A DNA stretch of 64,000 bases from Halorubrum trapanicum. Its GTDB lineage: Archaea > Halobacteriota > Halobacteria > Halobacteriales > Haloferacaceae. Made by a program: the position numbers and the translations under genes. Positions 1 to 64,000 of this stretch are shown piece by piece. Each line of letters starts with the position of its first letter. The first letter of the stretch is position 1. The notes beneath the pieces were generated by a model. The model was not told where the DNA came from. It did no database searches and saw only the letters and a list, made by a program, of their open reading frames with translations. The stretch is from NCBI RefSeq assembly GCF_017873555.1, contig NZ_JAGGKE010000002.1, positions 186,001-250,000 on the forward strand, written 5' to 3'.

Positions 1-21
1 AACCGAAGATTCGCTTAGCGC

Positions 22-555
22 TTACTCGGGAAGTTCTTTCCTCCCGTCTCTCACGCACGGCCAGCAGGGGAAGTCGTCGGATAATCCCGCACAGTCACAC
101 TCGTCGTGTTCTGCCGCATCGAGGGGTTTGGACTCCCCGCCGACTCCCTCGGTTGTAGCCCCACCGTCTGCCCGGAGCTTGTCCGACAACGTCGATGCGT
201 TCGACCGCTCGGAGTTCCCGCTCGGCGTCGGACAGTTTACAGATGCTTCGAGGACGACCGGGCCGCCGACCGTGGCGAGCGCGACCTTGTGCTTACAGTC
301 GTACTTCTCGTTGTACTTGTCCGCCGGACACTCGCACTCCGCCGGAACGAGGACGCCGTCGCGGTCTTCGACGCCGACGAGGTACGAGTGGTCGGCTTTC
401 TCCGCGCCGTAGGAAGCGTTCGTGACGCGAACCAGATGCGGGGCTTCGACCGCGAACTCCCACAACTCCCACGAGACGCGCTTCGACGTCTTCGCGCCGA
501 AGTTCAGGTATTCAACAGCGTTGCGCTTATCTGCCGCAGAGTCGTTTTCTGACAT
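22..555 (-). CDS. SWIM zinc-finger protein of an integrated element
   Basis: About 177 residues if it starts at the ATG at 555 (MSENDSAAD); an in-frame upstream start at 642 would add 29 residues but lacks the acidic halophilic N-terminus, so I prefer 555. The recognisable part is a SWIM-type zinc site, CxC followed about 10 residues later by CxH (CECPAD then DCKH), in the middle of the protein. SWIM domains bind DNA or protein and are common in haloarchaeal mobile elements. The C-terminal part holds a second Cys-rich patch (CDC, CWPC). It lies downstream of the integrase on the same strand, so it probably belongs to the element that ends near 2380. Function unknown. Confidence 0.7.
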   Translation of the reverse strand: MSENDSAADKRNAVEYLNFGAKTSKRVSWELWEFAVEAPHLVRVTNASYGAEKADHSYLVGVEDRDGVLVPAECECPADKYNEKYDCKHKVALATVGGPVVLEASVNCPTPSGNSERSNASTLSDKLRADGGATTEGVGGESKPLDAAEHDECDCAGLSDDFPCWPCVRDGRKELPE

Positions 556-735
556 GGCTTTCTGGTATCCACCGAAGGCCACCGTCCGAGTGTTCCAGCA
601 CTCGGGCATTCTGACGAAACGAACGCCCCGAAGGACGGCCACCTTCTACCTGTAACCACGTAGTAATTGGTAATAAGCATTCCCCTATTACTTCGTAGTC
701 ATAGGATTGAAGCGTCAACGGCTCGAATCCTGTGT

Positions 736-972
736 ATGGAACGCGAACGCGACAACTCCGGGCAGTACGTCGAACAATTGACGGTCGATGCGGTACTCCA
801 TGTCTTCGAGGAGGCCGACGTTCCCGTACTAACGGCTAATGAGGTAGCCGACGAACTGGACTGTTCCCGCCCGGCGGCATACAACAAGCTGGAGAAACTG
901 GTCGAACAGGGAGAACTCCTGAAAAAGAAAGTCGGAGCGCGGGCAGTAGTCTATATCCGACTCAACGAGTAG
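736..972 (+). CDS. Small winged-helix DNA-binding protein
   Basis: A 78-residue protein starting at the ATG at 736 (MERERDNSG). The sequence reads as a single winged-helix domain: helix VDAVLHVFEEAD, then NEVADELDCSRPAAYNKLEK as the helix-turn-helix, then a basic wing ending in VYIRLNE. Such one-domain regulators are frequent in haloarchaeal plasmids and integrative elements. It is divergent from the SWIM gene and convergent with the integrase, so it may control genes of the element. The ATG at 736 is preferred over the GTG/ATG near 667 because the extra 23 residues are hydrophobic and unlike the family. Confidence 0.65.
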   Translation: MERERDNSGQYVEQLTVDAVLHVFEEADVPVLTANEVADELDCSRPAAYNKLEKLVEQGELLKKKVGARAVVYIRLNE

Positions 973-1221
973 GGGTTAGCGGAGTGAACCCGCTGTAAGA
1001 ACAAACGACTCGATGCGGTAGAATACTGAGTAAGGACAGTAGGGTATATACACAGTAGGAGAGGGGGAGTTAGAACATTCACCGAGCGCGTCCGCGCGGT
1101 ATTTAGTAAGTCGCTCAGAGAATTTTCAGGTCTGAGGTCAGGAAAACGGGTTGCTGAAAACGTCGAAATTCGCGGCGTTGAAAGTCGGGAAATCAGGGAG
1201 TATGGACGCCCGAAAATGCCC

Positions 1222-2226
1222 CTACTCCATCCCGAACTCTCTCCGTCGTAGCTCTCGCTTTTCGCTCTCCGAACGGGCATCGTAGTGTTTCTCCAGCGTC
1301 TTCGCGGAGACGTTCATCCGGTCGGAGAGGAGTTCCTTACTGTGCCCCTCGTTGAGCCAATGCGTAATCGCTCCGCGTCGAATCGGATGCGGAGATACCG
1401 AGGTCGGACACTTCGAGGCGTGGTCGTAATCCTGTGCGGCTTCACACTCGGATTGGTCGCGCCCGTGGGGACACTCTCCTGTAGTGTGACAGGGCCGAGT
1501 CACGCGGTTAATATGCATCCGGAGATTCGACCGAACGGTTCGCCCCCTCGATGAGGAAAACAACGGCTCGCGTCCGTACTCGTCTGTCACGTCGTTACGG
1601 TGAATTTGGAGGTAGTCATCGAGGATGTCGCACACCCACGGATGGAGATTCACTTCGCGTTCGGCTCGCGTCCCGTTCTTTAGCGGAGTGTCCTGTTCGG
1701 GTCGATGCCTGATTTCGACGTATTGTTCTTCCGGATGATAGTCCTCTACGTCGATAGCACGGGCAGTTCCGATACGGAAGCCTGTGTCCCACAGCAAGGC
1801 GAATAGTGTGTGCCGGAGCGTGGCGTACTCGAACTTCTCCAAGTAATTGAGTATCTGGTCGGCACGCTCGGCATCGAGCATCGTATCGCGGGCGTCGTCC
1901 TCCAAGTCGGGAAGAATCATATTCTCCACGACACTCGAATCGACCAGTTCCATCGAGCGACACCACTTGAGGAAGACACGGAGCGTACAGAGATTTTTGT
2001 AGAGCGTGACTTCGTTGATGCCCCCGACCTCGCGGCGGAATATCTTGAAGTCGTGAATGTGGAAGCCGTCCACTTCACAGATGTTGTCTAACCCTTCCTC
2101 CTCGCAGAACTCCAAGAAGGCGTTAAGCGTACACGCATGGTTGTAGTGGGTTGACTCCGAGACTTCGGGCTTCCGTTCTTTGAGATACCGTTCGACGGCG
2201 CGTTCGGGCTTCATTTGTCGGCTCAT
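1222..2226 (-). CDS. Tyrosine recombinase/integrase (XerC/D-like)
   Basis: Site-specific recombinase of 334 residues from the ATG at 2226 (MSRQMKPERAV). The N-terminal SAM-like core-binding domain spans about residues 8-110 and the catalytic domain 115-330. Visible catalytic residues are R151 in TGFRIGTAR, the HPIRR box (H280, R283) and the tyrosine Y315 in LEKHYDAR. Four cysteines between residues 246 and 273 (CHTTGEC, SEC, SKC) look like a zinc-binding insertion, seen in other haloarchaeal integrases. The frame stays open to 2394, but that part reads through a tRNA-like fragment and is not expected to be coding. The gene sits about 115 bp from that fragment, the usual integrase/att arrangement. 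Confidence 0.92.
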   Translation of the reverse strand: MSRQMKPERAVERYLKERKPEVSESTHYNHACTLNAFLEFCEEEGLDNICEVDGFHIHDFKIFRREVGGINEVTLYKNLCTLRVFLKWCRSMELVDSSVVENMILPDLEDDARDTMLDAERADQILNYLEKFEYATLRHTLFALLWDTGFRIGTARAIDVEDYHPEEQYVEIRHRPEQDTPLKNGTRAEREVNLHPWVCDILDDYLQIHRNDVTDEYGREPLFSSSRGRTVRSNLRMHINRVTRPCHTTGECPHGRDQSECEAAQDYDHASKCPTSVSPHPIRRGAITHWLNEGHSKELLSDRMNVSAKTLEKHYDARSESEKRELRRREFGME

Positions 2227-2340
2227 TGGTTGTCTCTGAAGCCGACTCACGCCGGGCGTGGTACACGGGGAGATGACCACACACTTCACCACTTCGTGCC
2301 GCGCCGTCCTACGGCCTTTTGTGGGCCGTAATCGCTGGAC

Positions 2341-2380
2341 GGCGTCGGGAGGCCGGCGGTTCGAATCCGCCCCAACCCAC
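2341..2380 (+). other. tRNA 3' fragment, probable att site
   Basis: This stretch is the 3' part of a tRNA: a T-arm with GGCGG stem, TTCGAAT loop and CCGCC closing strand, followed by CCAACCC plus A as the 3' acceptor strand. A full tRNA would need a GGGTTGG-type 5' acceptor strand, but the upstream sequence (GGGCCGTAATCGC) does not pair, so the gene is truncated. With an integrase just inside, the natural reading is the duplicated tRNA 3' end left by integration, marking one boundary of an element extending to the left of the window. Confidence 0.7.
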
Positions 2381-2522
2381 TTCTGGCGGCACACTGCGAC
2401 GAACGAGCGACGCGAGTGAGGAGCCGTGCCGCCAGAGCGGATGTTTGTCTGGAGAAACGAGCAATTCCACTACTCGCTGTCGTCACAGCGGGACGAGGGG
2501 GGTCCACGGCGTCAGTCGTCTC

Positions 2523-2936
2523 TCACCCCTTGGTCGAACTGTCGTACAACGCTTCGAAGTCGTTCTCGCCGCGGATCAGTTCGTCGACGCCGCTCGTGAG
2601 CGTTACCTCGCCGAACACCGTCGCTCGGTAGTACGTGTAGAGACCGTCCGCTTCTCGCTCGGCGCGTTGCCGTTTCTCGACGAGGCCGACATCGACGAGT
2701 TCGTTGAGGTGGTAGTGGAGGGTGCTGTCGTCGACCTCGATCGCCTCCGCCAGCTCCTTGGGACTCATGTCGCCGCCGTGGACGAGCCGATAGAGGATCT
2801 CGTATCTGGTGCGGTGCCCGACCGCCGCGTGCATCGCCAGGTACTCGTCAAGGCTGAGGACGCTGTCCTCCGGCAGCAGGTCTTCGGGGTCCTCCGGGAG
2901 GGCTGCGTCGGCGGGCTGCGGGTGATTCGTCGCCAT
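2523..2936 (-). CDS. ArsR-type winged-helix regulator
   Basis: About 137 residues from the ATG at 2936 (MATNHPQPAD). After an acidic N-terminal tail, the ArsR/HTH_20 core runs from AVGHRTRYEILYRL through SPKELAEAIEVDDSTLHYHL, the recognition helix, to LVEKRQRAEREADGLYTYYR, the wing. This matches haloarchaeal regulators that dimerise and bind promoters. No metal-binding cysteine cluster is seen, so the signal is unknown. It is divergent from the gene at 3035 across a ~100-bp region with a clear TATA box, so it may control that gene and itself. Confidence 0.85.
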   Translation of the reverse strand: MATNHPQPADAALPEDPEDLLPEDSVLSLDEYLAMHAAVGHRTRYEILYRLVHGGDMSPKELAEAIEVDDSTLHYHLNELVDVGLVEKRQRAEREADGLYTYYRATVFGEVTLTSGVDELIRGENDFEALYDSSTKG

Positions 2937-3002
2937 CGTGGTGTCCCGTACGAGGGAAAGACGCTTAGTCTTTCTCAAGCCGAACTCTCTCAAAAACACC
3001 AG

Positions 3003-3012
3003 TTTTTAAATA
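3003..3012 (+). promoter_or_regulatory. TATA box between divergent genes
   Basis: TTTTTAAATA lies 23-32 nt upstream of the ATG at 3035, the spacing of an archaeal BRE/TATA promoter giving a transcript with little or no leader. The preceding A/C-rich bases could serve as BRE. The same AT-rich patch sits about 70 bp upstream of the divergent regulator. Confidence 0.55.
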
Positions 3013-3034
3013 CTAACGACGGTCGTGACTTCTC

Positions 3035-3655
3035 ATGGCCGTGGATATCACCCGGGACCTCATCGCTGAGCGGGTAGGTCACGTGGCGTACGACCGGTTC
3101 CTCTTCTACCTGATGGGTCCGTACAAATCGTTCAATCTCAACTACGTGCTCGACGAGGACGAGCGAGACGCGATCGACGTGGCCGATCTCCCCGGGCCGC
3201 TCCGACGGTTGTTCCGTAGCGAAGACGAGATCGACGCGGCACAGGTGCTCTTGCGACGGGTACAGGGCGCACTTCGCGTGGACCCCGGCGTGAACGCGTT
3301 TCTCGCCGTTGACGTTGACGTGGACACCGACGACGTGGACGCCGCGACGCAGAGTATCGAGTACACGCGATGTAGCAACGCGACGGCGTTCGTTCTCCCG
3401 TTTCTCGGGCATAACTTCGGCGTCGGCGAAGAAGCCGGAAGCATTCTCGAAGCGCTTTCAGCGACTCACGGCGACCGGCTGATCTTCGTTCACGAGGACG
3501 ACGTGACGAGCGCGATGATACGATCCGCCCGGGTGCGATGGGACTTGCGCGTAGCAACGTACGAGACCGAGTCAGAGCTAATTTCGAAACTTCGGCTGTT
3601 CACCGGCGGAATCATGCATCGCGAGCGTCGAGGAGATCTTGACCAGTTGGGGTAG
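3035..3655 (+). CDS. Uncharacterised haloarchaeal protein (DUF7509-like)
   Basis: A 206-residue soluble protein with no membrane segment. It starts at the ATG at 3035 with MAVDITRDLIAER, followed by YDRFLFYLMGPYKSFNLNY and an ADLPGPLRRLF segment. The C-terminal half (NATAFVLPFLGHNFGVGEEAG, then GDRLIFVHEDD and MIRSARVRWDLRVATYE) looks like an alternating alpha/beta nucleoside-deoxyribosyltransferase/TIR-like fold. I recall families with such layouts in haloarchaea beside ArsR regulators, but the fold assignment is inference. The neighbour is the divergent ArsR protein, suggesting a small regulated unit. Confidence 0.65.
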   Translation: MAVDITRDLIAERVGHVAYDRFLFYLMGPYKSFNLNYVLDEDERDAIDVADLPGPLRRLFRSEDEIDAAQVLLRRVQGALRVDPGVNAFLAVDVDVDTDDVDAATQSIEYTRCSNATAFVLPFLGHNFGVGEEAGSILEALSATHGDRLIFVHEDDVTSAMIRSARVRWDLRVATYETESELISKLRLFTGGIMHRERRGDLDQLG

Positions 3656-3660
3656 TTTGA

Positions 3661-3858
3661 CTCCGTGTTGTTACGGTCGATGACGACGACGGGCTGGTCG
3701 AGTCGGTACCGACGCGCGATCGGGTGCTCGCGCGAGCGGGCGAACTGGGACTCGACGAGGACGACGCGACCTCACGGCTGAGTCGGCTGGCGACGCTGGA
3801 GGTCGTCGACCTCGACAACGGCTACGTCCACCCGGACGACACCTCCTCGCGGTACTGA
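3661..3858 (+). pseudogene. C-terminal gene fragment without start
   Basis: From just after an in-frame TGA at 3657, an open frame encodes a halophile-like acidic stretch with VDDDDGLVESVPTRDRVLARAG, a helix ending TSRLSRLATLEVVDLDN, and GYVHPDD before a TGA at 3856. Composition and helix-turn-helix-like pattern look like the end of a winged-helix protein. There is no ATG or GTG and no room for one, so it looks like the remnant of a longer gene removed when the region was rearranged. Parent family not identified. Confidence 0.4.
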
Positions 3859-3871
3859 ACGCGGTCCGACC

Positions 3872-4612
3872 TCACCAGTCCCGGGACACCGGCGTCTCGC
3901 TGGCGTTCGCGTTCTCCAGCAGCCACGTCGCGGCCGCGTCGAGCGCCCCATCGTCGGTCGCGGTCACCTTCAGGCGGTTGTGGTCGGCCTCGCGGTCCGG
4001 GTAACAGCCGACGACGACGTCGAACCGCTCCATCGCCGTCTCCAAGACGTCGATGATGTTCGACTCCGGCTCGACCGTGTACAGGAACCGCGAGCGCCGG
4101 TCGCCCGCGAACTCGTCGGCGACCGTCTCGAACGTCGCCTTCAGCTCGTCCGGAATGCCCGGCATGACGTACACGCCCTCGATCACGCAGCCCGGCGCGA
4201 GCCCGACCTCGGTCACCAGCGGGCGGCTCCCCGCGGGGACCGCCGCCTCGGCCTCGACGTCGACGTCGAACTCGCGGTCGGGGACCTGCTCGCGGATCGC
4301 GGCCAGCCGCCGCTCGACCGACTCGCGCGTGAGGTCGGTGACGGCCATCTCGCGGTCGAACGCGTCCGCGACAGCTTCCATCGTCACGTCGTCCGGCGTG
4401 CTGCCGATCCCCCCGGTGACGATCACGGCGTCGAAGTCGGCCGCGTACTCCCGGACCCGCGCCGTGATCTCGGCCCTGTCGTCCGGGATCGAGAGGATCC
4501 GCCCCACGGCGACGCCGCGCTCGCTCAGCTCGGCGGCGAGCCAGTTCGCGTTCGTGTTCACCGTGTCGCCCGAGAGCAGTTCGTCCCCGACCGTGATCAG
4601 CGCGATCTCCAT
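3872..4612 (-). CDS. CinA-like molybdopterin-binding domain protein
   Basis: A 246-residue protein of the MoCF/CinA N-terminal family. Residues 8-30 (GDELLSGDTVNTNANWLA) and 66-75 (TGGIGSTPDD) are the signature segments; the tail carries a KOW-like second part ending at SRDW. The CinA C-terminal nicotinamide-nucleotide amidase domain is absent, as in most archaeal members. Bacterial relatives include ADP-ribose pyrophosphatase activity in this domain, but the archaeal role is not established. It starts at the ATG at 4612 right after an acidic-free leader, 52 bp from the neighbouring cupin gene on the same strand, so the two could be cotranscribed. Confidence 0.9.
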   Translation of the reverse strand: MEIALITVGDELLSGDTVNTNANWLAAELSERGVAVGRILSIPDDRAEITARVREYAADFDAVIVTGGIGSTPDDVTMEAVADAFDREMAVTDLTRESVERRLAAIREQVPDREFDVDVEAEAAVPAGSRPLVTEVGLAPGCVIEGVYVMPGIPDELKATFETVADEFAGDRRSRFLYTVEPESNIIDVLETAMERFDVVVGCYPDREADHNRLKVTATDDGALDAAATWLLENANASETPVSRDW

Positions 4613-4664
4613 CGAACCGCCGTACGGTCGGCCGACGGATGTACGTTTCCCGTCTCGGAAAGCG

Positions 4665-5030
4665 TCAGTCCAGCCGCTCCAACTCGGTCACGGTCTCGTC
4701 GGTCTCGACGTCGCCCGTGTTGCGCGTCTCGCTCGGCTCGAACAGCAGGATGTCGGCCTCCGGCTCCGCGACGGGCCGGTGTTCCGTTCCGCGCGGGACG
4801 ACCGCGAACTCGCCTTCCTCCAACACCGCGTCCGCCTCCTCGCGGAACTCGATCCGGAGCCGCCCGGCGTGAACGAGGAACAGCTCGTCGGCGCCCGCGT
4901 GGCTGTGCCAGACGAACTCGCCGTCTCCCTTCGCGAGCTTGACCGCCTGCCCGTTGAGTTCGCCCGCGAGCCGCGGGGACCACGTCTCCTCGAACGAGTC
5001 GAACGCCTCGGCGAGCGCCACCTTCTCCAT
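4665..5030 (-). CDS. Cupin domain protein
   Basis: A 121-residue single cupin starting at the ATG at 5030 (MEKVALAEAF). The metal-site motifs are recognisable: WHSHAGADELFLVHAGRLR (two His and a Glu) and the second motif region GEFAVVPRGTEHRP with a further His. Such small cupins bind a divalent metal and are often isomerases, dioxygenases or sugar-binding proteins; substrate cannot be told. The frame remains open for 1.2 kb upstream, but that is an antisense shadow of the gene at 5172. A TATA-like GATATATAC lies about 50 bp upstream. Confidence 0.88.
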   Translation of the reverse strand: MEKVALAEAFDSFEETWSPRLAGELNGQAVKLAKGDGEFVWHSHAGADELFLVHAGRLRIEFREEADAVLEEGEFAVVPRGTEHRPVAEPEADILLFEPSETRNTGDVETDETVTELERLD

Positions 5031-5171
5031 ACCGGCGGTCGGCGACGGAGCCGTAAAGTCGCTGTCCACCGCGTTCGTGATATATACCGCTCCGGAGCGG
5101 TCCGGACGTCTCGGCCGCCCGCGATACCTCTCATATAAGCGTTTACGAGGGGTGTCGACGTGCGGCGACGT

Positions 5172-6056
5172 ATGGCAGCGACTCACGCGGACGGTGGGAG
5201 CGATCCGATCCGGGCGGCGCGAGCGGAACTCCGGGTCGAGCGGCGTCGGGTCGTCGACGAGCGGGAGGCGTTCCGGGCGTTCCGCGGCCGCGTGTCCTCG
5301 ATCCCGGACGAGAGCGCGAACGCCGGTCCGTCGGACCCCGCGGCGTCTGACGGATTCGCCGGCGTGGGCGGCGCGATGAGCGGTGCGGTGGGAGGCGGGA
5401 TGGACGGCCGGGGCGACGCGACCGCCGCTTCCGGCTCCCGGCTGGTCGCGGTTCGGGACGCGTATCAGGCCACGGTGATGTCGGTCCCGCACTACGAGGC
5501 GGAGTACGACGACACCTACGAGCGGAGCGTCGCCGAGGAGTTCGGTCCGGAGATCGCGTACGCGCTCACCCGAACGAACTGCTTCCACGAGGAGTACAAA
5601 CACTCCCTGTTGAGCGCCGCCGAGACCGCGGTCCAGGAGCGCGAGGCGTTCCTCGACGCGCTGGAGTCGGAGATCGAATCGGTCGAGCGCGCGCGGTCTC
5701 GCCTCGAACCGATCCGGACGGAGATCGACGCGATCGACGCGGAGCTCGGCGACGGAAATCCCGGTGACGACGAATCGGAGGGCGAACTCCGCACGCCCAC
5801 CTTCGGCGCGCTCGACGCCTGCCGGACCCGGACTGCGGCGCTCCGAGAGGACTGCGACCGGATCGCGGCCCGCCGCCAGCGCGTGCTCGCGGACCACGAG
5901 CGGCGGCTCGCGCTCGGCGACGAACTCGATCTGCCGGAGTACTGCTACCAGAAGCTCGAGGTCACGTACCCGGTTCTCGGGGCCGTCGGCGCGGTCGGCG
6001 ACCGCTTGGAGGCGCTTATGCGACGAATCGAGAAGGCGATGGCGCGGGCTTGCTGA
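5172..6056 (+). CDS. Haloarchaeal coiled-coil protein (DUF7260-like)
   Basis: About 294 residues starting at the ATG at 5172 (MAATHADGG); a GTG at 5160 is an alternative. The N-terminal region is rich in Arg/Glu heptads (RAELRVERRRVVDEREAF), followed by a low-complexity Gly/Ala linker. A conserved middle follows: RDAYQATVMSVPHYEAEYDD, then FGPEIAYALTRTNCF and KHSLLSAAETAV. Long helices toward the C-terminus suggest coiled coils. No membrane segment or catalytic motif is evident. I know similar proteins only from haloarchaea, and their role is unknown. A TATA-like CATATAAGC sits at 5132-5140. Confidence 0.75.
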   Translation: MAATHADGGSDPIRAARAELRVERRRVVDEREAFRAFRGRVSSIPDESANAGPSDPAASDGFAGVGGAMSGAVGGGMDGRGDATAASGSRLVAVRDAYQATVMSVPHYEAEYDDTYERSVAEEFGPEIAYALTRTNCFHEEYKHSLLSAAETAVQEREAFLDALESEIESVERARSRLEPIRTEIDAIDAELGDGNPGDDESEGELRTPTFGALDACRTRTAALREDCDRIAARRQRVLADHERRLALGDELDLPEYCYQKLEVTYPVLGAVGAVGDRLEALMRRIEKAMARAC

Positions 6057-6123
6057 TCCGTCGGCGATCCGGTAACACCCGTGTCCGCGCCGATTCAAGT
6101 CCCTCCGGGACGTACCCGGTAGC

Positions 6124-7152
6124 ATGACCGACGAATCCGAGAACGCCGACATCGGAACCGAGGACGGCCCGACACCCACGCCCGGGATCCACCACGTGAC
6201 CTGCGTCGCGGGGGACCCGCAGCGGAACCTCGACTTCTGGGTCGAGACGCTCGGTCTCCGGCTCGTGAAGCGCTCCATCAACCAGGACGACCCCGGCACG
6301 TACCACTTCTTCTACGGCGACGCCGAGGGGAACCCCGGGACCAGCATGACGTTCTTCCCGTGGACGGACCTGCCGGAGGGCGAGGTCGGCGCGGGTCAGG
6401 TCTCCCGCACCGCGTTCCGGGTGCCCGAGGGGAGCCTCGACTACTGGGAGGCGCGGTTCGACGAGCGCGGCGTCGACTACGACGCCCGCGAGGAGCGCTT
6501 CGGCGAGACGGTCCTCCCCTTCCGCGACCCGGACGGCCTCCCCGTCGAACTGGTCGCGGTCGAGATACCGGACGACGACCCGACGACCGCGTGGACCGCG
6601 TTCGTCCCCGAGTCCGCCGCGATCCGGGGCTTCCACTCGGTGACGCTGTGGCTCGACGACGCCGAGCGAACCAAGCGGCTCCTGGGGACGATGGGGCTGA
6701 CGGTGACCGGCTCCGAGTCGGACGCCGCGACCGGAGAGGACCGCACCCGCTTCGCGGCGAGCGGTCCCGTGGGTAAGTACGTCGACGTCGTCGAGACGGA
6801 CCGACAGGGGAGTTCGGGGCGCGGCACGGTCCACCACGTCGCGTTCCAGACGCCGACCGACGCCGACCAGTCCGCGATGCGCGACGCGGTGGCCTCGATG
6901 GGGCTGCGACCGACCCAGCAGATCGACCGCCACTGGTTCCGATCGGTCTACTTCCGGGAGTTCGCGGGCGTCCTCTTCGAGCTCGCCACCGCCGACCCCG
7001 GGTACGCGAGCGACGAGCCGCTCGACGAACTCGGCGAGCGTCTGGTGTTGCCCGGGCAGTTCGAGGACCGCCGCGACCAGATCGAGTCGGGACTCGCCGA
7101 CGTGACGATCCCTCGATCCGACGCGGAGTTCGCGGCGAACCGCGCGGACTGA
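6124..7152 (+). CDS. VOC-family ring-cleaving dioxygenase-like protein
   Basis: A 342-residue protein with two glyoxalase/VOC repeats: residues ~18-150 (GIHHVTCVAGDPQRNLDFW) and ~165-300 (IRGFHSVTLWLDDAERT). The first histidine of each repeat and the Glu in FAGVLFELAT (around residue 286) are the expected metal ligands. The family is like MhqO/LinE-type hydroquinone dioxygenases or thiol-dependent glyoxalases, which act on quinone or aldehyde stress products. Halophilic acidic spacers separate the repeats. It stands alone, 100 bp ahead of the TatD gene on the same strand. Confidence 0.88.
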   Translation: MTDESENADIGTEDGPTPTPGIHHVTCVAGDPQRNLDFWVETLGLRLVKRSINQDDPGTYHFFYGDAEGNPGTSMTFFPWTDLPEGEVGAGQVSRTAFRVPEGSLDYWEARFDERGVDYDAREERFGETVLPFRDPDGLPVELVAVEIPDDDPTTAWTAFVPESAAIRGFHSVTLWLDDAERTKRLLGTMGLTVTGSESDAATGEDRTRFAASGPVGKYVDVVETDRQGSSGRGTVHHVAFQTPTDADQSAMRDAVASMGLRPTQQIDRHWFRSVYFREFAGVLFELATADPGYASDEPLDELGERLVLPGQFEDRRDQIESGLADVTIPRSDAEFAANRAD

Positions 7153-7251
7153 ACCACGAATCGCGCGAGCGGCGTCTCGGCGCGGGCGCTGATCGAAGGG
7201 GTTCCCGCCGCAGACCGAGCCTTCTAATCGGGCGCGCCCGAACGCCCTCGC

Positions 7252-8112
7252 ATGACCGAGGACCTCGGGACGCCCGTGCTGGATAACCACCTCCACCTCG
7301 ACCCGCGACACGGCCGCGGGATCGAGGCCGTCGAGGAGTTCGTCCGGCTCGGCGGCACCCACCTGCTCGTGGTGAACAAGCCCTCGTGGCTGCTCGGCGT
7401 CGAGCCGGACGAGCCGGCCGACTTCCGGGCCGTCTTCGAGGAGACGCTGGAGACCGTCGCGGCCGCGACGGAGGCGCTGCCGGGGCGCGCGTGGCCCGTC
7501 CTCGGGGTCCACCCAGGCCTGATCAGCCGGCTCGTCGACGAGCGCGACTTCTCGCCGACTGAGGCCCGCGACCTCATGCGCGGCGGGCTGGAAGTGGCGA
7601 GCGAGTACGTCGCCGACGGCGACGCGCTCGCGCTGAAATCCGGACGGCCCCACTACGACGTGACCGACGCGGTCTGGGAGGCGTCGAACGCGGTCACGCG
7701 GCGCGCGTTCGAGCTGGGCGCCGAGGTCGACTGCGCGGTCCAGCTCCACACGGAGGCCACCGAGGACCTGACCGACCTCGCCGCGGTCGCGGAGGAGGCG
7801 GGTCTCGACCCCTCGCGCGTCGTCAAACACTACGCCGCGGGCGAGCTGGCGGGAGTCACGCCGAGCGTGATGAGCGACAAGGACCGACTGGAGCGCGCGG
7901 CCGAGGCAGTCGAGCCGTTCCTGATGGAGACCGACTTCGTCGACGACCCCGACCGCCCGGGGATGGTGTTGGGACCCAAGACCGTCCCGCGGCGGGTGCG
8001 CTGGCTGCTGGAGGAGGGGTACGACGAGGCGGTCCGGCGGGCGCACGTCGAGACGCCCCGAGACGTGTACGGAATCGACACCGAGGCGACGCTGGAGCGG
8101 TCGGAGTCGTAA
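7252..8112 (+). CDS. TatD-family metal-dependent hydrolase
   Basis: A 286-residue TIM-barrel amidohydrolase. The metal-binding HxH is H13/H15 in LDNHLHLDP, further ligands are likely in GVHPGL (about residue 86), LHTEA and KHYA, and the late Asp is in METDFVDD. The family includes TatD DNases, but this archaeal branch (TatD-related, DUF-type) has not been tied to a substrate. The start at 7252 (MTEDLGTP) follows a purine-rich stretch and gives a normal acidic N-terminus. It is cotranscribed or independent; spacing from the VOC gene is ~100 bp. Confidence 0.88.
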   Translation: MTEDLGTPVLDNHLHLDPRHGRGIEAVEEFVRLGGTHLLVVNKPSWLLGVEPDEPADFRAVFEETLETVAAATEALPGRAWPVLGVHPGLISRLVDERDFSPTEARDLMRGGLEVASEYVADGDALALKSGRPHYDVTDAVWEASNAVTRRAFELGAEVDCAVQLHTEATEDLTDLAAVAEEAGLDPSRVVKHYAAGELAGVTPSVMSDKDRLERAAEAVEPFLMETDFVDDPDRPGMVLGPKTVPRRVRWLLEEGYDEAVRRAHVETPRDVYGIDTEATLERSES

Positions 8113-8228
8113 CCCGAACCCGGGACCGGACGGCCGACCCTCGAATCCGGGATTCACCCGGGTGAGACGCGATCTCGGGCGGCGATCGATAGGAAAGGCC
8201 TTTGAGTAGTCCGGGCGACGTACGGGAC

Positions 8229-8810
8229 ATGACCGACGACGACGCCGTCGAAACGTTCTATACCGACGAACGCTGGCAGAACTGGCTCGACAGGCTGGCC
8301 GAAGAGGAGCTGGATCCCGAGAACGAGGACTCCGCGCGCCTCCTCTTGAACCTCCAAGACGACGCGGCGATCGCCGTGGTGAAGGTGCTCGCCGCGTTCG
8401 ACGAGGACCGCATCGACGAGGACCGCGCCGTCGAGGAGGTCCACGACATCCGCGACATCGTCCTCGACGACGTCGAGTTCGACGACGAGGACAAGGCGAT
8501 GCTGATCGACGGTGTCCAGACCTCGCTCGTCCCCGTCTTCTACGCGGCCGAGGAGTACGTCGTCGGCGGCGTCGTCGACGGCGACGTGAGCGAGTTCGTG
8601 CGCGCGGCCGCCGAGGCCGAGGAGGGCGACGACCTCGACGCCGCGCTCGGCTACGTCGTTCAGGCCGGCACCCGCGTCATCGACGGCGAGGCGCTCGACA
8701 TCGAACTCGTCGAGGACCTGGAGTACGGGCTGGTCTCCGAGTGGGTCAACGGGCTGGACTCCCTCCAGTCGGCCATCGAAGATCCGGAAGTCGTCGAAGA
8801 GGAGGACTGA
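8229..8810 (+). CDS. DUF2150 family protein
   Basis: About 193 residues from the ATG at 8229 (MTDDDAVETFYTDERWQNW); a TTG at 8202 in the same frame adds nine residues and is less likely. The protein is extremely acidic and all-helical in appearance, with conserved LLLNLQDDAAIAVVKVLAAF and ALGYVVQAGTRVIDGE segments. I recognise it as the haloarchaeal/euryarchaeal DUF2150 type, of unknown function. No transmembrane or catalytic motif is visible. It is followed 73 bp later by a DUF456 membrane gene on the same strand. Confidence 0.8.
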   Translation: MTDDDAVETFYTDERWQNWLDRLAEEELDPENEDSARLLLNLQDDAAIAVVKVLAAFDEDRIDEDRAVEEVHDIRDIVLDDVEFDDEDKAMLIDGVQTSLVPVFYAAEEYVVGGVVDGDVSEFVRAAAEAEEGDDLDAALGYVVQAGTRVIDGEALDIELVEDLEYGLVSEWVNGLDSLQSAIEDPEVVEEED

Positions 8811-8883
8811 CGGCGTCGGCGGATCCGCCCCCGCCGGGTCGATCGAGGTGAAGTGTTTTCAGCGCACGTAGCGTCCGGTCCGT

Positions 8884-9366
8884 ATGGTGACTCTCGCGGC
8901 CGGACTGGCGATCGCGCTGCTCGTCGTCTGGACGGCCAGCTCGTTCGTCCCGCTCGTGCCGGGCGGCGCCCTCGCGGCGTTGACCGTCGTCGGCTACGCG
9001 TACACCACCGGGTTCGCGGAACCGAGTCTCGTCGTGCTGGTCGCGCTCGTTCTCGTCTCGCTTTTGGCCTCCGCCGCGGACCTCGCGTCGGGAATGGTCT
9101 CCGGGCGGCTCGGCGGTGCCTCCACCCGGACCGTCGTCGTCGGGACGCTGGTGGGGATCGCCCTCTTGATCCCGCTCGGCCCGATCGGCATCGTCGTCGG
9201 GCTGGGCGGCACCGTCTTCCTCGCCGCGCTGAACGAACACGACGGCGACACGCGCGAGGCCGCTCGGCAGGCGGCCTACGCGGTGGTCGGCGCCCTCGCC
9301 AGCGCGTTCGTCCAGGCCGCCCTGCTCGCCGGCGTCACGGTCGCGTTCGCTGTCGCCGTGCTGTAA
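8884..9366 (+). CDS. DUF456 membrane protein
   Basis: A 160-residue integral membrane protein with about four to five hydrophobic segments (residues 4-20, 22-40, 45-60, 85-112 and 136-158). The Gly-rich hallmark of DUF456, with PLGPIGIVVGLGGTVFLAAL, is around residues 98-117. Function is unknown; some members have been linked to membrane stress. It runs toward the DUF63 gene and ends 17 bp before that gene's stop, so the two transcripts converge with little room for a terminator. Confidence 0.85.
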   Translation: MVTLAAGLAIALLVVWTASSFVPLVPGGALAALTVVGYAYTTGFAEPSLVVLVALVLVSLLASAADLASGMVSGRLGGASTRTVVVGTLVGIALLIPLGPIGIVVGLGGTVFLAALNEHDGDTREAARQAAYAVVGALASAFVQAALLAGVTVAFAVAVL

Positions 9367-9383
9367 CGCCGTCCACCGACCCG

Positions 9384-10193
9384 TTAGGCCGCCACGGAGA
9401 ACAGGAGCAGGTTGTGCGCCGCCGGACCGAGACCCATCGCCGCGACGAACCCGAGGAGGAGATACCCCTCCGCCGGCGTCTCGCGGACGTACGCCGCGAA
9501 GAGCCAGACGACGGCGGTCGCGACCGCGAGCTTCACGAGGAGGAACAGCCATCCCTCGCCCAGCACCGGCACCGGCGGAATCGGGCCGAGTTCCAGGAGG
9601 ATCCGCGAGACGGGAGTGCGCTCGCCGAAGCCGAGCTGGGTCGTCCCGACCGCGGTCGAGACGCCGTCGAGCGCGTGGCCGAACACCGCGAGCGCGCCGA
9701 CCGCACCGGTGACCGCGGCCTCGGGGCGGAACCGCGTCAGGCCGACCCAGGCGGCGCCGGCGAGCGGAACGGTAAGCGCGAGCGCGACCGCCGACCAGCG
9801 CGCGCCGTCGGAGGAGATCCCGGTCCCGGCCGCGACCGCGACGACGGGAACGAGGAGGAGCGCGCCGGCGGCCGCGAGGGTCGTCGCGACGCGGTCCGGG
9901 CTGGCGGCGTCGGCGGCGAGCCACGCCGCGCCCGCCAGCGATCCGACCGTGAGGTAGACGGTCGGCGAGCCGGCGAGGGGGGAGAGCAGAGATGGGAGCG
10001 CGTCGACGACGTAGAGGACGTGAGCCGCGGAACCGAGCGCCATCCACGGGGCGAGCGCGAGCACGCGCCGGGCGGTGACTCCCGGCCGTCGGCGGCGGAG
10101 CGCGGCGACGACCCCGCCGGTCGCGAGCAGGACGACGAGGAGGTGCGGTGCGGGCGGCAGCGTCGTGCCCGCCGGGAGGAGACCGCCGACCAT
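9384..10193 (-). CDS. DUF63 family membrane protein
   Basis: A 269-residue membrane protein with seven to eight hydrophobic segments. The DUF63 signature region LAVFGHALDGVSTAVG, near residue 175, and the segment AHNLLLFSVA at the C-terminus are present. Its ATG shares one base with the stop codon of the upstream universal stress protein (TGATG at 10191-10195), so the two are translationally coupled. Function unknown in all archaea. The link with a UspA-type partner suggests a membrane stress role, which is inference. Confidence 0.86.
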   Translation of the reverse strand: MVGGLLPAGTTLPPAPHLLVVLLATGGVVAALRRRRPGVTARRVLALAPWMALGSAAHVLYVVDALPSLLSPLAGSPTVYLTVGSLAGAAWLAADAASPDRVATTLAAAGALLLVPVVAVAAGTGISSDGARWSAVALALTVPLAGAAWVGLTRFRPEAAVTGAVGALAVFGHALDGVSTAVGTTQLGFGERTPVSRILLELGPIPPVPVLGEGWLFLLVKLAVATAVVWLFAAYVRETPAEGYLLLGFVAAMGLGPAAHNLLLFSVAA

Positions 10194-10642
10194 CAGACGG
10201 ACAGCACGGGCTGGCTCGCGTACAGGAGGACGTACTCCGCGGCCTTTCCGAGCACCTCGCCGGGATCGCCGGAGACCGGCTCGCGCGGGACGACGATGAA
10301 GTCGGACTCCAGCTCCTCGGCGGTGTCGAGGACGACGCTCCCGGGGTGGACGGTCTTGACCGACGTGGAGAAGCCGTACGCGATGGAGTTGCTGTGGGTC
10401 ACCCCGGCGGCCTCCGCGCGGCGGGCGACGGAGTCGGTGAACGCCTCGGAGTCGTCGGCCACGTCGCTCTCGTCGACCACGCCGTGGTCGATGGCGCGGA
10501 CGACCTCCTCGTCGAGCACGTACAACGCGTGGACGCCCGCGTCGTACTCCGCCGCGAGCGCGATGGAGTAATCGACCGCCTCGTGTGACTCCTCGCTGCC
10601 GTCGACGGCGGCGAGGACGAGGTCGATGTCGAGATCGGTCAT
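10193..10642 (-). CDS. Universal stress protein (UspA fold)
   Basis: A 149-residue UspA-type protein from the ATG at 10642 (MTDLDIDLVLAAVDGSEES). The first strand and loop (VLAAVDGS) and the ALYVLDEEV region are typical. The C-terminal ATP-binding signature GxxGx9GS is degenerate: it reads SGDPGEVLGKAAEYVLLY, keeping Gly spacing but with KAAEYV in place of SVAEYV. It may or may not bind ATP. The stop overlaps the start of the DUF63 gene by one base. The start at 10642 fits a short upstream gap of ~150 bp to the Dam-type methylase stop. Confidence 0.88.
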   Translation of the reverse strand: MTDLDIDLVLAAVDGSEESHEAVDYSIALAAEYDAGVHALYVLDEEVVRAIDHGVVDESDVADDSEAFTDSVARRAEAAGVTHSNSIAYGFSTSVKTVHPGSVVLDTAEELESDFIVVPREPVSGDPGEVLGKAAEYVLLYASQPVLSV

Positions 10643-10797
10643 ACCCGGGTCGTCGGCGGGGAAGGTCAAAAAGCCCGCCCCAACGCCGCGGTCCGAGGGA
10701 CGGAATCCGGCGACCGCGACCGCGGTCCGACGGGCGTCGCCGGTCGGCGACCGCGACCGCGGTCCGACGGGACCAACCGGTCGCCGCCGGCGGCGCG

Positions 10798-11718
10798 TCA
10801 GAACCGGGACAGCTCTCGCTGGCCCCCCTCTCGGCGCTCTGTCGGGGGGACGTTGGTCGCGACGATCTCGTCGACGGCGTCGCGGTTGCCGGCGTCGCTG
10901 TTGATCGCCCGCGTCGCGTCCTCGCGGTCGACCCTGAACCCCGCCTCGGCGTACGCGTCGTACATCACGCCGCTGTTCGAGAGGACGACCCACACCCCGG
11001 CGTCGTCGAGTTCGCCGGCGGCGTCGAGCAGGCGCCGCTGGTCCTCCCGGTCGAACCCGGACGCGCTGTACTCGTTGAAGTTCGCGGTCGCGCTCATCGG
11101 CTCGTAGGGCGGGTCGAAGTAGACGAGATCGCCCGGCTCCGCGGCGTCGAGGACGTACGCGAAATCCCCGTTGCGAATCTCGGCGTCGGCGAGCAGGTCG
11201 CTCGCGCGCCGGATCCGGTCGCGCTGGACCCAGTCGGGATCGGCGTACCGGCCGACCGGGACGTTGAACCCGCCGTCGGCGTTCTCGCGGTAGAGACCGT
11301 TGTAGCAGGTGCGGTTGAGGTACAAGAGGAGCGCGGCCTCCTCCAGCGGGTCGAACTCGCCCTCGTACGGGCGGCGGTTGAACCGCGCGCGCTGCTGGTA
11401 GTAGTAGGCGTCGACGGCCCGGCCGCGAGCGGTCTCCTCGGCGTACGGGAGGCTCGGATCCGGGTCGCTCTCGGGGTCGGCGAACTCGGCGAGCCTGGCG
11501 ATCAGCTCGTCGGGGCGGTCGCGGACCTGCTCGTAGAAGTTCACGAGCCGCGGGTTCGCGTCGTTGACCGTCGCGCGGGCGGGTTCCAGATCGAAGAAGA
11601 CGGCGCCGCCGCCGACGAACGGCTCGTGGTACCGACCGAACTCGGGCGGGAACCGAGCGTACAGCTCGTCGAGCAGCTGTCGCTTCCCGCCGGCCCACTT
11701 CAGGATCGGCTCGGCCAT
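10798..11718 (-). CDS. DNA adenine methylase, Dam/D12 class
   Basis: A 306-residue N6-adenine methyltransferase that transfers methyl from S-adenosylmethionine to DNA adenine. Residues 7-15 (KWAGGKRQL) and 32-41 (EPFVGGGAV) form the AdoMet site, and DPPY at 202-205 is the catalytic motif IV. The D12-class target-recognition region lies between. The start is the ATG at 11718 (MAEPILKWAGG); an upstream in-frame ATG at 11748 is less likely. No cognate restriction enzyme gene is adjacent, so it looks like an orphan methylase of the kind widespread in haloarchaea, possibly giving housekeeping or anti-restriction methylation. Confidence 0.93.
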   Translation of the reverse strand: MAEPILKWAGGKRQLLDELYARFPPEFGRYHEPFVGGGAVFFDLEPARATVNDANPRLVNFYEQVRDRPDELIARLAEFADPESDPDPSLPYAEETARGRAVDAYYYQQRARFNRRPYEGEFDPLEEAALLLYLNRTCYNGLYRENADGGFNVPVGRYADPDWVQRDRIRRASDLLADAEIRNGDFAYVLDAAEPGDLVYFDPPYEPMSATANFNEYSASGFDREDQRRLLDAAGELDDAGVWVVLSNSGVMYDAYAEAGFRVDREDATRAINSDAGNRDAVDEIVATNVPPTERREGGQRELSRF

Positions 11719-11823
11719 CGCTGTCGGGTGTCGCCCGCGCCCGGGCATAAACGTCCCGGGCCGCGACCGCCGCCGCGCTTCCGCCCGTCGCTCCGGGCCG
11801 TCGCTGCCCGTGCGGCCGGCCGG

Positions 11824-12123
11824 TCAGTCGTCGGCCGGCTCCGACTCCGGCAGCGGGAGGTCGTCGACGTGGGCCGCGGCCTCCTCGAAGTTCGGGCCGG
11901 GCTCGATGGTGCCGGCCTCCCGGTCCCACTCGATGTAGCCGGCCTCCTCGAGGGCCGGGAGGTGCGTTTCGCGGAGCTCGGCCGCGATCTCCTCGGCCCG
12001 CCCGCGAACGCGCAGATCCACGACCGCCTCGACGGTGCCGTCCGCGAGACCGGCGACCACGCGCCTGCGTTCCGGCGCCGCGACGGCGACCGCTGGATCG
12101 GTGGTGCGAGTGTCGAGTGTCAT
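11824..12123 (-). CDS. Small HTH protein (DUF7344-like)
   Basis: A 99-residue protein from the ATG at 12123 (MTLDTRTTDP). The core, AVAAPERRRVVAGLADG followed by AAELRETHLPALEEAGYIEW, has the shape of a haloarchaeal one-domain winged helix with an acidic C-terminal tail. Family members are small transcription regulators or HalX-linked partners. It lies in the same direction as, and 106 bp upstream of, the methylase gene, but no operon link is evident. Confidence 0.72.
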   Translation of the reverse strand: MTLDTRTTDPAVAVAAPERRRVVAGLADGTVEAVVDLRVRGRAEEIAAELRETHLPALEEAGYIEWDREAGTIEPGPNFEEAAAHVDDLPLPESEPADD

Positions 12124-12459
12124 CGTGTGTCTGTCCGTAACTACGAGAGGTATCGAATCGAAATAAAAGCACCGGCGAGCGGGAGCGGCGCCCGTGCTCG
12201 TCGACGACCGTACGCGGAGTCGAGACGCGACCGCGACCGCCACGTCCGCCCTCCGAAATCCCCGGGAACCGGAGGCGATCGGTGACATGCTCGGCGTAAG
12301 TCACAGAATTATGAGACGTATACCAACGAGTGTCATGGTACACCTTACACCCCATTAACAACCGTTTTAGAACCTCTGATAGATAGTGGTGTGGTACCAA
12401 TTCTCAGAACCTATTTGAGAAGTGAAAGGTTTTAGTCGTCGGAGTTCGTACGGAGTAGT
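12124..12459. other. Intergenic region, AT-rich control segment
   Basis: A gene-free 336-bp region between divergent genes. From about 12300 it becomes AT-rich and includes two palindromic patches (GGTGTGGTACCAATTC and GTCATGGTACACC) and a string of possible TATA boxes. This is probably the promoter of both the small HTH gene and the membrane gene at 12460. No RNA gene is recognised. Confidence 0.4.
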
Positions 12460-12747
12460 ATGTACCAAGGCTCCATCACCTCGGCCGAGCAGCACCGACC
12501 CGTCGGCTCCGAGTCGCCGCCTGCCGGCCGCTCGCCGCTGGGGACGCTCCTGTACCTGGCGCTCGTCGTCGTTCCGTTCGTCGCGTTCGCGTACCCCGTG
12601 GCCACCGTCGCGCTGTTGACCGGCACCGTCGCGCTCGCCGTCCTCTCGCGGTCCGTCCTGCGGACCCTGCGACGGCGCAGCGGCCGGGTCCAGACGCTCA
12701 CGCTCCCCGGACTGGGCACCGTCGAGTACCGTATCACGACGAACTAA
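12460..12747 (+). CDS. Small membrane protein, unknown
   Basis: A 95-residue protein starting at the ATG at 12460 (MYQGSITSAEQH), with two adjacent hydrophobic segments at about residues 27-48 and 48-66 and a basic C-terminal tail (RTLRRRSGRVQ). No conserved motif is recognised. It has its own AT-rich upstream region, so expression is likely separate. It is followed by a convergent oxidoreductase gene. Confidence 0.55.
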   Translation: MYQGSITSAEQHRPVGSESPPAGRSPLGTLLYLALVVVPFVAFAYPVATVALLTGTVALAVLSRSVLRTLRRRSGRVQTLTLPGLGTVEYRITTN

Positions 12748-12853
12748 CCGCGCGAGTATCCGGTCTCCGGCCGGAACGTCGCCGAACCGCTCTCCGAAAC
12801 AGATCCGTTCTTTCGACGGCGACGAAGCAAACCGCGGCGTCGCGGCCGTTCTT

Positions 12854-13960
12854 TTAAGTCCGATACGCGACGCGTTCGCCGACGTCGAGTCCGTTCGCGA
12901 GCGCGGCGTGGAGTCGTCCCTCGCCCGCGACCCAGTCGCCGAGGAGGTACAGCCCCGCGTCGCGCGCCGAGTCGACCGGTCCGCGGTCGACGCCGCCCTC
13001 GGGGAGCGCGTAGCGCCACCCCTGGTGGTCGGTCCACGCGGGGTCGGCCAGCCGCTCGTCGCCGACGATGTCGGCGGCGTGGTCCGCGAGCGCGGCGGCG
13101 TTCTCGACCGGGTCGTCGTCGTAGCGCGCCGCCGACCACGCGTCGTTCGCCTGAACGACCAGCAGCGTCTCCCCCTCGGGAACGTGGCCGGCCTTACACT
13201 CCTCGCGGGAGATCCAGCCGACCGCGTGCTCCTTGTCGGTGTTGACGAGCGCGTAGTAGGGGACGTCGAGCGCGAACGGGTAGCGCAACACCGCGGTCCA
13301 GACGCTGCCGTACTCGACTTCCCCGACCGCCTCGACGAGCGTCTCGCGGAGCGGGTCGTCCCACTCGGCCGTCCGGAGCAGTTCGGCGGTCTGCGGGGCC
13401 GGCGGATTCAGGAGTAGTACGTCGAACGGACCGTGCGTCTCGCCGTCGGCGTCGTCGAGTTCCCACCGACCGTCGTCGCCGCCACCGTCCGCTGCGCCGC
13501 CGCCTCCACCCGGACCGTCGATCCGCCGAACCGTCTCGACGCGAGTCCGCCGGTGAACGGCCGCGTCGGTGCGGCCGAACAGGCGCTTCGCGATCTGGGT
13601 GAGACCCCGCCGGTAGCTCCACTTGTGTTCGTCGGCGTCGCGGCCGGGAGACACCGCCCCGTCGGCTTCGAAGGTGTACACCGGGTCCGTCACGTCGACG
13701 AGCCCCTCGTCGTCGAGCGTCTCGGTGATCAGTTCGACGACGCGGTCGTCGTCGCTTTTCAGGTAGTTCGCCCCGTAGTCGTACGTGAGTTCGTCGCGGC
13801 GGCGGGTCGCCGCGCGCCCGCAGAGACCGCCGGACTTCTCCAGCACGGTCACGTCCGCGTCGGGCACGGCCCCGTCGACCACGAACGCCGCCGCGGCCGC
13901 CCCCGCGCCCGCACCAACGATGCCTACGTCTGTCACACCGATCGTTGCGGTCCGATCCAC
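12854..13960 (-). CDS. FAD-dependent oxidoreductase, renalase-like
   Basis: A 368-residue flavoprotein with an N-terminal Rossmann FAD-binding motif (VGIVGAGAGAAAAAF, residues 12-26) and the LEKSGGLCGRAATRR segment typical of amine-oxidase-like proteins. The C-terminal domain ends with GLYLLGDWVAGEGRLHAALAN, the FAD-binding closing motif. Renalase-like enzymes oxidise dihydronicotinamide isomers or amines; the substrate here is unknown. A Gly/Asp-rich loop (GGGGGAADGGGDDGRW) around residue 155 is a lineage-specific insertion. Confidence 0.85.
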   Translation of the reverse strand: MDRTATIGVTDVGIVGAGAGAAAAAFVVDGAVPDADVTVLEKSGGLCGRAATRRRDELTYDYGANYLKSDDDRVVELITETLDDEGLVDVTDPVYTFEADGAVSPGRDADEHKWSYRRGLTQIAKRLFGRTDAAVHRRTRVETVRRIDGPGGGGGAADGGGDDGRWELDDADGETHGPFDVLLLNPPAPQTAELLRTAEWDDPLRETLVEAVGEVEYGSVWTAVLRYPFALDVPYYALVNTDKEHAVGWISREECKAGHVPEGETLLVVQANDAWSAARYDDDPVENAAALADHAADIVGDERLADPAWTDHQGWRYALPEGGVDRGPVDSARDAGLYLLGDWVAGEGRLHAALANGLDVGERVAYRT

Positions 13961-14283
13961 TTAATCGGTCGCGTGCGGTTCCGCGTCGGACGAGCGACCG
14001 TTCCGGTGGTCGGTTCGTTCGAACCTCGAGGTTCCCTCGAGCGCGAATCGATCCCGAACAATGGCCGTAATAGAACACCTAATACATGACCCCATAGAAA
14101 TGAATCTTCCCCACACGTCTGGTTCGTATTATGGGCACTCTTTTGTAAAATACTCGGAGTTGATGCGATGTCAGTCAATGAAGTCGAGTAAATCTGTGTG
14201 GACGATCGATCAGACGGGTGGATTCTCGAACGCGGACCGCCGGCTCGCCCGGTCTCGGAGCGATACGCCGCCGTCGACCGGGG
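13961..14283. other. Intergenic region upstream of lactate permease
   Basis: No gene is seen in this 323-bp stretch. Its middle third (14050-14180) is AT-rich compared with its surroundings, with candidate TATA elements (ACCTAATACATGACC, GTAAAATACTC). It is the likely promoter and control region for the divergent oxidoreductase and lactate permease. No clear operator palindrome was identified. Confidence 0.4.
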
Positions 14284-15993
14284 GTGTCCGCCTTGCTGCC
14301 AGTTAACGCGACGTACGCCGCGCTAGCGCTGTTGCCGCTGGCACTGCTGCTTTTCACGCTCGTTGTGCTGCGCTGGCGGGCCCACGAGGCCGCGTCGGTC
14401 GGGATGTTCGCGGCGGCCGGCGTCGCGGTGGTGGCGTACGGCCTGCCGGCCGAGGCGCTGTCGGTCGCGAGCGCGAAGGGAGTGTGGGACGCGGTGTTCG
14501 TCCTCTACGTCATCCTCCCCGCGCTCGTGTTCTATCACGTGATCGACCGGGCCGACGGGTTCGAGGCGCTCCGCACCCGGATCACGGCGTTCACCGACAA
14601 CGAGCTGTTCCTCGTGTTGGCGTTCGGCTGGGTGTTCGTCTCGTTCATGCAGTCAATCTCCGGGTTCGGGACGCCCATCGTCGTGGTGGCACCGCTGCTG
14701 CTGGCGCTCGGCGTGAAGCCGGTGTACTCGGTCGCGATCCCGCTCATCGGCCACGCGTGGGCGAACACCTTCGGCACGCTCGGCGTCGCGTGGCTGGCGC
14801 TGGTACAGGTCACGGAGATGCAAAGCGTCGCGGTCACGGCGCTCGCGCTCGGCGTCCTGCTGTGGATCCCCAACCTCGTCGCCGGGTTCTCGATCGCCTG
14901 GATCTACGGCCGGATGGAGGCGGTGCGGTACGCCGCCCCGATGATCCTGATCGTCTCGCTCATCCACGGCGGCGGCCAGCTGGCCGCGGTGACCGTCATC
15001 CCGCCGGAGTTCGCGAACTTCTTCGCGGCGACGGTGGGGCTGCTCGCGCTCGCGCCGCTCGCGGCGTGGGACCGGTACGCCAGCGCGACCGACGCGATCG
15101 AAAAGCGGCTCGTGATGACAGAGGGCCTGACTCCCGCCGCCGACGGCGACGGGACCGGGGCGGTCGCCGACGGCGGCGTGGCGACGGCCGCCGACGCGGC
15201 CGCGCCCGACGACGACCTGATGAGCCTGCCGCTCGCCGCGCTGCCGTTCGCGGTACTCGCCGCGATCGCGCTCGTCACCGCCGTCGTCACCCCGCTCGGC
15301 GACGCGCTCGGGAGCCTCCAGGTCGGCCTGAGCTTCCCCGAGATCGCGACGGGACTCGGCGTCGTGACCGAGGCGGCCGCGCCGTACGACCCCTTCGCGC
15401 CGCTGACGCACCCGGGCACCTTCCTGCTGGCGAGCGCCCTCGTCGCCTTCCTCGTCTACCGTCGGAAGGGGCACTACGAGGCGGCCGCAGATCGGGCCGA
15501 CGAGCCGCGGACCGGCTTCTCGCGGGCCGTGTTGGCGACGGCGATCCCGGCGTCGATCGCGGTCGTCTCCTTCCTCGTGATGGCGAAGGTGATGGACCAC
15601 AGCGGCCAGGTGCTCGTCCTCGCCGAGAGCGTCGCGAGCGTCGCGACGACGAACACCTACGGGTTCCTCTCGCCGCTCATCGGGTCGCTCGGCGCGTTCA
15701 TGACGTCGAGCAACACGGCGTCGAACATCCTCTTCGGCGGTCTCCAACAGCAGACCGCCGCGCAGCTCGGCGGGCTCTCCGAGCCGCTGATCCTGGCCGG
15801 GCAGAGCGCGGGCGGCGCGATCGGGAACGCGATCTCGCCCGGCAACGTCATCCTCGGGACGACCGCGGCCGGGATAGTCGGTCGCGAAGGCGACGTGCTC
15901 CGCGTGACGATCCCGTGGGTCGCCGCGGTCGGCGCGCTCGTCGGACTCGCAATCGTCTCGCTGAACGCCGCCGGACTGCTGGGGGTGGCCTGA
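14284..15993 (+). CDS. lctP: L-lactate permease
   Basis: A 569-residue LctP-family transporter that imports L-lactate (and probably glycolate) with protons. The GTG at 14284 (VSALLPVNATYAALALLPLA) puts the first membrane helix at the start and fits the family; an ORF from 14218 adds a non-conserved Arg-rich tail. At least 12 hydrophobic segments are visible, with the conserved SISGFGTPIVVVAPLL region near residue 125 and TSSNTASNILFGGLQ near 475. The central acidic loop (about residues 285-310) is an expanded halophilic linker. A 60-residue membrane protein follows after a 1-nt gap. Confidence 0.93.
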   Translation: MSALLPVNATYAALALLPLALLLFTLVVLRWRAHEAASVGMFAAAGVAVVAYGLPAEALSVASAKGVWDAVFVLYVILPALVFYHVIDRADGFEALRTRITAFTDNELFLVLAFGWVFVSFMQSISGFGTPIVVVAPLLLALGVKPVYSVAIPLIGHAWANTFGTLGVAWLALVQVTEMQSVAVTALALGVLLWIPNLVAGFSIAWIYGRMEAVRYAAPMILIVSLIHGGGQLAAVTVIPPEFANFFAATVGLLALAPLAAWDRYASATDAIEKRLVMTEGLTPAADGDGTGAVADGGVATAADAAAPDDDLMSLPLAALPFAVLAAIALVTAVVTPLGDALGSLQVGLSFPEIATGLGVVTEAAAPYDPFAPLTHPGTFLLASALVAFLVYRRKGHYEAAADRADEPRTGFSRAVLATAIPASIAVVSFLVMAKVMDHSGQVLVLAESVASVATTNTYGFLSPLIGSLGAFMTSSNTASNILFGGLQQQTAAQLGGLSEPLILAGQSAGGAIGNAISPGNVILGTTAAGIVGREGDVLRVTIPWVAAVGALVGLAIVSLNAAGLLGVA

Positions 15994-15994
15994 G

Positions 15995-16177
15995 ATGAGC
16001 GTCCTGCGCCGGTACACGCTGGCGTTTCTCCTCATGGCGCTGTCGCTGCCGCTGATCAGCTACGGCGCGTCGGCGGGGACGGTCGTCGCGTGGGCCGCGG
16101 GGCTCGCGATGCTGTTCGGCGGCGGGCTCGTTCCACCGGCGGTACGGTTCGCGGCCGAGGATCCGGACGCGATCTGA
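15995..16177 (+). CDS. Small membrane protein coupled to lactate permease
   Basis: A 60-residue protein starting at an ATG one base after the permease stop, so the two are almost certainly cotranscribed and probably translationally coupled. It has two predicted membrane helices (LAFLLMALSLPLISYGA and VVAWAAGLAMLFGGGL). No known family recalled. The tight linkage suggests an accessory subunit or stabiliser of the permease, which is inference only. Confidence 0.7.
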   Translation: MSVLRRYTLAFLLMALSLPLISYGASAGTVVAWAAGLAMLFGGGLVPPAVRFAAEDPDAI

Positions 16178-16393
16178 GCCGCGCGCCTCGTCGTCCGGCC
16201 CGTCGCGTGCGGTTCGGACCGCACCGTCGCGGTCGAAGCAAGAACGACCGCAACGACGCGTTTTAGTCGAGTGGAGCGACGAGTAGGGACACGAAGCCAC
16301 GACTGCGGGCCGACCGCGCCGCGCGTCGACCTCGCAACCGCAGATCGAACGGACACATGACACGGACCAACAGCACGCGGCCGACGAACGACG
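16178..16393. other. Intergenic gap before MFS gene
   Basis: A 216-bp gap between the two-gene lactate unit and the MFS transporter. TTTTAGTCG at 16261-16269 could be a TATA-like element for the next gene, but nothing else is recognised. Confidence 0.3.
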
Positions 16394-17755
16394 ATGGGTA
16401 GCGACGAACGGGACGGCTCGACCGCCGGGACGAACGGTGCCGAGTCGACCGACACCGACGGCTCCGGCGGGGTCGACTACGCCGCGCGGGCGGCCGACGT
16501 CCTCGGCTTCTCGCGGTGGTGGCAGATCGCCGCCGCGGCCGGGATGATGGCCGCGGTGAGCCCGTACCAGTACGTCTGGTCGTCCATCGAGCAGCCGCTG
16601 GCGGACAGCCTCGACATCGCGCTGCCGGCGCTGGGCGCGGTGTTCTCCTTTTATGTGGTGTTTCAGTCGCTCTCGCAGTTCCCTGCGGGGAAGTGGCGCG
16701 ACAGCCGCGGCCCGGGCGCGCTCACGTTCCTCGCCGCGCTGCTGGCCGGCGGGGGGTACATCGGACTGGCGTACGCGACGAGTCTCTGGCAGCTGTACCT
16801 GCTGTACTCGCTTGGCGCAGTCGGCGTGGGAATCGTCTACACCGTCGCGGTCAACACCGCGGTCAAGTGGTTCCCCGACCGCACCGGGCTGACGACCGGC
16901 GTCGGGACGATGGCGTTCGCCGCCGGGAGCGCCCTCGTCGTCCCGTACGTGCGCGCGAACGCGACCGTGGCGGCGTACAGCAATGTTCTCCGCAACATCG
17001 GGATCGGCATCCTGGTCGTCACGCTCGTCGGCTCGTTCCTCCTCCGGGACCCGCCGGAAAACTGGCTGGACCGCGAGAACGGTACCGACGGCGGTGACGG
17101 CGACAACGAGGGGCTCGCCGCGTCGATCCGCGGCCGCAACTACTCCACGCGCGAGATGCTCTCGACGTGGCAGTTCTGGCTGCTGTACGCGATGTTCATC
17201 GCGATGGCGAGCGCCGACCTCCTCGTCATCGCGAACGTGGTCCGGTTCGCGGAGAACTTCGGGCTGGCGGCGCTCGTCGCGACGCTCTCCGCGACACTCC
17301 TCCCCGTCGCCGCGGGCGTCTCGCGGATGATCCTCGGCGAGGCGATAGACCGGTTCAGCCGCAAGCACGTGATGGCGGGGTCGTTCCTCCTCGCCGGGCT
17401 GTTCCGGATCGGGCTGGTGGGCGCCGGCGAGGCCGGTAACGGCGCCGTCTTCGTCGCGTTCGTCCTCGGCGCGATGTTCTTCTCCTCGCCGCTGTACGTC
17501 TTCTTCCCGTCGCTTTTGGCCGACTACTTCGGCGCGGCCAACTCCTCCGGCAACTACGCGGTCCTGTACACCGCGAAGGTCGGCGGCGGCGTCTTCTCCG
17601 GCACCGTCGCCGGCTACCTCGTCGCGACGCTCGGCTGGACCCCGACGTTCACGCTGGGCGGCGTGCTGGCGGTCGCCGCGGGGCTGGCGGTGTACGCCCT
17701 CCGCCCGCCGAGCGGGTCCGGACTGGAAACGGCCGAGCCGGCGGCCGCGGACTGA
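16394..17755 (+). CDS. MFS transporter, OFA (oxalate/formate) family
   Basis: A 453-residue transporter with 12 hydrophobic segments and a long acidic N-terminal tail. The membrane part begins with WWQIAAAAGMMAAVSPYQYVWSS, includes the loop motif FPAGKWRDSRG between helices 2 and 3, and has NTAVKWFPDRTGLTTGVG between helices 4 and 5, all typical of the OFA branch. Relatives exchange oxalate, formate or other small carboxylates. Its position after the lactate permease hints at small organic acid uptake, though the 216-bp gap suggests separate transcription. Confidence 0.88.
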   Translation: MGSDERDGSTAGTNGAESTDTDGSGGVDYAARAADVLGFSRWWQIAAAAGMMAAVSPYQYVWSSIEQPLADSLDIALPALGAVFSFYVVFQSLSQFPAGKWRDSRGPGALTFLAALLAGGGYIGLAYATSLWQLYLLYSLGAVGVGIVYTVAVNTAVKWFPDRTGLTTGVGTMAFAAGSALVVPYVRANATVAAYSNVLRNIGIGILVVTLVGSFLLRDPPENWLDRENGTDGGDGDNEGLAASIRGRNYSTREMLSTWQFWLLYAMFIAMASADLLVIANVVRFAENFGLAALVATLSATLLPVAAGVSRMILGEAIDRFSRKHVMAGSFLLAGLFRIGLVGAGEAGNGAVFVAFVLGAMFFSSPLYVFFPSLLADYFGAANSSGNYAVLYTAKVGGGVFSGTVAGYLVATLGWTPTFTLGGVLAVAAGLAVYALRPPSGSGLETAEPAAAD

Positions 17756-17808
17756 CGCCGCTCGCCGCCACCGGGCGCCTTTTTGCCGGCGCGCACCTAC
17801 GCAGGGCA

Positions 17809-18576
17809 ATGGAACACACCGCCGCCGCGACCGATGACAACCTCTTTCCCGCGCCTCGCTCCGAGGTCTTTCAGGACCAGGGGAAGTTCCGCACTCGCTT
17901 CAACTTCCCGGGCCGGAACCTGCCGGACGGCGACGACCACGGGTACGGCCCCCTCTCGACGGTCGTCGAGTCGTTCATGGACCCCGGCACGCTGATCCGG
18001 ATGCACCAGCACCGCGACGAGGAGATCGTCTCGTGGGTGCCCGCCGGCGTGATGCGCCACGACGACCGCGAGGGCAACGAGCTGGTCACCGACTCGGAAC
18101 ACCTCCTCGTGATGAACGCGGGCGCGGGGTTCTGGCACGCCGAGGAGACACTCGCGGACGACCCGCCGCTCCGGATGCTCCAGATCTTCGTCCGCCCGCA
18201 GGAGGTGGGCCTGGAGCCCGGCATCCAGCACGGGCCGCTCCCGGACCCCGAGCCGAACGAGTGGCGTCGCGTGTTCGCGCCCGCGGGATCCGACCTCCCC
18301 TTCACCGTGCGCAACGCGGTCGACTGCTACGACGTTCGCCTCGACGCGGACGCGGGCGCGGCGCTCCCGGAGATCGAGGGACGTGACGCTTACGTGTACG
18401 TGTTCGAGGGCGACGTCGACGTCGACGACGCCGCGCTCGACGAGACGGAGAGCGTCCTGTGGACCGGTGACAACGCGCCGCCGACCGTCACCGCGGGCGA
18501 CGAGGGCGCGACCGTCGTCGCGTTCCTCGTCGACCCCGACGCGCCCGTGACGCGGCAGGGGACGATCGGGCGATAG
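17809..18576 (+). CDS. Pirin-like bicupin protein
   Basis: A 255-residue pirin-family protein. The N-terminal cupin carries metal ligands H66, H68 (MHQHRDEEIVSWVPAG), H110 and E112 (FWHAEE), and a second, degenerate cupin forms the C-terminal half. The length is close to the family norm. Bacterial pirins can be quercetinases or modulate pyruvate metabolism; here only iron/metal binding is a safe inference. The gene is 53 bp after the MFS transporter on the same strand. Confidence 0.85.
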   Translation: MEHTAAATDDNLFPAPRSEVFQDQGKFRTRFNFPGRNLPDGDDHGYGPLSTVVESFMDPGTLIRMHQHRDEEIVSWVPAGVMRHDDREGNELVTDSEHLLVMNAGAGFWHAEETLADDPPLRMLQIFVRPQEVGLEPGIQHGPLPDPEPNEWRRVFAPAGSDLPFTVRNAVDCYDVRLDADAGAALPEIEGRDAYVYVFEGDVDVDDAALDETESVLWTGDNAPPTVTAGDEGATVVAFLVDPDAPVTRQGTIGR

Positions 18577-19074
18577 AAGAGGACAGCAAGACAGATAGCT
18601 GAAGTACGCGAATCGGTGCGGCGACGGCGATACGATATTTAAACAGCCGCGGGCGCCCGCGACGATCGCTCATAAGGAGCGGTGCGGTGGCGCGCGCCTC
18701 CGAGCGGTCGCCACCGGCGACCGCGGGGAGCGCGTGCGAGGGAGTCAGTCGCCGGAGCGAAGCGGAGGCGACTGACGAGGCTGGGGAGGCGTGAGGTGCT
18801 GTGCGGTCGCGGTCGGGTGGGACTCAAAGGGGCAGCCGCGAGGGCGAAGCACGCCGCAGTAAGCACCACAGCGAGTGAGCGGAGCGAACGAGCGAGGCGC
18901 ACAACAAGGCGCGCGAGCCGTCGCGGCTGGGGCTTTGGAGGTGTTCCCGCCAGCAGCCGCGTATCTCCGAGCGGCTGGGGCTTCGGAGGTGTCAGTCGCC
19001 GATCCGTCAGCGACAGTTTACGAAATCGCGTCGGGTCGGAAAGGCTCAACTGCCGGCCCGATAAACCCTGAGCC
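18577..19074. other. Intergenic region containing the dispersed repeat
   Basis: No convincing gene in these 498 bp. The ORFs here have a tell-tale Arg/Ser composition and arise from the repeat that fills 18688-18992. The segment just before 18687 (GATATTTAAACAGCC) is AT-rich and may be the flank of the insertion. Confidence 0.6.
18688..18992 (+). repeat. Dispersed repeat copy A with doubled end unit
   Basis: Core 18688-18945 begins TGGCGCGCGCCTCCGAG and ends GGCTGGGGCTTTGGAGGTG; a second copy of the end unit (CGGCTGGGGCTTCGGAGGTG) lies at 18971-18992. The reverse complement of 25900-26152 matches it along most of its length, including GAGGCTGGGGAGGCGTGAGG and GGAGCGCGTGCGAGGGAGTC. It has no coding capacity and is a MITE-like or RNA-encoding element of unknown type. 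Copies in related genomes are expected. Confidence 0.8.
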
Positions 19075-19617
19075 ATGCGCACCCCGCTCGCGGCCGCCGG
19101 ACTCGTCGCGCTCGGCGTCCTCCTGATGGCGAACCCCCTGTTCCTCCCCGTCCCGGTCGGGGAGCCGGACCCCGCGTACACGCACACGGTCCAGCCGGTG
19201 ACCGACGGGTCGGTCGCCGGCTTCGAGTCGCCCGCGACCGGCGCGGGTAACGAGACCGACGGGGGCAACGACTCGAACGCGTCGGACGCGGTCGTCGCGT
19301 ACGCCGACCTCGCCCCCGACGCCCGCGAAGCGTTCGACCGCGCTCGCGACGCGCCGGAGGGCGGATTCGGCGTCGAGGACCCGGCCGAGCGCGTCGACTC
19401 GCTGCCGTACCCGACAGAGCCGACGCTCGGCGACGGACTGCTGATCGTCGAGTACGACGGCGAGCGGTACGAGTTCTGGACCCGAACCGTCGAGCGCGAG
19501 CCGGGCGCCGTCGTCGCGCAGCGGACGCTGCTCCAGCCCGTCGCGTTCCTCGCTGGCTTCCTCGCGGTCGTCGCCGGCGCCGCGGTCGGACTGCGGGGGC
19601 GACTCGGCGGGGACTGA
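19075..19617 (+). CDS. Membrane-anchored exported protein, unknown
   Basis: A 180-residue protein. An N-terminal hydrophobic helix (residues 4-27, LAAAGLVALGVLLMANPLF) and a C-terminal helix (about 151-175, PVAFLAGFLAVVAGAAVGL) flank an acidic middle domain. Thus it is probably a double-anchored or signal-peptide-bearing membrane protein facing outside. Segments YADLAPDAREAFDRARDAPE and YDGERYEFWTR look like a haloarchaeal family domain, but no function is known. The start at 19075 follows the repeat by about 80 bp. Confidence 0.65.
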   Translation: MRTPLAAAGLVALGVLLMANPLFLPVPVGEPDPAYTHTVQPVTDGSVAGFESPATGAGNETDGGNDSNASDAVVAYADLAPDAREAFDRARDAPEGGFGVEDPAERVDSLPYPTEPTLGDGLLIVEYDGERYEFWTRTVEREPGAVVAQRTLLQPVAFLAGFLAVVAGAAVGLRGRLGGD

Positions 19618-19650
19618 CGGAACGACTCGGCGGGGACTGACGAGTCGGCT

Positions 19651-20691
19651 CTACTCCGAGACCGTCGGCGTCGGCTGTCCGACCGGCTCGGGGGCGTCGC
19701 CCGCCTCGATCGCCCGCCGGGTCGACTCGTCGATCTCGACGAGGTGACACAGCGGGTTGCCGGGGTAGACGACCGGGTTCTCCAAGAGACCGATCAGGAG
19801 ACCGGTGAAGGGCGCCTCGACCGCGACCGCGTCCTCCTTGAACGGGTTGGTGATCGTCGCGATGCGCTTGCCCTCGCGGACGAGCGACCCGCTCTCGAAG
19901 TGGGTGTCGACGATGCCGCCGGAGTCGGCGCGCAGCCACGTCTTCTCGCCCGCGCCGGCGACGATCGTGCGCCAGCCGGGCCAGCGAACCGTGGTCTCCA
20001 AGAGACCGTACTCCGCGAAGACGGAGCGAACACCGGCGAGCGCGTCGTCGATCAGCGGGCGCTGGAACCGGTGGGCCTCGCCCATCTCGATCGTGATCGT
20101 CGGGATGTCGTCGTCGGTGGCCTCGCCGCGGAGGGTGCCGCCCGGGCCGTCGCTGTCGATGACGACCTTCGAGCCGAACGCCATCGCGAGGCGGTAGACC
20201 GCCTCGTCGGTCATGTCAGCCCGGACGTGGAGCATGTTCGTCCGCCCGCGAGTGGAGGTGTGGAAGTCGAGTCCGAAGTCGCAGGGTTCGATGAAGTTCG
20301 TGTAGATCTGGTGGGCCATCCGCTTCGAACTGGTCGATCCGCGTTTCCCGGGGAACGACCGGTTCAGGTCGCGGTCGTAGACGGGGAGGTAGCGCTGCTG
20401 GGCGAGGAAGCCGGGGACGTTGAGGACGGGGAGACAGACCAGGGTGCCCGAGAGCGCCGAGAGGTCCCACTCGTGGGCGACCTCGCGGACGACCTCGATC
20501 CCGTTGAGTTCGTCGCCGTGGGCGGCGGCGGTGAGGAACGCGGTCGGCCCGTCGCGCTCGCCGTTGACGATGGTGACCGGGATCCGCACCGGGTCGCCGA
20601 GGTACGTCTCGCTGATCCCGTAGCGGATGTTCTGCGTCTCGCCGGGCGGTACAGCCCCGCCGTTGTACGTGAACGCCCGGTCGTCGCTCAT
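19651..20691 (-). CDS. Aspartoacylase/succinylglutamate desuccinylase-like hydrolase
   Basis: A 346-residue zinc carboxypeptidase-fold hydrolase (AstE/AspA family) from the ATG at 20691 (MSDDRAFTYNGG). Zinc ligands are H58 and E61 in AAAHGDELNG and H144 in FGLDFHTSTRG; the catalytic Glu is likely in TITIEMGEAH. A C-terminal beta-barrel, about residues 255-340, resembles a biotinyl-lipoyl domain. The family cleaves N-acyl amino acids. It is divergent from, and only 110 bp away from, an ATP-grasp/retropepsin fusion, suggesting both act on the same amide-linked product. Confidence 0.9.
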   Translation of the reverse strand: MSDDRAFTYNGGAVPPGETQNIRYGISETYLGDPVRIPVTIVNGERDGPTAFLTAAAHGDELNGIEVVREVAHEWDLSALSGTLVCLPVLNVPGFLAQQRYLPVYDRDLNRSFPGKRGSTSSKRMAHQIYTNFIEPCDFGLDFHTSTRGRTNMLHVRADMTDEAVYRLAMAFGSKVVIDSDGPGGTLRGEATDDDIPTITIEMGEAHRFQRPLIDDALAGVRSVFAEYGLLETTVRWPGWRTIVAGAGEKTWLRADSGGIVDTHFESGSLVREGKRIATITNPFKEDAVAVEAPFTGLLIGLLENPVVYPGNPLCHLVEIDESTRRAIEAGDAPEPVGQPTPTVSE

Positions 20692-20715
20692 GCCGGAGCG
20701 GAACACGGCGGCGGG

Positions 20716-20724
20716 TATATATAT
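20716..20724 (-). promoter_or_regulatory. TATA box of the aspartoacylase-like gene
   Basis: TATATATAT is centred about 29 nt upstream of the ATG at 20691, consistent with a leaderless transcript. It lies in the shared intergenic region with the ATP-grasp gene. Confidence 0.55.
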
Positions 20725-20772
20725 GGCGACCGGCCGACCCGACGTTTCGCCGTGCTGAATCGATCGGCGCGC

Positions 20773-20778
20773 CTTTTA
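20773..20778 (+). promoter_or_regulatory. TATA box of the ATP-grasp gene
   Basis: TTTTAT is centred about 27 nt upstream of the ATG at 20802, which again suggests a leaderless transcript and supports the choice of 20802 over the upstream GTG at 20793. Confidence 0.45.
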
Positions 20779-20801
20779 TCTCGGCCCACGCAGTGACGCG
20801 T

Positions 20802-22157
20802 ATGAGTTCGGACTCGGTTCGGGTGGGAGTGCTGTCGCTGCACAACAGCAAGGAGACGAAGGCGATCTGCAACGCGGTCGAGGACCTCGGCCACGAGCCG
20901 GTGTGGCTCCGCGAGGAGAACGCCGCGGTCAGCGTCGAGGACGGCGACGTGTCGGTCGAACCCGCGGTCGACGTGATCGCGAACCGCCTCCTCGTGTCGA
21001 ACACCGACCAGCCCGCGGAGCTTTTGGGGCTGGCGGCGACGTTCGAGCGCATTCGACCGATGTTGAACGAGCCGAACGCGGTGCTGGCGTCGATCCACAA
21101 GTTCGCCACGGCCGCGACGCTCGCCGACTGGAACATCCGCGTGCCGGACGCGCTGCTCGCGCTGTCGAACGACCGCCTCAACGAGGACCGGGAGCGGTTC
21201 GGCGACGTGGGCGTGTACAAGACCGCGATCGGTACCCACGGCGGCGGGACGTGGAAGGTCGACCTCACGGAGCGCGTGAACCCGAAGGTGGGCAATCGAC
21301 AGGCGTTCCTCCAGCAGCTCATCGACCGCGACGACGAGAAGCACCGCGACCTCCGGGTGTACGTCGTCGGCGACGAGATCGTCGGCTCGATGTACCGCTA
21401 CGCGCCCGAGGGCGACTGGCGCACCAACGTCGCGCTCGGCGGCGCGGTCGAGGACGCCACCGACGACATGCCCGAGGAGGCGGCCGACACCGCCCTCTAC
21501 GCGGCCGAGGTGATGGGGCTGGACTACGCCGGCGTCGACCTCGTCGAGGGGTACGACGGCTGGTACGTCCTCGAAGTGAACCCCACCGCGGGGTTCAAGG
21601 GCCTCTTCGAGGCGACCGGCACCAGCCCCGCGCCGCACATCGCCAAGCTCGCGATCGAGACGGTCGGCGGCGAGGTCGACGACGAGGCGGTCGCGCGCGT
21701 CGCGGGCGCCCTCGACGACTCGCGGCCCTCCTGCGCGCCGGCGCCGAAGCCGACCTCAACGGAGCAGCCCGACATCGGCTACATCGAGGAGGTCGTCGTC
21801 ACCGGCACCTCCGGCTCCACGCAGGCGCTCGCGAAGTCGGACACGGGCGCGACCCGGACGAGCATCGACACGCAGCTCGCCGCCGAAATCGGCGCCGGCC
21901 CGATCAAGAGCATGACGCGCGTGAAGTCGGGCAGCGTGAAGGGCGGGAAGGCCCGTCCGGTCGTCGACCTCGTCATCGGCATCGGCGGCAACCAGCACAC
22001 GGTCACCGCGAGCGTCGAGGACCGCGGACACATGGAGTACCCGCTGCTGCTCGGCCGTGACATCCTCACCGACTACCGGGTCGACGTCCGCCGGCGCGCG
22101 GACACCGACGAGGCGGAGCGCGACGAGACGGGGGAAATATTGGAGGAGGAGGAGTGA
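20802..22157 (+). CDS. RimK-type ATP-grasp ligase fused to a retropepsin-like domain
   Basis: A 451-residue two-domain protein. Residues 5-300 are an ATP-grasp ligase of the RimK/LysX kind: K140 in GVYKTAIGTHGGG, the metal-binding Glu/Asn in LEVNPTAGF (E258, N260). Residues 330-430 are the RimB/DUF785 domain, once called an ATP-dependent zinc protease and now viewed as a retropepsin-like aspartyl protease: DTGA at 347-350 and LLLGRDIL at 416-423. RimK enzymes add glutamate or other amino acids to protein tails. Fusion to a protease and divergence from a desuccinylase/aspartoacylase gene suggest a make-and-cut pathway for an amino-acid conjugate. Confidence 0.9.
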   Translation: MSSDSVRVGVLSLHNSKETKAICNAVEDLGHEPVWLREENAAVSVEDGDVSVEPAVDVIANRLLVSNTDQPAELLGLAATFERIRPMLNEPNAVLASIHKFATAATLADWNIRVPDALLALSNDRLNEDRERFGDVGVYKTAIGTHGGGTWKVDLTERVNPKVGNRQAFLQQLIDRDDEKHRDLRVYVVGDEIVGSMYRYAPEGDWRTNVALGGAVEDATDDMPEEAADTALYAAEVMGLDYAGVDLVEGYDGWYVLEVNPTAGFKGLFEATGTSPAPHIAKLAIETVGGEVDDEAVARVAGALDDSRPSCAPAPKPTSTEQPDIGYIEEVVVTGTSGSTQALAKSDTGATRTSIDTQLAAEIGAGPIKSMTRVKSGSVKGGKARPVVDLVIGIGGNQHTVTASVEDRGHMEYPLLLGRDILTDYRVDVRRRADTDEAERDETGEILEEEE

Positions 22158-22224
22158 CGCCGGCGTCTCGTCGCCGGGCCGAACGCCGAGGTCGTGTAAC
22201 GAAGATATAAGACCGAGGGTGTCA

Positions 22225-22683
22225 ATGGCACGGCACATGGTAAAGAGCACGGTTCGGTTTCCGGAACCGGTGGTCGAGGAGATCGAATCGCTCGTCGACG
22301 ACGGGCAGTTCGAGAGCAAGTCGGAGTTCTACCGCTTCTCGGCCGACTACGTGCTCTCCCGGACGCTCGACGACTACGAGCCGGAGACGATCGACTACGA
22401 GGCGATCGAAGCGGAGGTGATCCCGGACGCGGAGCGGGAGCTCGGCGGCGACCGCGACGCGGACGGGCCGCCGTTCTTCGAGTCCGTCGCGTTCGTGCGG
22501 AAGCTCGCGCTCCGCGGGAAGTTCAGCGACGCCGAGGACTTCATCGACCACCAGTACGTCCCGGGCGACCGGCACGCCGTCCTCCTCGAAGAGATCCTCC
22601 GGCTGTACCGCGAGGACACGGCGAGCGACGACCGGTCGCCGGCGTCCGAACGCGAAGGGGATCCGACGACTCGAAATCGATAA
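22225..22683 (+). CDS. Ribbon-helix-helix (CopG-like) regulator
   Basis: About 152 residues from the ATG at 22225 (MARHMVKSTVRFPE); the ATG at 22237 is also possible. Residues 5-50 form an RHH domain (KSTVRFPEPVVEEIESLVDDGQF), followed by a conserved C-terminal alpha-helical extension (FVRKLALRGKFSDAEDFIDHQYV). Haloarchaeal RHH proteins of this type are DNA-binding regulators. It starts 67 bp after the ATP-grasp gene and may be cotranscribed. No partner toxin is visible. Confidence 0.8.
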   Translation: MARHMVKSTVRFPEPVVEEIESLVDDGQFESKSEFYRFSADYVLSRTLDDYEPETIDYEAIEAEVIPDAERELGGDRDADGPPFFESVAFVRKLALRGKFSDAEDFIDHQYVPGDRHAVLLEEILRLYREDTASDDRSPASEREGDPTTRNR

Positions 22684-22707
22684 CCCGGTCGACACCGCTC
22701 AGCGCGC

Positions 22708-22971
22708 ATGAACGTCGTCACGCTCGAACGAACTCGAACCTGTATTCGGTGCCACGAACGGTTCACCGAACCGGCGGGAACCGTCACGCGCATCTGCGAC
22801 GACTGCCCGGGCCGCAGGCCGGGAGCGTCCCTCGGCGCGGCGGGCGGGAACGTCGTGGACCGCGGCCGGGAGCGGTCGTGTATCCGCTGTGGGGAGCGGT
22901 TTCTCGAAGTGCCGGGCGAGATATCGCGGCTCTGTCGGTCGTGCGATCCGGACCACGTCGTCCTCGACTGA
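22708..22971 (+). CDS. Small protein with duplicated zinc ribbon
   Basis: An 87-residue protein made of two copies of a CxxC(x~15)CxxC module. Copy one is CIRCHERFTEPAGTVTR then ICDDC; copy two is CIRCGERFLEVPGEISR then LCRSC. Each should bind one zinc ion. Such small haloarchaeal zinc-finger proteins are usually regulators or adaptors. It begins 25 bp after the RHH gene on the same strand. The internal repeat is strong evidence that it is a real gene despite its size. Confidence 0.75.
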   Translation: MNVVTLERTRTCIRCHERFTEPAGTVTRICDDCPGRRPGASLGAAGGNVVDRGRERSCIRCGERFLEVPGEISRLCRSCDPDHVVLD

Positions 22972-22989
22972 CGCCGAGCCGCCGCCGAA

Positions 22990-23607
22990 CTACGACTCGT
23001 ACTCGGCCCAGATGTACCGCGTCCCGTAGCTCCGGTACGGCCGCCACGCCTCGCCGATCTCGCGCATCTCCGCGCGCGACAGCTCCTCGCCGTCGTTGTA
23101 GGTCTGCTCGATCCCCTTCCGCACCGCGAGATCGCCGAGCGGCAGCACGTCCTCGCGGCCGAGCGCGAAGATGAGGTACATCCGCGCGGTCCACGCGCCG
23201 ACCCCGTGAATCTCGGTGAGCGCGTCGACCACCGCCTCGTCGCTCCGGTCCGCAAGCCCCTCCCGGGTGAAGTCGCGCTCGTCGTCGCGGAAGGCCGCGG
23301 CGACGTTCCGCAGGTACTCGACCTTCGTGCCGCTGAGTCCGGCCTCGCGCAGGGCCGACTCGTCCGCGTCGAGGACCCGGTCGGGCGTCGGGTCGCCGCC
23401 GAGAACGTCCACGAACCGCTCGCGGATCGCCGCCGCGGAGGCGGTCGAGAGCTGCTGGTTCACGATCGAGGTACAGAGCCGGCCGAACTCGTCGTCCGCG
23501 GGCGCGACGTCGAGGGGGCCGTGCCGGTCGATCAGCGCCGCCATCGTCGGGTCCTTTCGAAGCACTTCGGTGACCGACGCGTTCGCGCCGTCGACTCCGT
23601 CGTCCAT
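22990..23607 (-). CDS. DNA-3-methyladenine glycosylase, AlkA-type
   Basis: A 205-residue HhH-GPD base-excision glycosylase from the ATG at 23607 (MDDGVDGANASV). The helix-hairpin-helix is residues 131-142 (TEIHGVGAWTAR) and the catalytic aspartate is D159 in LPLGDLAVRKG. It removes alkylated purines (3-methyladenine and similar) from DNA. The [4Fe-4S] cluster Cys motif of MutY/Nth is absent, as expected for AlkA. It is compact, lacking the N-terminal domain of bacterial AlkA. Confidence 0.9.
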   Translation of the reverse strand: MDDGVDGANASVTEVLRKDPTMAALIDRHGPLDVAPADDEFGRLCTSIVNQQLSTASAAAIRERFVDVLGGDPTPDRVLDADESALREAGLSGTKVEYLRNVAAAFRDDERDFTREGLADRSDEAVVDALTEIHGVGAWTARMYLIFALGREDVLPLGDLAVRKGIEQTYNDGEELSRAEMREIGEAWRPYRSYGTRYIWAEYES

Positions 23608-23753
23608 ACAGAATCGACGGGACCGCACGCACGAGTACGTTCGGTTCCCGTCCGACCTGCCTCGTCTCCCTCCCAGCCGCCCGAATAAACTCACCGCGCG
23701 TTTTGGGTTTGGAAGATGGAAACGTTCAACCATGACGGTTCCGACCCTCAGGT

Positions 23754-25748
23754 ATGCAGCTCGAAGACGTCCAGCGCGTGACGGTGCTCGGCGCCGGAAA
23801 CATGGGACACGGGATCGCGGAAGTGGCGGCCCTCGCCGGCTACGACGTGTCGCTCCGCGACATCAACGACGAACTCGTCCAGAAGGGGTACGACCAGATC
23901 GAGTGGTCGCTCGGCAAGCTCGCGGAGAAGGACCGGATCGGCGGCGACGAGGCGGACGCGGCGCTCGACCGCGTCGAGGCGTTCGTCGACCTCGGTGACG
24001 CGCTCGACGGCGCCGACGTCGTCGTCGAGGTCGTCCCCGAGAAGATGGCGATCAAGAAGGACGTGTACGACGAGGTCGTCGAGCACGCCCCCGACGAGGC
24101 CGTCTTCGTCACCAACACCTCCAGCCTCTCTATCACCGAACTGTCCGAGGTCACCGACCGCCCCGAGCGCTTCTGCGGGATGCACTTCTTCAACCCGCCC
24201 GTGCGGATGGACCTCGTCGAGGTCATCTCCGGGAAGCACACGAGCGAGGACACCCTCGAACTGATCGAGGGACTGGCGGAGTCGATGGGGAAGACCCCCG
24301 TCCGCGTCCGGAAGGACAGCCCCGGCTTCATCGTCAACCGCATCCTCGTTCCCCTGATGAACGAGGCGGCGTGGATCGTCGAGTCCGGCGACGCGGACAT
24401 CGAGACGGTCGACTCCACGACGAAGTTCGACATGGGTCTCCCGATGGGGTCGTTCGAACTCGCCGACCAGGTCGGCATCGACGTTGGCTACCACGTGTTG
24501 GAGTACATGCACGAGGTGCTCGGCGACGCCTACCGCCCCTGCCCGCTGCTCGGCGAGAAGGTGGAGGCGGAGGACCTCGGCAAGAAGACCGGCAAAGGGT
24601 TCTACGACTACGAGGACGGCGACGGCGCCCAGATCCCGAGCGACGCGATCGACACGGGCGTCCGGCGCCGCCTGCTCGCGGTGATGGCCAACGAGACGGC
24701 CGGGCTGATCGGCAACGACGTGGCCGACGTCGACGACATCGACGAGGCGGTCAAGCTCGGCGCCGGCTTCCCCGACGGCCCGGCGAAGCTGGCCGACGCC
24801 GAGGGACTCGACAGCTTAGTCGAGACGCTCGACACCCTCGCCGAGGAGACCGGCGAGGCGCGCTACGAGGCGACCGACTACCTGCGGGAGGCCGCCGAAT
24901 CCGGCGGCTTCCGCGGCGGCGACGCGAGCGGCGCGGGCGACGCGGGCGACGCCGAGGGCGGCGCCGACTACGAGGTGCTGAACGTCGCGGTCGACGAGCG
25001 CGTCGGCCACGTCGAGATCGACCGCCCGCACCGGATGAACACGATCAGCGGCGAGGTGCTCGACGAGCTCGCCGACGCGATCGACCGACTGGACGACGAC
25101 GACGAGGTCCGAGCGATCCTGCTCTCGGGCGCCGGCGACCGCGCCTTCTCCGCGGGCGCGGACGTCCAGAGCATGGCCGCCGGCGGCGCGGACCCGATCC
25201 ACGCCGTCGAGCTCTCCCGACAGGGCCAACAGACGTTCGGCAAGCTGGAGGAGTCGGACAAGCCCGTCGTCGCCGCCATCGACGGCTACTGCCTCGGCGG
25301 CGGGATGGAGCTGGCGACCGCGGCGGACATGCGGATCGCCTCCGAGCGCTCCGAGCTGGGCCAGCCCGAACTCGACCTCGGTCTGCTCCCGGGGTGGGGC
25401 GGCACGCAGCGGCTCGCCCGGATCGTCGGCGAGGGGCGCGCGAAGGAGATCATCCTCACCGCCGACCGCTACGACGCCGAGACGATGGCCGACTACGACT
25501 TCGTCAACGAGGTCGTCCCGGACGACGAGCTCGACGAGCGCGCGCGGGAGCTGGCCGAGCAGCTCGCCGGCGGCCCGCCGATCGCCCAGAAGTACACGAA
25601 GCGCGCGATCCACGCCGGTCGGACCGACAACGAGGCCGGACTGGAGGTCGAGGCGATGGGCTTCGGCCACGTGATGAACACCGACGACCTCATGGAAGGG
25701 GTCACGGCGTTCATGGGCGACGGTGAGCCGGAGTTCGAAGGGAAGTAG
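23754..25748 (+). CDS. 3-hydroxyacyl-CoA dehydrogenase/enoyl-CoA hydratase fusion
   Basis: A 664-residue bifunctional fatty-acid beta-oxidation enzyme. The N-terminal NAD-binding domain begins with VLGAGNMGHGIAEVAALAG (residues 11-29). The dehydrogenase C-terminal domain follows to about residue 385, with KDSPGFIVNR and the catalytic His in GMHFFNPP. After a Gly/Asp linker the crotonase domain (about 405-664) has AFSAGADVQSM and GGGMELATAADMRIA forming the oxyanion hole, with E near LPGWGGTQRLAR. The order (dehydrogenase first, hydratase last) is the archaeal arrangement, reversed from bacterial FadB. Confidence 0.93.
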   Translation: MQLEDVQRVTVLGAGNMGHGIAEVAALAGYDVSLRDINDELVQKGYDQIEWSLGKLAEKDRIGGDEADAALDRVEAFVDLGDALDGADVVVEVVPEKMAIKKDVYDEVVEHAPDEAVFVTNTSSLSITELSEVTDRPERFCGMHFFNPPVRMDLVEVISGKHTSEDTLELIEGLAESMGKTPVRVRKDSPGFIVNRILVPLMNEAAWIVESGDADIETVDSTTKFDMGLPMGSFELADQVGIDVGYHVLEYMHEVLGDAYRPCPLLGEKVEAEDLGKKTGKGFYDYEDGDGAQIPSDAIDTGVRRRLLAVMANETAGLIGNDVADVDDIDEAVKLGAGFPDGPAKLADAEGLDSLVETLDTLAEETGEARYEATDYLREAAESGGFRGGDASGAGDAGDAEGGADYEVLNVAVDERVGHVEIDRPHRMNTISGEVLDELADAIDRLDDDDEVRAILLSGAGDRAFSAGADVQSMAAGGADPIHAVELSRQGQQTFGKLEESDKPVVAAIDGYCLGGGMELATAADMRIASERSELGQPELDLGLLPGWGGTQRLARIVGEGRAKEIILTADRYDAETMADYDFVNEVVPDDELDERARELAEQLAGGPPIAQKYTKRAIHAGRTDNEAGLEVEAMGFGHVMNTDDLMEGVTAFMGDGEPEFEGK

Positions 25749-26251
25749 GACGCGAGCGGGTCGGTCGTGGTAGTGGGGGCGGATCGCGTCTCCGGCTGTT
25801 TGTTTATAAGTGAGTAATCGCGGCGTGATAAGGAATACCGCGGAAGCCCCAGCCGATCGGCCGGACGACGGTGAATCTTTTAAATCACTGATCGACACAA
25901 ACACCGCCGAAGCCCCAGCCGCGAGGCGGGCGCACACTCGCTGCGCTCCTCGGTCGCTCGCATTGCTCGCTCCCTGCGGTGCTTGCGTCGTCTGCGCCCG
26001 CCTCACGGCTGCCCCTTCGAGTCCCGCCCCGCACAGCGACCGCACCTCACGCCTCCCCAGCCTCGTCGGTCGCCGTCGCTTCGCTCGGCGACCGACTCCC
26101 TCGCACGCGCTCCTCGTGGCCGCCAGAGGCGGCCACTCGGAGGCGCGCGCCACTGGGAAAGATCAGAATTCCGATCCGCGGTCCGGTCACTACCGATTAT
26201 TTAAAAGAAGCCGCGGTCGGTGGAAACGACGTTCGCGGCCGAATCCGTGCC
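25749..26251. other. Intergenic region containing the dispersed repeat (reverse copy)
   Basis: A 503-bp gap between the fatty-acid gene and asd that holds mainly repeat copy B. ORFs across it are repeat-derived. AT-rich flanks (TTTATAAGTGAG at 25802 and ATTATTTAAAAGAAG at 26197) border it on both sides. Confidence 0.6.
25836..26152 (-). repeat. Dispersed repeat copy B with doubled end unit
   Basis: The inverted counterpart of the repeat at 18688-18992. The core is 25900-26152; the extra end unit (CGGAAGCCCCAGCC) is at 25836-25854, spaced by a 45-bp AT-containing segment. Reading the reverse complement reproduces the opening TGGCGCGCGCCTCCGAG, the middle GAGGCTGGGGAGGCGTGAGG and the end CGGCTGGGGCTTCGGCGGTG seen in copy A. 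Confidence 0.8.
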
Positions 26252-27298
26252 TTAGACGTACCCTTCCTCGACGAGCAGTTCGCCGTTGAGGAGGGAGGCG
26301 CCGGCCGCGCCGCAGATGGTGTTGTGCGCGAGGCAGTTGTACTTCGCGCCGGCGTCCGTCGTCTGGACGCCGCCCGCGACGATACCCATCCCGTCCGCGT
26401 ACGTGCGGTCGAGGCGCGGCTGCGGGCGCTCCGGCTCGTCGTCGCCGAACACCTTGATCAGCTGGTCGGGCGAACTGGGGAGGTCGCCGACGCCCTCGAA
26501 CGAGCGCATCGCCTCGCGGAGGTCTTCCGGGGAGGGGTCTTCGGCGAACTCGGCGAAGACGTTCTCCAGGTGGCCGTCGAGCGTGGGGATCCGGTTACAG
26601 GAGGCGGCCACGTCGGCCCCGTGGAGCGCGACCTCGGCGCCGTCGAACTCGCCGAGCAGCTTGCGCGACTCCGTCTCCATCTTGTCCTCCTCGCCGCCGA
26701 TGTGCGGGATGGCGTTGTCGATGATCTCCATCGAGGTGACGCCGGAGTAGCCGGCGCCCGAGACGGCCTGAAGCGTCGAGACGCGGACGCTCTCCAGCCC
26801 GAACTCGTCGATAGCGGCGAGCGTCGGCACCATCGTGATCGTCGAGCAGTTCGGGTTCTTCACGAGGGCGCCGTCCCAGCCGCGCTCGTCGCGCTGGACC
26901 TCGATGAGATCGAGGTGACTGGGGTTGATCTCGGGGATGGTGAGCGGGACGTCCGCCGCCATGCGGTCGTTCGAGGAGTTCGAGGAGACGACGTACCCCT
27001 CCGCTAAGAACGCCGGTTCGACCTCGGCGGCGACGCCGGAGGGCAGCGAGGAGAAGAGCAGGTCGACGTCGTCGTCCGCGATCCCCGCGGGCGTCGTCTC
27101 CGAGACTTCCATCTCGGCGACGCCCTCCGGGACGGGCGTGTCGACGCGCCACTTGGCCGCCTCGCGGTAGGTCTTCCCCGCGCTCTCCGCGCTCGCGGTG
27201 ACCGCGGCGAGGTCGAAGGTCGGGTGGTCGTCGAGCAACTGGATGAACCGCTGACCCACGGCGCCCGTCGCGCCGAGGATGCCGACTCGGACTGACAT
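26252..27298 (-). CDS. asd: Aspartate-semialdehyde dehydrogenase
   Basis: A 348-residue enzyme that reduces aspartyl phosphate to aspartate semialdehyde for lysine, methionine and threonine synthesis. The NADP-binding start is VGILGATGAVGQRF (residues 5-18), and the catalytic cysteine is C151 in KNPNCSTITMVP. The base histidine is probably in the NRIPTLDGHLENVF segment. The ATG at 27298 fits this; longer frames upstream have non-halophilic composition. It lies alone, with a repeat copy immediately downstream. Confidence 0.95.
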   Translation of the reverse strand: MSVRVGILGATGAVGQRFIQLLDDHPTFDLAAVTASAESAGKTYREAAKWRVDTPVPEGVAEMEVSETTPAGIADDDVDLLFSSLPSGVAAEVEPAFLAEGYVVSSNSSNDRMAADVPLTIPEINPSHLDLIEVQRDERGWDGALVKNPNCSTITMVPTLAAIDEFGLESVRVSTLQAVSGAGYSGVTSMEIIDNAIPHIGGEEDKMETESRKLLGEFDGAEVALHGADVAASCNRIPTLDGHLENVFAEFAEDPSPEDLREAMRSFEGVGDLPSSPDQLIKVFGDDEPERPQPRLDRTYADGMGIVAGGVQTTDAGAKYNCLAHNTICGAAGASLLNGELLVEEGYV

Positions 27299-27720
27299 TG
27301 CGCGTGGGTCCGTGGCAGGGACGTAAGTGCGTTCGGATAGGCGTCGATACCGCCGGTCGTCGCCGTCTCCGCCTCGGCGACGAAACCGACCCGGCGAGAG
27401 GGAACCGCTCGGGGTCCCGTCGGCGGGAGCAAGACCGTTAAGCCGCTCGGGACGGTAGGTTCCGCCGCGCGCCATCAGTCCCCGCCCGAGTACTCCCCGA
27501 TGGGAGCGATGACAGCGCGGAGAACCCAGGCGCGTCACACCGGTCGCACACGCGACCCGCCCGTCGCCGCGCAGGCGACCGCCCGCCACGAGGGTTTCCC
27601 GGTCGACGCGGCACGCCGCCGGAGATGAGACCGGTCGTTAGTGTCGCGGGCGACATTCCGACATGTCCGAAAGCGCCGCACATCCGAAAGCGCCGCACAT
27701 CCGAAAGCGTCTGCGATCGG
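27299..27720. other. Intergenic region, no clear gene
   Basis: A 422-bp gap. ORFs here are short and Arg/Gly-rich with no support. Its only distinct feature is the 17-bp tandem repeat near the downstream gene's stop. An asd promoter is expected near 27320-27340 but no strong TATA is seen. Confidence 0.4.
27667..27709. repeat. Tandem repeat, 17-bp unit, about 2.5 copies
   Basis: The unit CCGAAAGCGCCGCACAT occurs at 27667-27683 and 27684-27700, with the first 9 bases again at 27701-27709. It sits 11 bp past the stop codon of the membrane protein gene at 27721. Such arrays can vary in copy number between strains. Confidence 0.75.
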
Positions 27721-28806
27721 CTACTCGGAGTCCCGTAACACCAGCGGGCCGATGGCGAGCGTCCGCTTCGCCAGCGTGAGGATCCGGAGGACGTAGGAGA
27801 CGAAGAGCGTGAAGGGGAACAGCGTGACCGCGAACGCGGCCCCCACGACGAGCGTCACGTGGTCGACCCCGAGCGTCCGTCCCGGGAACGTCCCGGCGTC
27901 GACGACCGTGAGCATGAGGCCCGCGACGACCAGCGCCGGTATCGCGGCGTAGAGAATCAGTCGCGAGAGGTCGATCAGCGCCCACTGGAAGTACAGGGTC
28001 TTGACGTGCTCGCGGGCGGGACCGAACAGCGACAGCGACTCCCGCAGCCCCGCGAGTAGGTCGCGTTCGTCGTCACTGAGTGCGTCGCCGTGGTCGTCGA
28101 CGATACGCTCGACCCGACCGATCTTCGGGCTGTAGTCGAAGTCGAGCGCAGCGAACACCACGTCGAATGAGCCGAACTCGGCGCCGTCGAGCTGGCCGCG
28201 CACGGTGTCGGCGTTTTCGGCAATCTCCGCGGCAAACTCGTCGACATCCGATCTGAGAGCGGCTCGGTCCGACCCGCTATGATCGGCGTCGCGCTCGCGG
28301 ACCGATTCGCGGAGGGATCGGGCGCGATCCGACGCGCTCCGGAGGATCGCGTCGAGGAACGTCGCGGGGTCCGTCGGCACCGGTGAGCCGGTCAGTTCCG
28401 CGACGGAGCTCCGGACCGAGAGCGTGTCGTTCATGCGTTCCTGCTGGTCTCCGAGCGGGCCGTTCTCCTGCGTGAGCACGAGCTGTCCGATCGTGACGAC
28501 GAGCGTCGCCCCGGTGACGATCACCGTGATCATCGAAGCGAACAGCGTCTCGATCGGGTCGCTCGACCCGACCTTCTCGGCGAGAGACGGGGAGAACACG
28601 GCCGCCGCGGCGACGAACGCGACGAAGACGACGAGTGTCAGAACTGCCGCGACGAGGGGCCGGTTCGCGCGCAACAGCAGCCAGAGCTTCAGCCGGTTCT
28701 CTCCTGCGCGCTCGCGCATCGTGTCGGCGGTGTCGGTGCCGCTTTCGTCGTTTTCGGCGTCGGGGGCGTCGGAAGCGCTCGACGCCGGTTCGGTCGCTCC
28801 GCTCAT
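27721..28806 (-). CDS. Membrane protein with long cytoplasmic helical domain, unknown
   Basis: A 361-residue protein from the ATG at 28806 (MSGATEPASS). After an acidic tail there are two membrane helices (about residues 50-70 and 88-112: VAAVLTLVVFVAFVAAAAVF, then MITVIVTGATLVVTIGQLVL), a long acidic helical region (about 125-265), and two further helices near the C-terminus. The layout resembles haloarchaeal proteins with DUF-type 2TM-helix-2TM topology; I do not recognise a function. Its ATG overlaps the stop of the upstream Tat lipoprotein by four bases, so the two are one operon. Confidence 0.7.
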   Translation of the reverse strand: MSGATEPASSASDAPDAENDESGTDTADTMRERAGENRLKLWLLLRANRPLVAAVLTLVVFVAFVAAAAVFSPSLAEKVGSSDPIETLFASMITVIVTGATLVVTIGQLVLTQENGPLGDQQERMNDTLSVRSSVAELTGSPVPTDPATFLDAILRSASDRARSLRESVRERDADHSGSDRAALRSDVDEFAAEIAENADTVRGQLDGAEFGSFDVVFAALDFDYSPKIGRVERIVDDHGDALSDDERDLLAGLRESLSLFGPAREHVKTLYFQWALIDLSRLILYAAIPALVVAGLMLTVVDAGTFPGRTLGVDHVTLVVGAAFAVTLFPFTLFVSYVLRILTLAKRTLAIGPLVLRDSE

Positions 28807-29450
28807 CGCGGCTCGACGGTCACCGCGAGGTCGTCGACGTAGTGCGTCGCGTCCGCCTCCCAGATCACAGCGGTACCGACGGCGAGGTACAGCGTGTCCG
28901 TCGACAGCTCCGGGGTCGTCCACTCGAAGGCGTACTCGCGCCAGCCGTCGGCGAGCCACAGCGCGTCGCGGAGCCCGCCGTACGGCGTCTCCCCGAGGTC
29001 GGTCGTGTTGAGTCCGGGCTGCGGGAAGTCCTCCTCCGTCTCCGGCGGCTCCGGACCCAGCCGCATCAGCGCGTGCCGGATCGTGTTGAACGACTCCGAC
29101 TCGCTCCAGAACTGCCCGCTCACCTCGATCCGGTACGAACCCCCGGACTCGACCGGGACCGGACGAGCCGCCCACGTGACGCCGTCGTCGTAGTCGCCCT
29201 GGTTCCAGATCCGGAGCGACCGGTCTCCCGAGGCCGCCTCCGTCTCGGAGACGTCGACCTCCCAGTCGAACTCGTCGACGTCGACCTCGGGACCGATCGC
29301 GGCGCCGGTCTCCCAGTCGCCGAGACCGTCCTCGAACCCCTCCTCGAAGACCGGCCCGTCGCCGCCGCCGGACTCCGTACATCCCGCGATTCCGGCGATA
29401 CCGATCGCGCCGACTCTGACACCCTTCCGGAGCAGCCCGCGTCGGTTCAC
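28803..29450 (-). CDS. Tat-exported lipoprotein, unknown
   Basis: A 215-residue secreted protein. The N-terminus has a twin-arginine signal (MNRRGLLRKG) and a lipobox (GIAGCTESG, cysteine 24), so it is probably anchored by lipid to the outer face of the membrane. The mature part (FEEGFEDGLGDWETG, then SLRIWNQGDYDDG) has the beta-sandwich look of a carbohydrate-binding or jelly-roll domain. It overlaps the next membrane gene by ATGA, implying joint function at the envelope. Confidence 0.78.
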   Translation of the reverse strand: MNRRGLLRKGVRVGAIGIAGIAGCTESGGGDGPVFEEGFEDGLGDWETGAAIGPEVDVDEFDWEVDVSETEAASGDRSLRIWNQGDYDDGVTWAARPVPVESGGSYRIEVSGQFWSESESFNTIRHALMRLGPEPPETEEDFPQPGLNTTDLGETPYGGLRDALWLADGWREYAFEWTTPELSTDTLYLAVGTAVIWEADATHYVDDLAVTVEPR

Positions 29451-29585
29451 GGCGTCTCACGTCCGTTCATACGACTCGGTACGACTCGCGAGCGGCATAT
29501 AAGTACGCGGGCGTTACGGAGGCGAACTGACGCGTTCGACCTGGTGGGTCGATTTTAACACAGCCGTTCGAGAACGACGACGCGT

Positions 29586-30566
29586 ATGATCTCGGGAGCA
29601 CCGATCGCCCAGTTCGCGATCATCGTGGCGACCGTTCTCGGCCTGTGGATCGGAGCCAGGGCGCTCGTCGACTCGACGGTCCGGATCGCCCGACGGTTCG
29701 GCGTCAGCGAACTCACGATCGGCCTGACGATCGTCGCGATCGGGACCTCGACCCCGGAGCTCGTCGTGTCCGTCGACGCCGCGCTCGCGGGGCTCGGCGA
29801 GATCGGCGTCGGCAACGTCGTCGGGTCGAACGCCTACAACCTCGCGTTCATCCTCGGCGCGGTGTCGCTGCTGCGGGTGATCCCGGTCGAGCGCTCGCTG
29901 GTCCACCGAGACGGGGGCGCGCTCGTGCTGTCGACGCTCGTCGGGTTCTGGGTCCTGTTCGACCGGACGATGACCCGGGTCGAGGGCGCCCTCCTCGTCG
30001 CCGCGTTCGTCGCCTACACGGCCTACGTCGTCCGCGACGAACGCACCGCGCACTCGATCGAGACCGAGTACGCCGACTCTCGGGTCACGGGTGCGATCCC
30101 GGCGCGGTTCTCGCACCGCGCTCGCGACGCGCTGCTGCTCGCCGGCGGACTGGCGCTCGTCTTGAGCAGCGGGCACTACATGGTCGAGGCCGCGTCGACG
30201 CTCGCCCGGGGGGCCGGCGTCTCGGACTGGGCGATCGGCGGAACGATCGTCGCGGCCGGGACGTCGACGCCGGAGCTCGCCGTCTCGCTCGTCGCGATGC
30301 GGCAGGGCCACGTCGGGATGTCCGTGGGCAACGTCGTCGGCAGCAACGTGTTCAACATGCTCGGAATCCTCGGGATCGCATCGCTCCTCCGGCCGCTCGC
30401 GGTCGGCGGCGCGGCGATCGAGACGCTCGCCTGGCTGACGGTGCTCACGGTCGTGATGGTCGCGGCGCTGTGGTCCGGACGGCGGCTCTCGCGCTCGGAG
30501 GGCGTCCTCTTCGTCTGCTCCGAACTGGCGCGGTGGACGCTCGGATTGCTGCGTATCTTCGGGTGA
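29586..30566 (+). CDS. Sodium/calcium antiporter (CaCA family)
   Basis: A 326-residue ion exchanger with ten hydrophobic segments in two inverted halves. Each half carries the alpha-repeat signature: TIVAIGTSTPELVVS with GNVVGSNAYNLAFILG, and TIVAAGTSTPELAVS with GNVVGSNVFNMLGILG. The Glu in each TPEL and the Asn in GSN are the ion ligands. These are YrbG-type exchangers using the sodium gradient to expel calcium. It begins at the ATG at 29586. Confidence 0.94.
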   Translation: MISGAPIAQFAIIVATVLGLWIGARALVDSTVRIARRFGVSELTIGLTIVAIGTSTPELVVSVDAALAGLGEIGVGNVVGSNAYNLAFILGAVSLLRVIPVERSLVHRDGGALVLSTLVGFWVLFDRTMTRVEGALLVAAFVAYTAYVVRDERTAHSIETEYADSRVTGAIPARFSHRARDALLLAGGLALVLSSGHYMVEAASTLARGAGVSDWAIGGTIVAAGTSTPELAVSLVAMRQGHVGMSVGNVVGSNVFNMLGILGIASLLRPLAVGGAAIETLAWLTVLTVVMVAALWSGRRLSRSEGVLFVCSELARWTLGLLRIFG

Positions 30567-30636
30567 ACCCGCTGACGTCGACCGACCCCGCTCGCACACC
30601 CACCTATTTACGGCCGGCCGGCGACCGACGAAAGGC

Positions 30637-30870
30637 ATGGGAATTCTCGACGCGTTCGGTTCGGTAGCCAGCGCATTGGTCGGCGGGTTCGTGATGCTCG
30701 CGTTCGCCGTGTTGAGCCTCTTCGTCACGGTGTTCGTCGTCGACGTGGCGGCGGGGATCGCCGGACTGAGCCCGGACCCCGGGTTCGTCGTCCTCGGCGC
30801 GACGGTCCTCGCCGGCAGCGCGATCCTCGCCGGCGGCGTCGGCTTCGCGACGCCGGAGGAGAGCGCCTGA
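30637..30870 (+). CDS. Small two-helix membrane protein
   Basis: A 77-residue hydrophobic protein from the ATG at 30637 with two membrane helices (FVMLAFAVLSLFVTVFVV and VVLGATVLAGSAILAGG) joined by a short loop. It follows the antiporter by 70 bp on the same strand and may be cotranscribed. No function known. Confidence 0.55.
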   Translation: MGILDAFGSVASALVGGFVMLAFAVLSLFVTVFVVDVAAGIAGLSPDPGFVVLGATVLAGSAILAGGVGFATPEESA

Positions 30871-31004
30871 CACGAGCCGTCCGCTCACATCGGTGACGAC
30901 ACGCGACGAGGGATCGCGGCGCAACTGACGCGGGGGCCGAAATCTCCACTCGGCCGGTCTGAGGCCCTCCGGAGACACCGAATCCGTTTTCACATTGATT
31001 CCGA

Positions 31005-31029
31005 GGGCGGAAGCCCCCGACGTTAGTCG
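31005..31029 (+). other. Paired short hairpins resembling an IS605-type end relic
   Basis: Two adjacent perfect stem-loops, GGGC-GGAA-GCCC (31005-31016) and CGAC-GTTA-GTCG (31018-31029), sit in an otherwise gene-free gap. In haloarchaea, similar compact hairpin pairs with GGAAGCC form the right ends of IS200/IS605 elements. No transposase is beside it, so this may be a relic or an independent small structured RNA. Confidence 0.35.
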
Positions 31030-31129
31030 TGGTAACCGACGGGAAGCGTTTAGTCGCTCGTCGGAAACGGTTCCGTGTGTTATTGAAACTCAGGCGGCTT
31101 CGATACCGGGCCTACTCAGGTGGCGAGCG

Positions 31130-31690
31130 ATGACGCAGCCGCAGCCGGGGGAGCAGCTGGTCGGGGCGTACCTCCGCGTCATCGAGGGGTGCGATCTCGT
31201 GACGTACAACCAGCGCTCCATGGAGCGGGGCGACCAAACGGAGCTCGACGTGCTGGGCGTCAAATCGACCCCCGAGGGACAGCGTCTCCTCGCCTGCGAG
31301 GTCGTCACGCATCTCGACGGGCAGCTGTACTCCGGAACGCCCTCGACGGACGAGTGGGCCGAGTACGGCAACGCCAGCTACCAGTACAGCCTCGAACGGA
31401 TCTCCGAGAAGTTCGAGCGCGTCGCCGGCTACCTCGACGTCGTGTTCGACGACCTCTCGCTCGCCGAGATACAGCTGTGGGCGCCGTACGTCAGCGAGGG
31501 GCACCAGACCGACGGACTCGCCGAGGTCGTCGAGCGCACCGAGACGGAACACGAGCCCTCGGTTCGACTCGTGATCAACGACGACTACACGGAGCGGATC
31601 GAGGAGCTTCGCCACGCCGCGGGCGCTTCGTCGAAGGACTACAGCGAGACGGGGTTCCGGTACCTACAGATCCTCGAAGGGATGCGGTAG
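31130..31690 (+). CDS. Possible PD-(D/E)XK-like protein, unknown
   Basis: About 186 residues from the ATG at 31130 (MTQPQPGEQLVGAYLR). The N-terminal half reads TELDVLGVKSTPEGQRLLACEVVTHLDG, which has the strand-Asp-strand-Glu spacing of restriction-endonuclease-fold nucleases, although the usual lysine after the Glu is missing. The rest is helical with an acidic C-terminus. The fold call is inference. It lies directly upstream of the tRNA-His duplication and so may be part of mobile or integrated DNA. Confidence 0.5.
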   Translation: MTQPQPGEQLVGAYLRVIEGCDLVTYNQRSMERGDQTELDVLGVKSTPEGQRLLACEVVTHLDGQLYSGTPSTDEWAEYGNASYQYSLERISEKFERVAGYLDVVFDDLSLAEIQLWAPYVSEGHQTDGLAEVVERTETEHEPSVRLVINDDYTERIEELRHAAGASSKDYSETGFRYLQILEGMR

Positions 31691-31742
31691 CGCGTTCCGC
31701 GAACGTCGCGGCCTCGCGGCTCGCGGAGTTGCTCGCGGTGAG

Positions 31743-31769
31743 AAGGTCCGGGTGCGAGAATCGAACCCG
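31743..31769 (-). repeat. Duplicate of tRNA-His 3' end (27-bp direct repeat)
   Basis: The 27 bases at 31743-31769 are identical to 31849-31875, the 3' terminal part of tRNA-His including the T-arm and acceptor strand. The copies are in direct orientation, 79 bp apart. This is the arrangement left by integrase-mediated insertion at a tRNA, here with almost nothing between the att copies. Confidence 0.85.
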
Positions 31770-31850
31770 AGGCGAGACTCGCTCCGCTCGTCTCGCGTAA
31801 TTCGATTTCGCCTTCCGGACTTTTCGCTCCTCACTTTGCTCGTCGGAAAA

Positions 31851-31925
31851 GGTCCGGGTGCGAGAATCGAACCCGCGTCTCAGCCTCCACAAGGCTGAAG
31901 GATAGTCCACTACCCTAACCCGGAC
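31851..31925 (-). tRNA. tRNA-His (GTG)
   Basis: A complete cloverleaf on the minus strand: acceptor GTCCGGG with CCCGGAC, anticodon loop TTGTGGA with anticodon GTG, and T-arm GCGGGTTCGATTCTCGC. The discriminator base is C, as in archaeal tRNA-His. CCA is not encoded. Its 3' 27 bp are duplicated at 31743-31769. Confidence 0.95.
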
Positions 31926-32012
31926 ACGCGTCGTCAACTACCCCGCTTCGATAAATAACGGTTACGACTCCCGGACGGGCGTGGCATTGAGTGGCGTCCG
32001 AGGCGGGGCGGT

Positions 32013-32341
32013 TCATCGGAGGTACGCGGTAAGCGCGTCAACGACACGGTCGACGAACTCGTCTTCGACCTGACCTTGCCACGCGATCAAGTCCTCTCCA
32101 CGAGGAGAGTGAACGGCCCACGGTGAAACGTACGAGTCGCGCGGAACACCACCGACCTCCCACACATCGGATGACAGCGGGATCAACTCCGGGTACCCCT
32201 TCGTCGAAACGGCGACCGCGACGAACTGCTCGTCACCGAACGGATGCGACTCGTTGTTGACGATCAGCCACGGACGCTGTCGCTCGTCGCCCACCTTAAC
32301 GGGTCCGAGCTTCGGACCACGTCGCCCCGTTCCGGTCGCAT
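32013..32341 (-). pseudogene. PemK/MazF-type toxin with frameshift
   Basis: A haloarchaeal PemK/MazF-like mRNA interferase split by a one-base frameshift. The ATG at 32341 shares a base with the antitoxin stop (TGATG) and starts MRPERGDVVRSSDPL, the expected first strand of the toxin. After that codon the frame changes: the remainder KVGDERQRPWLIVNNESH, then SYVSPWAVHSP, is encoded one base off. One extra A in TTAAGG near 32298 would restore a continuous ~110-residue protein. Either the toxin is inactivated or the base is missing from this sequence. The antitoxin next to it is intact. Confidence 0.75.
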
Positions 32342-32703
32342 CAGTCCTCGCGTTCGCTGGGGTGCGGTTCGTCCGGTGCGGCGTCGTCCCACGTCTCGGG
32401 ATCGATACCCCCGTCCTCAGCGTCGAGACGGGCGCTGACATCGCGGAGCGCGTACGCGTCACGGACCCGATCCAGATCCGTCGCGAGCGCCCAGTACTCG
32501 CCGCGGTGCCGGACGATATCACGTTTCTTCAGCCGTGAAAGGGCGGTTCCGACCGCGTTCGCGTCGGCGTCGATCGCGGATGCGATCTCGGACCGGGTGA
32601 ACGCCTTGTCCCGATTCGCGTAGAGGTGCGCGACCACGCGCTCGGGAACGCTCGGACCGCTCGGCAGGTCGCCGGACTCGAACTCCTCGATACGGACGGG
32701 CAT
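32341..32703 (-). CDS. Winged-helix antitoxin of the PemK-type pair
   Basis: A 120-residue protein from the ATG at 32703 (MPVRIEEFESGD). Residues 15-75 form a winged helix (VPERVVAHLYANRDKAFTRSEIASAI, then VGTALSRLKKRDIVRHRG), followed by an acidic C-terminus that should wrap the toxin. Its stop overlaps the toxin start by one base. Such proteins bind the promoter and neutralise the PemK/MazF toxin. Confidence 0.82.
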   Translation of the reverse strand: MPVRIEEFESGDLPSGPSVPERVVAHLYANRDKAFTRSEIASAIDADANAVGTALSRLKKRDIVRHRGEYWALATDLDRVRDAYALRDVSARLDAEDGGIDPETWDDAAPDEPHPSERED

Positions 32704-32705
32704 AT

Positions 32706-32747
32706 AGTGTACTTGGCGTACTCTCGAAATAAGTGTACGGGTATACC
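32706..32747 (-). promoter_or_regulatory. Imperfect palindromes upstream of antitoxin
   Basis: Two GTGTAC-centred imperfect inverted repeats (AGTGTACTTGGCGTACTC at 32706-32723 and GTGTACGGGTATACC at 32733-32747) lie immediately upstream of the antitoxin start. This is the expected position for autoregulatory operators of a toxin-antitoxin unit. Binding is inferred. Confidence 0.4.
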
Positions 32748-32815
32748 AAACGACGCCCACCGATCCCTGATCACCGCGTCGCTTTTGAGGGCCGCCCGCC
32801 TATCAGGGCGTAACT

Positions 32816-33271
32816 GTGGCCTTTACCGACAAGATCTACGTGAAGAACCACCGGCAGCTCGCCTCCCAGCTGGAGACGAACATCCCGAAGGGAGCGTTCG
32901 CCGGCGCCACCCTCGACCTGCTTTTCACCGGCGACGGCCTCTCGAAGCTCGACGAGACGACTCGCGATCGGGTCCTCGACTTCGCCGAGGACTTCCTCGA
33001 CTGCGACTGCGACGCGAACCCGTACTGCGGCTGTCCCGAGGAGAAGTTCATGCGCTACGTCCTCGAGCTGCGCGCCGAGGGGTTGGGTCCGCAGGCCATC
33101 GTCGACGTGATGACCGACGACTACATGGTGTACGCGTACACCGGCGACGTGCTCTCCTTCCTCGACGACTCCGTCCGGAAATTGGAGGCGATCGAGACGC
33201 TCGCCGACGTCGACGGCAACGGGGAGATGTCCGAGCGGGCGCGGAAGGCGAAGCGGGAGCTGTCGGGATAG
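32816..33271 (+). CDS. DUF5814 domain protein
   Basis: A 151-residue protein starting with GTG at 32816 (MAFTDKIYVKNHRQLASQLE). The CDCDANPYCGCPEEKFMRYVL segment (about residues 63-83) holds five cysteines that probably bind a metal. I recognise the sequence as the DUF5814 type, which in some archaea is appended to Ski2-like helicases and here stands alone. Function unknown; RNA or DNA processing is plausible from that association. Confidence 0.75.
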   Translation: MAFTDKIYVKNHRQLASQLETNIPKGAFAGATLDLLFTGDGLSKLDETTRDRVLDFAEDFLDCDCDANPYCGCPEEKFMRYVLELRAEGLGPQAIVDVMTDDYMVYAYTGDVLSFLDDSVRKLEAIETLADVDGNGEMSERARKAKRELSG

Positions 33272-33370
33272 CGGTCCGGATCGATTCCAGAGCGAACGAG
33301 TCTCTTTTGAACGCCGTCAGCCGGTGAAAGCGGGATACCGTCTCGGAGGTGTCGCCCGCGACGTCCGCGC

Positions 33371-34873
33371 TCAGTCGTTGTCGGGCGACGGGACGTTCGA
33401 TCCGATCTCCTCGACCGACGGGCCCTCCTCGGTCAGGTTCCCGTCGCGCCAGGTGTCGCGGTTGAACCAGAGGTACGCGACGATCCCGCCGACGACGTTC
33501 GAGATCGGGAACGAGATCCACAGCCCCATCGCGCCGAGCGAACCGGCGGCGACCCACGCGACCGGCAGGCGGACGAAGCCGAGCGTGACGAGGGAGATGA
33601 CGGCCGCGATCATGGTGTGGCCGGCGCCGCGGAAGCCGCCGGTGTACGCGCGCATGACGCCGATGAACCCGAAGGAGAGACCGCTCACGCGGAGGAACGT
33701 CGTCGCGTGGTCGACCACCGCCGGGTCCGGGGAGAAGACGCCGGCGATCGGCCGCGCGGCGAGGACGATGATCCCGCCGCCGACCGTGAGCAGGACGAGC
33801 ATGGCGCGTGCGCCGAAGTGGTTCGTCTCGGCGGCGCGGTCCAGTTCCCCGGCGCCGATGTTCTGCCCGGTCATCGTCTCGATCCCCTGCGATACGGCGA
33901 GCGCCGGCAGGAAGATAACCGAGAAGATCCGCGTCCCGATGCCGTACGCCCCGCTGACCGCGTTCGGGAAGTTCGCGACCACGACGAGCAGCGCGGTGAT
34001 CGACACCGACCGGGCCGCGCCCTCCGCGGAGGCCGGGAGGCCGATGCCGAGGACGGTCTTCCCGAACTCGGGGTCGGGGACCATCTCCGAGAGCCGGATC
34101 TGGACCCCCCTGTCTCCGCGGAACATGATCTGAAGCCCGACGAGGAGCGCGAGCGCCCGAGAGCCGACGGTCGCGATCGCCGCACCGGCGATCCCCCAGC
34201 CGGTGAAGCCCGTCGCGTCGAGGGCCGCGGCCTCCAGTCCGCCGAGTCCGAGGAACCCGAAGAGAGGGTTCGCGTCGAATCCGAAGATGAAGATCGGGTC
34301 GAGGACGATGTTGAGGACCACGGAGCCGGCCATGACGTACATCGGGGTCACCGTGTCGCCATAGCCGCGCATCAGCGCCATGAACACCGCGAAGCCGAAG
34401 ACGGCGAACAGGCCGATCGCGTAGACGCGCATGTACTCGACGACGAGCGGGGCGACCGTCGCGTTCACCCCGAGGAGCGCGGTGACCTCGTCGACGAAGA
34501 CGTATCCCACCACCCCCAAGACGACGGAGATGACGGCCGCGTAGGCCATCGTCTGCGAGGCGGCGTAGGCGGCGCGCTCCTCGTTGCCGGCGCCGGTGTG
34601 TTGGGCGACGAGGACGCTCCCCGCGACGGAGACGCCGAGCGCCAGCGAGATCATCAGGAAGACGATCGGGAACGCGAACGTGATCGCGGACAGCGCCTCC
34701 GTGCTGTAGCGGCCGAGCCAGAAGGTGTCGGCCAGGTTGTACAGCACCTGAAAGAGGTTCTGGACGACGATCGGCAAAGAGAGGAAGAACAGCGGCCACC
34801 CGATGTCGCCCGAGGTGAGGTCCAGCTCGTCGGCGCCCTTGAACAGGGAGTCTATCGAGTCGCGAAGCCCCAT
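33371..34873 (-). CDS. MATE family efflux transporter
   Basis: A 500-residue multidrug/toxin exporter with 12 hydrophobic segments. The N-terminal half carries LPIVVQNLFQVLYNLADTFW, then SVLVAQHTGAGNEERA, and the C-terminal half repeats the pattern with GQNIGAGELDRAAE. It exchanges cations (Na+ or H+) for drugs or metabolites. Its ATG shares a base with the TGA of a 29-codon ORF upstream. A strong palindromic operator lies further upstream, implying repression by a TetR-type regulator that is not adjacent. Confidence 0.92.
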   Translation of the reverse strand: MGLRDSIDSLFKGADELDLTSGDIGWPLFFLSLPIVVQNLFQVLYNLADTFWLGRYSTEALSAITFAFPIVFLMISLALGVSVAGSVLVAQHTGAGNEERAAYAASQTMAYAAVISVVLGVVGYVFVDEVTALLGVNATVAPLVVEYMRVYAIGLFAVFGFAVFMALMRGYGDTVTPMYVMAGSVVLNIVLDPIFIFGFDANPLFGFLGLGGLEAAALDATGFTGWGIAGAAIATVGSRALALLVGLQIMFRGDRGVQIRLSEMVPDPEFGKTVLGIGLPASAEGAARSVSITALLVVVANFPNAVSGAYGIGTRIFSVIFLPALAVSQGIETMTGQNIGAGELDRAAETNHFGARAMLVLLTVGGGIIVLAARPIAGVFSPDPAVVDHATTFLRVSGLSFGFIGVMRAYTGGFRGAGHTMIAAVISLVTLGFVRLPVAWVAAGSLGAMGLWISFPISNVVGGIVAYLWFNRDTWRDGNLTEEGPSVEEIGSNVPSPDND

Positions 34874-34962
34874 CAGTGGCTCACCTCCGGAGGGGTCGCG
34901 TCGTCACGGTTTCGGAGGGGGCTGTGCGCGGCGTCGGGGATCGGTCGTTCCGTGTCGTCCAT
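34873..34962 (-). CDS. Candidate 29-codon leader ORF coupled to the MATE gene
   Basis: From the ATG at 34962 this frame reads MDDTERPIPDAAHSPL and ends EVSH before a TGA that overlaps the exporter ATG (TGATG). It has acidic halophilic composition at its start. It may be a translated leader peptide that couples initiation of the MATE protein, or a chance frame. No family match is known. Confidence 0.4.
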   Translation of the reverse strand: MDDTERPIPDAAHSPLRNRDDATPPEVSH

Positions 34963-34979
34963 TCGGTACCTACCGATAC

Positions 34980-34997
34980 TGACTGACTGGTCAGTCA
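34980..34997. promoter_or_regulatory. 18-bp TetR-like operator palindrome
   Basis: TGACTGAC-TG-GTCAGTCA is a perfect inverted repeat with 8-bp arms and a 2-bp centre. This form is typical of operators for TetR/AcrR-family repressors of efflux genes. It lies about 110 bp upstream of the MATE ATG and just upstream of the leader ORF, and within a region free of other genes. Confidence 0.65.
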
Positions 34998-35119
34998 AAA
35001 GCGTTCGGAAGCCGGCGGACCGCGACGCCGGGCTGCCCGGTCGCGGGGAGCGGCCGCGCGCTTCCCGGGCGTAGAAAGCGGCCGAACGGTCTAAGTGCGC
35101 GCGCGTCCGAAATCGGCCA

Positions 35120-36016
35120 ATGAGTCTTCGGCCCGCGTGGCTAACGTTCAGGCGATACGCGGCGGCGACGACGGGGATGACGCTCGTCCTCTTCTCGCTC
35201 GGCGTCTACACCGCGGCGACCGGCTCCGGGCTGGCGTGTCAGGCCCAGTGGCCGCTGTGTTCCGACCAGCTCATCCCGGCGCTGACGATCAACCCCGACT
35301 TCATCGAGTGGTTCCACCGGGCGTGGGCCATGGTTACCGGCTTCCTCATCGTCGGCGTCGCCGGGTGGACCTGGCTCGGTACCGGGTTCGAGCGCCGGAC
35401 CCGGCTGGCCGCGACGCTGGCGGTCGCGATCCTTCCGCTTCAGATCACCGTCGGCGCGATCACCGTCACCCTCGGCGGACTCGTCCCCGGCGGGTACACG
35501 GTGTCGACCCACGCCGCGCACCTGATCGTGGCGCTGATCATCTTCACGCTGCTCGGACTGGCGACCATCTGGGGCGGCGGTCGCGGGAGCGCTCGGCTGC
35601 TCCGCGCGGCGGCGGGTATCGCCGTCGCCGGCATCGTCGCCAGCGCGGTCTTCTCGCGGGCGGTGCCGTTCCTCACCTACGCGCCGCCCGCGCAGGCCGC
35701 CTTCTACGTGACCGGGCTCGCCGGTCACCTCGGTCTCGTCGCGACGGTCGCGTACGCGACGGAGGCGGTTCGAGGGTGGTACGACGGTCTCGACGGCGGC
35801 ACCGCGGGTACGGTCCGGGCGCTCGCGGCCGGATCGATGGTCGCGCTCGTCGGGACGCTGCTGCTCGGTCGCGATCTGGTCCCCTACACCGCGACGTGGC
35901 AGCGGATCAACCTCGTCGCGCTGGGCGTCGCGCTCGCGCTCGCCGCGGGCGCGGCGTGGACGCTCCGCGGGGCCGACGAGATGCGCGACGGGAGCGTGCC
36001 GATCGGCGGCGACTGA
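35120..36016 (+). CDS. ctaA: Heme A synthase (COX15/CtaA)
   Basis: A 298-residue membrane protein with eight hydrophobic segments. Two homologous four-helix halves carry the heme-ligand histidines: WFHRAWA (about residue 66) and STHAAHLIVAL (about residue 135) in the first half, with VTGLAGHLGLV and TWQRINL in the second. The N-terminal extracellular Cys pair is C40/C47 (GLACQAQWPLCSD), which can form a disulphide. It converts heme O to heme A for cytochrome oxidase. The start is the ATG at 35120. Confidence 0.92.
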   Translation: MSLRPAWLTFRRYAAATTGMTLVLFSLGVYTAATGSGLACQAQWPLCSDQLIPALTINPDFIEWFHRAWAMVTGFLIVGVAGWTWLGTGFERRTRLAATLAVAILPLQITVGAITVTLGGLVPGGYTVSTHAAHLIVALIIFTLLGLATIWGGGRGSARLLRAAAGIAVAGIVASAVFSRAVPFLTYAPPAQAAFYVTGLAGHLGLVATVAYATEAVRGWYDGLDGGTAGTVRALAAGSMVALVGTLLLGRDLVPYTATWQRINLVALGVALALAAGAAWTLRGADEMRDGSVPIGGD

Positions 36017-36131
36017 CGCCGCCCGACGGCGGGGATTTCGCCGGGACGACCGTGTTATACCCCCGAAGAGCGGCAATTATTGCCTGGATACGGTCGAAAC
36101 GTTGAAACCGTGATCAACCGAGCAACGGTGT

Positions 36132-36956
36132 ATGGACGAACGCAGTTCAGTGAACCGGCGACAGTACCTGACCGCGGTCGGCGCTGGCGGCCTGACCGCA
36201 GCGGCCGGCTGTATCGGCGGCGGCGGCGGCGACGACGGTGAGACGATCACCATCGGATCGGACATTCCGTACGCGCCCTTCGAGTACCGGAACGAGGCCG
36301 GCGACCTCATCGGGTTCGACGTCGAGATCGCCGAGGCCGTGTTCGGCGAGCAGCTCGACTTGAACTACGAGTTCCAGGAGACCTCCTTCGACGGGATCAT
36401 CGCGTCGCTGAACAACGCGAACTTCCGCGTCATCATGAGCGCGATGACGATAAACGAGTCGCGGGCCGAGCGCGTCGACTTCTCCGACCCGTACTTCACC
36501 GCGTACCAGACCGTCCTCGTGCTGGAGGACAGCGACATCACCTCCCGCGAGGACCTCCGGGGCGAGTCCGTCGGCGTCCAGCGCGGAACGACCGGCGAGG
36601 CGGCCGCCGAGGACCTCCAAGAGGAGTTCGACGGCGAACTCCAGATCGAAAGCTACGACCAGATCAACGGCGCGTTCGACGCGCTGCTCAACAACCAGGT
36701 GTCGGCGGTCATCAACGACAACACGGTGAGCGCCTCGTTCGCCGCGGAGAACGACGGCGTCGTGTTCCTCGAGGGCGACGGGGTCGCGGCAGACCGCGAC
36801 GACGCGCCGCCGTACCTCACCCTGACTATCGAGGAGTACGGGATCGCGTTCCGGCAGGACGACGACGACTTCAGAGGGGAGGTCAACGACGCACTTCAGG
36901 CGATCCGCGACGACGGAACGTACGAGGAGATCTACAGCGAGTACTTCGACGGATAG
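36132..36956 (+). CDS. Polar amino acid ABC transporter, substrate-binding lipoprotein
   Basis: A 274-residue periplasmic-type binding protein of SBP family 3. It has a Tat/lipoprotein signal: RRQYLTAVGAGGLTAAAGC, with the lipidated Cys at residue 31. The mature protein starts with a Gly/Asp-rich linker, then ITIGSDIPYAPFEYRNE, and FDVEIAEAVF and the SRAERVDFSDPYFTAYQTVL region typical of glutamine/histidine/arginine binding proteins. It feeds the permease and ATPase encoded next on the same strand (33-bp gap, then 4-base overlap). Confidence 0.93.
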   Translation: MDERSSVNRRQYLTAVGAGGLTAAAGCIGGGGGDDGETITIGSDIPYAPFEYRNEAGDLIGFDVEIAEAVFGEQLDLNYEFQETSFDGIIASLNNANFRVIMSAMTINESRAERVDFSDPYFTAYQTVLVLEDSDITSREDLRGESVGVQRGTTGEAAAEDLQEEFDGELQIESYDQINGAFDALLNNQVSAVINDNTVSASFAAENDGVVFLEGDGVAADRDDAPPYLTLTIEEYGIAFRQDDDDFRGEVNDALQAIRDDGTYEEIYSEYFDG

Positions 36957-36989
36957 CTCCCTCGACCCCGTCGTTTCACCTGATATTCA

Positions 36990-37874
36990 ATGGCAACACA
37001 GACCGAATCGGAGTCGAGCGGCGGCGGCGTACTGATGCGCGACCGGCTGGTGAAGCGGGCCGGCGAAGTGGCCGCCGGCGGGTTCATGCTGGCCATCGGC
37101 GGACTGCTCGTGTGGATCCTCTCGACGCAGGTCAACTACGAGCTGCTCGCCTCGCCGCTCATCGCCCGGCGGTTCGCGGAGGCGTTCTTCCTCGTCGTCC
37201 AGATCGTCGTGATATCGAGCCTCCTTTCGGTGTCGCTCGGCGTCCTCGTGGGGCTGGGGCGGATCTCGACGTCGAACGTCACCGGTCGGATCGCGAAGGG
37301 ATACGTCGAGTTCTTCCGCGGCACGCCGCTTCTGTTCCAGCTGTTCGTCATCTACTTCGGCGTGCCGCGGCTGTGGGCGACCGGCGAGTTCCCCTTCTCG
37401 GACTGGGCGATCCCGGCCGCGATCATCGGACTCACGCTGAACCACGGCGCGTACGTCGGGGAGGCGATCCGCGGCGGGATCGACGCCGTCCCGGACGGGC
37501 AGATGGAGGCGGCGCGGTCGCTCGGGATGTCCCGGGTGATGGCGCTGCGGGAGGTCGTCCTCCCGCAGGCGTGGCGGAACGCGCTCGCGGCCATCGGCAA
37601 CGACCAGATCATCCTCGTGAAAGACACCTCGCTGCTGACCGTCATCGCCGTCCCGGAGATCATGAGCGTGTTCCGGAACATCAACAGTAACCAACTGGAC
37701 CCGTGGACCCCGCTCGTGTGGGTGTGCGTGCTGTACCTCGCGATCACGATGTCGATGAGCCAGCTCGTCAACGGCCTGGAGCGCCGGTCGGACTGGGGGT
37801 CGGACAGCGGGATGTTCGGTCGGCTGTCGGGGCTCGGCTCCGGCGGCGACGCCGACGGAGGTGAGGAGTCGTGA
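36990..37874 (+). CDS. Polar amino acid ABC transporter, permease
   Basis: A 294-residue membrane subunit of the HisM/GlnP class with five to six helices. The conserved EAA loop is GQMEAARSLGMSRVMALREV near residues 170-190, which contacts the ATPase. An FRGTPLLFQLFVIYFG motif near residue 109 is typical of the amino acid family. The gene has a poly-Ser/Gly N-terminal tail and a C-terminal acidic extension. It overlaps the ATPase gene by GTGA. Confidence 0.93.
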   Translation: MATQTESESSGGGVLMRDRLVKRAGEVAAGGFMLAIGGLLVWILSTQVNYELLASPLIARRFAEAFFLVVQIVVISSLLSVSLGVLVGLGRISTSNVTGRIAKGYVEFFRGTPLLFQLFVIYFGVPRLWATGEFPFSDWAIPAAIIGLTLNHGAYVGEAIRGGIDAVPDGQMEAARSLGMSRVMALREVVLPQAWRNALAAIGNDQIILVKDTSLLTVIAVPEIMSVFRNINSNQLDPWTPLVWVCVLYLAITMSMSQLVNGLERRSDWGSDSGMFGRLSGLGSGGDADGGEES

Positions 37875-38599
37875 CCGGTCCGCTCGTCGAGTTCGACGGC
37901 GTCGACAAGTCGTTCGGCGAGACGCAGGTGCTGTACGACGTCGACCTCTCCGTCGACGAGGGGGAGGTCGTCGTCGTCATCGGGCCGTCCGGCTCCGGGA
38001 AGTCGACGCTGCTCCGGTGTGCGAACCGGCTGGAGGAGATACAGGGCGGCGACATCCGCCTCGACGGCCGGTCCGTGATCGAGACGGACGTCAACGAGAT
38101 CCGCCAGCAGATCGGGATGGTGTTCCAGTCGTTCAACCTCTTCCCGCACAAGACCGCGCTGGAGAACGTCGCGCTCGCCCCGGAGAAGGTCAAGGGCGTG
38201 CCGGAGGCCGAGGCGAAGGAGGCGGCGGCGGACCTGCTCGACCGGGTCGGACTCGCCGATCAGGCCGAGTCGTACCCGGGCGCGCTCTCGGGCGGTCAAC
38301 AGCAGCGCGTCGCCATCGCCCGCGCGCTCGCCATGGAACCGAAGGTGATGCTGTTCGACGAGGTGACGAGCGCGCTCGATCCGGAGCTCGTCGGCGAGGT
38401 GCTCGACGTGATCGAGGGGCTCGCGGCCGACGGGATGACGATGGTCCTCGTCACCCACGAGATGGGGTTCGCCCGCGAGGTCGGCGACCGGATCGTCCTG
38501 ATGGCCGACGGCCGGGTCGTCGAGCGGAGCGAGACGCAGTCGTTCTTCGAGGAGCCGTCGACCGAGCGCGGTCAGCAGTTCCTCTCGCGGCTGCTTTAG
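37871..38599 (+). CDS. Polar amino acid ABC transporter, ATPase
   Basis: A 242-residue ATPase starting with GTG at 37871, overlapping the permease stop by four bases. It has Walker A GPSGSGKST (about residues 37-45), Q-loop GMVFQSFNLFPHKT, signature LSGGQQQRVAIARAL, Walker B VMLFDEVTSALDP and the switch His in LVTHEMGF. It closely resembles GlnQ/HisP. With the previous two genes it forms a complete amino acid import system. Confidence 0.95.
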   Translation: MTGPLVEFDGVDKSFGETQVLYDVDLSVDEGEVVVVIGPSGSGKSTLLRCANRLEEIQGGDIRLDGRSVIETDVNEIRQQIGMVFQSFNLFPHKTALENVALAPEKVKGVPEAEAKEAAADLLDRVGLADQAESYPGALSGGQQQRVAIARALAMEPKVMLFDEVTSALDPELVGEVLDVIEGLAADGMTMVLVTHEMGFAREVGDRIVLMADGRVVERSETQSFFEEPSTERGQQFLSRLL

Positions 38600-38614
38600 T
38601 CGTGTCTCGTCCTC

Positions 38615-39685
38615 TCACAGGTCGGTGACGACCTCGACTCCCCGAACCGCGTACTCGTTCATGGCCGCGAGCCGGTCAGAGACCTCAGACAGCGCCAGCT
38701 CGCGGGCGACCAAGGCCCCGGGGTCGATCCCGGTCGACTCGATCATCGCGAACAGGTCCGGGTAGCTCGTCGGCGGCATTCCGCGCGAGCCGATAAAGGA
38801 TATCTCCCACCGGGTCATCCAGTCCGTCGGCAGCGACACCTCCCCGCGCTCTGCGTCCGTCGTGAGTCCGACCTGAACGTGGGTGCCGCGCGGCCGCAGC
38901 GACCGGACCGAGTTGCGGCAGGTCTCCGCGATTCCCAGCGCGTCGAGCGACACGTCGGCGCCGCCGTCGGTGAGGTCGCGGACCCGTTCCGGGACCGAGT
39001 CGTTCGCTCCGTCGCCGCCCGGGTTCACAGTCTCGCCCGCGCCGAACTCGGTCGCGAGCGCGAGGGCGTCGTCGTCGACGTCGACCGCGATCACGCGCGC
39101 GCCGAGCGCCGCGGCGATCTGGACCGCGGAGAGACCGACGCCCCCGCAGCCGTGGACCGCGACGGCGTCGCCGCCGCCGACGGCCGCCCGCTCCGCGAGC
39201 GCGTGGTACGCCGTCATGTACCGGCAGCCGAGCGCCGCGGCGGCGGTCGCGCCGAGCCAGTCGGGGCGTTCGACGAGGTTGTAGTCGGCCGCCGGGACGG
39301 CCACTCGCTCCGCAAACGCACCGGGGGCGGCGGACTCGAACCCCAGCGCCCGCCCGTCCTCGCAGACGTTGCCGGCCCCACGGCGGCAGTGCGGACAGGT
39401 GCCGTCGCCGAGCGAGAAGGGGACCACCACGCGGTCGCTCGGGCGGAATCGGTCGACCTCGTCGCCGACGGCGACAACCTCGCCGGCCGGCTCGTGGCCC
39501 AACACCTGCCCGCGCGGGACGCGGTCGTCGGCCCACTCGCCGTGCCCGGCCCAGGCGTGCCAGTCGCTCCGACAGACGCCGCAGGCGTCCACGCGGACGA
39601 CGGCGCCGTCGGGGGCCGGTTCGGGGTCGGGAATCTCGCGGACCGCGAGCGGCTCGCCGTACTCCCGCAGGATCGCTGCGCGCAT
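38615..39685 (-). CDS. Zinc-dependent alcohol dehydrogenase
   Basis: A 356-residue medium-chain dehydrogenase from the ATG at 39685 (MRAAILREYGEP). The catalytic zinc site is CGVCRSDWHAW with the GHEPAGEVV loop, and the structural zinc site has the four Cys in CPHCRRGAGNVC and the preceding Cys of GDGTC. The NAD(P) Rossmann motif is VHGCGGVGLSAVQIAAALG. The usual substrate range is short alcohols; this one is not assignable. The neighbour on the other strand is the ABC operon, ending 15 bp away. Confidence 0.92.
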   Translation of the reverse strand: MRAAILREYGEPLAVREIPDPEPAPDGAVVRVDACGVCRSDWHAWAGHGEWADDRVPRGQVLGHEPAGEVVAVGDEVDRFRPSDRVVVPFSLGDGTCPHCRRGAGNVCEDGRALGFESAAPGAFAERVAVPAADYNLVERPDWLGATAAAALGCRYMTAYHALAERAAVGGGDAVAVHGCGGVGLSAVQIAAALGARVIAVDVDDDALALATEFGAGETVNPGGDGANDSVPERVRDLTDGGADVSLDALGIAETCRNSVRSLRPRGTHVQVGLTTDAERGEVSLPTDWMTRWEISFIGSRGMPPTSYPDLFAMIESTGIDPGALVARELALSEVSDRLAAMNEYAVRGVEVVTDL

Positions 39686-39843
39686 ACGACGATCCACCGG
39701 GGGACGCGACAAAGGTCTCTCGGCGATCCGGTCCGCAGATCTAATTATTTCGTATGTTTTTGACTTGATCTCATCGTATGACACGTGATAGCCGAGTAAG
39801 GCTTATGCTGTCGCGGTAGACTCGTTGACACGTGGTACGACGG

Positions 39844-40974
39844 ATGGAACAGCGCCCGGGGATCGCGTACCGTCGTCCAGACGGCGATCCCTCTCGGCTC
39901 GTGATCGAGACCGACGGGGAGCCGCGGCTCGACGTCACGGAACGGCCGGAAGGGGGATGGCTCGACCGCGTGGTCGGCGACGACCGCGATCGACTCCGCG
40001 AGGCGCTCGGATCGGACTCCGTCGACGTCGTGTATCGGGTCGCGGCCGACGAGGACTCACGGTGGGTCCACGAGCGAGGCCGAGCGACGGACGACGGCGA
40101 CGTGGTCGGGTATCTCTTTCCGGCGGACGAACGCGTCCGGCGGCGACGGCGGCTGGAGCGACAGCGAGAGCGACTCGAGGAGTTCGCGAGCGTCGTTTCA
40201 CACGACCTCCGGAACCCCCTCTCCGTCGCGGTCGGGAACATCGAACTGGCCGACGACCTCGACGGTGACGCGGCGGCCGACCGGCTGGACCGCGCCCTCG
40301 ACGCGCTCGACCGGATGGACGACCTCATCGGCGACCTCCTGACGTTGGCGCGAGAGGGGGAGACGGTTCAGTCCGCCGAGTCGACGGACCTGCGGTCGGT
40401 CGTCGAGAGCGCGTGGGGGACCGTCGGCGAATCCGCCGACGCCGCCCTCGTCGTCGACGGACCGCTCGGGACGGTGCCGTGCGATTCCGACAGGCTTCGA
40501 CAGGCCCTGGTGAACCTCTTCCGGAACGCCCTCGAACACGGGACACCCGAGGGCGTCGACGCCCTCCCCGGATCCGATTCGGCCGAGGGCGACGCCGGGT
40601 TCGGAGACCGGGTCGCGTCAGGGACGTTCTCGGCCCGAGAGGAGCCGCCGTCGGACCGCGCCGAGACGGACGCGGAGAGCGCCGCGATCCGTATCCGCGT
40701 GGGACGGACGGACGAGGGGTTCTACGTCGCTGACGACGGCCCGGGGATCGAACCCGACCAGCGGGACGCCGTCTTCGAGCCGGGACACACGACCGCCCCG
40801 GGCGGCACCGGCTTCGGGTTGGCGATCGTCGAGCGGATCGCGGAGGCCCACGGGTGGACGATCTCGGTGACGGAGAGCCGAGAGGGCGGCGCCCGGTTCG
40901 AGTTCGTCTGCGACGGTCCGATCGAAACCGCGGAGTCGTCCGAAAGCGAGGCGAGTCCGACTCGCAGCGCTTGA
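39844..40974 (+). CDS. Sensor histidine kinase (orphan)
   Basis: A 376-residue kinase from the ATG at 39844 (MEQRPGIAYRR); an in-frame GTG at 39832 adds four residues. Residues 1-95 resemble a degraded PAS domain (VVYRVAADEDSRWVHERG). The HisKA region has the phospho-acceptor H120 in VVSHDLRNPLS. The HATPase_c domain has NLFRNALEHG, DDGPGIEPD and TGFGLAIVERI. No membrane helix is seen, so it is cytoplasmic. No response regulator gene is adjacent, so its partner is encoded elsewhere. Confidence 0.9.
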   Translation: MEQRPGIAYRRPDGDPSRLVIETDGEPRLDVTERPEGGWLDRVVGDDRDRLREALGSDSVDVVYRVAADEDSRWVHERGRATDDGDVVGYLFPADERVRRRRRLERQRERLEEFASVVSHDLRNPLSVAVGNIELADDLDGDAAADRLDRALDALDRMDDLIGDLLTLAREGETVQSAESTDLRSVVESAWGTVGESADAALVVDGPLGTVPCDSDRLRQALVNLFRNALEHGTPEGVDALPGSDSAEGDAGFGDRVASGTFSAREEPPSDRAETDAESAAIRIRVGRTDEGFYVADDGPGIEPDQRDAVFEPGHTTAPGGTGFGLAIVERIAEAHGWTISVTESREGGARFEFVCDGPIETAESSESEASPTRSA

Positions 40975-41008
40975 GCGTCCGCGTCCGCGCTCGGAAACCG
41001 GTAGCGAG

Positions 41009-42523
41009 TCACATGAAGTCGTTCAGTCCGGCCTGATCGTCGCCCGCGCCGTCGGCGTCTCCGTCGCCCGCGCCGTCGGAGGATCCCTCGTCTACCGAGT
41101 CGTCGCGATCGGTTCCCGCGGCGTTCGTTTCGGCGCCGTCGAGGGGGGAATCGTCGCCGTCGGAAGCCGCGTCCTCCCCGTCGTCCGCGCGCCCCGCCGC
41201 GTCGAGCGCGAAGGCGCCGTCGGCGTGTTCCTCGATCAGTTCCTCGCGGCGGGCCTGCGCGTCCTCGACTATCGACGCAACCTTGTTCGTCGACTCGCCC
41301 GAGCCGGTGACGAAGGCGACCCCTTCCTCGTCGAGGTCGTAGGCCGCCGCCATCGCGACGGTCAGCTCGCGGGGCTTACAGTGGTGGGTGACGGACTCGA
41401 GGAACGGCAACACCTCGCGTCTGGCGGTCGCGACGCTACAGCCGCTCGCGGCCGCGATCTTGCCGACGATCTCGTCCGCGGTCGCGTCCGACGACGACCA
41501 GAACTGCGGGCGACCGTACCGCGTCCACCCGCCCTTCTCGCCGTCGCGGGCCGCGGCCACGCCCGCGGCCGCGTTGTCGGTCGCGTACCGCCAGTAGGAG
41601 TAGTTCTGCGTGGCGCGCACGCGGCCGAGCCACACGTCCGCGTTGGCGAGGAAGTCGTACGCGCGGACCGCCTCCGCCGGCTCGTACACGTCCAAGAGGT
41701 TGTTCTCGATCCACCGCATCAGGTCGTCGGGCGTCTCGTCGACGGCGTACGCCGACCGGAGCGCCTCCTCGGCGGACTCCTCTTTCAACACGGCGTCGAG
41801 GAACGGGAACAGCCCCAACGCCTTGTCGCGGTCGCCGGTGACCACGTCCTCGACCGTGATCGAGTCGCGCCCCTGCGTGGCGGCCTGGAGGTCGTTGACC
41901 GCGCCCCGCAGGTCGCCGCGGTTCCCCTCCGCGATCCGCTGGAGGGCGTCGGACTCGAACTCGATCCCCTCCTTGCGACAGACGTCCCGGAGGACGGGGA
42001 CGATGGAGCGCGCGGAGACGTCGCGGAACTCGATCTCCTGGGTCGCGTTCCGGAGTCCGCGCGACATGTCGTAGTAGTCGTTGGCGATGAGCACGATGGG
42101 CTGGCCCGACTCCTTGACCAGCTTCGTGATCGCCGACGCCCCGCCCCGGTCGTAGTTGCCGTGGATGTTGTCCGCCTCGTCGACGATGACGAGCTGGCGC
42201 GAGGCGGTGTCGCCGCCGCTCGCGCCGCCGCCCGCGGCGCTCCCGCCGAGGGTGGCGTTGCGCGCGGCCCGCCCCGCGAATCGCTCGATGACGTCGGCGG
42301 TACGCTGGTCGGAGGCGTTGAGTTCGACGGTCTCCCAGTCCATGTCGTTCGCGAGCGCGTGCGCCGCGCTCGTCTTCCCGACGCCCGGGCTGCCGTGGAG
42401 GACGACCGCCTCGCGGTGGTCGTCCCACGAGCGGGCCCACTCCGCGAACGCGTCGCGGGCCTTGTCGTTGCCGCGCACCTCCGAGAGCGTGCTCGGGCGG
42501 TACTTCTCCGTCCAGTCGGCCAT
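41009..42523 (-). CDS. rfcL: Replication factor C large subunit
   Basis: A 504-residue clamp-loader subunit. Walker A is residues 43-51 (HGSPGVGKT) and Walker B is LVIVDEADN (111-119), followed by the RFC collar domain. The C-terminus is a long acidic, low-complexity tail ending in a PCNA-interacting motif, QAGLNDFM, which is the archaeal PIP box. It loads PCNA onto primed DNA together with RfcS encoded elsewhere. The start is the ATG at 42523, and the gene runs opposite to the kinase. Confidence 0.95.
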   Translation of the reverse strand: MADWTEKYRPSTLSEVRGNDKARDAFAEWARSWDDHREAVVLHGSPGVGKTSAAHALANDMDWETVELNASDQRTADVIERFAGRAARNATLGGSAAGGGASGGDTASRQLVIVDEADNIHGNYDRGGASAITKLVKESGQPIVLIANDYYDMSRGLRNATQEIEFRDVSARSIVPVLRDVCRKEGIEFESDALQRIAEGNRGDLRGAVNDLQAATQGRDSITVEDVVTGDRDKALGLFPFLDAVLKEESAEEALRSAYAVDETPDDLMRWIENNLLDVYEPAEAVRAYDFLANADVWLGRVRATQNYSYWRYATDNAAAGVAAARDGEKGGWTRYGRPQFWSSSDATADEIVGKIAAASGCSVATARREVLPFLESVTHHCKPRELTVAMAAAYDLDEEGVAFVTGSGESTNKVASIVEDAQARREELIEEHADGAFALDAAGRADDGEDAASDGDDSPLDGAETNAAGTDRDDSVDEGSSDGAGDGDADGAGDDQAGLNDFM

Positions 42524-42565
42524 TACCGGAGCAAGGAGCGAGCCGCGTTTAGGGGTTGCGGAGCG

Positions 42566-42940
42566 TCAGTCCTCGCTCGGCTCCGCCAGGTCGTATCGCG
42601 GCGCGAAGCCGTCGTACGCACCATCGCTAGAGGCGATAGTATCGCCGTCGGATTCGACGAGGTGGAGCGCGTCGAACGGCGTGAACCCGTGTTCCTCGAC
42701 GTACGTCGCCGCCGCGACGACCGTGTCCGCGTCGCCGCGGACCTCCACGAGACTCGCGGCGTTCGTGACGACCCGCTCCGTGTCGCGGTCCTCGCGGTAG
42801 GCGACCAGGAGGAGTTCGATGAGGGTGAACTGCGACGTCCACAGCTCGCTCCGACGGTCGCGGTACGCCTCCTCGGCCGCCTCACCGAGCCAGTCCTCGT
42901 CTTTGATCAGCGCGAGGAGGAAATCGGTCTCCGCGTACAT
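42566..42940 (-). CDS. PIN-domain toxin (VapC-like)
   Basis: A 124-residue PIN ribonuclease from the ATG at 42940. The acidic active-site residues are D6 (AETDFLLAL), E42 (TLIELLLVAY), D90 (TPFDALHLV) and D106 region (IASSDGAYDG). It should cut RNA (often tRNA) when released from its antitoxin. The ATG directly abuts the antitoxin stop (TGAATG). It differs from the frameshifted toxins elsewhere in the window in being intact. Confidence 0.88.
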   Translation of the reverse strand: MYAETDFLLALIKDEDWLGEAAEEAYRDRRSELWTSQFTLIELLLVAYREDRDTERVVTNAASLVEVRGDADTVVAAATYVEEHGFTPFDALHLVESDGDTIASSDGAYDGFAPRYDLAEPSED

Positions 42941-43171
42941 TCAGCGCCCGGCCTCGTCGAACGCCGCCTCGCGCGCCTCCTCGCGAAGCTCGTCGGCCGT
43001 CTTCTCGACCCCCGCAAACTCGTCTCGGAGGGCGTCGAGCGGGTCTTCCGCGACCGGGATCAGCTTGATCCCGTCGTGGACCTCGACGATGCGATAGCGG
43101 TCGCCGTACCGCTCTCGCAGGTCCTTCGGAAGCGTCATCCGACCTCGGTCGTCGAGCGTCGCCTCGGACAT
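42941..43171 (-). CDS. AbrB/MazE-type antitoxin
   Basis: A 76-residue swapped-hairpin DNA-binding protein from the ATG at 43171 (MSEATLDDRGRMTLPKDLRE). The AbrB N-terminal motif (DDRGRMTLPKDLRERYG) is clear, and the C-terminal helix (DALRDEFAGVEKTADELREE) should bind the PIN toxin. It precedes the toxin directly and is expected to repress the shared promoter. Confidence 0.88.
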   Translation of the reverse strand: MSEATLDDRGRMTLPKDLRERYGDRYRIVEVHDGIKLIPVAEDPLDALRDEFAGVEKTADELREEAREAAFDEAGR

Positions 43172-43493
43172 ACGCGAACGTAGTGTGGGTAGAAATAAGA
43201 ATGTACCCATCGAGAGCATCTGTACCCACGCCCGAGGCGGACGCCCGCCGACCGGAGGCCGCCGGCGTCACGCATATTTCGACGGATCCCCCGAAACGGA
43301 GGGGTGCGCCCCCGAACGCGACGACCCCAGCGGTTCAATTTTCGGCGTTGATATTCGTGCCACTAAGTACATAAGTGCGCTTCTCCTTTTTACAGTCAAC
43401 CAGCAACCGATCGGAACGGAACTGAGGGCCGCTTCAACCATGGCACACGAGGCCCTCGGTGTCCGTTCTTCGGTGAACCGCTGGGTTCAAACA
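43172..43493. other. Intergenic region upstream of pilin gene
   Basis: A 322-bp region with no gene. It serves both the antitoxin (leftward) and the pilin (rightward). Part from 43370 is AT-richer (CTAAGTACATAAGTG, then CTTCTCCTTTTTACAG), which could hold the pilin promoter. A longer pilin frame upstream of 43494 is not conserved. Confidence 0.4.
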
Positions 43494-43919
43494 ATGAAAC
43501 CAACCAACCAATCCAATTCGGACGACCGTGCGGTGAGCCCCGTTATCGGGGTCATCCTGATGGTCGCGATTACAGTCATCCTGGCGGCCGTCATCGGGAC
43601 GTTCGTCCTCGGGCTGGGCGATCAGTTAGGCGACACGGCGCCGCAGGCGACCTTTACGATCGACGACAACAGTTCGCAAACGATCAACATCACCAAGACA
43701 GGCGGCCAGTCGCTCGAAGCGGGCGATCTCGTGCTTTCGGTCGACGGTGAGAGAGTCAATACCTCCTTCCCAGGAGACACCTGGGAAACAGGCGAGCGGA
43801 AGGAAATCGGTAACGGAGATAGTGGTCTCAGCGACTGGGACTCCGGTGAGGCTACAGTTCGAATAATCCACGACCCGAGCGGGAACGCGATCTTCGAGCG
43901 GACGTGGGACTTCAGCTAA
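43494..43919 (+). CDS. Type IV pilin-like protein
   Basis: A 141-residue archaeal pilin precursor from the ATG at 43494. It has a class III signal peptide: a charged leader NSDDRAVSPVIG, cut by the PibD peptidase before AVSPVIG, then a hydrophobic stretch ILMVAITVILAAVIGTFVLGL. The C-terminal part is an exported beta-rich domain (FTIDDNSSQTINITKTGGQS). Such pilins build adhesion pili in haloarchaea. No other pilus gene is close, so it is probably one of many minor pilins. Confidence 0.9.
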   Translation: MKPTNQSNSDDRAVSPVIGVILMVAITVILAAVIGTFVLGLGDQLGDTAPQATFTIDDNSSQTINITKTGGQSLEAGDLVLSVDGERVNTSFPGDTWETGERKEIGNGDSGLSDWDSGEATVRIIHDPSGNAIFERTWDFS

Positions 43920-44086
43920 TCGCGTAGCCCGGTTATCACCTCTGTCGGATCTCTATTTCTGTTGGACATCAGAATCGAAGAGCGTCGGCGTTGAACCGCT
44001 TGGTCGTGTTGGTCGACGCCGAGCTTGTTTAGTAATTCTCAATGGATAAAGAAGGCAAAGAATAATTCAATCAACTCCTTAACAGT

Positions 44087-45493
44087 ATGTTAAGAATGAA
44101 TCAGAACAAGCTACAGGATTGCTCGCCGACTATCACGAAGACATTAGAGAATTTGGAAGAGTTTTATTCAGAGGTTGGTGAGTACAAGATCCGTCACGCA
44201 CCAGCTATTTGGACTCTAGATCGTTTTGATAGTGAGAAGTCGACAATATTCTTGGAAAAATTTGGAGAGGATTTAAGTGTCGATCTTGCTGATTACTTAT
44301 TATTAGAGTACGGTAGGATATTCACGCCGTTATATAGGCTGTTCATTGAAAATCAGAAGCCAGAGAACTGTAGTGACCATATAAAACTAATCCTCCAAAC
44401 TCAGAAACAGAAGCAGGAGTTCTCTGGCGGTTTTGTCAACTATCACCCAAATCTATTCCGATCTCTCGTACACATCGCACCCGATTCAGAAGCGACTCAA
44501 AGAGCTCGGGATTACTTTATCAAAAATTTTCACCCAGAACAAAACCCGGTAAGAGGACTAATAAGCGGGGTCTCCGGGGTTCTTGGACTTATTGAATTAA
44601 ATTATAATAAATATGAAGAAATGACGGGGGAGTGGTTACAAGAAATCGCATCGGAAATTGTGGGGGAAGGTAGAAGCGAAACATTAGATGGCGGAACTAT
44701 TTCAGCGGGTCATTTATTAGAGGCTTCAACCAAACACCGCAGTTATTCTCTTCCACAAGAAGTAATCACTACGATTGAAGAGGATCTTGTTGACTACTGT
44801 GACAGTTTTAACCAACATATAGAAAATTCCGGTTTTGACGAGCTAGCCAGCAACGATTTCTATACCCAAGAGAAGCGCTCACATGGAGCAGTTATGTTGC
44901 CAGCTTTTGCTGTGAATTCGCTAACAGCAATCGGTCATGGATACAATGTCTCCGGGTATGAACGAGAATGGGAGAACCAACTTAAAGAAAAAGAGCAGGA
45001 GCGAACTAGGTCTGAGTTTGTCTCAACGTTGCCTGCAATGGAGATGTGGGAGCGTAAACGTGGAATACAACGGAAGGCAGAATCAATGATTTCTTCTACA
45101 GAGAATGAGCTTCGTATCGCTTCACTACGGATCGATATGCTTCATGAGGACTTGATCGATATCGCTGAATCAGATGAGGAGATTGAGATAAAAATACTCA
45201 CAAACACGGGTTCATCACGTGGCGAGCGACGGAAAATGGCGAACGCGGTGATAAACGAACTGGCTCGTCGAACTGAGGGCAACGTCCATGAACACCAGCT
45301 AGTTCATGCCCGGATTGTTATAGCAGACGATCGAGAATTGCTGGTTTCATCTGCTGATCTTACGAGGGATCAGCTTGCAGACGAATTTAACGGCGGTATT
45401 TACACCAGAGATCCTGATGCGGTCCAGCAAGCTATAGACGCATTCGATGAAATCTGGAATAGCGGGCATAAACTGGACCCAAGTGGTAATTGA
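44087..45493 (+). CDS. AT-rich protein with PLD-like C-terminus, unknown
   Basis: A 468-residue protein with low GC and many Lys/Asn codons, unlike its neighbours, which points to recent transfer. The start is the ATG at 44087 (MLRMNQNKLQDC) or the Met four residues later. The first ~320 residues are helical and not recognised. From about 330 the segment AESMISSTENELRIASLRIDM starts an alpha/beta domain; its core is ILTNTG and the motif HARIVIADDRELLVSSADL (H407 then D414, Ser/Ala/Asp 421-423), which follows HxKx4Dx6GSxN of phospholipase D family proteins, with Arg in place of Lys. It could be a PLD-type nuclease, a TrmB-like sugar domain, or a sensor. It sits alone in a gene-poor AT-rich segment. 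Confidence 0.7.
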   Translation: MLRMNQNKLQDCSPTITKTLENLEEFYSEVGEYKIRHAPAIWTLDRFDSEKSTIFLEKFGEDLSVDLADYLLLEYGRIFTPLYRLFIENQKPENCSDHIKLILQTQKQKQEFSGGFVNYHPNLFRSLVHIAPDSEATQRARDYFIKNFHPEQNPVRGLISGVSGVLGLIELNYNKYEEMTGEWLQEIASEIVGEGRSETLDGGTISAGHLLEASTKHRSYSLPQEVITTIEEDLVDYCDSFNQHIENSGFDELASNDFYTQEKRSHGAVMLPAFAVNSLTAIGHGYNVSGYEREWENQLKEKEQERTRSEFVSTLPAMEMWERKRGIQRKAESMISSTENELRIASLRIDMLHEDLIDIAESDEEIEIKILTNTGSSRGERRKMANAVINELARRTEGNVHEHQLVHARIVIADDRELLVSSADLTRDQLADEFNGGIYTRDPDAVQQAIDAFDEIWNSGHKLDPSGN

Positions 45494-45535
45494 TCACAAG
45501 CTGCTGAAGGATAGCTCAGGGGTGAGTTATTTGAC

Positions 45536-45812
45536 TCACTTACTGACCGCCTCCTCGACGATATCGATTTCCTCGTCGGTCAGTCCGTACAACTCATACA
45601 CGATCTCATCAATCAGCGCATCCGTCTGCTCGGCCTTCGCGTCGAGCTCCTCGGCGCGCTCCTTCGTCTCCAGGTAGTTCTCCAGATCATCGGCCACGTC
45701 GTCGACATCGGGCAGTTCGATCGCCTTCAGCCGGTCGATCAGCGAGTTCGTCTTCGTCGCCGTCTCGCGGAAGTTCGCGAAGCCGCCCGCCTCGTCGACG
45801 GCGACCGGGACC
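45536..45812 (-). pseudogene. C-terminal fragment of a DNA methylase (copy 1)
   Basis: This segment encodes AVDEAGGFANFRETATKTNS, LKAIELPDVDDVADDLENYL and the ending VYELYGLTDEEIDIVEEAVS, with a stop at 45536. I recall this as the end of haloarchaeal Eco57I/PglX-type N6-adenine methylases. The upstream 45813-45850 frame (RTGRRLRRFAGR) is unrelated, so the gene is truncated at the boundary. The same fragment occurs at 46546-46821 with roughly 90% base identity by eye. Confidence 0.65.
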
Positions 45813-45961
45813 CGTCCAGCAAACCGCCTCAATCGGCGTCCCGTGCGCACCGACCCGGCCGGTCCGGTTCCGACTGTGCTGACCTACGTTCCGACCGAGT
45901 CCGGCATTAGCAACGAAAGGAGAACTTCCTTGAAACAAGCCCTCTTCGGACGACGTAAGCG

Positions 45962-46348
45962 ATGGGTAACGGCGACGTCCAGTACTCCGAGTGGGTGGAG
46001 TACCCACATGCTCGCCTGCGGGTCGATATCGACAAGACGGCGGGGGTTCCAACTCGGTTCGTCGTCCAACTGGAACGACGCGTCGACGGATCGTGGCGGC
46101 AGGTCGTTCGGTTCGATCACGAATCCGAGAATCCGATGGGCCACGATATCACCGACGAGGGACTCCACATGGACGTGTATCGCGACGGCGAGAAGGTGCG
46201 GGTGAAAGATGACTTTCCACCCGTAGACTTAACCCACGCGCCGCGCTACTGTATCGCGTATATCGAGCGGCACGCCGGCGTGCTGCTCCGGAGGTTCGAG
46301 AGATGGCACGATCTGAGTCAGGAGCCGAGTGGCGGGACGAGCCCATGA
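45962..46348 (+). CDS. DUF7718-like protein, first of an overlapping pair
   Basis: About 128 residues from the ATG at 45962 (MGNGDVQYSEWVEYPHARLR). It is mostly beta, with a conserved core RFVVQLERRVDGSWRQVVRFDHE and end PPVDLTHAPRYCIAYIERH, an aromatic-rich tail. I recall a haloarchaeal family of this kind, possibly a toxin component, but cannot confirm function. The following gene overlaps it by ATGA, as in toxin-antitoxin pairs. It lies between two copies of a methylase C-terminus. Confidence 0.6.
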   Translation: MGNGDVQYSEWVEYPHARLRVDIDKTAGVPTRFVVQLERRVDGSWRQVVRFDHESENPMGHDITDEGLHMDVYRDGEKVRVKDDFPPVDLTHAPRYCIAYIERHAGVLLRRFERWHDLSQEPSGGTSP

Positions 46349-46512
46349 GTGACGCTGAACTCGATGCGTTCGAGGACGCCGTCGACGACCTTGGTGAACG
46401 CGTCAGCAAGGTCCTCGCGGCCGGAACCGACCAGACTCTCGACGAGATCGAAGCCGAAATCGACGACCTCCAGATGCCCGACCCGCTCGACGATCGCGCC
46501 GTCGACGAGTAG
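46345..46512 (+). CDS. Small acidic partner protein of the overlapping pair
   Basis: A 55-residue protein starting at the ATG at 46345 (MSDAELDAFEDAVDD), with a 4-base ATGA overlap with the stop of the upstream gene. An in-frame ATG at 46303 would add 14 residues. The sequence is an acidic single-helix type (EDAVDDLGERVSKVLAAG). Its position and size suit an antitoxin for the preceding protein, which is inference. Confidence 0.55.
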   Translation: MSDAELDAFEDAVDDLGERVSKVLAAGTDQTLDEIEAEIDDLQMPDPLDDRAVDE

Positions 46513-46545
46513 TCAGATCAGTCGTGACGGCGGCCTCCTCCGACG

Positions 46546-47087
46546 CTACTCCCCGACCGCCTCCTCGACGATCTCGATCTCCTCATCGGTCAGGCCGTAC
46601 AACTCGTAGACGATCTCATCAATCAGCGCGTCCGTCTCCTCGATCTTCGCGTCGAACTCCTCGGCGCGCTCTGTCGTCTTCAGGTAGTTCTCCAAGTCGT
46701 CGGCCACGTCGTCGACGTCGGGTAACTCGATCGCCTTCAGCCGGTCGATCAGCGATTTCGTCTTTGTCGCCGTCTCACGGAAGTTCGCGAAGTCGCCCGC
46801 CTCGTCGACGGCGACCGGCACGAAGTGCTCGATCAGGTCCGCCTCCCGTTCCGTGAGGTCCGTGATCCGGAACGTGGGCAGGTACTCGGACTCCGTGTAG
46901 CCCCACTGGTCCGTCTCGTGTGCGCCTCCATGGGCTTCGTCCGTTCCGGCAGCCCGAGAGCCTCGCTCCGGTCTGCTCTCGCAGTCCTCGTCGTCGGGCT
47001 TGTAGCGAGCGGTGGCCTCTATGAGGACCGTGTTGGCGGACTCGCGATCGACGCGAGCGGTGTTGCGTCGAAACGCCGGGACAGCGA
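46546..47087 (-). pseudogene. C-terminal part of a DNA methylase (copy 2, longer)
   Basis: An open frame without start codon runs from 47169 down to a stop at 46546. From the right it reads NTVLIEATARYKPDDED, a linker, DQWGYTESEYLPTFRITDLT, EREADLIEHFVPVAVDEAGD, then FANFRETATKTKS to the end at VYELYGLTDEEIEIVEEAV. This matches my memory of the last ~180 residues of haloarchaeal type IIG/PglX-like adenine methylases. The AdoMet and NPPY motifs are absent here, so it is a truncated relic. The last 276 bp match copy 1 at 45536-45812. Confidence 0.65.
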
Positions 47088-47153
47088 TTAGAACTGATAT
47101 CGCAGCGCCGACTCGGTCGCCAGCCAGTGCGCGCCGATCAGGTCGGTCTCGAC
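47088..47153 (-). pseudogene. C-terminal relic preceding the methylase relic
   Basis: In another frame, 22 codons between a TAG and a TAA read ETDLIGAHWLATESALRYQF and stop. The composition (WLATESALRYQF) is that of a real protein end, not chance. It sits directly before the methylase fragment in the same direction, as if two genes of one system were both cut here. Parent family unknown. Confidence 0.3.
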
Positions 47154-47175
47154 CTACTCGCGCGTTTTACTCCAT

Positions 47176-47511
47176 TCAGCCCCACTCGTTGAGGTTCACG
47201 ATCGGGGGCAGGTCGTCGGCTCCGGCACCCACTCGATCACCGCCGCGACGCGGTCGGCGATCGCGTAGGTGTCCATCGTGTCGTCGGCGTAGTAGAGTAC
47301 CGGCACGTCGCCTCGCGTCTCCGCGTCGAGAAAATCGGTGTCGTGCGTGAGGACGACGATAGCCGCCCTCGCGAGCGAACGCCGCGATCGACTCGTCGTC
47401 GACGCCTTCGGAAAGCGCCTCGTGGACGTGGTCCGCGGCGACGCCCTTTCCCCGGAGCGCCTCCGCGACCCGCGGACTCGTGTTCTCGTCGACGAGGACC
47501 CGATACGCCAT
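47176..47511 (-). pseudogene. DUF5615 PIN-like toxin with two frameshifts
   Basis: A VapC45-like (Mut7-C/DUF5615) toxin gene starting at the ATG at 47511 (MAYRVLVDENTSPRVAEAL). After EGG at about 47360 the frame must shift to read AIVVLTHDTDFLDAETRGD and MDTYAIADRVAAVIEWVPE, then shift back near 47225 to end PPIVNLNEWG. The two shifts sum to three bases, restoring the frame. In the original frame the middle reads as Arg/His-rich nonsense, removing the central catalytic acids. Either this is inactive or sequencing errors are present. The DUF433 antitoxin ahead is intact. Confidence 0.7.
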
Positions 47512-47515
47512 CCGG

Positions 47516-47812
47516 TTACGCGCTCTCGTCGCCGTTCAGCTCCGACAGCGACACCGCGCCGGCCTCCCGCGCCGCGGTCTCGCGTTCCGACCGTTGACGT
47601 TCGACCGCCGCCATCTCGTCGGGGTGACTGTGGTAGTACTGGAGCGCGCCGTACACGTCCGCGACGTCGAGGTCGAGCTGGTCGGCCACCGCCTCGGCCG
47701 ACTTCCCGGCCTCCTCGACGAGCCCCTGAATCCGCCGGACGGTCACGCGCCGTCCCTCGATATGCGGCTCGTCGTGAACCTCGGCCACGATCCGAACCGA
47801 CGACTGTGCCAT
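47516..47812 (-). CDS. DUF433 antitoxin (VapB45-like)
   Basis: A 98-residue protein from the ATG at 47812 (MAQSSVRIVAEVHDEPHIEG). The DUF433 core is HIEGRRVTVRRIQGLVEEAG then ADQLDLDVADVYGALQYYHSHPDEM. DUF433 proteins bind DNA and neutralise DUF5615 PIN-like toxins (VapBC45-type). Its stop is 4 bp before the toxin ATG, so the two were made as one unit. Confidence 0.8.
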   Translation of the reverse strand: MAQSSVRIVAEVHDEPHIEGRRVTVRRIQGLVEEAGKSAEAVADQLDLDVADVYGALQYYHSHPDEMAAVERQRSERETAAREAGAVSLSELNGDESA

Positions 47813-48210
47813 ACCGGTGTGTATTAGCCGAGAAGACATAAAACATCGCTCCAGCGGTCATCGATCGCTTCTCTCGAACTCGACCGGGTCTGACCGCTGG
47901 CGTGCTTCGCTCGATGCGAGCGACTACGGCGCCGCGGCGGCCCACACACCCGGGAGAGACCATGCGCCTGTCCGATACACGTCCGAATCGGTCCGTTCTA
48001 CGCGTCCGCGAGCGGCTCCGGCCCAGTCGAATTCCGCCCACATGACCGGAGACTCCCCGAAACTATCAGAAAATCTAACATCGAAGTACCGGCACTACGC
48101 GGTCTCGTCGGAACCGCCGATCTGGCGGTTCATAGCGCACCCCCGAATGCGGTTTTCGAACGTTAGAGGGCGTTGAGGCTGCCGATAATGGAAATCTATA
48201 AAGAATCTGA
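47813..48210. other. Gene-poor edge of the defence-like island
   Basis: About 400 bp with no supported gene between the DUF433 promoter and tRNA-Pro. ORFs across it are Arg/Ser-rich without conservation. The last part (48060-48200) is AT-richer with GAAAATCTAACATCG. No tRNA 3' duplication is seen in it. Confidence 0.45.
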
Positions 48211-48281
48211 TGGGACCGCTGAGAGTCGAACTCAGGTCATACGGACCCCATCCGCATAGGATACCACTACCCCACGGTCCC
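48211..48281 (-). tRNA. tRNA-Pro (GGG)
   Basis: A complete 71-base cloverleaf on the minus strand. The acceptor stem is GGGACCG/CGGTCCC, the D-arm GTGGGGTAGTGGTATCC, the anticodon loop ATGGGGT with GGG, and the T-arm CTGAGTTCGACTCTCAG. It marks the right end of the unusual 43.9-48.2 kb region. Confidence 0.95.
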
Positions 48282-48327
48282 TGACTACACGCTGAAAAAC
48301 GACGGTCCGGTAATTAAGGACTTCGCT

Positions 48328-49530
48328 TCACTCCTCGTCGGCGTCCCGCGGGACCACGAGGTCGCCGTCGTCCCGCACCGCGAGGCTCCCGATCGGGTCG
48401 CCCTCGTAGACGGCCAGCCCCTCGGACCGGCCGAGGACGTACCCGTCGCGCTCGGCGGTGACCGTTGCGCGTTCTTCGCCCCCGGCGTCGACCACGCGGG
48501 CGAGGACGTCGCCCTCGGCGAAGGCGTCGCCGGCGGCGACGCGGTGCCGAGCGATTCCGGAGGTGTCGGTCGTCGGCCCGCGGAAGCGCCGCACCGGGAA
48601 CTCGACGGGCTCCGGATCGACACCGACGCCGGGCGCGCCGACCGACTCGGGAACGTCCTCGGCCGCCAGGAGTCCCAGTTCGACCGCGACGCCGAACGCG
48701 CCCGCGACGCCCGCGGCGAGCAGGTCGTCGTCGACGACGCTGTGCGCGCCCAGTTCCGCGGTGAACGCCGGGACGCCCGCCTCGTTGAGCACGGCGCCCG
48801 CGGTCGAGCGCTGGAGGTTCTCCTCGACGTACTCGGCGGCGGGGTACTCCCGGACCACCGGAAGTCCGAACGCGTCGACGAGGCGGCCGAGGTCCGCGGA
48901 GAGCGCGGCCGCCTCATCCTCGCTCCGGCGGTCGCCGTAGAGGACGCGGTCGCGGATGGCGAAGGGGACGCTGCCGACGCCGGCGGTGTGACAGTCGATC
49001 AGCGCGTCCACAGCGGCGTTCGTTCCGACCGTCTCGACGGGGAACTCGCTCGATTCGTCCGCGGGGTCGTCGTCTCGGCGCTCCCCCGTGATCGCGGCGT
49101 ACAGCTGCGCGTCGATCCGCTCCTGGAGCTTCGGCGGGCGGGCCGACTCCGCGTCGGCGTCGGGGAAGTGTCGGTTCGGGTCCTCGTCGGCGTAGTACGT
49201 CTCCCTCGCGTTCCGACGCAGCCCCGCCGGGGAGACGACGGGCACCGCGACGACCGCGCCGACGAGGTCGGAGAGGTGGCCCGAGAGGGCCGCGACCGTG
49301 TCCTGGACGACCGCGACGCCGGTCGCCTCGTCCCCGTGGACGCCGCCCGTGAGCCACAGCGTGGGACCATCTTCGGCGCCGTTCGCGACCGCGACGGGAA
49401 GCCGCTCCGAGCCGCCCGTCGGGAGGTCCGCGACGGCGAGCCGGCCGCGGTCGAGCGTTCCCGGCGCCGCGCTCGCGCTCCCGATTGCTATCCGTCTGCC
49501 CTCGTCCCCATCCGCGTCCGACTCGTCCAT
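48328..49530 (-). CDS. Second aspartoacylase/desuccinylase-like hydrolase
   Basis: A 400-residue zinc hydrolase of the AstE/AspA family from the ATG at 49530 (MDESDADGDEG). Zinc ligands are H65 and E68 in TGGVHGDEATG and H181 in DALIDCHTAG. The catalytic Glu is likely in PAFTAELGAHS. The C-terminal beta domain (PVRRFRGPTTDTSGI to the end) resembles the lipoyl-like cap in the copy at 19651. It is about 50 residues longer than that copy, mainly from acidic insertions. The next gene downstream on the strand is cbf5 23 bp upstream of its start. Confidence 0.88.
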   Translation of the reverse strand: MDESDADGDEGRRIAIGSASAAPGTLDRGRLAVADLPTGGSERLPVAVANGAEDGPTLWLTGGVHGDEATGVAVVQDTVAALSGHLSDLVGAVVAVPVVSPAGLRRNARETYYADEDPNRHFPDADAESARPPKLQERIDAQLYAAITGERRDDDPADESSEFPVETVGTNAAVDALIDCHTAGVGSVPFAIRDRVLYGDRRSEDEAAALSADLGRLVDAFGLPVVREYPAAEYVEENLQRSTAGAVLNEAGVPAFTAELGAHSVVDDDLLAAGVAGAFGVAVELGLLAAEDVPESVGAPGVGVDPEPVEFPVRRFRGPTTDTSGIARHRVAAGDAFAEGDVLARVVDAGGEERATVTAERDGYVLGRSEGLAVYEGDPIGSLAVRDDGDLVVPRDADEE

Positions 49531-49553
49531 GGTCGGATCCGGTCGCGGCGGAG

Positions 49554-50555
49554 CTATAAAAGAACGCGCTCTAAGGCGACGACCGTCCCGCCCTCGGCGT
49601 CCGGATCACCGACGACTCGCCCGAGACAGACCGCCGTCCCATCAGGAGTGAAGCACGCGACGAGCGGGGGGTCCGCGTCAGGGTCGTCGCCGGCCGGTTC
49701 GTCATCTCCCGCCGCCGGGACGGCGTCGTCGTCGACGTCGATCACGCCGGGCGCGTAGACGGGGGCGCCGGTCGCGACACTGCGCGCGGCCGACCGCGCG
49801 ATCGTCACCGCGGGGAGGTGCGTCAGGGCGTCCTCGGCGGGGCGGACGACCTCGCGGAGGAACGCGTCGTCGCCGTCCTCGGCCCACGCGAGCGCGTCGA
49901 CGAGGTCCTGAAGCGTGTGAAGGTCGCGGTCGTCGAACGGGTCGGTGGCGCTGCGCCGGAGGTGACCCATCTGCGCGCCGACGCCGGTCGCCAGCCCGAT
50001 GTCGTGACACAGCTTTCGGACGTACGTCCCCGACTCGCAGCGGATCCGGAGGAGCGCCTTTCGGTCCGCGACCTCCAGCACGTCGAGGTCGTGGACCGTC
50101 CGGGTGCGGAGCCGGCGGCTCACGGCGCTCTTCCGGGGCGGCTTCTGGTAAATTTCGCTCTCGAACTCGGCGACCACCTCGCGGAAGTCGGCCGGGGGCG
50201 ACCCGTGGAGTTCCAGCACCGCGACGTACTCCTTGGTGCCCTCGAGGAACACCTGCGCCATGCGCGTCGCGTCGCCGGTCAGGGTGGGGAGACAACCGGT
50301 GACCTTCGGATCGAGCGTGCCGGAGTGGGCGACGCCGCCGGTGGGCGGTCCCTCCGGATCGAGCGTCGCGAGCGTCTCGTCGACGCCGTCGCGAACCCAC
50401 GCCGACACCTGGTGTGAGGAGGGACCGGCGGGCTTGTCGAGGTTGACGACGCCGAACCGGAGCAGCTCCGGCACCGAGCGCTCACCGGGAGGCGCTCTGA
50501 GGGGTCCCTCGCCGTCGGCGGGGGCGTCTGCGTCGGCGTCGGAAGCGTCTGTCAT
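49554..50555 (-). CDS. cbf5: Pseudouridine synthase Cbf5 (H/ACA guide complex)
   Basis: A 333-residue tRNA/rRNA pseudouridine synthase of the TruB/Cbf5 family. The catalytic aspartate is D82 in HSGTLDPKVTG, the KPPRKSAV loop and RCESGTYVRKLCHDIG are typical, and the C-terminal PUA domain ends GTAVCLGRVV. In archaea it works with Nop10, Gar1 and L7Ae on guide RNAs. The start is the ATG at 50555. It is followed 23 bp later by the aspartoacylase-like gene and preceded 21 bp by cmk, a common archaeal pairing. Confidence 0.95.
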   Translation of the reverse strand: MTDASDADADAPADGEGPLRAPPGERSVPELLRFGVVNLDKPAGPSSHQVSAWVRDGVDETLATLDPEGPPTGGVAHSGTLDPKVTGCLPTLTGDATRMAQVFLEGTKEYVAVLELHGSPPADFREVVAEFESEIYQKPPRKSAVSRRLRTRTVHDLDVLEVADRKALLRIRCESGTYVRKLCHDIGLATGVGAQMGHLRRSATDPFDDRDLHTLQDLVDALAWAEDGDDAFLREVVRPAEDALTHLPAVTIARSAARSVATGAPVYAPGVIDVDDDAVPAAGDDEPAGDDPDADPPLVACFTPDGTAVCLGRVVGDPDAEGGTVVALERVLL

Positions 50556-50576
50556 GAGATGGGCGGCGGGTGCGGC

Positions 50577-51155
50577 TCAGAAGTCGTACACGACGTCTTC
50601 GACGGGTGCTTTCCCCTCGTCGTCCGCGGGGTCGTACGCCTCGACGGTCGCGACGAGGACGTCGAGGAAGCGTTCCGGCCCCCAGCGGGCGGTGTTGTAC
50701 GCGGCGTCGTAGATCGAGAGGTCTTCGATGTCGATGTTGTAGTACTCCCGGTACCGCTTGCGCTCGGAGGTCTCGCGGCGCTCCGTCTCAGTTCTGGCGC
50801 GGTCGACGGCCTTCGCTTCGCGCTCCGCGATCCGCTCCGCGCGAACCGACAGCGGCGCGTCGAACCAGAAACGGAAATCGGCGTGGTCGGCCGCGAGCCA
50901 GCCGGCGAGCCGCGATTCGAGGACGACGTCGTCGCGCTCGACCGCGATCTCCCGGAGGCGACGGTCGAGGTCGCGGTCGATCTGCGGGTCCTCCTCGGCG
51001 AACTCGTTGAACTCGACGGGCGTCATGTCGCGCTCGGCCGCCATCTCACGGAAGATGTCGCCGCCGGAGACGTGCCCGAGGTCGAGCGCGTCAGCGAGCT
51101 GGACGGCGTTGGTGCTCTTCCCGCTCCCCGGCGGGCCGGAGACGGTGATCAACAT
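50577..51155 (-). CDS. cmk: Cytidylate kinase
   Basis: A 192-residue nucleotide kinase that phosphorylates CMP/dCMP. The P-loop is GPPGSGKST (residues 7-15); NMP-binding residues lie in [10 protein letters not shown] and [13 protein letters not shown], and the lid region is [20 protein letters not shown]. The form and length fit archaeal Cmk. It is 21 bp from cbf5, which in many archaea is part of the same operon. Confidence 0.95.
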
Positions 51156-51239
51156 AGCTTCACTCCGCGGGTGCCGTTCAAAACGGTTGTCGTTCGGCGC
51201 CGAGCGAAACCGGTCGGTGGGAGGATGCGGAGGCGCCGC

Positions 51240-51677
51240 TCACGCCTCGCCGTCCGCGGTCGCCGCCGTCATCGACCAGACCGCGACGAGTCCGAGCAGG
51301 AGTGCGGGGACGAGCGGGAGCGCGAGGTACGTCGCGAAGAAGGTGAGACCGAACGCGCCCGCCGCGTACGGGTAGACGTAGATGATCCCCGGGATGACCA
51401 GCACGCAGGTGAACAGCACGGCCGTCAGCGCCCATCCCCTGCGGCCGAAGCCGTCGGCGGTCGGTTCGCCGGCGGCCGCCGTCCGTTCCCGTGGATCGTC
51501 GCCGTCGCCGCCCGCGCCACCGCCGCTACCACCCGAGTCAGCGTCGCTACCGCCCGCATCACCGCCATCTCCCTCGGTTCCGGGGACGTGGACGTAGCCG
51601 CCGTCGGTGGTGCCGTCGGCGGTCGCGTCCGTACCGTCGGTTGCGTCGTCCGCGCCGGCGTCGGTCTCAGAACTCAC
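51240..51677 (-). CDS. Small membrane protein, unknown
   Basis: About 145 residues from a GTG at 51677 (VSSETDAGADD) that overlaps the stop of the upstream oxidoreductase gene by 11 bases. The first two-thirds is a low-complexity Gly/Asp/Ser tail. The last third has two helices (WALTAVLFTCVLVIPGIIYVY and TYLALPLVPALLLGLVAVW). No function recognised. The translational overlap supports cotranscription with the oxidoreductase. Confidence 0.65.
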   Translation of the reverse strand: MSSETDAGADDATDGTDATADGTTDGGYVHVPGTEGDGGDAGGSDADSGGSGGGAGGDGDDPRERTAAAGEPTADGFGRRGWALTAVLFTCVLVIPGIIYVYPYAAGAFGLTFFATYLALPLVPALLLGLVAVWSMTAATADGEA

Positions 51678-52707
51678 TATCGGGTTTAACCACCACTTTG
51701 CCAAAGCCCTCACGGTTCTCGATCATCTCGTGTGCGCGCGGCGCTTCGCTCATCGGGAGGACCTCGCGCACTCGGGGTTCGAAGGTGCCGTCCCAGACGA
51801 GTTCCAGCACGTCGTCGACCTCGCCGGGCGTCGCCATCGTCGAGCCGAGCACCGACAGCTGGTTCCAGAAGATGCGGTTGAGTCCGGCGCCCGGGTTCCC
51901 GCCCGTCGTCGCGCCGCAGGTGACGAGCCGGCCGCCCTTCGCCATCGACTTCAGCGAGTCCGGGTAGGTGGCCTCGCCGATGTGGTCGACGACGACGTCG
52001 ACGCCGCGTTTCCCAGTGAGTGCGTCGATCTCCTCGGCGAAGTCGTTCGCCTCGTAGTCGATGACGTGGTCGGCGCCGCAGTCCTCGGCGTGCGAGAGCT
52101 TCTCCTCGGTGGAGGCGGTCGCGAACACCTCACAGCCCGCGTGGTCGGCGATCTGGACGGCCGCGTGGCCGACGCCGCCGGAGGCGCCGAGGACGAGCAC
52201 CCTCTCGCTCGCCTCGATCTCGGCGCGCGTGTGGAGCATGCGCCACGCGGTCTGGAAGACGAGCGACGCGGAGCCGGCGACCTCCCAGTCGACGCCGTCC
52301 GGGACCGGGACGAGGTTCGCCTCGGGGACCGTCGCCTTCTCCCCGTGGACGCCGCGGACGTGCTCGCCGATGATGTGGAAGGAGACGCAGAGCGACTCCT
52401 CGCCGTTCCGGCAGAACTCGCAGTTCCCGCACGAGACGCCGGCGCTCACGGCGACGTGATCGCCCGGCTCGAAGCGCGTCACGCCCTCGCCGACGGCCTC
52501 GACGACGCCCGCCGCGTCGCTGCCGGGAATATGCGGCATCTCCAGGTCGATGCCGGGCATGCCGCGGCGCGTCCAGATGTCGAGGTGGTTCAACGCGCCG
52601 GCCTTGACGTCGACGAGCACCTCGCCGCGGTCCGGTTCGGGGTCCGGGAACTCGCCGTACTCGATCACGTCGCGGTCGCCGTGGTCGCCGAACTGAACGG
52701 CTTGCAT
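51667..52707 (-). CDS. Zinc-binding alcohol dehydrogenase/quinone oxidoreductase-like
   Basis: A 346-residue medium-chain reductase from the ATG at 52707 (MQAVQFGDHGDRDVIEY). The structural zinc Cys set is CGNCEFCRNGEESLC; the catalytic-site loop has GALNHLDIWTRRGMPG and GSDAAGVVEAVGEG; the nucleotide-binding motif is VLGASGGVGHAAVQIAD. It resembles QorB/crotonyl-CoA-reductase-like enzymes using NADPH. Substrate unknown. A longer upstream frame is an antisense artefact. Confidence 0.9.
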   Translation of the reverse strand: MQAVQFGDHGDRDVIEYGEFPDPEPDRGEVLVDVKAGALNHLDIWTRRGMPGIDLEMPHIPGSDAAGVVEAVGEGVTRFEPGDHVAVSAGVSCGNCEFCRNGEESLCVSFHIIGEHVRGVHGEKATVPEANLVPVPDGVDWEVAGSASLVFQTAWRMLHTRAEIEASERVLVLGASGGVGHAAVQIADHAGCEVFATASTEEKLSHAEDCGADHVIDYEANDFAEEIDALTGKRGVDVVVDHIGEATYPDSLKSMAKGGRLVTCGATTGGNPGAGLNRIFWNQLSVLGSTMATPGEVDDVLELVWDGTFEPRVREVLPMSEAPRAHEMIENREGFGKVVVKPDSEF

Positions 52708-52880
52708 ACTCGGGTCCTCCCGCGGAACCCACTAAACAGTACGCCTCACGGCACTGAGCGACACGCCTCGACTGTGCTGTCGAAATCCGCAGAAAGAGAC
52801 ACGTTCTCTCCGGTCTCGGTCGGCACAGGTGAGCTACTGAACGGTCTCTGGAGTTTGCTCAGTAGAGGAGTCCTCATATT

Positions 52881-53318
52881 CTACTTTTTCTCAGACACGA
52901 CAGGTGATTGCCTCGGGAGAAATCGCCGTAACGCATACGCAACAGTAGCTGAGATAATCCCTATTGGGAGGCCATAGAAGATTGCTGTCCCCACGCCGGT
53001 TAAAAGCCCATAGTCAGGTTGGGGGTGATTAAGCGAGATAACACCGTACAGTGTAAAGCTGCTCATGATGATGACGGTGACAGCAATACTCACGAGTATT
53101 CCGTCGTTTCGATATGTATGTATCCCTGCCAGAATAATCGCTGATACTGTGATTCCAAGTGGACCCATAAGCAAACCAAATGAGTTTCCCATACCGGAAT
53201 TTCCAACAAGATAGAGTTGACCGAAGAACAAGGCCATGAGAACGACCGAGTACCCGAGATACCGAAGCGATAGGTTCAGCGACTTCCCTAAGAGAAGCGA
53301 TTCTAACCGAGAGTCCAT
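52881..53318 (-). CDS. AT-rich four-helix membrane protein
   Basis: A 145-residue protein with low-GC codons. Four membrane helices are visible: YLGYSVVLMALFFGQLYLVG, GLLMGPLGITVSAIILAGI, ILVSIAVTVIIMSSFTLYGV and TAIFYGLPIGIISATVAYAL. A basic tail ends in SPVVSEKK. No family recognised. It is in a short AT-rich patch (52.87-53.95 kb) that also has a second small membrane gene, so it may be from mobile DNA. Confidence 0.6.
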   Translation of the reverse strand: MDSRLESLLLGKSLNLSLRYLGYSVVLMALFFGQLYLVGNSGMGNSFGLLMGPLGITVSAIILAGIHTYRNDGILVSIAVTVIIMSSFTLYGVISLNHPQPDYGLLTGVGTAIFYGLPIGIISATVAYALRRFLPRQSPVVSEKK

Positions 53319-53394
53319 ACACCACGATGGTTCACTGGTTGTATAAGCTTTTAATCAAGAAGGTCGCAGAAAATTAGACAGATAGATAGTAGGG

Positions 53395-53430
53395 GGCTCT
53401 GTTGAAATCCTCAGCGGTTGATGTTTTCAC
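53395..53430. other. Possible solitary IS end
   Basis: The sequence GGGGCTCTGTTGAAATCC at 53393-53410 followed by TCAGCGGTTGATG is similar to terminal repeats I recall for haloarchaeal IS5-type elements. No transposase or opposing end is found nearby, so it could be a deletion scar. Tentative. Confidence 0.25.
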
Positions 53431-53507
53431 ACTCTCAATCGCTCAGTACAGTAATAATACACACTTGAAATGGAAACTCAGCGGGTTGTTAGAAGGACCC
53501 AAGACAT

Positions 53508-53864
53508 ATGTCGAGTCCAACGATTCTATACATAATGACTAATTTCACAGGATATCTGCTGAGCATAAGAGATACGATCGTTAAAAAACGAGGTGGGGAG
53601 GTCAGCTATGGCATTTTATCTGCCATTGGTATAATCTTGTTTGCGTTAACATTCAGATCAGTTGATTTCAACGCGTCCTCAATAGTTACATTATTTCCGT
53701 TTCTGATCAGTTTAGCTTTTCTTTCCTACGGAGTATCTGGTTTTGTACCGGACAAGAACAAAAATACAATATTATTGCTGCGATCAGGTGTTGTGCTTAT
53801 AGCAATTGCCGCGATTGGCTTCGTTGTATTATTTATTCTATTTGCGCTTGGAAATACTCCTTGA
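53508..53864 (+). CDS. AT-rich three-helix membrane protein
   Basis: A 118-residue protein starting at the ATG at 53508, or at the internal Met at 53535 (MTNFTGYLLSIRD). Three to four hydrophobic segments: LSAIGIILFALTF, SIVTLFPFLISLAFLSYGV and VVLIAIAAIGFVVLFILFAL. Low GC and rare codons compared with flanks. Function unknown. It is divergent from the membrane gene at 53318. Confidence 0.55.
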   Translation: MSSPTILYIMTNFTGYLLSIRDTIVKKRGGEVSYGILSAIGIILFALTFRSVDFNASSIVTLFPFLISLAFLSYGVSGFVPDKNKNTILLLRSGVVLIAIAAIGFVVLFILFALGNTP

Positions 53865-53972
53865 GTTGTGGGCTAGGTTTTACGGTTGATTCAGCCGCAC
53901 AATCCCCCATAGATCGTTCAGTACAGATGAAATGCCTAGTGGTCAACACATTTGTGTGAGTGTCTTCCGGCG

Positions 53973-54617
53973 CTAGTCGTTCGTTCCCTGCATTACGAGT
54001 CTTGCCGTCGCACGGTCCCGTTCTGAGCCCCTGAGGAATCCCTTCGTGAAGCCCGCCCCGAACATCGCATCAACGAGAGTATCGTCTGTCTCCGGTGGCT
54101 CTTCACGGTCTACGACAGTGGCGAAGCGAAAGATGTGGGAGTTCCCCGTCGCGGTATCAAACATTAGATCCCACCGGTACCGCCTCGTTGACTGGTCAGT
54201 ATCCAAGTAAAGGTTTGAATCGGCGTTGCCATCGTCAGCGGGAACAACGTCTCCGGAGTGAGAGACGAGCGAGCCTGAGTGCCAGCCGTGTTCGACCGTT
54301 AGCGAGGCAGTCTTCCACTCGGTTCCCGTCTCGTTCGCTCCCGGGATAAGCCGATACTTGGTGACGAGAGCGTAGCGGTTGGTCAATTCGAGGTCAAGAA
54401 CCGATGCGGACTGTTGAACGGTACCATACGTCTCGCGTCCCGCTGTCGTCGTGTCGGTGGCCACGATGGGGCTGTTCCGTTGACCTGTTGAAGGAACTGG
54501 CTCCTCGGCGTGCGTGGCTGGTGGAGCGGGGGGTTTGTTGGCGATCGCGGCTGTAGCCCCGAGGACGCCGACGCCCCCGGCGCTGGCGGCCAGTCCAAGG
54601 AACGTGCGACGCTTCAT
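53973..54617 (-). CDS. Tat-signal exported protein, unknown
   Basis: About 214 residues from the ATG at 54617. The N-terminus is a Tat signal (MKRRTFLGLAASAGGVGVLG) with no lipobox cysteine, so the protein is exported, and perhaps released. The mature part has GTVQQSASVLDLELTNRYAL and YRWDLMFDTATGNSHIFRFAT. I do not recognise a family. GC is somewhat lower than average and it borders the AT-rich patch. Confidence 0.65.
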   Translation of the reverse strand: MKRRTFLGLAASAGGVGVLGATAAIANKPPAPPATHAEEPVPSTGQRNSPIVATDTTTAGRETYGTVQQSASVLDLELTNRYALVTKYRLIPGANETGTEWKTASLTVEHGWHSGSLVSHSGDVVPADDGNADSNLYLDTDQSTRRYRWDLMFDTATGNSHIFRFATVVDREEPPETDDTLVDAMFGAGFTKGFLRGSERDRATARLVMQGTND

Positions 54618-54967
54618 TATCTTGAATGAATATCTCTGAGGTAGAATATCTGTTGATAGCACTAGAGATGAACCTGCGTATCAAAGAGCCAGAAGGTACG
54701 ACGCGCTCAATACGCACGCCTCAGCGACCGGCTGTTTCCGACAGGAATCTGTCTGAAGAAGAGGTTTTCAACGGAGTCGCCTCATCGAACCCGCGCGTTC
54801 GACGCGGATCTCATCATCCCCCGATACGACCTCCGCGACAACCGTGCGAATCGCCCACAGCGACCCGGCCGTTTCGTGATGTTTAAGTACTGAAAGCGGG
54901 AGGTAACGAACGCACGAACTGCAGGGGCGTCGGGTCCCGAGTCCGAGAGGGCGATGATACAACGCGG
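54618..54967. other. Intergenic region upstream of ribosomal operon
   Basis: A 350-bp region with no supported gene; ORF 54626-54886 has no family character. Near 54880 it contains the operon promoter. The stretch before is of mixed composition, with direct remnants not identified. Confidence 0.5.
54882..54889 (+). promoter_or_regulatory. TATA box of tRNA-Ser/ribosomal operon
   Basis: TTTAAGTA lies about 85 bp upstream of the tRNA-Ser and 220 bp upstream of rps13. With the following purine-rich stretch it is the best promoter candidate for a transcript covering tRNA-Ser and the S13-S4-S11-RpoD cluster. Other internal promoters are likely. Confidence 0.5.
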
Positions 54968-55053
54968 GTTGCGGTAGCCAAGCTTGGCCCAAGGCGCAGG
55001 GTTGCTAACTCTGTGGCGTCACTGCCTCCGGGGTTCGAATCCCCGCCGCAACG
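54968..55053 (+). tRNA. tRNA-Ser (GCT)
   Basis: An 86-base tRNA with long variable arm. The acceptor is GTTGCGG/CCGCAAC, the anticodon stem-loop CAGGG-TTGCTAA-CTCTG gives anticodon GCT, and the T-arm is GGGGTTCGAATCCCC. The variable arm (TGGCGTCACTGCC) identifies a class II tRNA. It begins the ribosomal operon. Confidence 0.95.
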
Positions 55054-55109
55054 CTCGAACGGACGAGTACCGCCGGATTCGCGCCGGTAGGACTCACCAC
55101 AACCAACAC

Positions 55110-55631
55110 ATGAGCACGGAAGAATCACAGGACGACTCACCGGAGGAGGAGGAAGACCTCCAGTACTTCGTTCGGATCGGGGGCGCGGACCTCGACGGGA
55201 CGAAGACGGTCGAGCGAAGCCTGTCCGAACTCGACGGCATCGGCACGCGCACGGCGCGGCTGGTCGCCGAGAAGGCCGACGTGGACCGAAACGCCACGTT
55301 CGGGCTCCTCGACGAGGATGACATCGACGCGGTGGTCGACATCGCCGAGAACCTCGAAGACCACGTCCCGTCGTGGATGACGAACAGACAGAACGACTTC
55401 TTCTCCGGGGAGACGACGCACCTCGTCGGCACCGACGTCGACGAGAAGCGCCGTCACGACATCAACCGGATGAAGATCATCGAATCGTACAAGGGCGTGC
55501 GCCACAAGCGCGGGCAGAAGGTCCGCGGCCAGCGCACCAAGTCCACGGGTCGCTCGGAGGGGACCATCGGGGTCAACGTCGAGGAGATCCGCGAGGAGAT
55601 GGAAGACGAAGAAGGCGGTGACGAGGAATGA
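55110..55631 (+). CDS. rps13: 30S ribosomal protein S13
   Basis: A 173-residue S13, starting at the ATG at 55110 ([13 protein letters not shown]) rather than upstream, because the preceding frame reads through tRNA-Ser. Family motifs are [24 protein letters not shown], and the C-terminal basic [20 protein letters not shown], which binds 16S rRNA and tRNA. Acidic N- and C-termini are halophilic additions. It overlaps rps4 by four bases. Confidence 0.97.
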
Positions 55632-56161
55632 GCACCGGCAAAAACACCAAGGGTTACGAGACGCCGAACCACCCGTACCAGGGCGAGCGCATCGCCGAGG
55701 AGTCCGATCTCCTCTCGCGGTACGGCCTGAAGAACAAAGAGGAGTTCTGGCGCGCCCAGTCCGAGCTGCGTAACATGCGCCGGGAGGCCCGACGGCTGCT
55801 CGGCGAGGCGCAGGGCGACGTCGACGCCGCTCAGGACGCCGGCGCGGAGTTCGTCGCACGCCTCCGCCGCATCGGCATCCTCGGGGACAACGACGACATC
55901 TCGACGGTCCTGTCGCTCGACGTGACGGATCTTCTGGAGCGTCGGCTCCAGACGGTCGTCTACCGCCAGGGCTTCGCTTCCTCGACCCAGCAGGCCCGCC
56001 AGTTCATCGTTCACGGCCACATCACCGTCAACGGCGCCCGCGTCACGCGCCCGTCGGTGAAGGTGGACGTCGACGACGAGGGAGCCATCGATTTCGACGA
56101 GAACAGTCCGCTCGCGGACGATCTCCACCCCGAGCGCGCGGAGTCTCAGGAGGGTAACTAA
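55628..56161 (+). CDS. rps4: 30S ribosomal protein S4
   Basis: A 177-residue archaeal S4 with ATG at 55628 overlapping the S13 stop. It has the [25 protein letters not shown] region and the S4 RNA-binding domain ([24 protein letters not shown], then [10 protein letters not shown]). It binds 16S rRNA early in 30S assembly. Confidence 0.97.
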
Positions 56162-56550
56162 TGAGTGAATCCGAGGACGGAAAGTGGGGCATCGCCCACG
56201 TGTACGCGTCGTTCAACAACACGCTCATCACGGTCACCGACGAGACGGGCGCCGAGACGATCGCCAAGTCGTCCGGCGGCACCGTGGTGAAGCAGAACCG
56301 CGACGAGGCGTCGCCGTACGCCGCCATGCAGATGGCGGAGGTCGTCGCCGAGCGCGTCAAGGACGCCGGCTTGGAGGGCGTGCACGTTCGCGTGCGCGGT
56401 CCCGGCGGCAACCTCAACAAGTCCACCGGTCCCGGTGCGCAGGCGACGATCCGCGCGCTCTCGCGTGCGGGCGTCGAGATCGGCCGAATCGAGGACGTCA
56501 CGCCCATCCCGCACGACGGGACGAAGGCGCCGAAGAACAAGCGAGTCTGA
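56161..56550 (+). CDS. rps11: 30S ribosomal protein S11
   Basis: A 129-residue S11; its ATG shares one base with the S4 stop. Family segments include [41 protein letters not shown] and [11 protein letters not shown], and the C-terminal [14 protein letters not shown]. It forms the platform of the 30S subunit. Confidence 0.97.
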
Positions 56551-56551
56551 C

Positions 56552-57304
56552 ATGACCGAAGACGAATTCGACGTCCAGTACGTCGAACGGGACGAACGCA
56601 GCGCGCGGGTGCTGATCCGCGGGCTCACGCCGGCGTTCGCCAACGGCATCCGCCGCGCGATGATCGCCGACGTCCCGACGTTCTCGATCGACACGGTCCG
56701 GTTCGTCGAGAACTCCTCGGTCATGTTCGACGAGATGATCGGCCTGCGTCTGGGGCTTATCCCCCTGACGACCCCGCTCGACGACTTCGAGGTCGGCGAC
56801 GAGGTCACCCTCGCGCTCGACGTCGAAGGCCCGGCGACGGCGTACTCCGGCGACATCGAGTGCGCGGACCCGCTCGTCGAGGTCGCCGACGACAACGTTC
56901 CGATCATCGAGCTGAAGGAGGGACAGCGGTTGGAGTTCGAGGCCGACGCGGTCCTCGACACCGGCAAGGAGCACGCCAAACACCAGGGCGGCGTCTCCGT
57001 CGGCTACCGTCACCTCCAGCGCGTCTCGGTCGAGGGCGACCGCGGCGAGTTCGACGACGACGAGCCGAACATCCTCCGCGGTGTCATCGAGACGCCGGAC
57101 GGGGAGATCGAGCTCACCGACGAGTTCGACAACGACCTCTCGGAACGGTTCCCCGGGAAGGAGGTCGCGGTCGAGGACGTGCCGGAAGCGTTCGTCTTCC
57201 ACATCGAGACGGACGGCTCGTTCGACGTCGAGGAACTGCTGCTCCGCGCGATCGGCTCCATCGAGGAGCGCGCGGACGAACTACAGACGAAAGTCGCAGT
57301 ATAA
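56552..57304 (+). CDS. rpoD: RNA polymerase subunit D
   Basis: A 250-residue archaeal RpoD (homologue of bacterial alpha N-terminal domain and eukaryotic Rpb3) from the ATG at 56552 ([15 protein letters not shown]). The dimer interface motif is [19 protein letters not shown]. The [Fe-S] binding insert is simplified: the Cys of ECADP remains, but the ferredoxin-like four-Cys set is missing, as in other haloarchaea. It scaffolds polymerase assembly with subunit L. Confidence 0.96.
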
Positions 57305-57453
57305 GGAAATGACGGCCCTTCGAACCAACCCCCTGACCGTCGCCCCCGCCGCCAGCCGCGGCGCCGCTCCGACCGCCGGAGCGCTCGCGGCAGGGTCGGC
57401 GGACGGCGGGACCGAAAGTGGTTTGAAGGGAGCCGGAATACGGTGGAGTGCAC

Positions 57454-57538
57454 GCAGGGATAGCCAAGTCAGGCCAACGGCGCAGCGTTCAGGGCGCTGT
57501 CCTGTAGAGGTCCGCAGGTTCAAATCCTGCTCCCTGCA
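57454..57538 (+). tRNA. tRNA-Leu (CAG)
   Basis: An 85-base class II tRNA. Acceptor GCAGGGA/TCCCTGC, anticodon stem-loop CAGCG-TTCAGGG-CGCTG with anticodon CAG, a variable arm (TCCTGTAGAGGTC) and T-arm GCAGGTTCAAATCCTGC. It lies between rpoD and rpl18e, its typical haloarchaeal place. Confidence 0.95.
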
Positions 57539-57577
57539 CTCCGTTTTCCACGAACTCTCCGTACAGGAGGGACAGCT

Positions 57578-57931
57578 ATGAGTAGCAAGACGAACCCGAA
57601 ACTACAGAACCTCATCGCCGATCTGAAGTCGGTCTCGCGTGACTCCGGTGCCAACGTGTGGCAGGACGTCGCGGACCGACTCGAGAAGCCACGGCGCACG
57701 CACGCTGAGGTCAACCTGGGCCGCATCGAGCGGTACGCTCAGGAAGACGAGACGGTCGTCGTCCCCGGCAAGGTGCTGGGCAGCGGTGTGCTCGAAACGA
57801 ACGTCACCGTCGCCGCGGTCGACTTCTCCGGGACCGCCCGGACGAAGATCGACCAGGCCGGCGAAGCGGTGACGCTGGAACAGTTCATCGAACAGAACCC
57901 CGAAGGAAGCAACGTCCGGGTGGTCCGATGA
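57578..57931 (+). CDS. rpl18e: 50S ribosomal protein L18e
   Basis: A 117-residue L18e from the ATG at 57578 ([17 protein letters not shown]). Recognisable are [20 protein letters not shown] and the core [26 protein letters not shown]. It overlaps L13 by four bases. Confidence 0.96.
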
Positions 57932-58377
57932 GTCTCGCGAAGATAGACGCGGACGTCGTCGTCGACGCCCGCGACTGCATCCTCGGTCGCGTCTCCTCGG
58001 AGGTCGCGCAGCGCGTCCTCGCCGGGGAGACCGTCGCCGTCGTCAACGCCGAGCGAGCCGTCATCACCGGCAACGAGGAGGCGACGATGGAGACGTACCA
58101 CAAGCGCGCGGAGCTCGGCTCGGACAGCGGGCCGTACTACCCCAAGCGCCCCGACCGGATATTCAAGCGCGCCATCCGCGGCATGCTGCCGTACAAGTCC
58201 GAGGACGGCCGCGAGGCGTTCTCGAACGTGCGCGTGTACGTCGGGAACCCCTACGAGCGCGACGAGGACGTCGAGAGCGTCGTCCTCGACGGCACCTCGC
58301 TCGACCGACTCTCGAACATCAAATTCACGACGCTCGGATCGATCTCCGAGTCTCTGGGAGCCAACGTCACATGGTAA
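57928..58377 (+). CDS. rpl13: 50S ribosomal protein L13
   Basis: A 149-residue archaeal L13. Its ATG at 57928 overlaps the L18e stop. Family segments are [33 protein letters not shown], and the [20 protein letters not shown] region typical of the long form. It is needed early in 50S assembly. Confidence 0.96.
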
Positions 58378-58769
58378 CGAACACCTCAGGCAAGAAGAAG
58401 ACGGCCGTTGCCCGCGCCACCGTACGCGAGGGCAAGGGTCGCGTTCGCATCAACTCCCAGCCAGTCGAGCTGGTCGAACCGGAACAGGCGCGGCTCAAGA
58501 TGCTGGAGCCGTTCCGCATCGCAGGCGAGGAGCTCCGCGACGGCGTCGACATCGACATCGACGTCGAGGGCGGCGGCTTCAGCGGCCAGGCCGACGCGAC
58601 GCGGACCGCCATCGCCCGCGGTCTCGTCCAGCACCTCGGCGACGCCGAGCTGCGCGACGCGTACATGAACTTCGACCGTACCCTGCTGGTCAACGACGTG
58701 CGCCAGTCCGAACCCAAGAAGTGGGGCGGACCCGGCGCGCGCGCTCGCTACCAGAAGTCCTACCGCTGA
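58371..58769 (+). CDS. rps9: 30S ribosomal protein S9
   Basis: A 132-residue S9 overlapping L13 by seven bases. It has [39 protein letters not shown], and the C-terminal [18 protein letters not shown] tail, whose final Tyr-Arg reaches the P-site tRNA. Confidence 0.97.
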
Positions 58770-58781
58770 GGTGATCCAGTC

Positions 58782-58976
58782 ATGATGATCCCCGTTCGGT
58801 GTTTCACGTGCGGCAACGTCGTGGGTGAACACTGGGAAGAGTTCAAAGAGCGGGCTCGCGAGGGCGACGAAGACCCGGGCGAGGTGCTCGACGACCTCGG
58901 GGTCGACCGGCACTGCTGCCGGCGCATGCTGGTGAGCCACCGCGACCTCGTCGACGTCGTCTCGCCGTACCAGTAA
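58782..58976 (+). CDS. rpoN: RNA polymerase subunit N
   Basis: A 64-residue RpoN (Rpb10 homologue). The zinc ligands are C7 and C10 region ([10 protein letters not shown]) and the CC pair in [10 protein letters not shown]. The start is the first of two tandem ATGs (58782 or 58785). Four-residue-longer forms exist in halophiles. Confidence 0.95.
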
Positions 58977-58979
58977 ACT

Positions 58980-59156
58980 ATGTCAGGACAGCGATACAAT
59001 CGATACGAGAAGGCACGAATCCTCGGCGCGCGAGCGCTACAGGTGTCCTACGGGGCGCCCGTGCTGATCGAGACGGACCAGACGGAGCCGATCCTCGTCG
59101 CCGCGGAGGAGTACGACGCGGGCGTGCTTCCGTTCACGGTACGGAGGGACAGCTGA
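58980..59156 (+). CDS. rpoK: RNA polymerase subunit K
   Basis: A 58-residue RpoK (Rpb6/omega homologue), starting at the ATG at 58980, three bases after the rpoN stop. It reads [20 protein letters not shown], then [14 protein letters not shown] and the end [11 protein letters not shown]. Its stop shares a base with the enolase ATG. Short genes of this kind are easily missed; the operon place and sequence make it secure. Confidence 0.95.
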
Positions 59157-60358
59157 TGACGCGAATCACCGGCGTCTCGCTGCGTCGCGTGCTCGACTCG
59201 CGGGGGAACTCGACGGTCGAGGCCGACGTGCTCACCGAGTCCGGCGGCTTCGGGCGCGGCGCGGCCCCCAGCGGGGCCTCGACGGGCGAGTACGAGGCGA
59301 TCGAACTGCCCGCGAGCGAGTCGATCGCGAAGGCCCGCGAACACGCGGTCCCGCGCCTCGAAGGCGTCTACGCGGGCGACCAGCGCGCGGTCGACAACGC
59401 CTTACGCGCCGCCGACGGCACGGACGACTTCTCCGCCATCGGCGCCAACAGCGCGGTCGCCATCTCGATGGCGGCCGCGAAGGCGGCCGCCGACGTGCTC
59501 GGCGCGCCGTTGTACCAGCACCTCGGCGGCGCGTTCCGCGGCGAGAACTTCCCCGTTCCGCTCGGCAACGTCGTCGGCGGCGGGGAACACGCAAAGGAGG
59601 CGACCCACATTCAGGAGTTCCTCGCGGCGCCCGTGGGCGCGCCGAGCGTCTCGGAGGCCGTCTTCGCGAACGCCGCGGTCCACGCGGCGGTCGCGGACGT
59701 GCTCGACGAGCGCGGCGTTCCCGCGGCGAAGGGCGACGAGGGCGCGTGGGCGCCCCCCATCTCGGACGCGGAGGCGTTCGAGGTCGTCGACGAGGCGGTC
59801 GACCGCGTCGAGGCGGAAGTCGGATTCGAGATCCGCTTCGGACTCGACATGGCGGCCGCCGAGCTGTACGACGACGACCGGGAGGCGTACGTGTACGGCG
59901 ACGAGACGAAGTCGGCCGACGAGCAGATCGAGTACGTCGCCGGTCTCGTCGATGAGTACGACCTCGCGTACGTCGAGGACCCGCTCGACGAGAACGACTA
60001 CGAGGCGTTCGCGGAGCTGACCGACCGGGTCGGCGACCGGACGCTGATCTGCGGCGACGACCTGTTCGTCACCAACGTCGAGCGGCTCGAAGACGGGATC
60101 GAGGCGGGCGCGGCCAACAGCATCCTGATCAAGCCGAACCAGATCGGGACGCTGTCGGACGCGTTCGACGCGGTCGAACTCGCCGCCCGCAACGGGTACG
60201 AGACGGTCATCTCCCACCGTTCGGGCGAGACCGAGGACACCACCATCGCACACCTCGCCGTGGCGACCGACGCCGGCTACATCAAGACCGGTACGGTCGG
60301 CGGCGAGCGAACAGCCAAGCTGAACGAACTGGTCCGCATCGCGGACGACGCGGTATGA
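59156..60358 (+). CDS. eno: Enolase (phosphopyruvate hydratase)
   Basis: A 400-residue glycolytic/gluconeogenic enzyme that interconverts 2-phosphoglycerate and phosphoenolpyruvate. Motifs: [40 protein letters not shown], metal ligands in [10 protein letters not shown] and GDDLFVTN, catalytic Lys in [10 protein letters not shown], and [12 protein letters not shown]. It starts at the ATG at 59156 overlapping the rpoK stop. Location inside a ribosomal/RNAP operon is standard for haloarchaea. Confidence 0.97.
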
Positions 60359-60374
60359 CGGACCGACACCACGC

Positions 60375-61208
60375 ATGAGCGAAGACAACGACGCGGTCGA
60401 ACTCGACGACGACGCGGAGACCGAGGCGGTCGACGCGGCGGTCGAGGAGGAGGCCGACACGACCGAGGAACCGACCGCTGACGCGGCTGCCGAGGGGGCG
60501 TCCGCCGACGCCGAACCCGAAGCACCCGCCGACGCCGAGAGCGAGGCGGCCGCCGAGACCGACGCGGGCGACGACGCCGACGAGGAGGACGCCTCCCCGT
60601 TCGACGACGACGTCATGCCCGACGACGACGTCGACCTGCTGATCCCCGTCGAGGACTACCTCTCCGCGGGTGTCCACATCGGGACCCAGCAGAAGACGAA
60701 GGACATGGAGCGGTTCATCCACCGCGTCCGCGACGACGGGCTGTACGTCCTCGACGTGAGCCTGACTGACCAGCGGATCCGAACGGCGGCGGACTTCCTC
60801 GCGAACTACAACCCCGAGCAGATCCTCGTCACGTCCTCGCGACAGTACGGCCGGTTCCCGGCCGAGAAGTTCGCGGACGCCATCGGCGCCCGCGCTCGCA
60901 CGGGACGCTTCATCCCGGGCACGCTGACGAACCCCGACTACGCCGGCTACATCGAGCCGGACGTCGTCGTGGTGACCGACCCGATCGGCGACGCGCAGGC
61001 CGTCAAGGAGGCCATCACCGTCGGCATCCCGGTCATCGCGATGTGCGACTCCAACAACCAGCTGTCGAACGTCGACCTCGTCATCCCGACGAACAACAAG
61101 GGTCGCCGCGCGCTGTCGGTCGTCTACTGGCTCCTCGCCAACGAGACGCTCGACCGCCGCGGCACCGACACCGTGTTCGCCCTCGAAGACTTCGAGGACG
61201 AGCTGTAA
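60375..61208 (+). CDS. rps2: 30S ribosomal protein S2
   Basis: A 277-residue S2 with an unusually long acidic N-terminal tail (about 75 residues of Asp/Glu/Ala), then the conserved body [54 protein letters not shown] and [13 protein letters not shown]. It is the last gene of the operon in this window. Confidence 0.96.
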
Positions 61209-61324
61209 GTCGGTCTTCGACGTCGAGTTCGACTTTTCTCGAACGTTCTGAACCAGAGTCACAGTGTCTTAGCGGCGGCGCTCGAGCGAAGACCGGACCG
61301 AAAATGTGGGGCGCGAGCCGCCGT

Positions 61325-61690
61325 CTACAGTAGGTCGATCGTGAGCGGGTAGCTCCATACCTCACCGTCGGCCGCCTTCACCGCGGCGATGACGATGAAC
61401 ACGAGGTCGATGAGGCCAAGAACGGAGAACAGTATCGGCGCGATCAAGAGACCAATTCCGATGACCGCGGTCACTAGCACGAACAGGCCTCCAACGATCG
61501 AGTAGATCGTGAGCCAGATCTGCCAGTTTATCGCTTTACGGGCGTTCGCCTTCACGAACTCATCGTCGGTGACGAGGAGAACCACGAGCGGTCCGATCAG
61601 CCACGTAAACAGCGCGAGGATGTGCGTGATGGCCGCCATGCTGGTGTTGCCGTTGGTTCCGTCACCGACGCTCTCTGTCGTAGATGCCAT
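61325..61690 (-). CDS. DUF4870 membrane protein
   Basis: A 121-residue protein with three to four helices (AAITHILALFTWLIGPLVVLL, IGLLIAPILFSVLGLIDLVFIVIAAV). The conserved NARKAINWQIWLTIYSI motif near residue 50 marks the DUF4870 (Tic20-like) family. Function unknown. It ends convergently with rps2. Confidence 0.85.
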   Translation of the reverse strand: MASTTESVGDGTNGNTSMAAITHILALFTWLIGPLVVLLVTDDEFVKANARKAINWQIWLTIYSIVGGLFVLVTAVIGIGLLIAPILFSVLGLIDLVFIVIAAVKAADGEVWSYPLTIDLL

Positions 61691-61739
61691 GGATCCGAGA
61701 TTCGGGTCCGGATATTTAGCTGGATATAGGCGCTAAGCC

Positions 61740-61780
61740 CCACCCTCGACGGAGCGACCGAAGGGAGCGGAGTAGGGTGG
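61740..61780 (+). other. Left-end hairpin of the IS element
   Basis: The stem CCACCCT/AGGGTGG encloses a 27-base loop with short internal pairing. It lies about 110 bp upstream of tnpA and matches the right-end stem in sequence style, so it is the likely TnpA binding site. Confidence 0.7.
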
Positions 61781-61889
61781 AGATACAGCGCCGTCATCAT
61801 CTGTTCATACAGCGATACGGTTGCAGGCCCACAGGCCCACGTAGTCGCAACGGTTTTGTATTGGAGTACCGTATAATAGTACGAACCCA

Positions 61890-62294
61890 ATGGAATACGA
61901 CCTCGATTCGGAAGCGCATTCGACGTATTCCCTACACTACCACCTGATACTCACTACGAAGTATCGGCGCGGAGTGCTAACCGAGGAGCGAACCCAATTC
62001 ATTCGCGGGGTCATCAGCGGGTTCACGGACAAGTACGACGTCGAACTGACGAACTTCGACGGAGAGGACGACCACGTTCACATCCTGTTCCGAGCGAAAC
62101 CAACCACGGACCTCGTGAAGTTCATCAACACGGTCAAGGGCGCGACTGCTCGCCGTATCCGAAACGAGTACGAGGATGAACTGAAGACCGAACTGTGGGG
62201 CGACTCGTTCTGGAACGACTCCTACTGCCTCATCTCAACAGGGCAGGTGTCGTTGGATGTGCTGAAAAAGTACGTAGAGGACCAACGCGAGTAG
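61890..62294 (+). CDS. tnpA: IS200/IS605 transposase TnpA (HUH)
   Basis: A 134-residue Y1 HUH transposase. The metal-binding HUH motif is H62-V-H64 in DDHVHILF, and the nucleophile is Y128 in VLKKYVEDQRE. It cuts single-stranded ends and joins them during replication-linked transposition. Both key residues are present, so it looks active. The stop is two bases ahead of the tnpB ATG. Confidence 0.95.
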   Translation: MEYDLDSEAHSTYSLHYHLILTTKYRRGVLTEERTQFIRGVISGFTDKYDVELTNFDGEDDHVHILFRAKPTTDLVKFINTVKGATARRIRNEYEDELKTELWGDSFWNDSYCLISTGQVSLDVLKKYVEDQRE

Positions 62295-62295
62295 A

Positions 62296-63537
62296 ATGTA
62301 CTACGCCTACAAGTACCGTCTCAAGCCGTCCGACGCCCACCGCGAGGAGTTGGACCGCCACCGAGACATTTGTCGGCAACTGTACAACCACACGCTCTAC
62401 CGCCTCAACGAGTACCAAGACGACCACGGCGAACTGCCGTCCATGACCACGCTTCGGTCGGAACTCCCCGACCTCAAGACGTGGTGGGACGGCCTCTCCG
62501 ACGTGTACTCGAAGGTTCTCCAAACCGTCGTTGAACGGCTATTCGACAACCTCAAAGGCCTCTCCGCGCTCAAGGAGAACGGCTACGGCGTCGGTCAACT
62601 CAAGTGGAAGCCGCCACGGGAGTTCCGCAGTTTCACGTACAGTCAGTCTGGCTTCAAGCTCGACAAGAAGGGCGGTCAGACTGTGCTGAGTCTCTCGAAA
62701 CTCGCGGACATACCGATACGGCTCCACCGCGCCATCCCCGACGACGCGAAACTCAAACAGGTCACGGTCAAGAAGGAACCGACGGGTGAGTGGTTCGCTA
62801 CCTTCGGCGTCCAAATGGACCGTGAACCACCCGAACCGCCTGAGAACCCCGAGAAGTGCGTCGGTATCGACGTTGGGATTCTCAAGTACGCCCACGACAC
62901 CGACGGCACGGCGGTCGAGTCGCTCGACCTCTCAGACGAACGCGACCGCTTGGAGCGCGAACAACGGAAGCTCTCGCGCAAACAGCACGGGTCGAACAAC
63001 TACGAGAAGCAACGGCGTCGAGTCGCGGAGTGTCACGCCGATCTCCGACGGAAGCGCCGCGACTTCCTGCACAAGCTCTCTGCGTACTACGCTCGGGAAT
63101 ACGACCTCGTGGCGGTCGAAGACTTGAACGTGAAGGGGATGATGGAAAGTCCGTCGAACAGCCGCAACACGGCGTCTGCCGCGTGGCGGACGTTCCTCTC
63201 GTTACTCGAATACAAGTGCGAGCGTGAAGGAACGCACTTCGTCGCGGTGAACCCGAGAGGGACGACCAAGGAGTGCGCGTCGTGCGGCGTTTCGACCGAC
63301 AAGCCGTTGTGGGTCCGTGAACACTCTTGTCCCGCCTGCGGGTTTGAGGCGGACAGGGACGCGAACGCGGCGTGGAACATCCTTTCTCGCGGTCTCGAAG
63401 ATGTAGGAGTGGGATACTCCGAATCAACGCCTGTGGAGACTGCGCTCCCTGTGGATACGCCTGTATCTGCAAAGCGCGTCGTGGAAGCAGGAAGCCCTAC
63501 CCTCAAGGAGCGAACGGCGTCAGCCGTGAGCGAGTAG
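62296..63537 (+). CDS. tnpB: TnpB RNA-guided nuclease
   Basis: A 413-residue TnpB (OrfB), ancestral to Cas12. RuvC residues: D192 in GIDVGIL, E275 in VAVEDLNV, and the Asp in EADRDANAAWNI (353-355). The zinc ribbon is C327-C330 and C345-C348 (ECASCG, SCPACG). All catalytic and zinc residues are intact. The 3' end of the gene overlaps the right-end hairpin, from which the guide RNA (reRNA) should be made. The stop lies within the hairpin. Confidence 0.95.
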   Translation: MYYAYKYRLKPSDAHREELDRHRDICRQLYNHTLYRLNEYQDDHGELPSMTTLRSELPDLKTWWDGLSDVYSKVLQTVVERLFDNLKGLSALKENGYGVGQLKWKPPREFRSFTYSQSGFKLDKKGGQTVLSLSKLADIPIRLHRAIPDDAKLKQVTVKKEPTGEWFATFGVQMDREPPEPPENPEKCVGIDVGILKYAHDTDGTAVESLDLSDERDRLEREQRKLSRKQHGSNNYEKQRRRVAECHADLRRKRRDFLHKLSAYYAREYDLVAVEDLNVKGMMESPSNSRNTASAAWRTFLSLLEYKCEREGTHFVAVNPRGTTKECASCGVSTDKPLWVREHSCPACGFEADRDANAAWNILSRGLEDVGVGYSESTPVETALPVDTPVSAKRVVEAGSPTLKERTASAVSE

Positions 63538-63545
63538 GGTAGGGT
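63480..63545 (+). ncRNA. Predicted TnpB guide RNA scaffold (reRNA) and right end
   Basis: Homologous TnpB systems make their guide RNA from the 3' end of tnpB through the right end. Here that segment forms an outer CCCTACCC/GGGTAGGG stem and inner ACGGC-GTCA-GCCGT hairpin, with the guide portion expected to start just beyond 63545 (GTAGTTCACGTG). Boundaries are predicted from structure and are not measured. Confidence 0.5.
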
Positions 63546-63589
63546 AGTTCACGTGTTGTCGCCGACGTCGCACCCGGTCGCGTCCGTCC

Positions 63590-64000
63590 CTACTCTCCCA
63601 TTTCCGGTCGCTCCACCGCCTCCTCGGGCACGTCGTGAGTCCACCGCGGCTCTATCTCGCGGTTCGCCATCACGACGCGGTCGCCGCTGTCGGCGTCGAT
63701 CCGGGTCTTCCGCAGTTCGATGGCCGCGACGGTGCCGGTGACGCCCTTCGCCTCGACGCGGTAGCCGACGTTGAAGTCGGGGTCGCGCAGGAGGTAGACG
63801 CCCGCCACCGTGTCCTCGATCATCTCGGAGAGCGCGTAGGAGACGCCCAGCGCGATAAACCCGACGGCGGTGCCGAGACTCGCCGCGATGTCGCCCATCC
63901 CGAGTACTTTCAGGAACGTGAGCGCGACGCCGAACCACAGGAAGATCGACACGAGCGTGACGATGAGATCCCCCACCAGCTCGCGGTCACCGACGTACAC
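63590..64000 (-). CDS. Mechanosensitive channel (MscS family), partial
   Basis: The C-terminal 136 residues of an MscS-type channel; the gene continues past the window edge. Visible are a pore helix (GDIAASLGTAVGFIALGVSYALSEMIEDTVAG) and the beta domain opening VYLLRDPDFNVGYRVEAKGVTGTV, then DRVVMANREI and a short acidic tail. The 5' part and start codon are outside. Homologues release solutes on hypo-osmotic shock, relevant to a halophile. Confidence 0.88.
   Translation of the reverse strand: MYVGDRELVGDLIVTLVSIFLWFGVALTFLKVLGMGDIAASLGTAVGFIALGVSYALSEMIEDTVAGVYLLRDPDFNVGYRVEAKGVTGTVAAIELRKTRIDADSGDRVVMANREIEPRWTHDVPEEAVERPEMGE

Follow-up and report, generated by a model that had tools for sequence, protein, structure and literature searches.

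P0001, an AT-rich gene in the 64-kb stretch of Halorubrum DNA analysed here (the window), specifies a two-domain protein. An N-terminal domain, concluded to be an alpha/alpha toroid, is fused to a C-terminal PLD-like domain in which the canonical active-site Lys, Asn and Glu are replaced by invariant Arg, Asp and Asn. The gene is mobile, sits in its slot as single-gene cargo and is spread sporadically among the haloarchaea. Tentatively, and with a confidence just short of even, we regard P0001 as a stand-alone, horizontally moving defence effector, for which protection of the host is predicted. The first-pass annotation had suggested a standalone defence effector or a PLD-fused sensor; the PLD domain, the mobile context and the lack of a haloarchaeal partner agree with this. 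The active site is not a standard HKD. The features discussed below are collected in Table 1.

Table 1. Features of the P0001 locus (window coordinates).
Feature	Coordinates	Strand	Basis
Toroid-PLD gene P0001	44087..45493	+	ORF, homologues, purifying selection
N-terminal alpha/alpha-toroid domain, residues 4-310	44096..45016	+	N-terminal HMMs, f22 Pfam matches, helical model
PLD-like domain, residues 334-457	45086..45457	+	PF13091 E=1.4e-9; Foldseek TrmBL2, NucT
HxRx4D motif (H407, R409, D414), K to R	45305..45328	+	R in 13/13 members, K in 28/28 comparator PLDs
S421-S-A-D424, canonical GSxN to SSAD	45347..45358	+	Pattern run and family alignment
N435, position of catalytic-site Glu in canonical PLDs	45389..45391	+	N in 13/13 members, E in 28/28 comparator PLDs
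Cargo slot, holds only P0001	44029..45535	.	blastn against L115, L117; GC 0.43 over 1507 bp
Replication factor C large subunit (rfcL), interval border	41009..42523	-	In 52/52 Halorubrum genomes; identity read from sequence
tRNA-Pro(GGG), other interval border; interval at its 3' side	48211..48281	-	
3' tail relic of type IIG restriction-methylase gene, convergent with P0001, stop codons 42 bp apart	45536..45832	-	
Second type IIG tail relic, 89% identical to first	46546..46821	-	

The gene and its N-terminal domain

In the reading of the window's ORFs, P0001 is an intact frame of 468 amino acids without an internal stop. Intact and AT-rich, as originally described, it has a GC content of 0.434 (GC3 0.41), while the window as a whole has 0.668 and its genes a median of 0.684; among the 67 predicted genes of at least 100 amino acids it is one of the two with the lowest GC. 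A second AT-rich patch of the window (53000-54000, GC 0.43) contains two small membrane-protein-like ORFs near the tRNA-Ser at 54968. In the alignment every homologue with an intact start begins at M4 of P0001, and the true start is therefore probably 44096, which would give a protein of 465 amino acids. P0001 was counted as coding on the evidence of the orthologue in Halorubrum amylolyticum and of eight haloarchaeal homologues in all. Against that orthologue, which is full-length and 69% identical, dN is 0.21 with dS saturated (NG86), from which the reading frame is judged to be under selection.

An HMM built solely from the nine haloarchaeal N-termini matches those of f22, a second archaeal family of the same phylum in which the gene occurs whole or partial in six further genomes, with E-values down to 6e-40; in the reverse direction the f22 HMM matches the N-terminus of P0001 (E=9e-11). 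Two f22 members, L067 (35.9 bits) and L066 (26.4 bits), pass the cut-off of 26.1 bits for SQHop_cyclase_C (PF13243), and L067 also matches the NCBIfam squalene cyclase (1e-9) over the same repeats. The N-terminus of P0001 is not named by Pfam and does not reach the PF13243 cut-off. Its predicted structure is all-helical over residues 6-336, and Foldseek gave a weak match of the model to intrinsic factor (2pmv; E 0.95, probability 0.69), an alpha/alpha toroid. Through homology to f22 relatives that lie above the Pfam cut-off, this region is concluded to be an alpha/alpha toroid of the squalene-cyclase/prenyltransferase type. What had been taken for an unrecognised helical N-terminus of ~320 residues is thus helical in the model, and it is no longer unrecognised.

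The catalytic DxDD is absent from P0001 and from the N-termini of 10 of the 12 other members; two members have single, unaligned occurrences at different places. Cyclase activity of the toroid is unlikely for this reason, and an identity as squalene-hopene cyclase was rejected in the absence of a family-wide DxDD. A toroid of this type, being related to isoprenoid-handling enzymes, might instead present an isoprenoid chain to the PLD domain for cleavage of the head group, which would make P0001 a phosphodiesterase for isoprenoid lipids or lipid-linked phosphates, for example those of the archaeal or a viral membrane. Many PLDs act on lipids, and archaeal lipids are isoprenoid in nature (PMC9385802). 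We nevertheless hold this reading to be very improbable: besides the missing family-wide DxDD, most haloarchaeal members have no QW motifs, the nearest PLD profiles are those of nucleases, and the distribution is sporadic and mobile. Alpha/alpha toroids, moreover, also occur as pure binding domains, as in intrinsic factor and the complement TED.

The PLD domain and its exchanged active-site residues

Pfam PLDc_2 (PF13091) matches the C-terminus of P0001 at 38.4 bits, where 27 are required, and it matches all nine haloarchaeal members; by profile P0001 thus belongs to the PLD superfamily. The motif HARIVIADDRELLV followed by SSAD is in place (H407 at position 45305, D424 at 45356), so the PLD-like motif recognised at the outset has held. 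The nearest PLD profiles, DrmC and NucT, are both nuclease-type. In a Foldseek search with the P0001 model, TrmBL2 chains ranked best and NucT was also found, with a probability of 1.00 but E-values of 0.01-0.05 and a pLDDT of 35-60 over the PLD part. AlphaFold run on four sequences gave a mean pLDDT of 60, and a model of the PLD domain by itself was worse. Comparison of the P0001 sequence with the PDB yielded chance matches only, and profile searches nothing at E<0.1.

All fetched ORFs were scanned with a pattern that admitted K or R at the first position, N or D at the second and several residues at the third. All 13 toroid-PLD members, down to ~25% identity, have Arg, Asp and Asn (HxRx4D, SS(A/S)D, Asn) at the three positions, whereas all 28 PLD proteins outside the family, which came from searches seeded with it and are not a random PLD sample, show HxKx4D, with N in the GSxN/TTAN element and Glu as the last of the three residues. 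P0001 was accordingly not assigned to the catalytic HKD class. The exchange conserves net charge, K being replaced by R and the acidic residue being shifted from the Glu position to the Asn position; fixed across a PLD family, it amounts to a natural experiment on the replaceability of the HKD lysine. Since K, N and E are exchanged in every member, nuclease activity is not to be assumed; the strict conservation of R/D/N at the active site argues for a function.

A further group of proteins, from the family f21 (L073-L083), has another architecture, a membrane-anchored PLD with K/N/E, and adjoins a methionine-synthase-like gene in many f21 genomes. These proteins were set aside as family members, having only the PLD domain in common and retaining K/N/E.

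In human PLDs the K-to-R change is the classical inactivating one, PLD1 K898R and PLD2 K758R being the standard inactive forms, and by analogy the PLD domain of P0001 could be dead, which would speak against an active effector. Both human mutants were used in PMC3648575. For the BrxL-fused HKD nuclease of type 1 BREX, a K-to-R exchange (HRD) has been described with activity thought to be preserved (PMC12839542).

A catalytically dead PLD fold might bind a small ligand or nucleic acid, as in TrmB, and with the toroid would form a regulator or adaptor. TrmB and TrmBL2 (PF11495; 5bpi) do share a PLD-like fold in archaea with P0001, Regulator_TrmB is a sub-threshold second match in 4/9 members, and TrmBL2 chains head the structural matches. 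Their N-terminus, however, is a winged helix in place of the toroid, and with PF11495 at 18.8 bits against 22.2, identity as a TrmB regulator was rejected. A dead fold in general is considered unlikely, because H407 and the exchanged residues are invariant, unlike those of a decaying pseudo-enzyme, and the gene has no co-travelling target operon.

Hotspot, mobility and distribution

P0001 lies in the interval between rfcL and tRNA-Pro (42524-48210), which measures 5.7 kb here. Across 52 genomes of the genus, from which 20 stretches of occupied intervals were fetched, the rfcL–tRNA-Pro distance runs from 0.27 kb (G108, G118) to ~47 kb (G119). Intact type IIG restriction-methylases occupy the intervals of G122 and G142, another type IIG gene is present in G123, and a truncated one in G137. 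In G119 (L127:11556-19997) a PLD/SNF2 helicase (C3a139-like) is grouped with a type IIG enzyme and a DNA-adenine methylase in what looks like one defence operon. Integrase-like genes also occur among the fetched occupied intervals. Several others hold apparently ordinary metabolic genes, and for that reason this hypervariable interval is regarded as a hotspot for integration in general, in which defence genes are frequent. It provides a defined place in which further archaeal defence genes may be sought.

Both relics downstream of P0001 match the 3' tails of intact type IIG restriction-methylase genes (~1430 amino acids) in relatives, which agrees with the methylase relics reported among its neighbours. 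The toxin-antitoxin pair reported with them is indeed present (42566-43219), as conserved backbone and not as part of the insertion. The small gene between the two relics (45962-46348) has a strong match to DUF7718 (E=3e-27). In Halorubrum each of the three PLD gene copies has a type IIG tail at a distance of 42-85 bp, and similar tails are found in at least nine other Halorubrum hotspots; they may act as homology patches for swaps of defence cargo. Tail and gene are common to the window and H. amylolyticum, convergent in both. The idea that movement of the gene depends on the tail was rejected, since the copy in Halorubrum sp. Boch-26 is codirectional with its tail and no tail was found at the copies outside Halorubrum.

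The borders of the insertion are precise. The window is homologous to G147 and G126 across a pilin gene as far as 44028; with G126 the homology starts again at 45536, where the type IIG tail lies. In G210 an insertion of ~1.48 kb begins with the family gene at the base after a tRNA-Thr; in G306 the same tRNA-Thr is followed by ~300 unrelated bases and the insertion is absent. A 2.9-kb insertion in Haloferax larsenii (L019:8931-11837) consists of the PLD gene and a 238-aa gene, the latter without an NCBIfam match, and is replaced by 12 bp in the 96%-identical G025. The copies in G044 and G324 lie on the 3' side of tRNAs, at 0.5 kb and ~4 kb, respectively. The toroid-PLD gene can thus form a whole cargo by itself. 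Housekeeping homologues in conserved, non-mobile contexts, which had been named as grounds for abandoning the proposal, were not what was found; the context is mobile and not that of housekeeping genes.

Whole-genome searches brought the full-length haloarchaeal members to nine, P0001 included: those of the window genome, H. amylolyticum, Halorubrum sp. Boch-26, Haloferax larsenii, G044, G184, G210, G324 and a plasmid of Haladaptatus caseinilyticus, the only plasmid-borne copy. Their identity to P0001 is at most 69% and mostly ~30%. The family is rare, being present in 8/392 genomes sampled from the order. All nine copies have a GC content of 0.38-0.45, regardless of the surrounding DNA at 0.51-0.67. 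The topology of the gene tree disagrees with taxonomy: the Boch-26 copy is placed with that of G324, from another family, and the Haladaptatus copy with that of G210, while the two remaining Halorubrum copies are sisters. This conflict is taken to mean that the gene has been transferred horizontally. A scan of genome contigs with P0001 as a single sequence gave no match, and alignment-based scans of these contigs gave only three relatives.

The gene might alternatively serve the mobile elements themselves, in plasmid or virus maintenance, superinfection exclusion or anti-defence, and merely be carried with islands. The plasmid copy, a tyrosine-recombinase-like gene at the H. amylolyticum locus (L017) and the copies at tRNA 3' ends would fit such a role. 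No relative was found, however, among 50,697 phage records or in IMG/VR (one single-sequence and three alignment-based scans), and some insertions hold the toroid-PLD gene alone; a service to mobile elements is therefore held to be decidedly unlikely.

Recurrence beside defence genes had been expected and was seen in part. Defence-type surroundings are present at four of the nine haloarchaeal loci, namely the window hotspot, Boch-26 (L020; Hma-like methylase and ATPase), H. amylolyticum (L017; C-terminal part of a type IIG enzyme) and G324 (L057; Schlafen-AlbA and an Mrr-type nuclease). The other five, among core genes or on the plasmid, have no recognised defence gene nearby, and the raw count of 4/9 is suggestive only of an association with defence islands. 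By eye, no conserved antitoxin or partner gene was found at the nine loci. A short HTH gene precedes the copies in L056 and L058 and no others, and the only recurrent neighbour is the type IIG tail, confined to Halorubrum. In f22 a gap of 2-18 bp separates the toroid-PLD gene from an HhH-GPD/EndoIII-like gene (L066, L068), which in L070 follows a broken toroid-PLD copy; this neighbour points to DNA as a possible substrate. L066 and L068 also have a divergent gene with a GVGLITFQYLRMQAGIDTSVPD stretch, HhH-GPD-like by eye and without a Pfam or NCBIfam match.

Proposed function and comparison with known systems

As a defence effector, P0001 would employ its toroid as a sensor or gate. Binding of an infection-linked ligand or partner by the toroid would release or assemble the C-terminal PLD domain, and a pair of protein molecules would then share a single active site with two H407 nucleophiles, in the manner of single-domain PLD nucleases. 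The parts that K, N and E play in phosphate binding and acid-base chemistry in canonical PLDs would fall to R409, D424 and N435, and the activated enzyme would cleave invading or host nucleic acid. The domain make-up, the invariant exchange, the mobility as single-gene cargo, the sporadic spread and the partial association with defence islands are observed; the sensing, the dimerisation, the catalysis, the nucleic-acid substrate and the resulting protection we infer. The more specific reading of P0001 as a single-gene archaeal immune system, in which a squalene-cyclase-type toroid senses infection and a PLD nuclease with an R/D/N active site responds, is possible though doubtful. If true, P0001 would represent an undescribed class of PLD enzyme. 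Single-gene defence systems are easily moved and tested, and few are known from haloarchaea. To our knowledge, no stand-alone toroid-gated defence protein has been described earlier, and P0001 would be the first. Our search of the literature found no toroid-PLD defence protein, and no separate family for the combination of toroid and R/D/N PLD domain was found in Pfam, NCBIfam or PADLOC.

DrmC of DISARM provides the best PLD-profile neighbour of the P0001 C-terminus (48.9 bits; PADLOC E=1e-9) and likewise has a single PLD motif. P0001 differs in carrying the toroid and in having HxR/SSAD/N where DrmC has HxK/GSxN/E, and identity with DrmC was rejected, the cut-off of NF038319 being 133 bits. 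Inspection by eye of the predicted genes of the 41-64 kb region, and of the 16 largest elsewhere in the window, showed no DrmA helicase, DrmB or methylase as operon partner, and no DISARM partners were seen next to the homologues. The initial remark that no partner of known PLD-bearing defence systems is present proved correct for DISARM.

Nuc/NucT-type PLD nucleases (6ehi) resemble P0001 in their single-motif PLD domain (Foldseek probability 1.00, target TM 0.58-0.60); P0001 differs from them in its two-domain make-up with a toroid and in the three exchanged active-site residues. Its N-terminal fold is that of the toroids of squalene-hopene cyclase C-termini and prenyltransferases (PF13243, PF00432), with QNEDGSW-type repeats in f22 members, but the family has approximately one toroid, fused to a PLD domain, without a family-wide DxDD and with eroded QW motifs in haloarchaea. 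The BrxL-fused HRD endoDNase of type 1 BREX (PMC12839542) offers a parallel for the K-to-R exchange of an HKD site inside a defence protein. The fusion there is to an AAA+ protein, in P0001 to a toroid.
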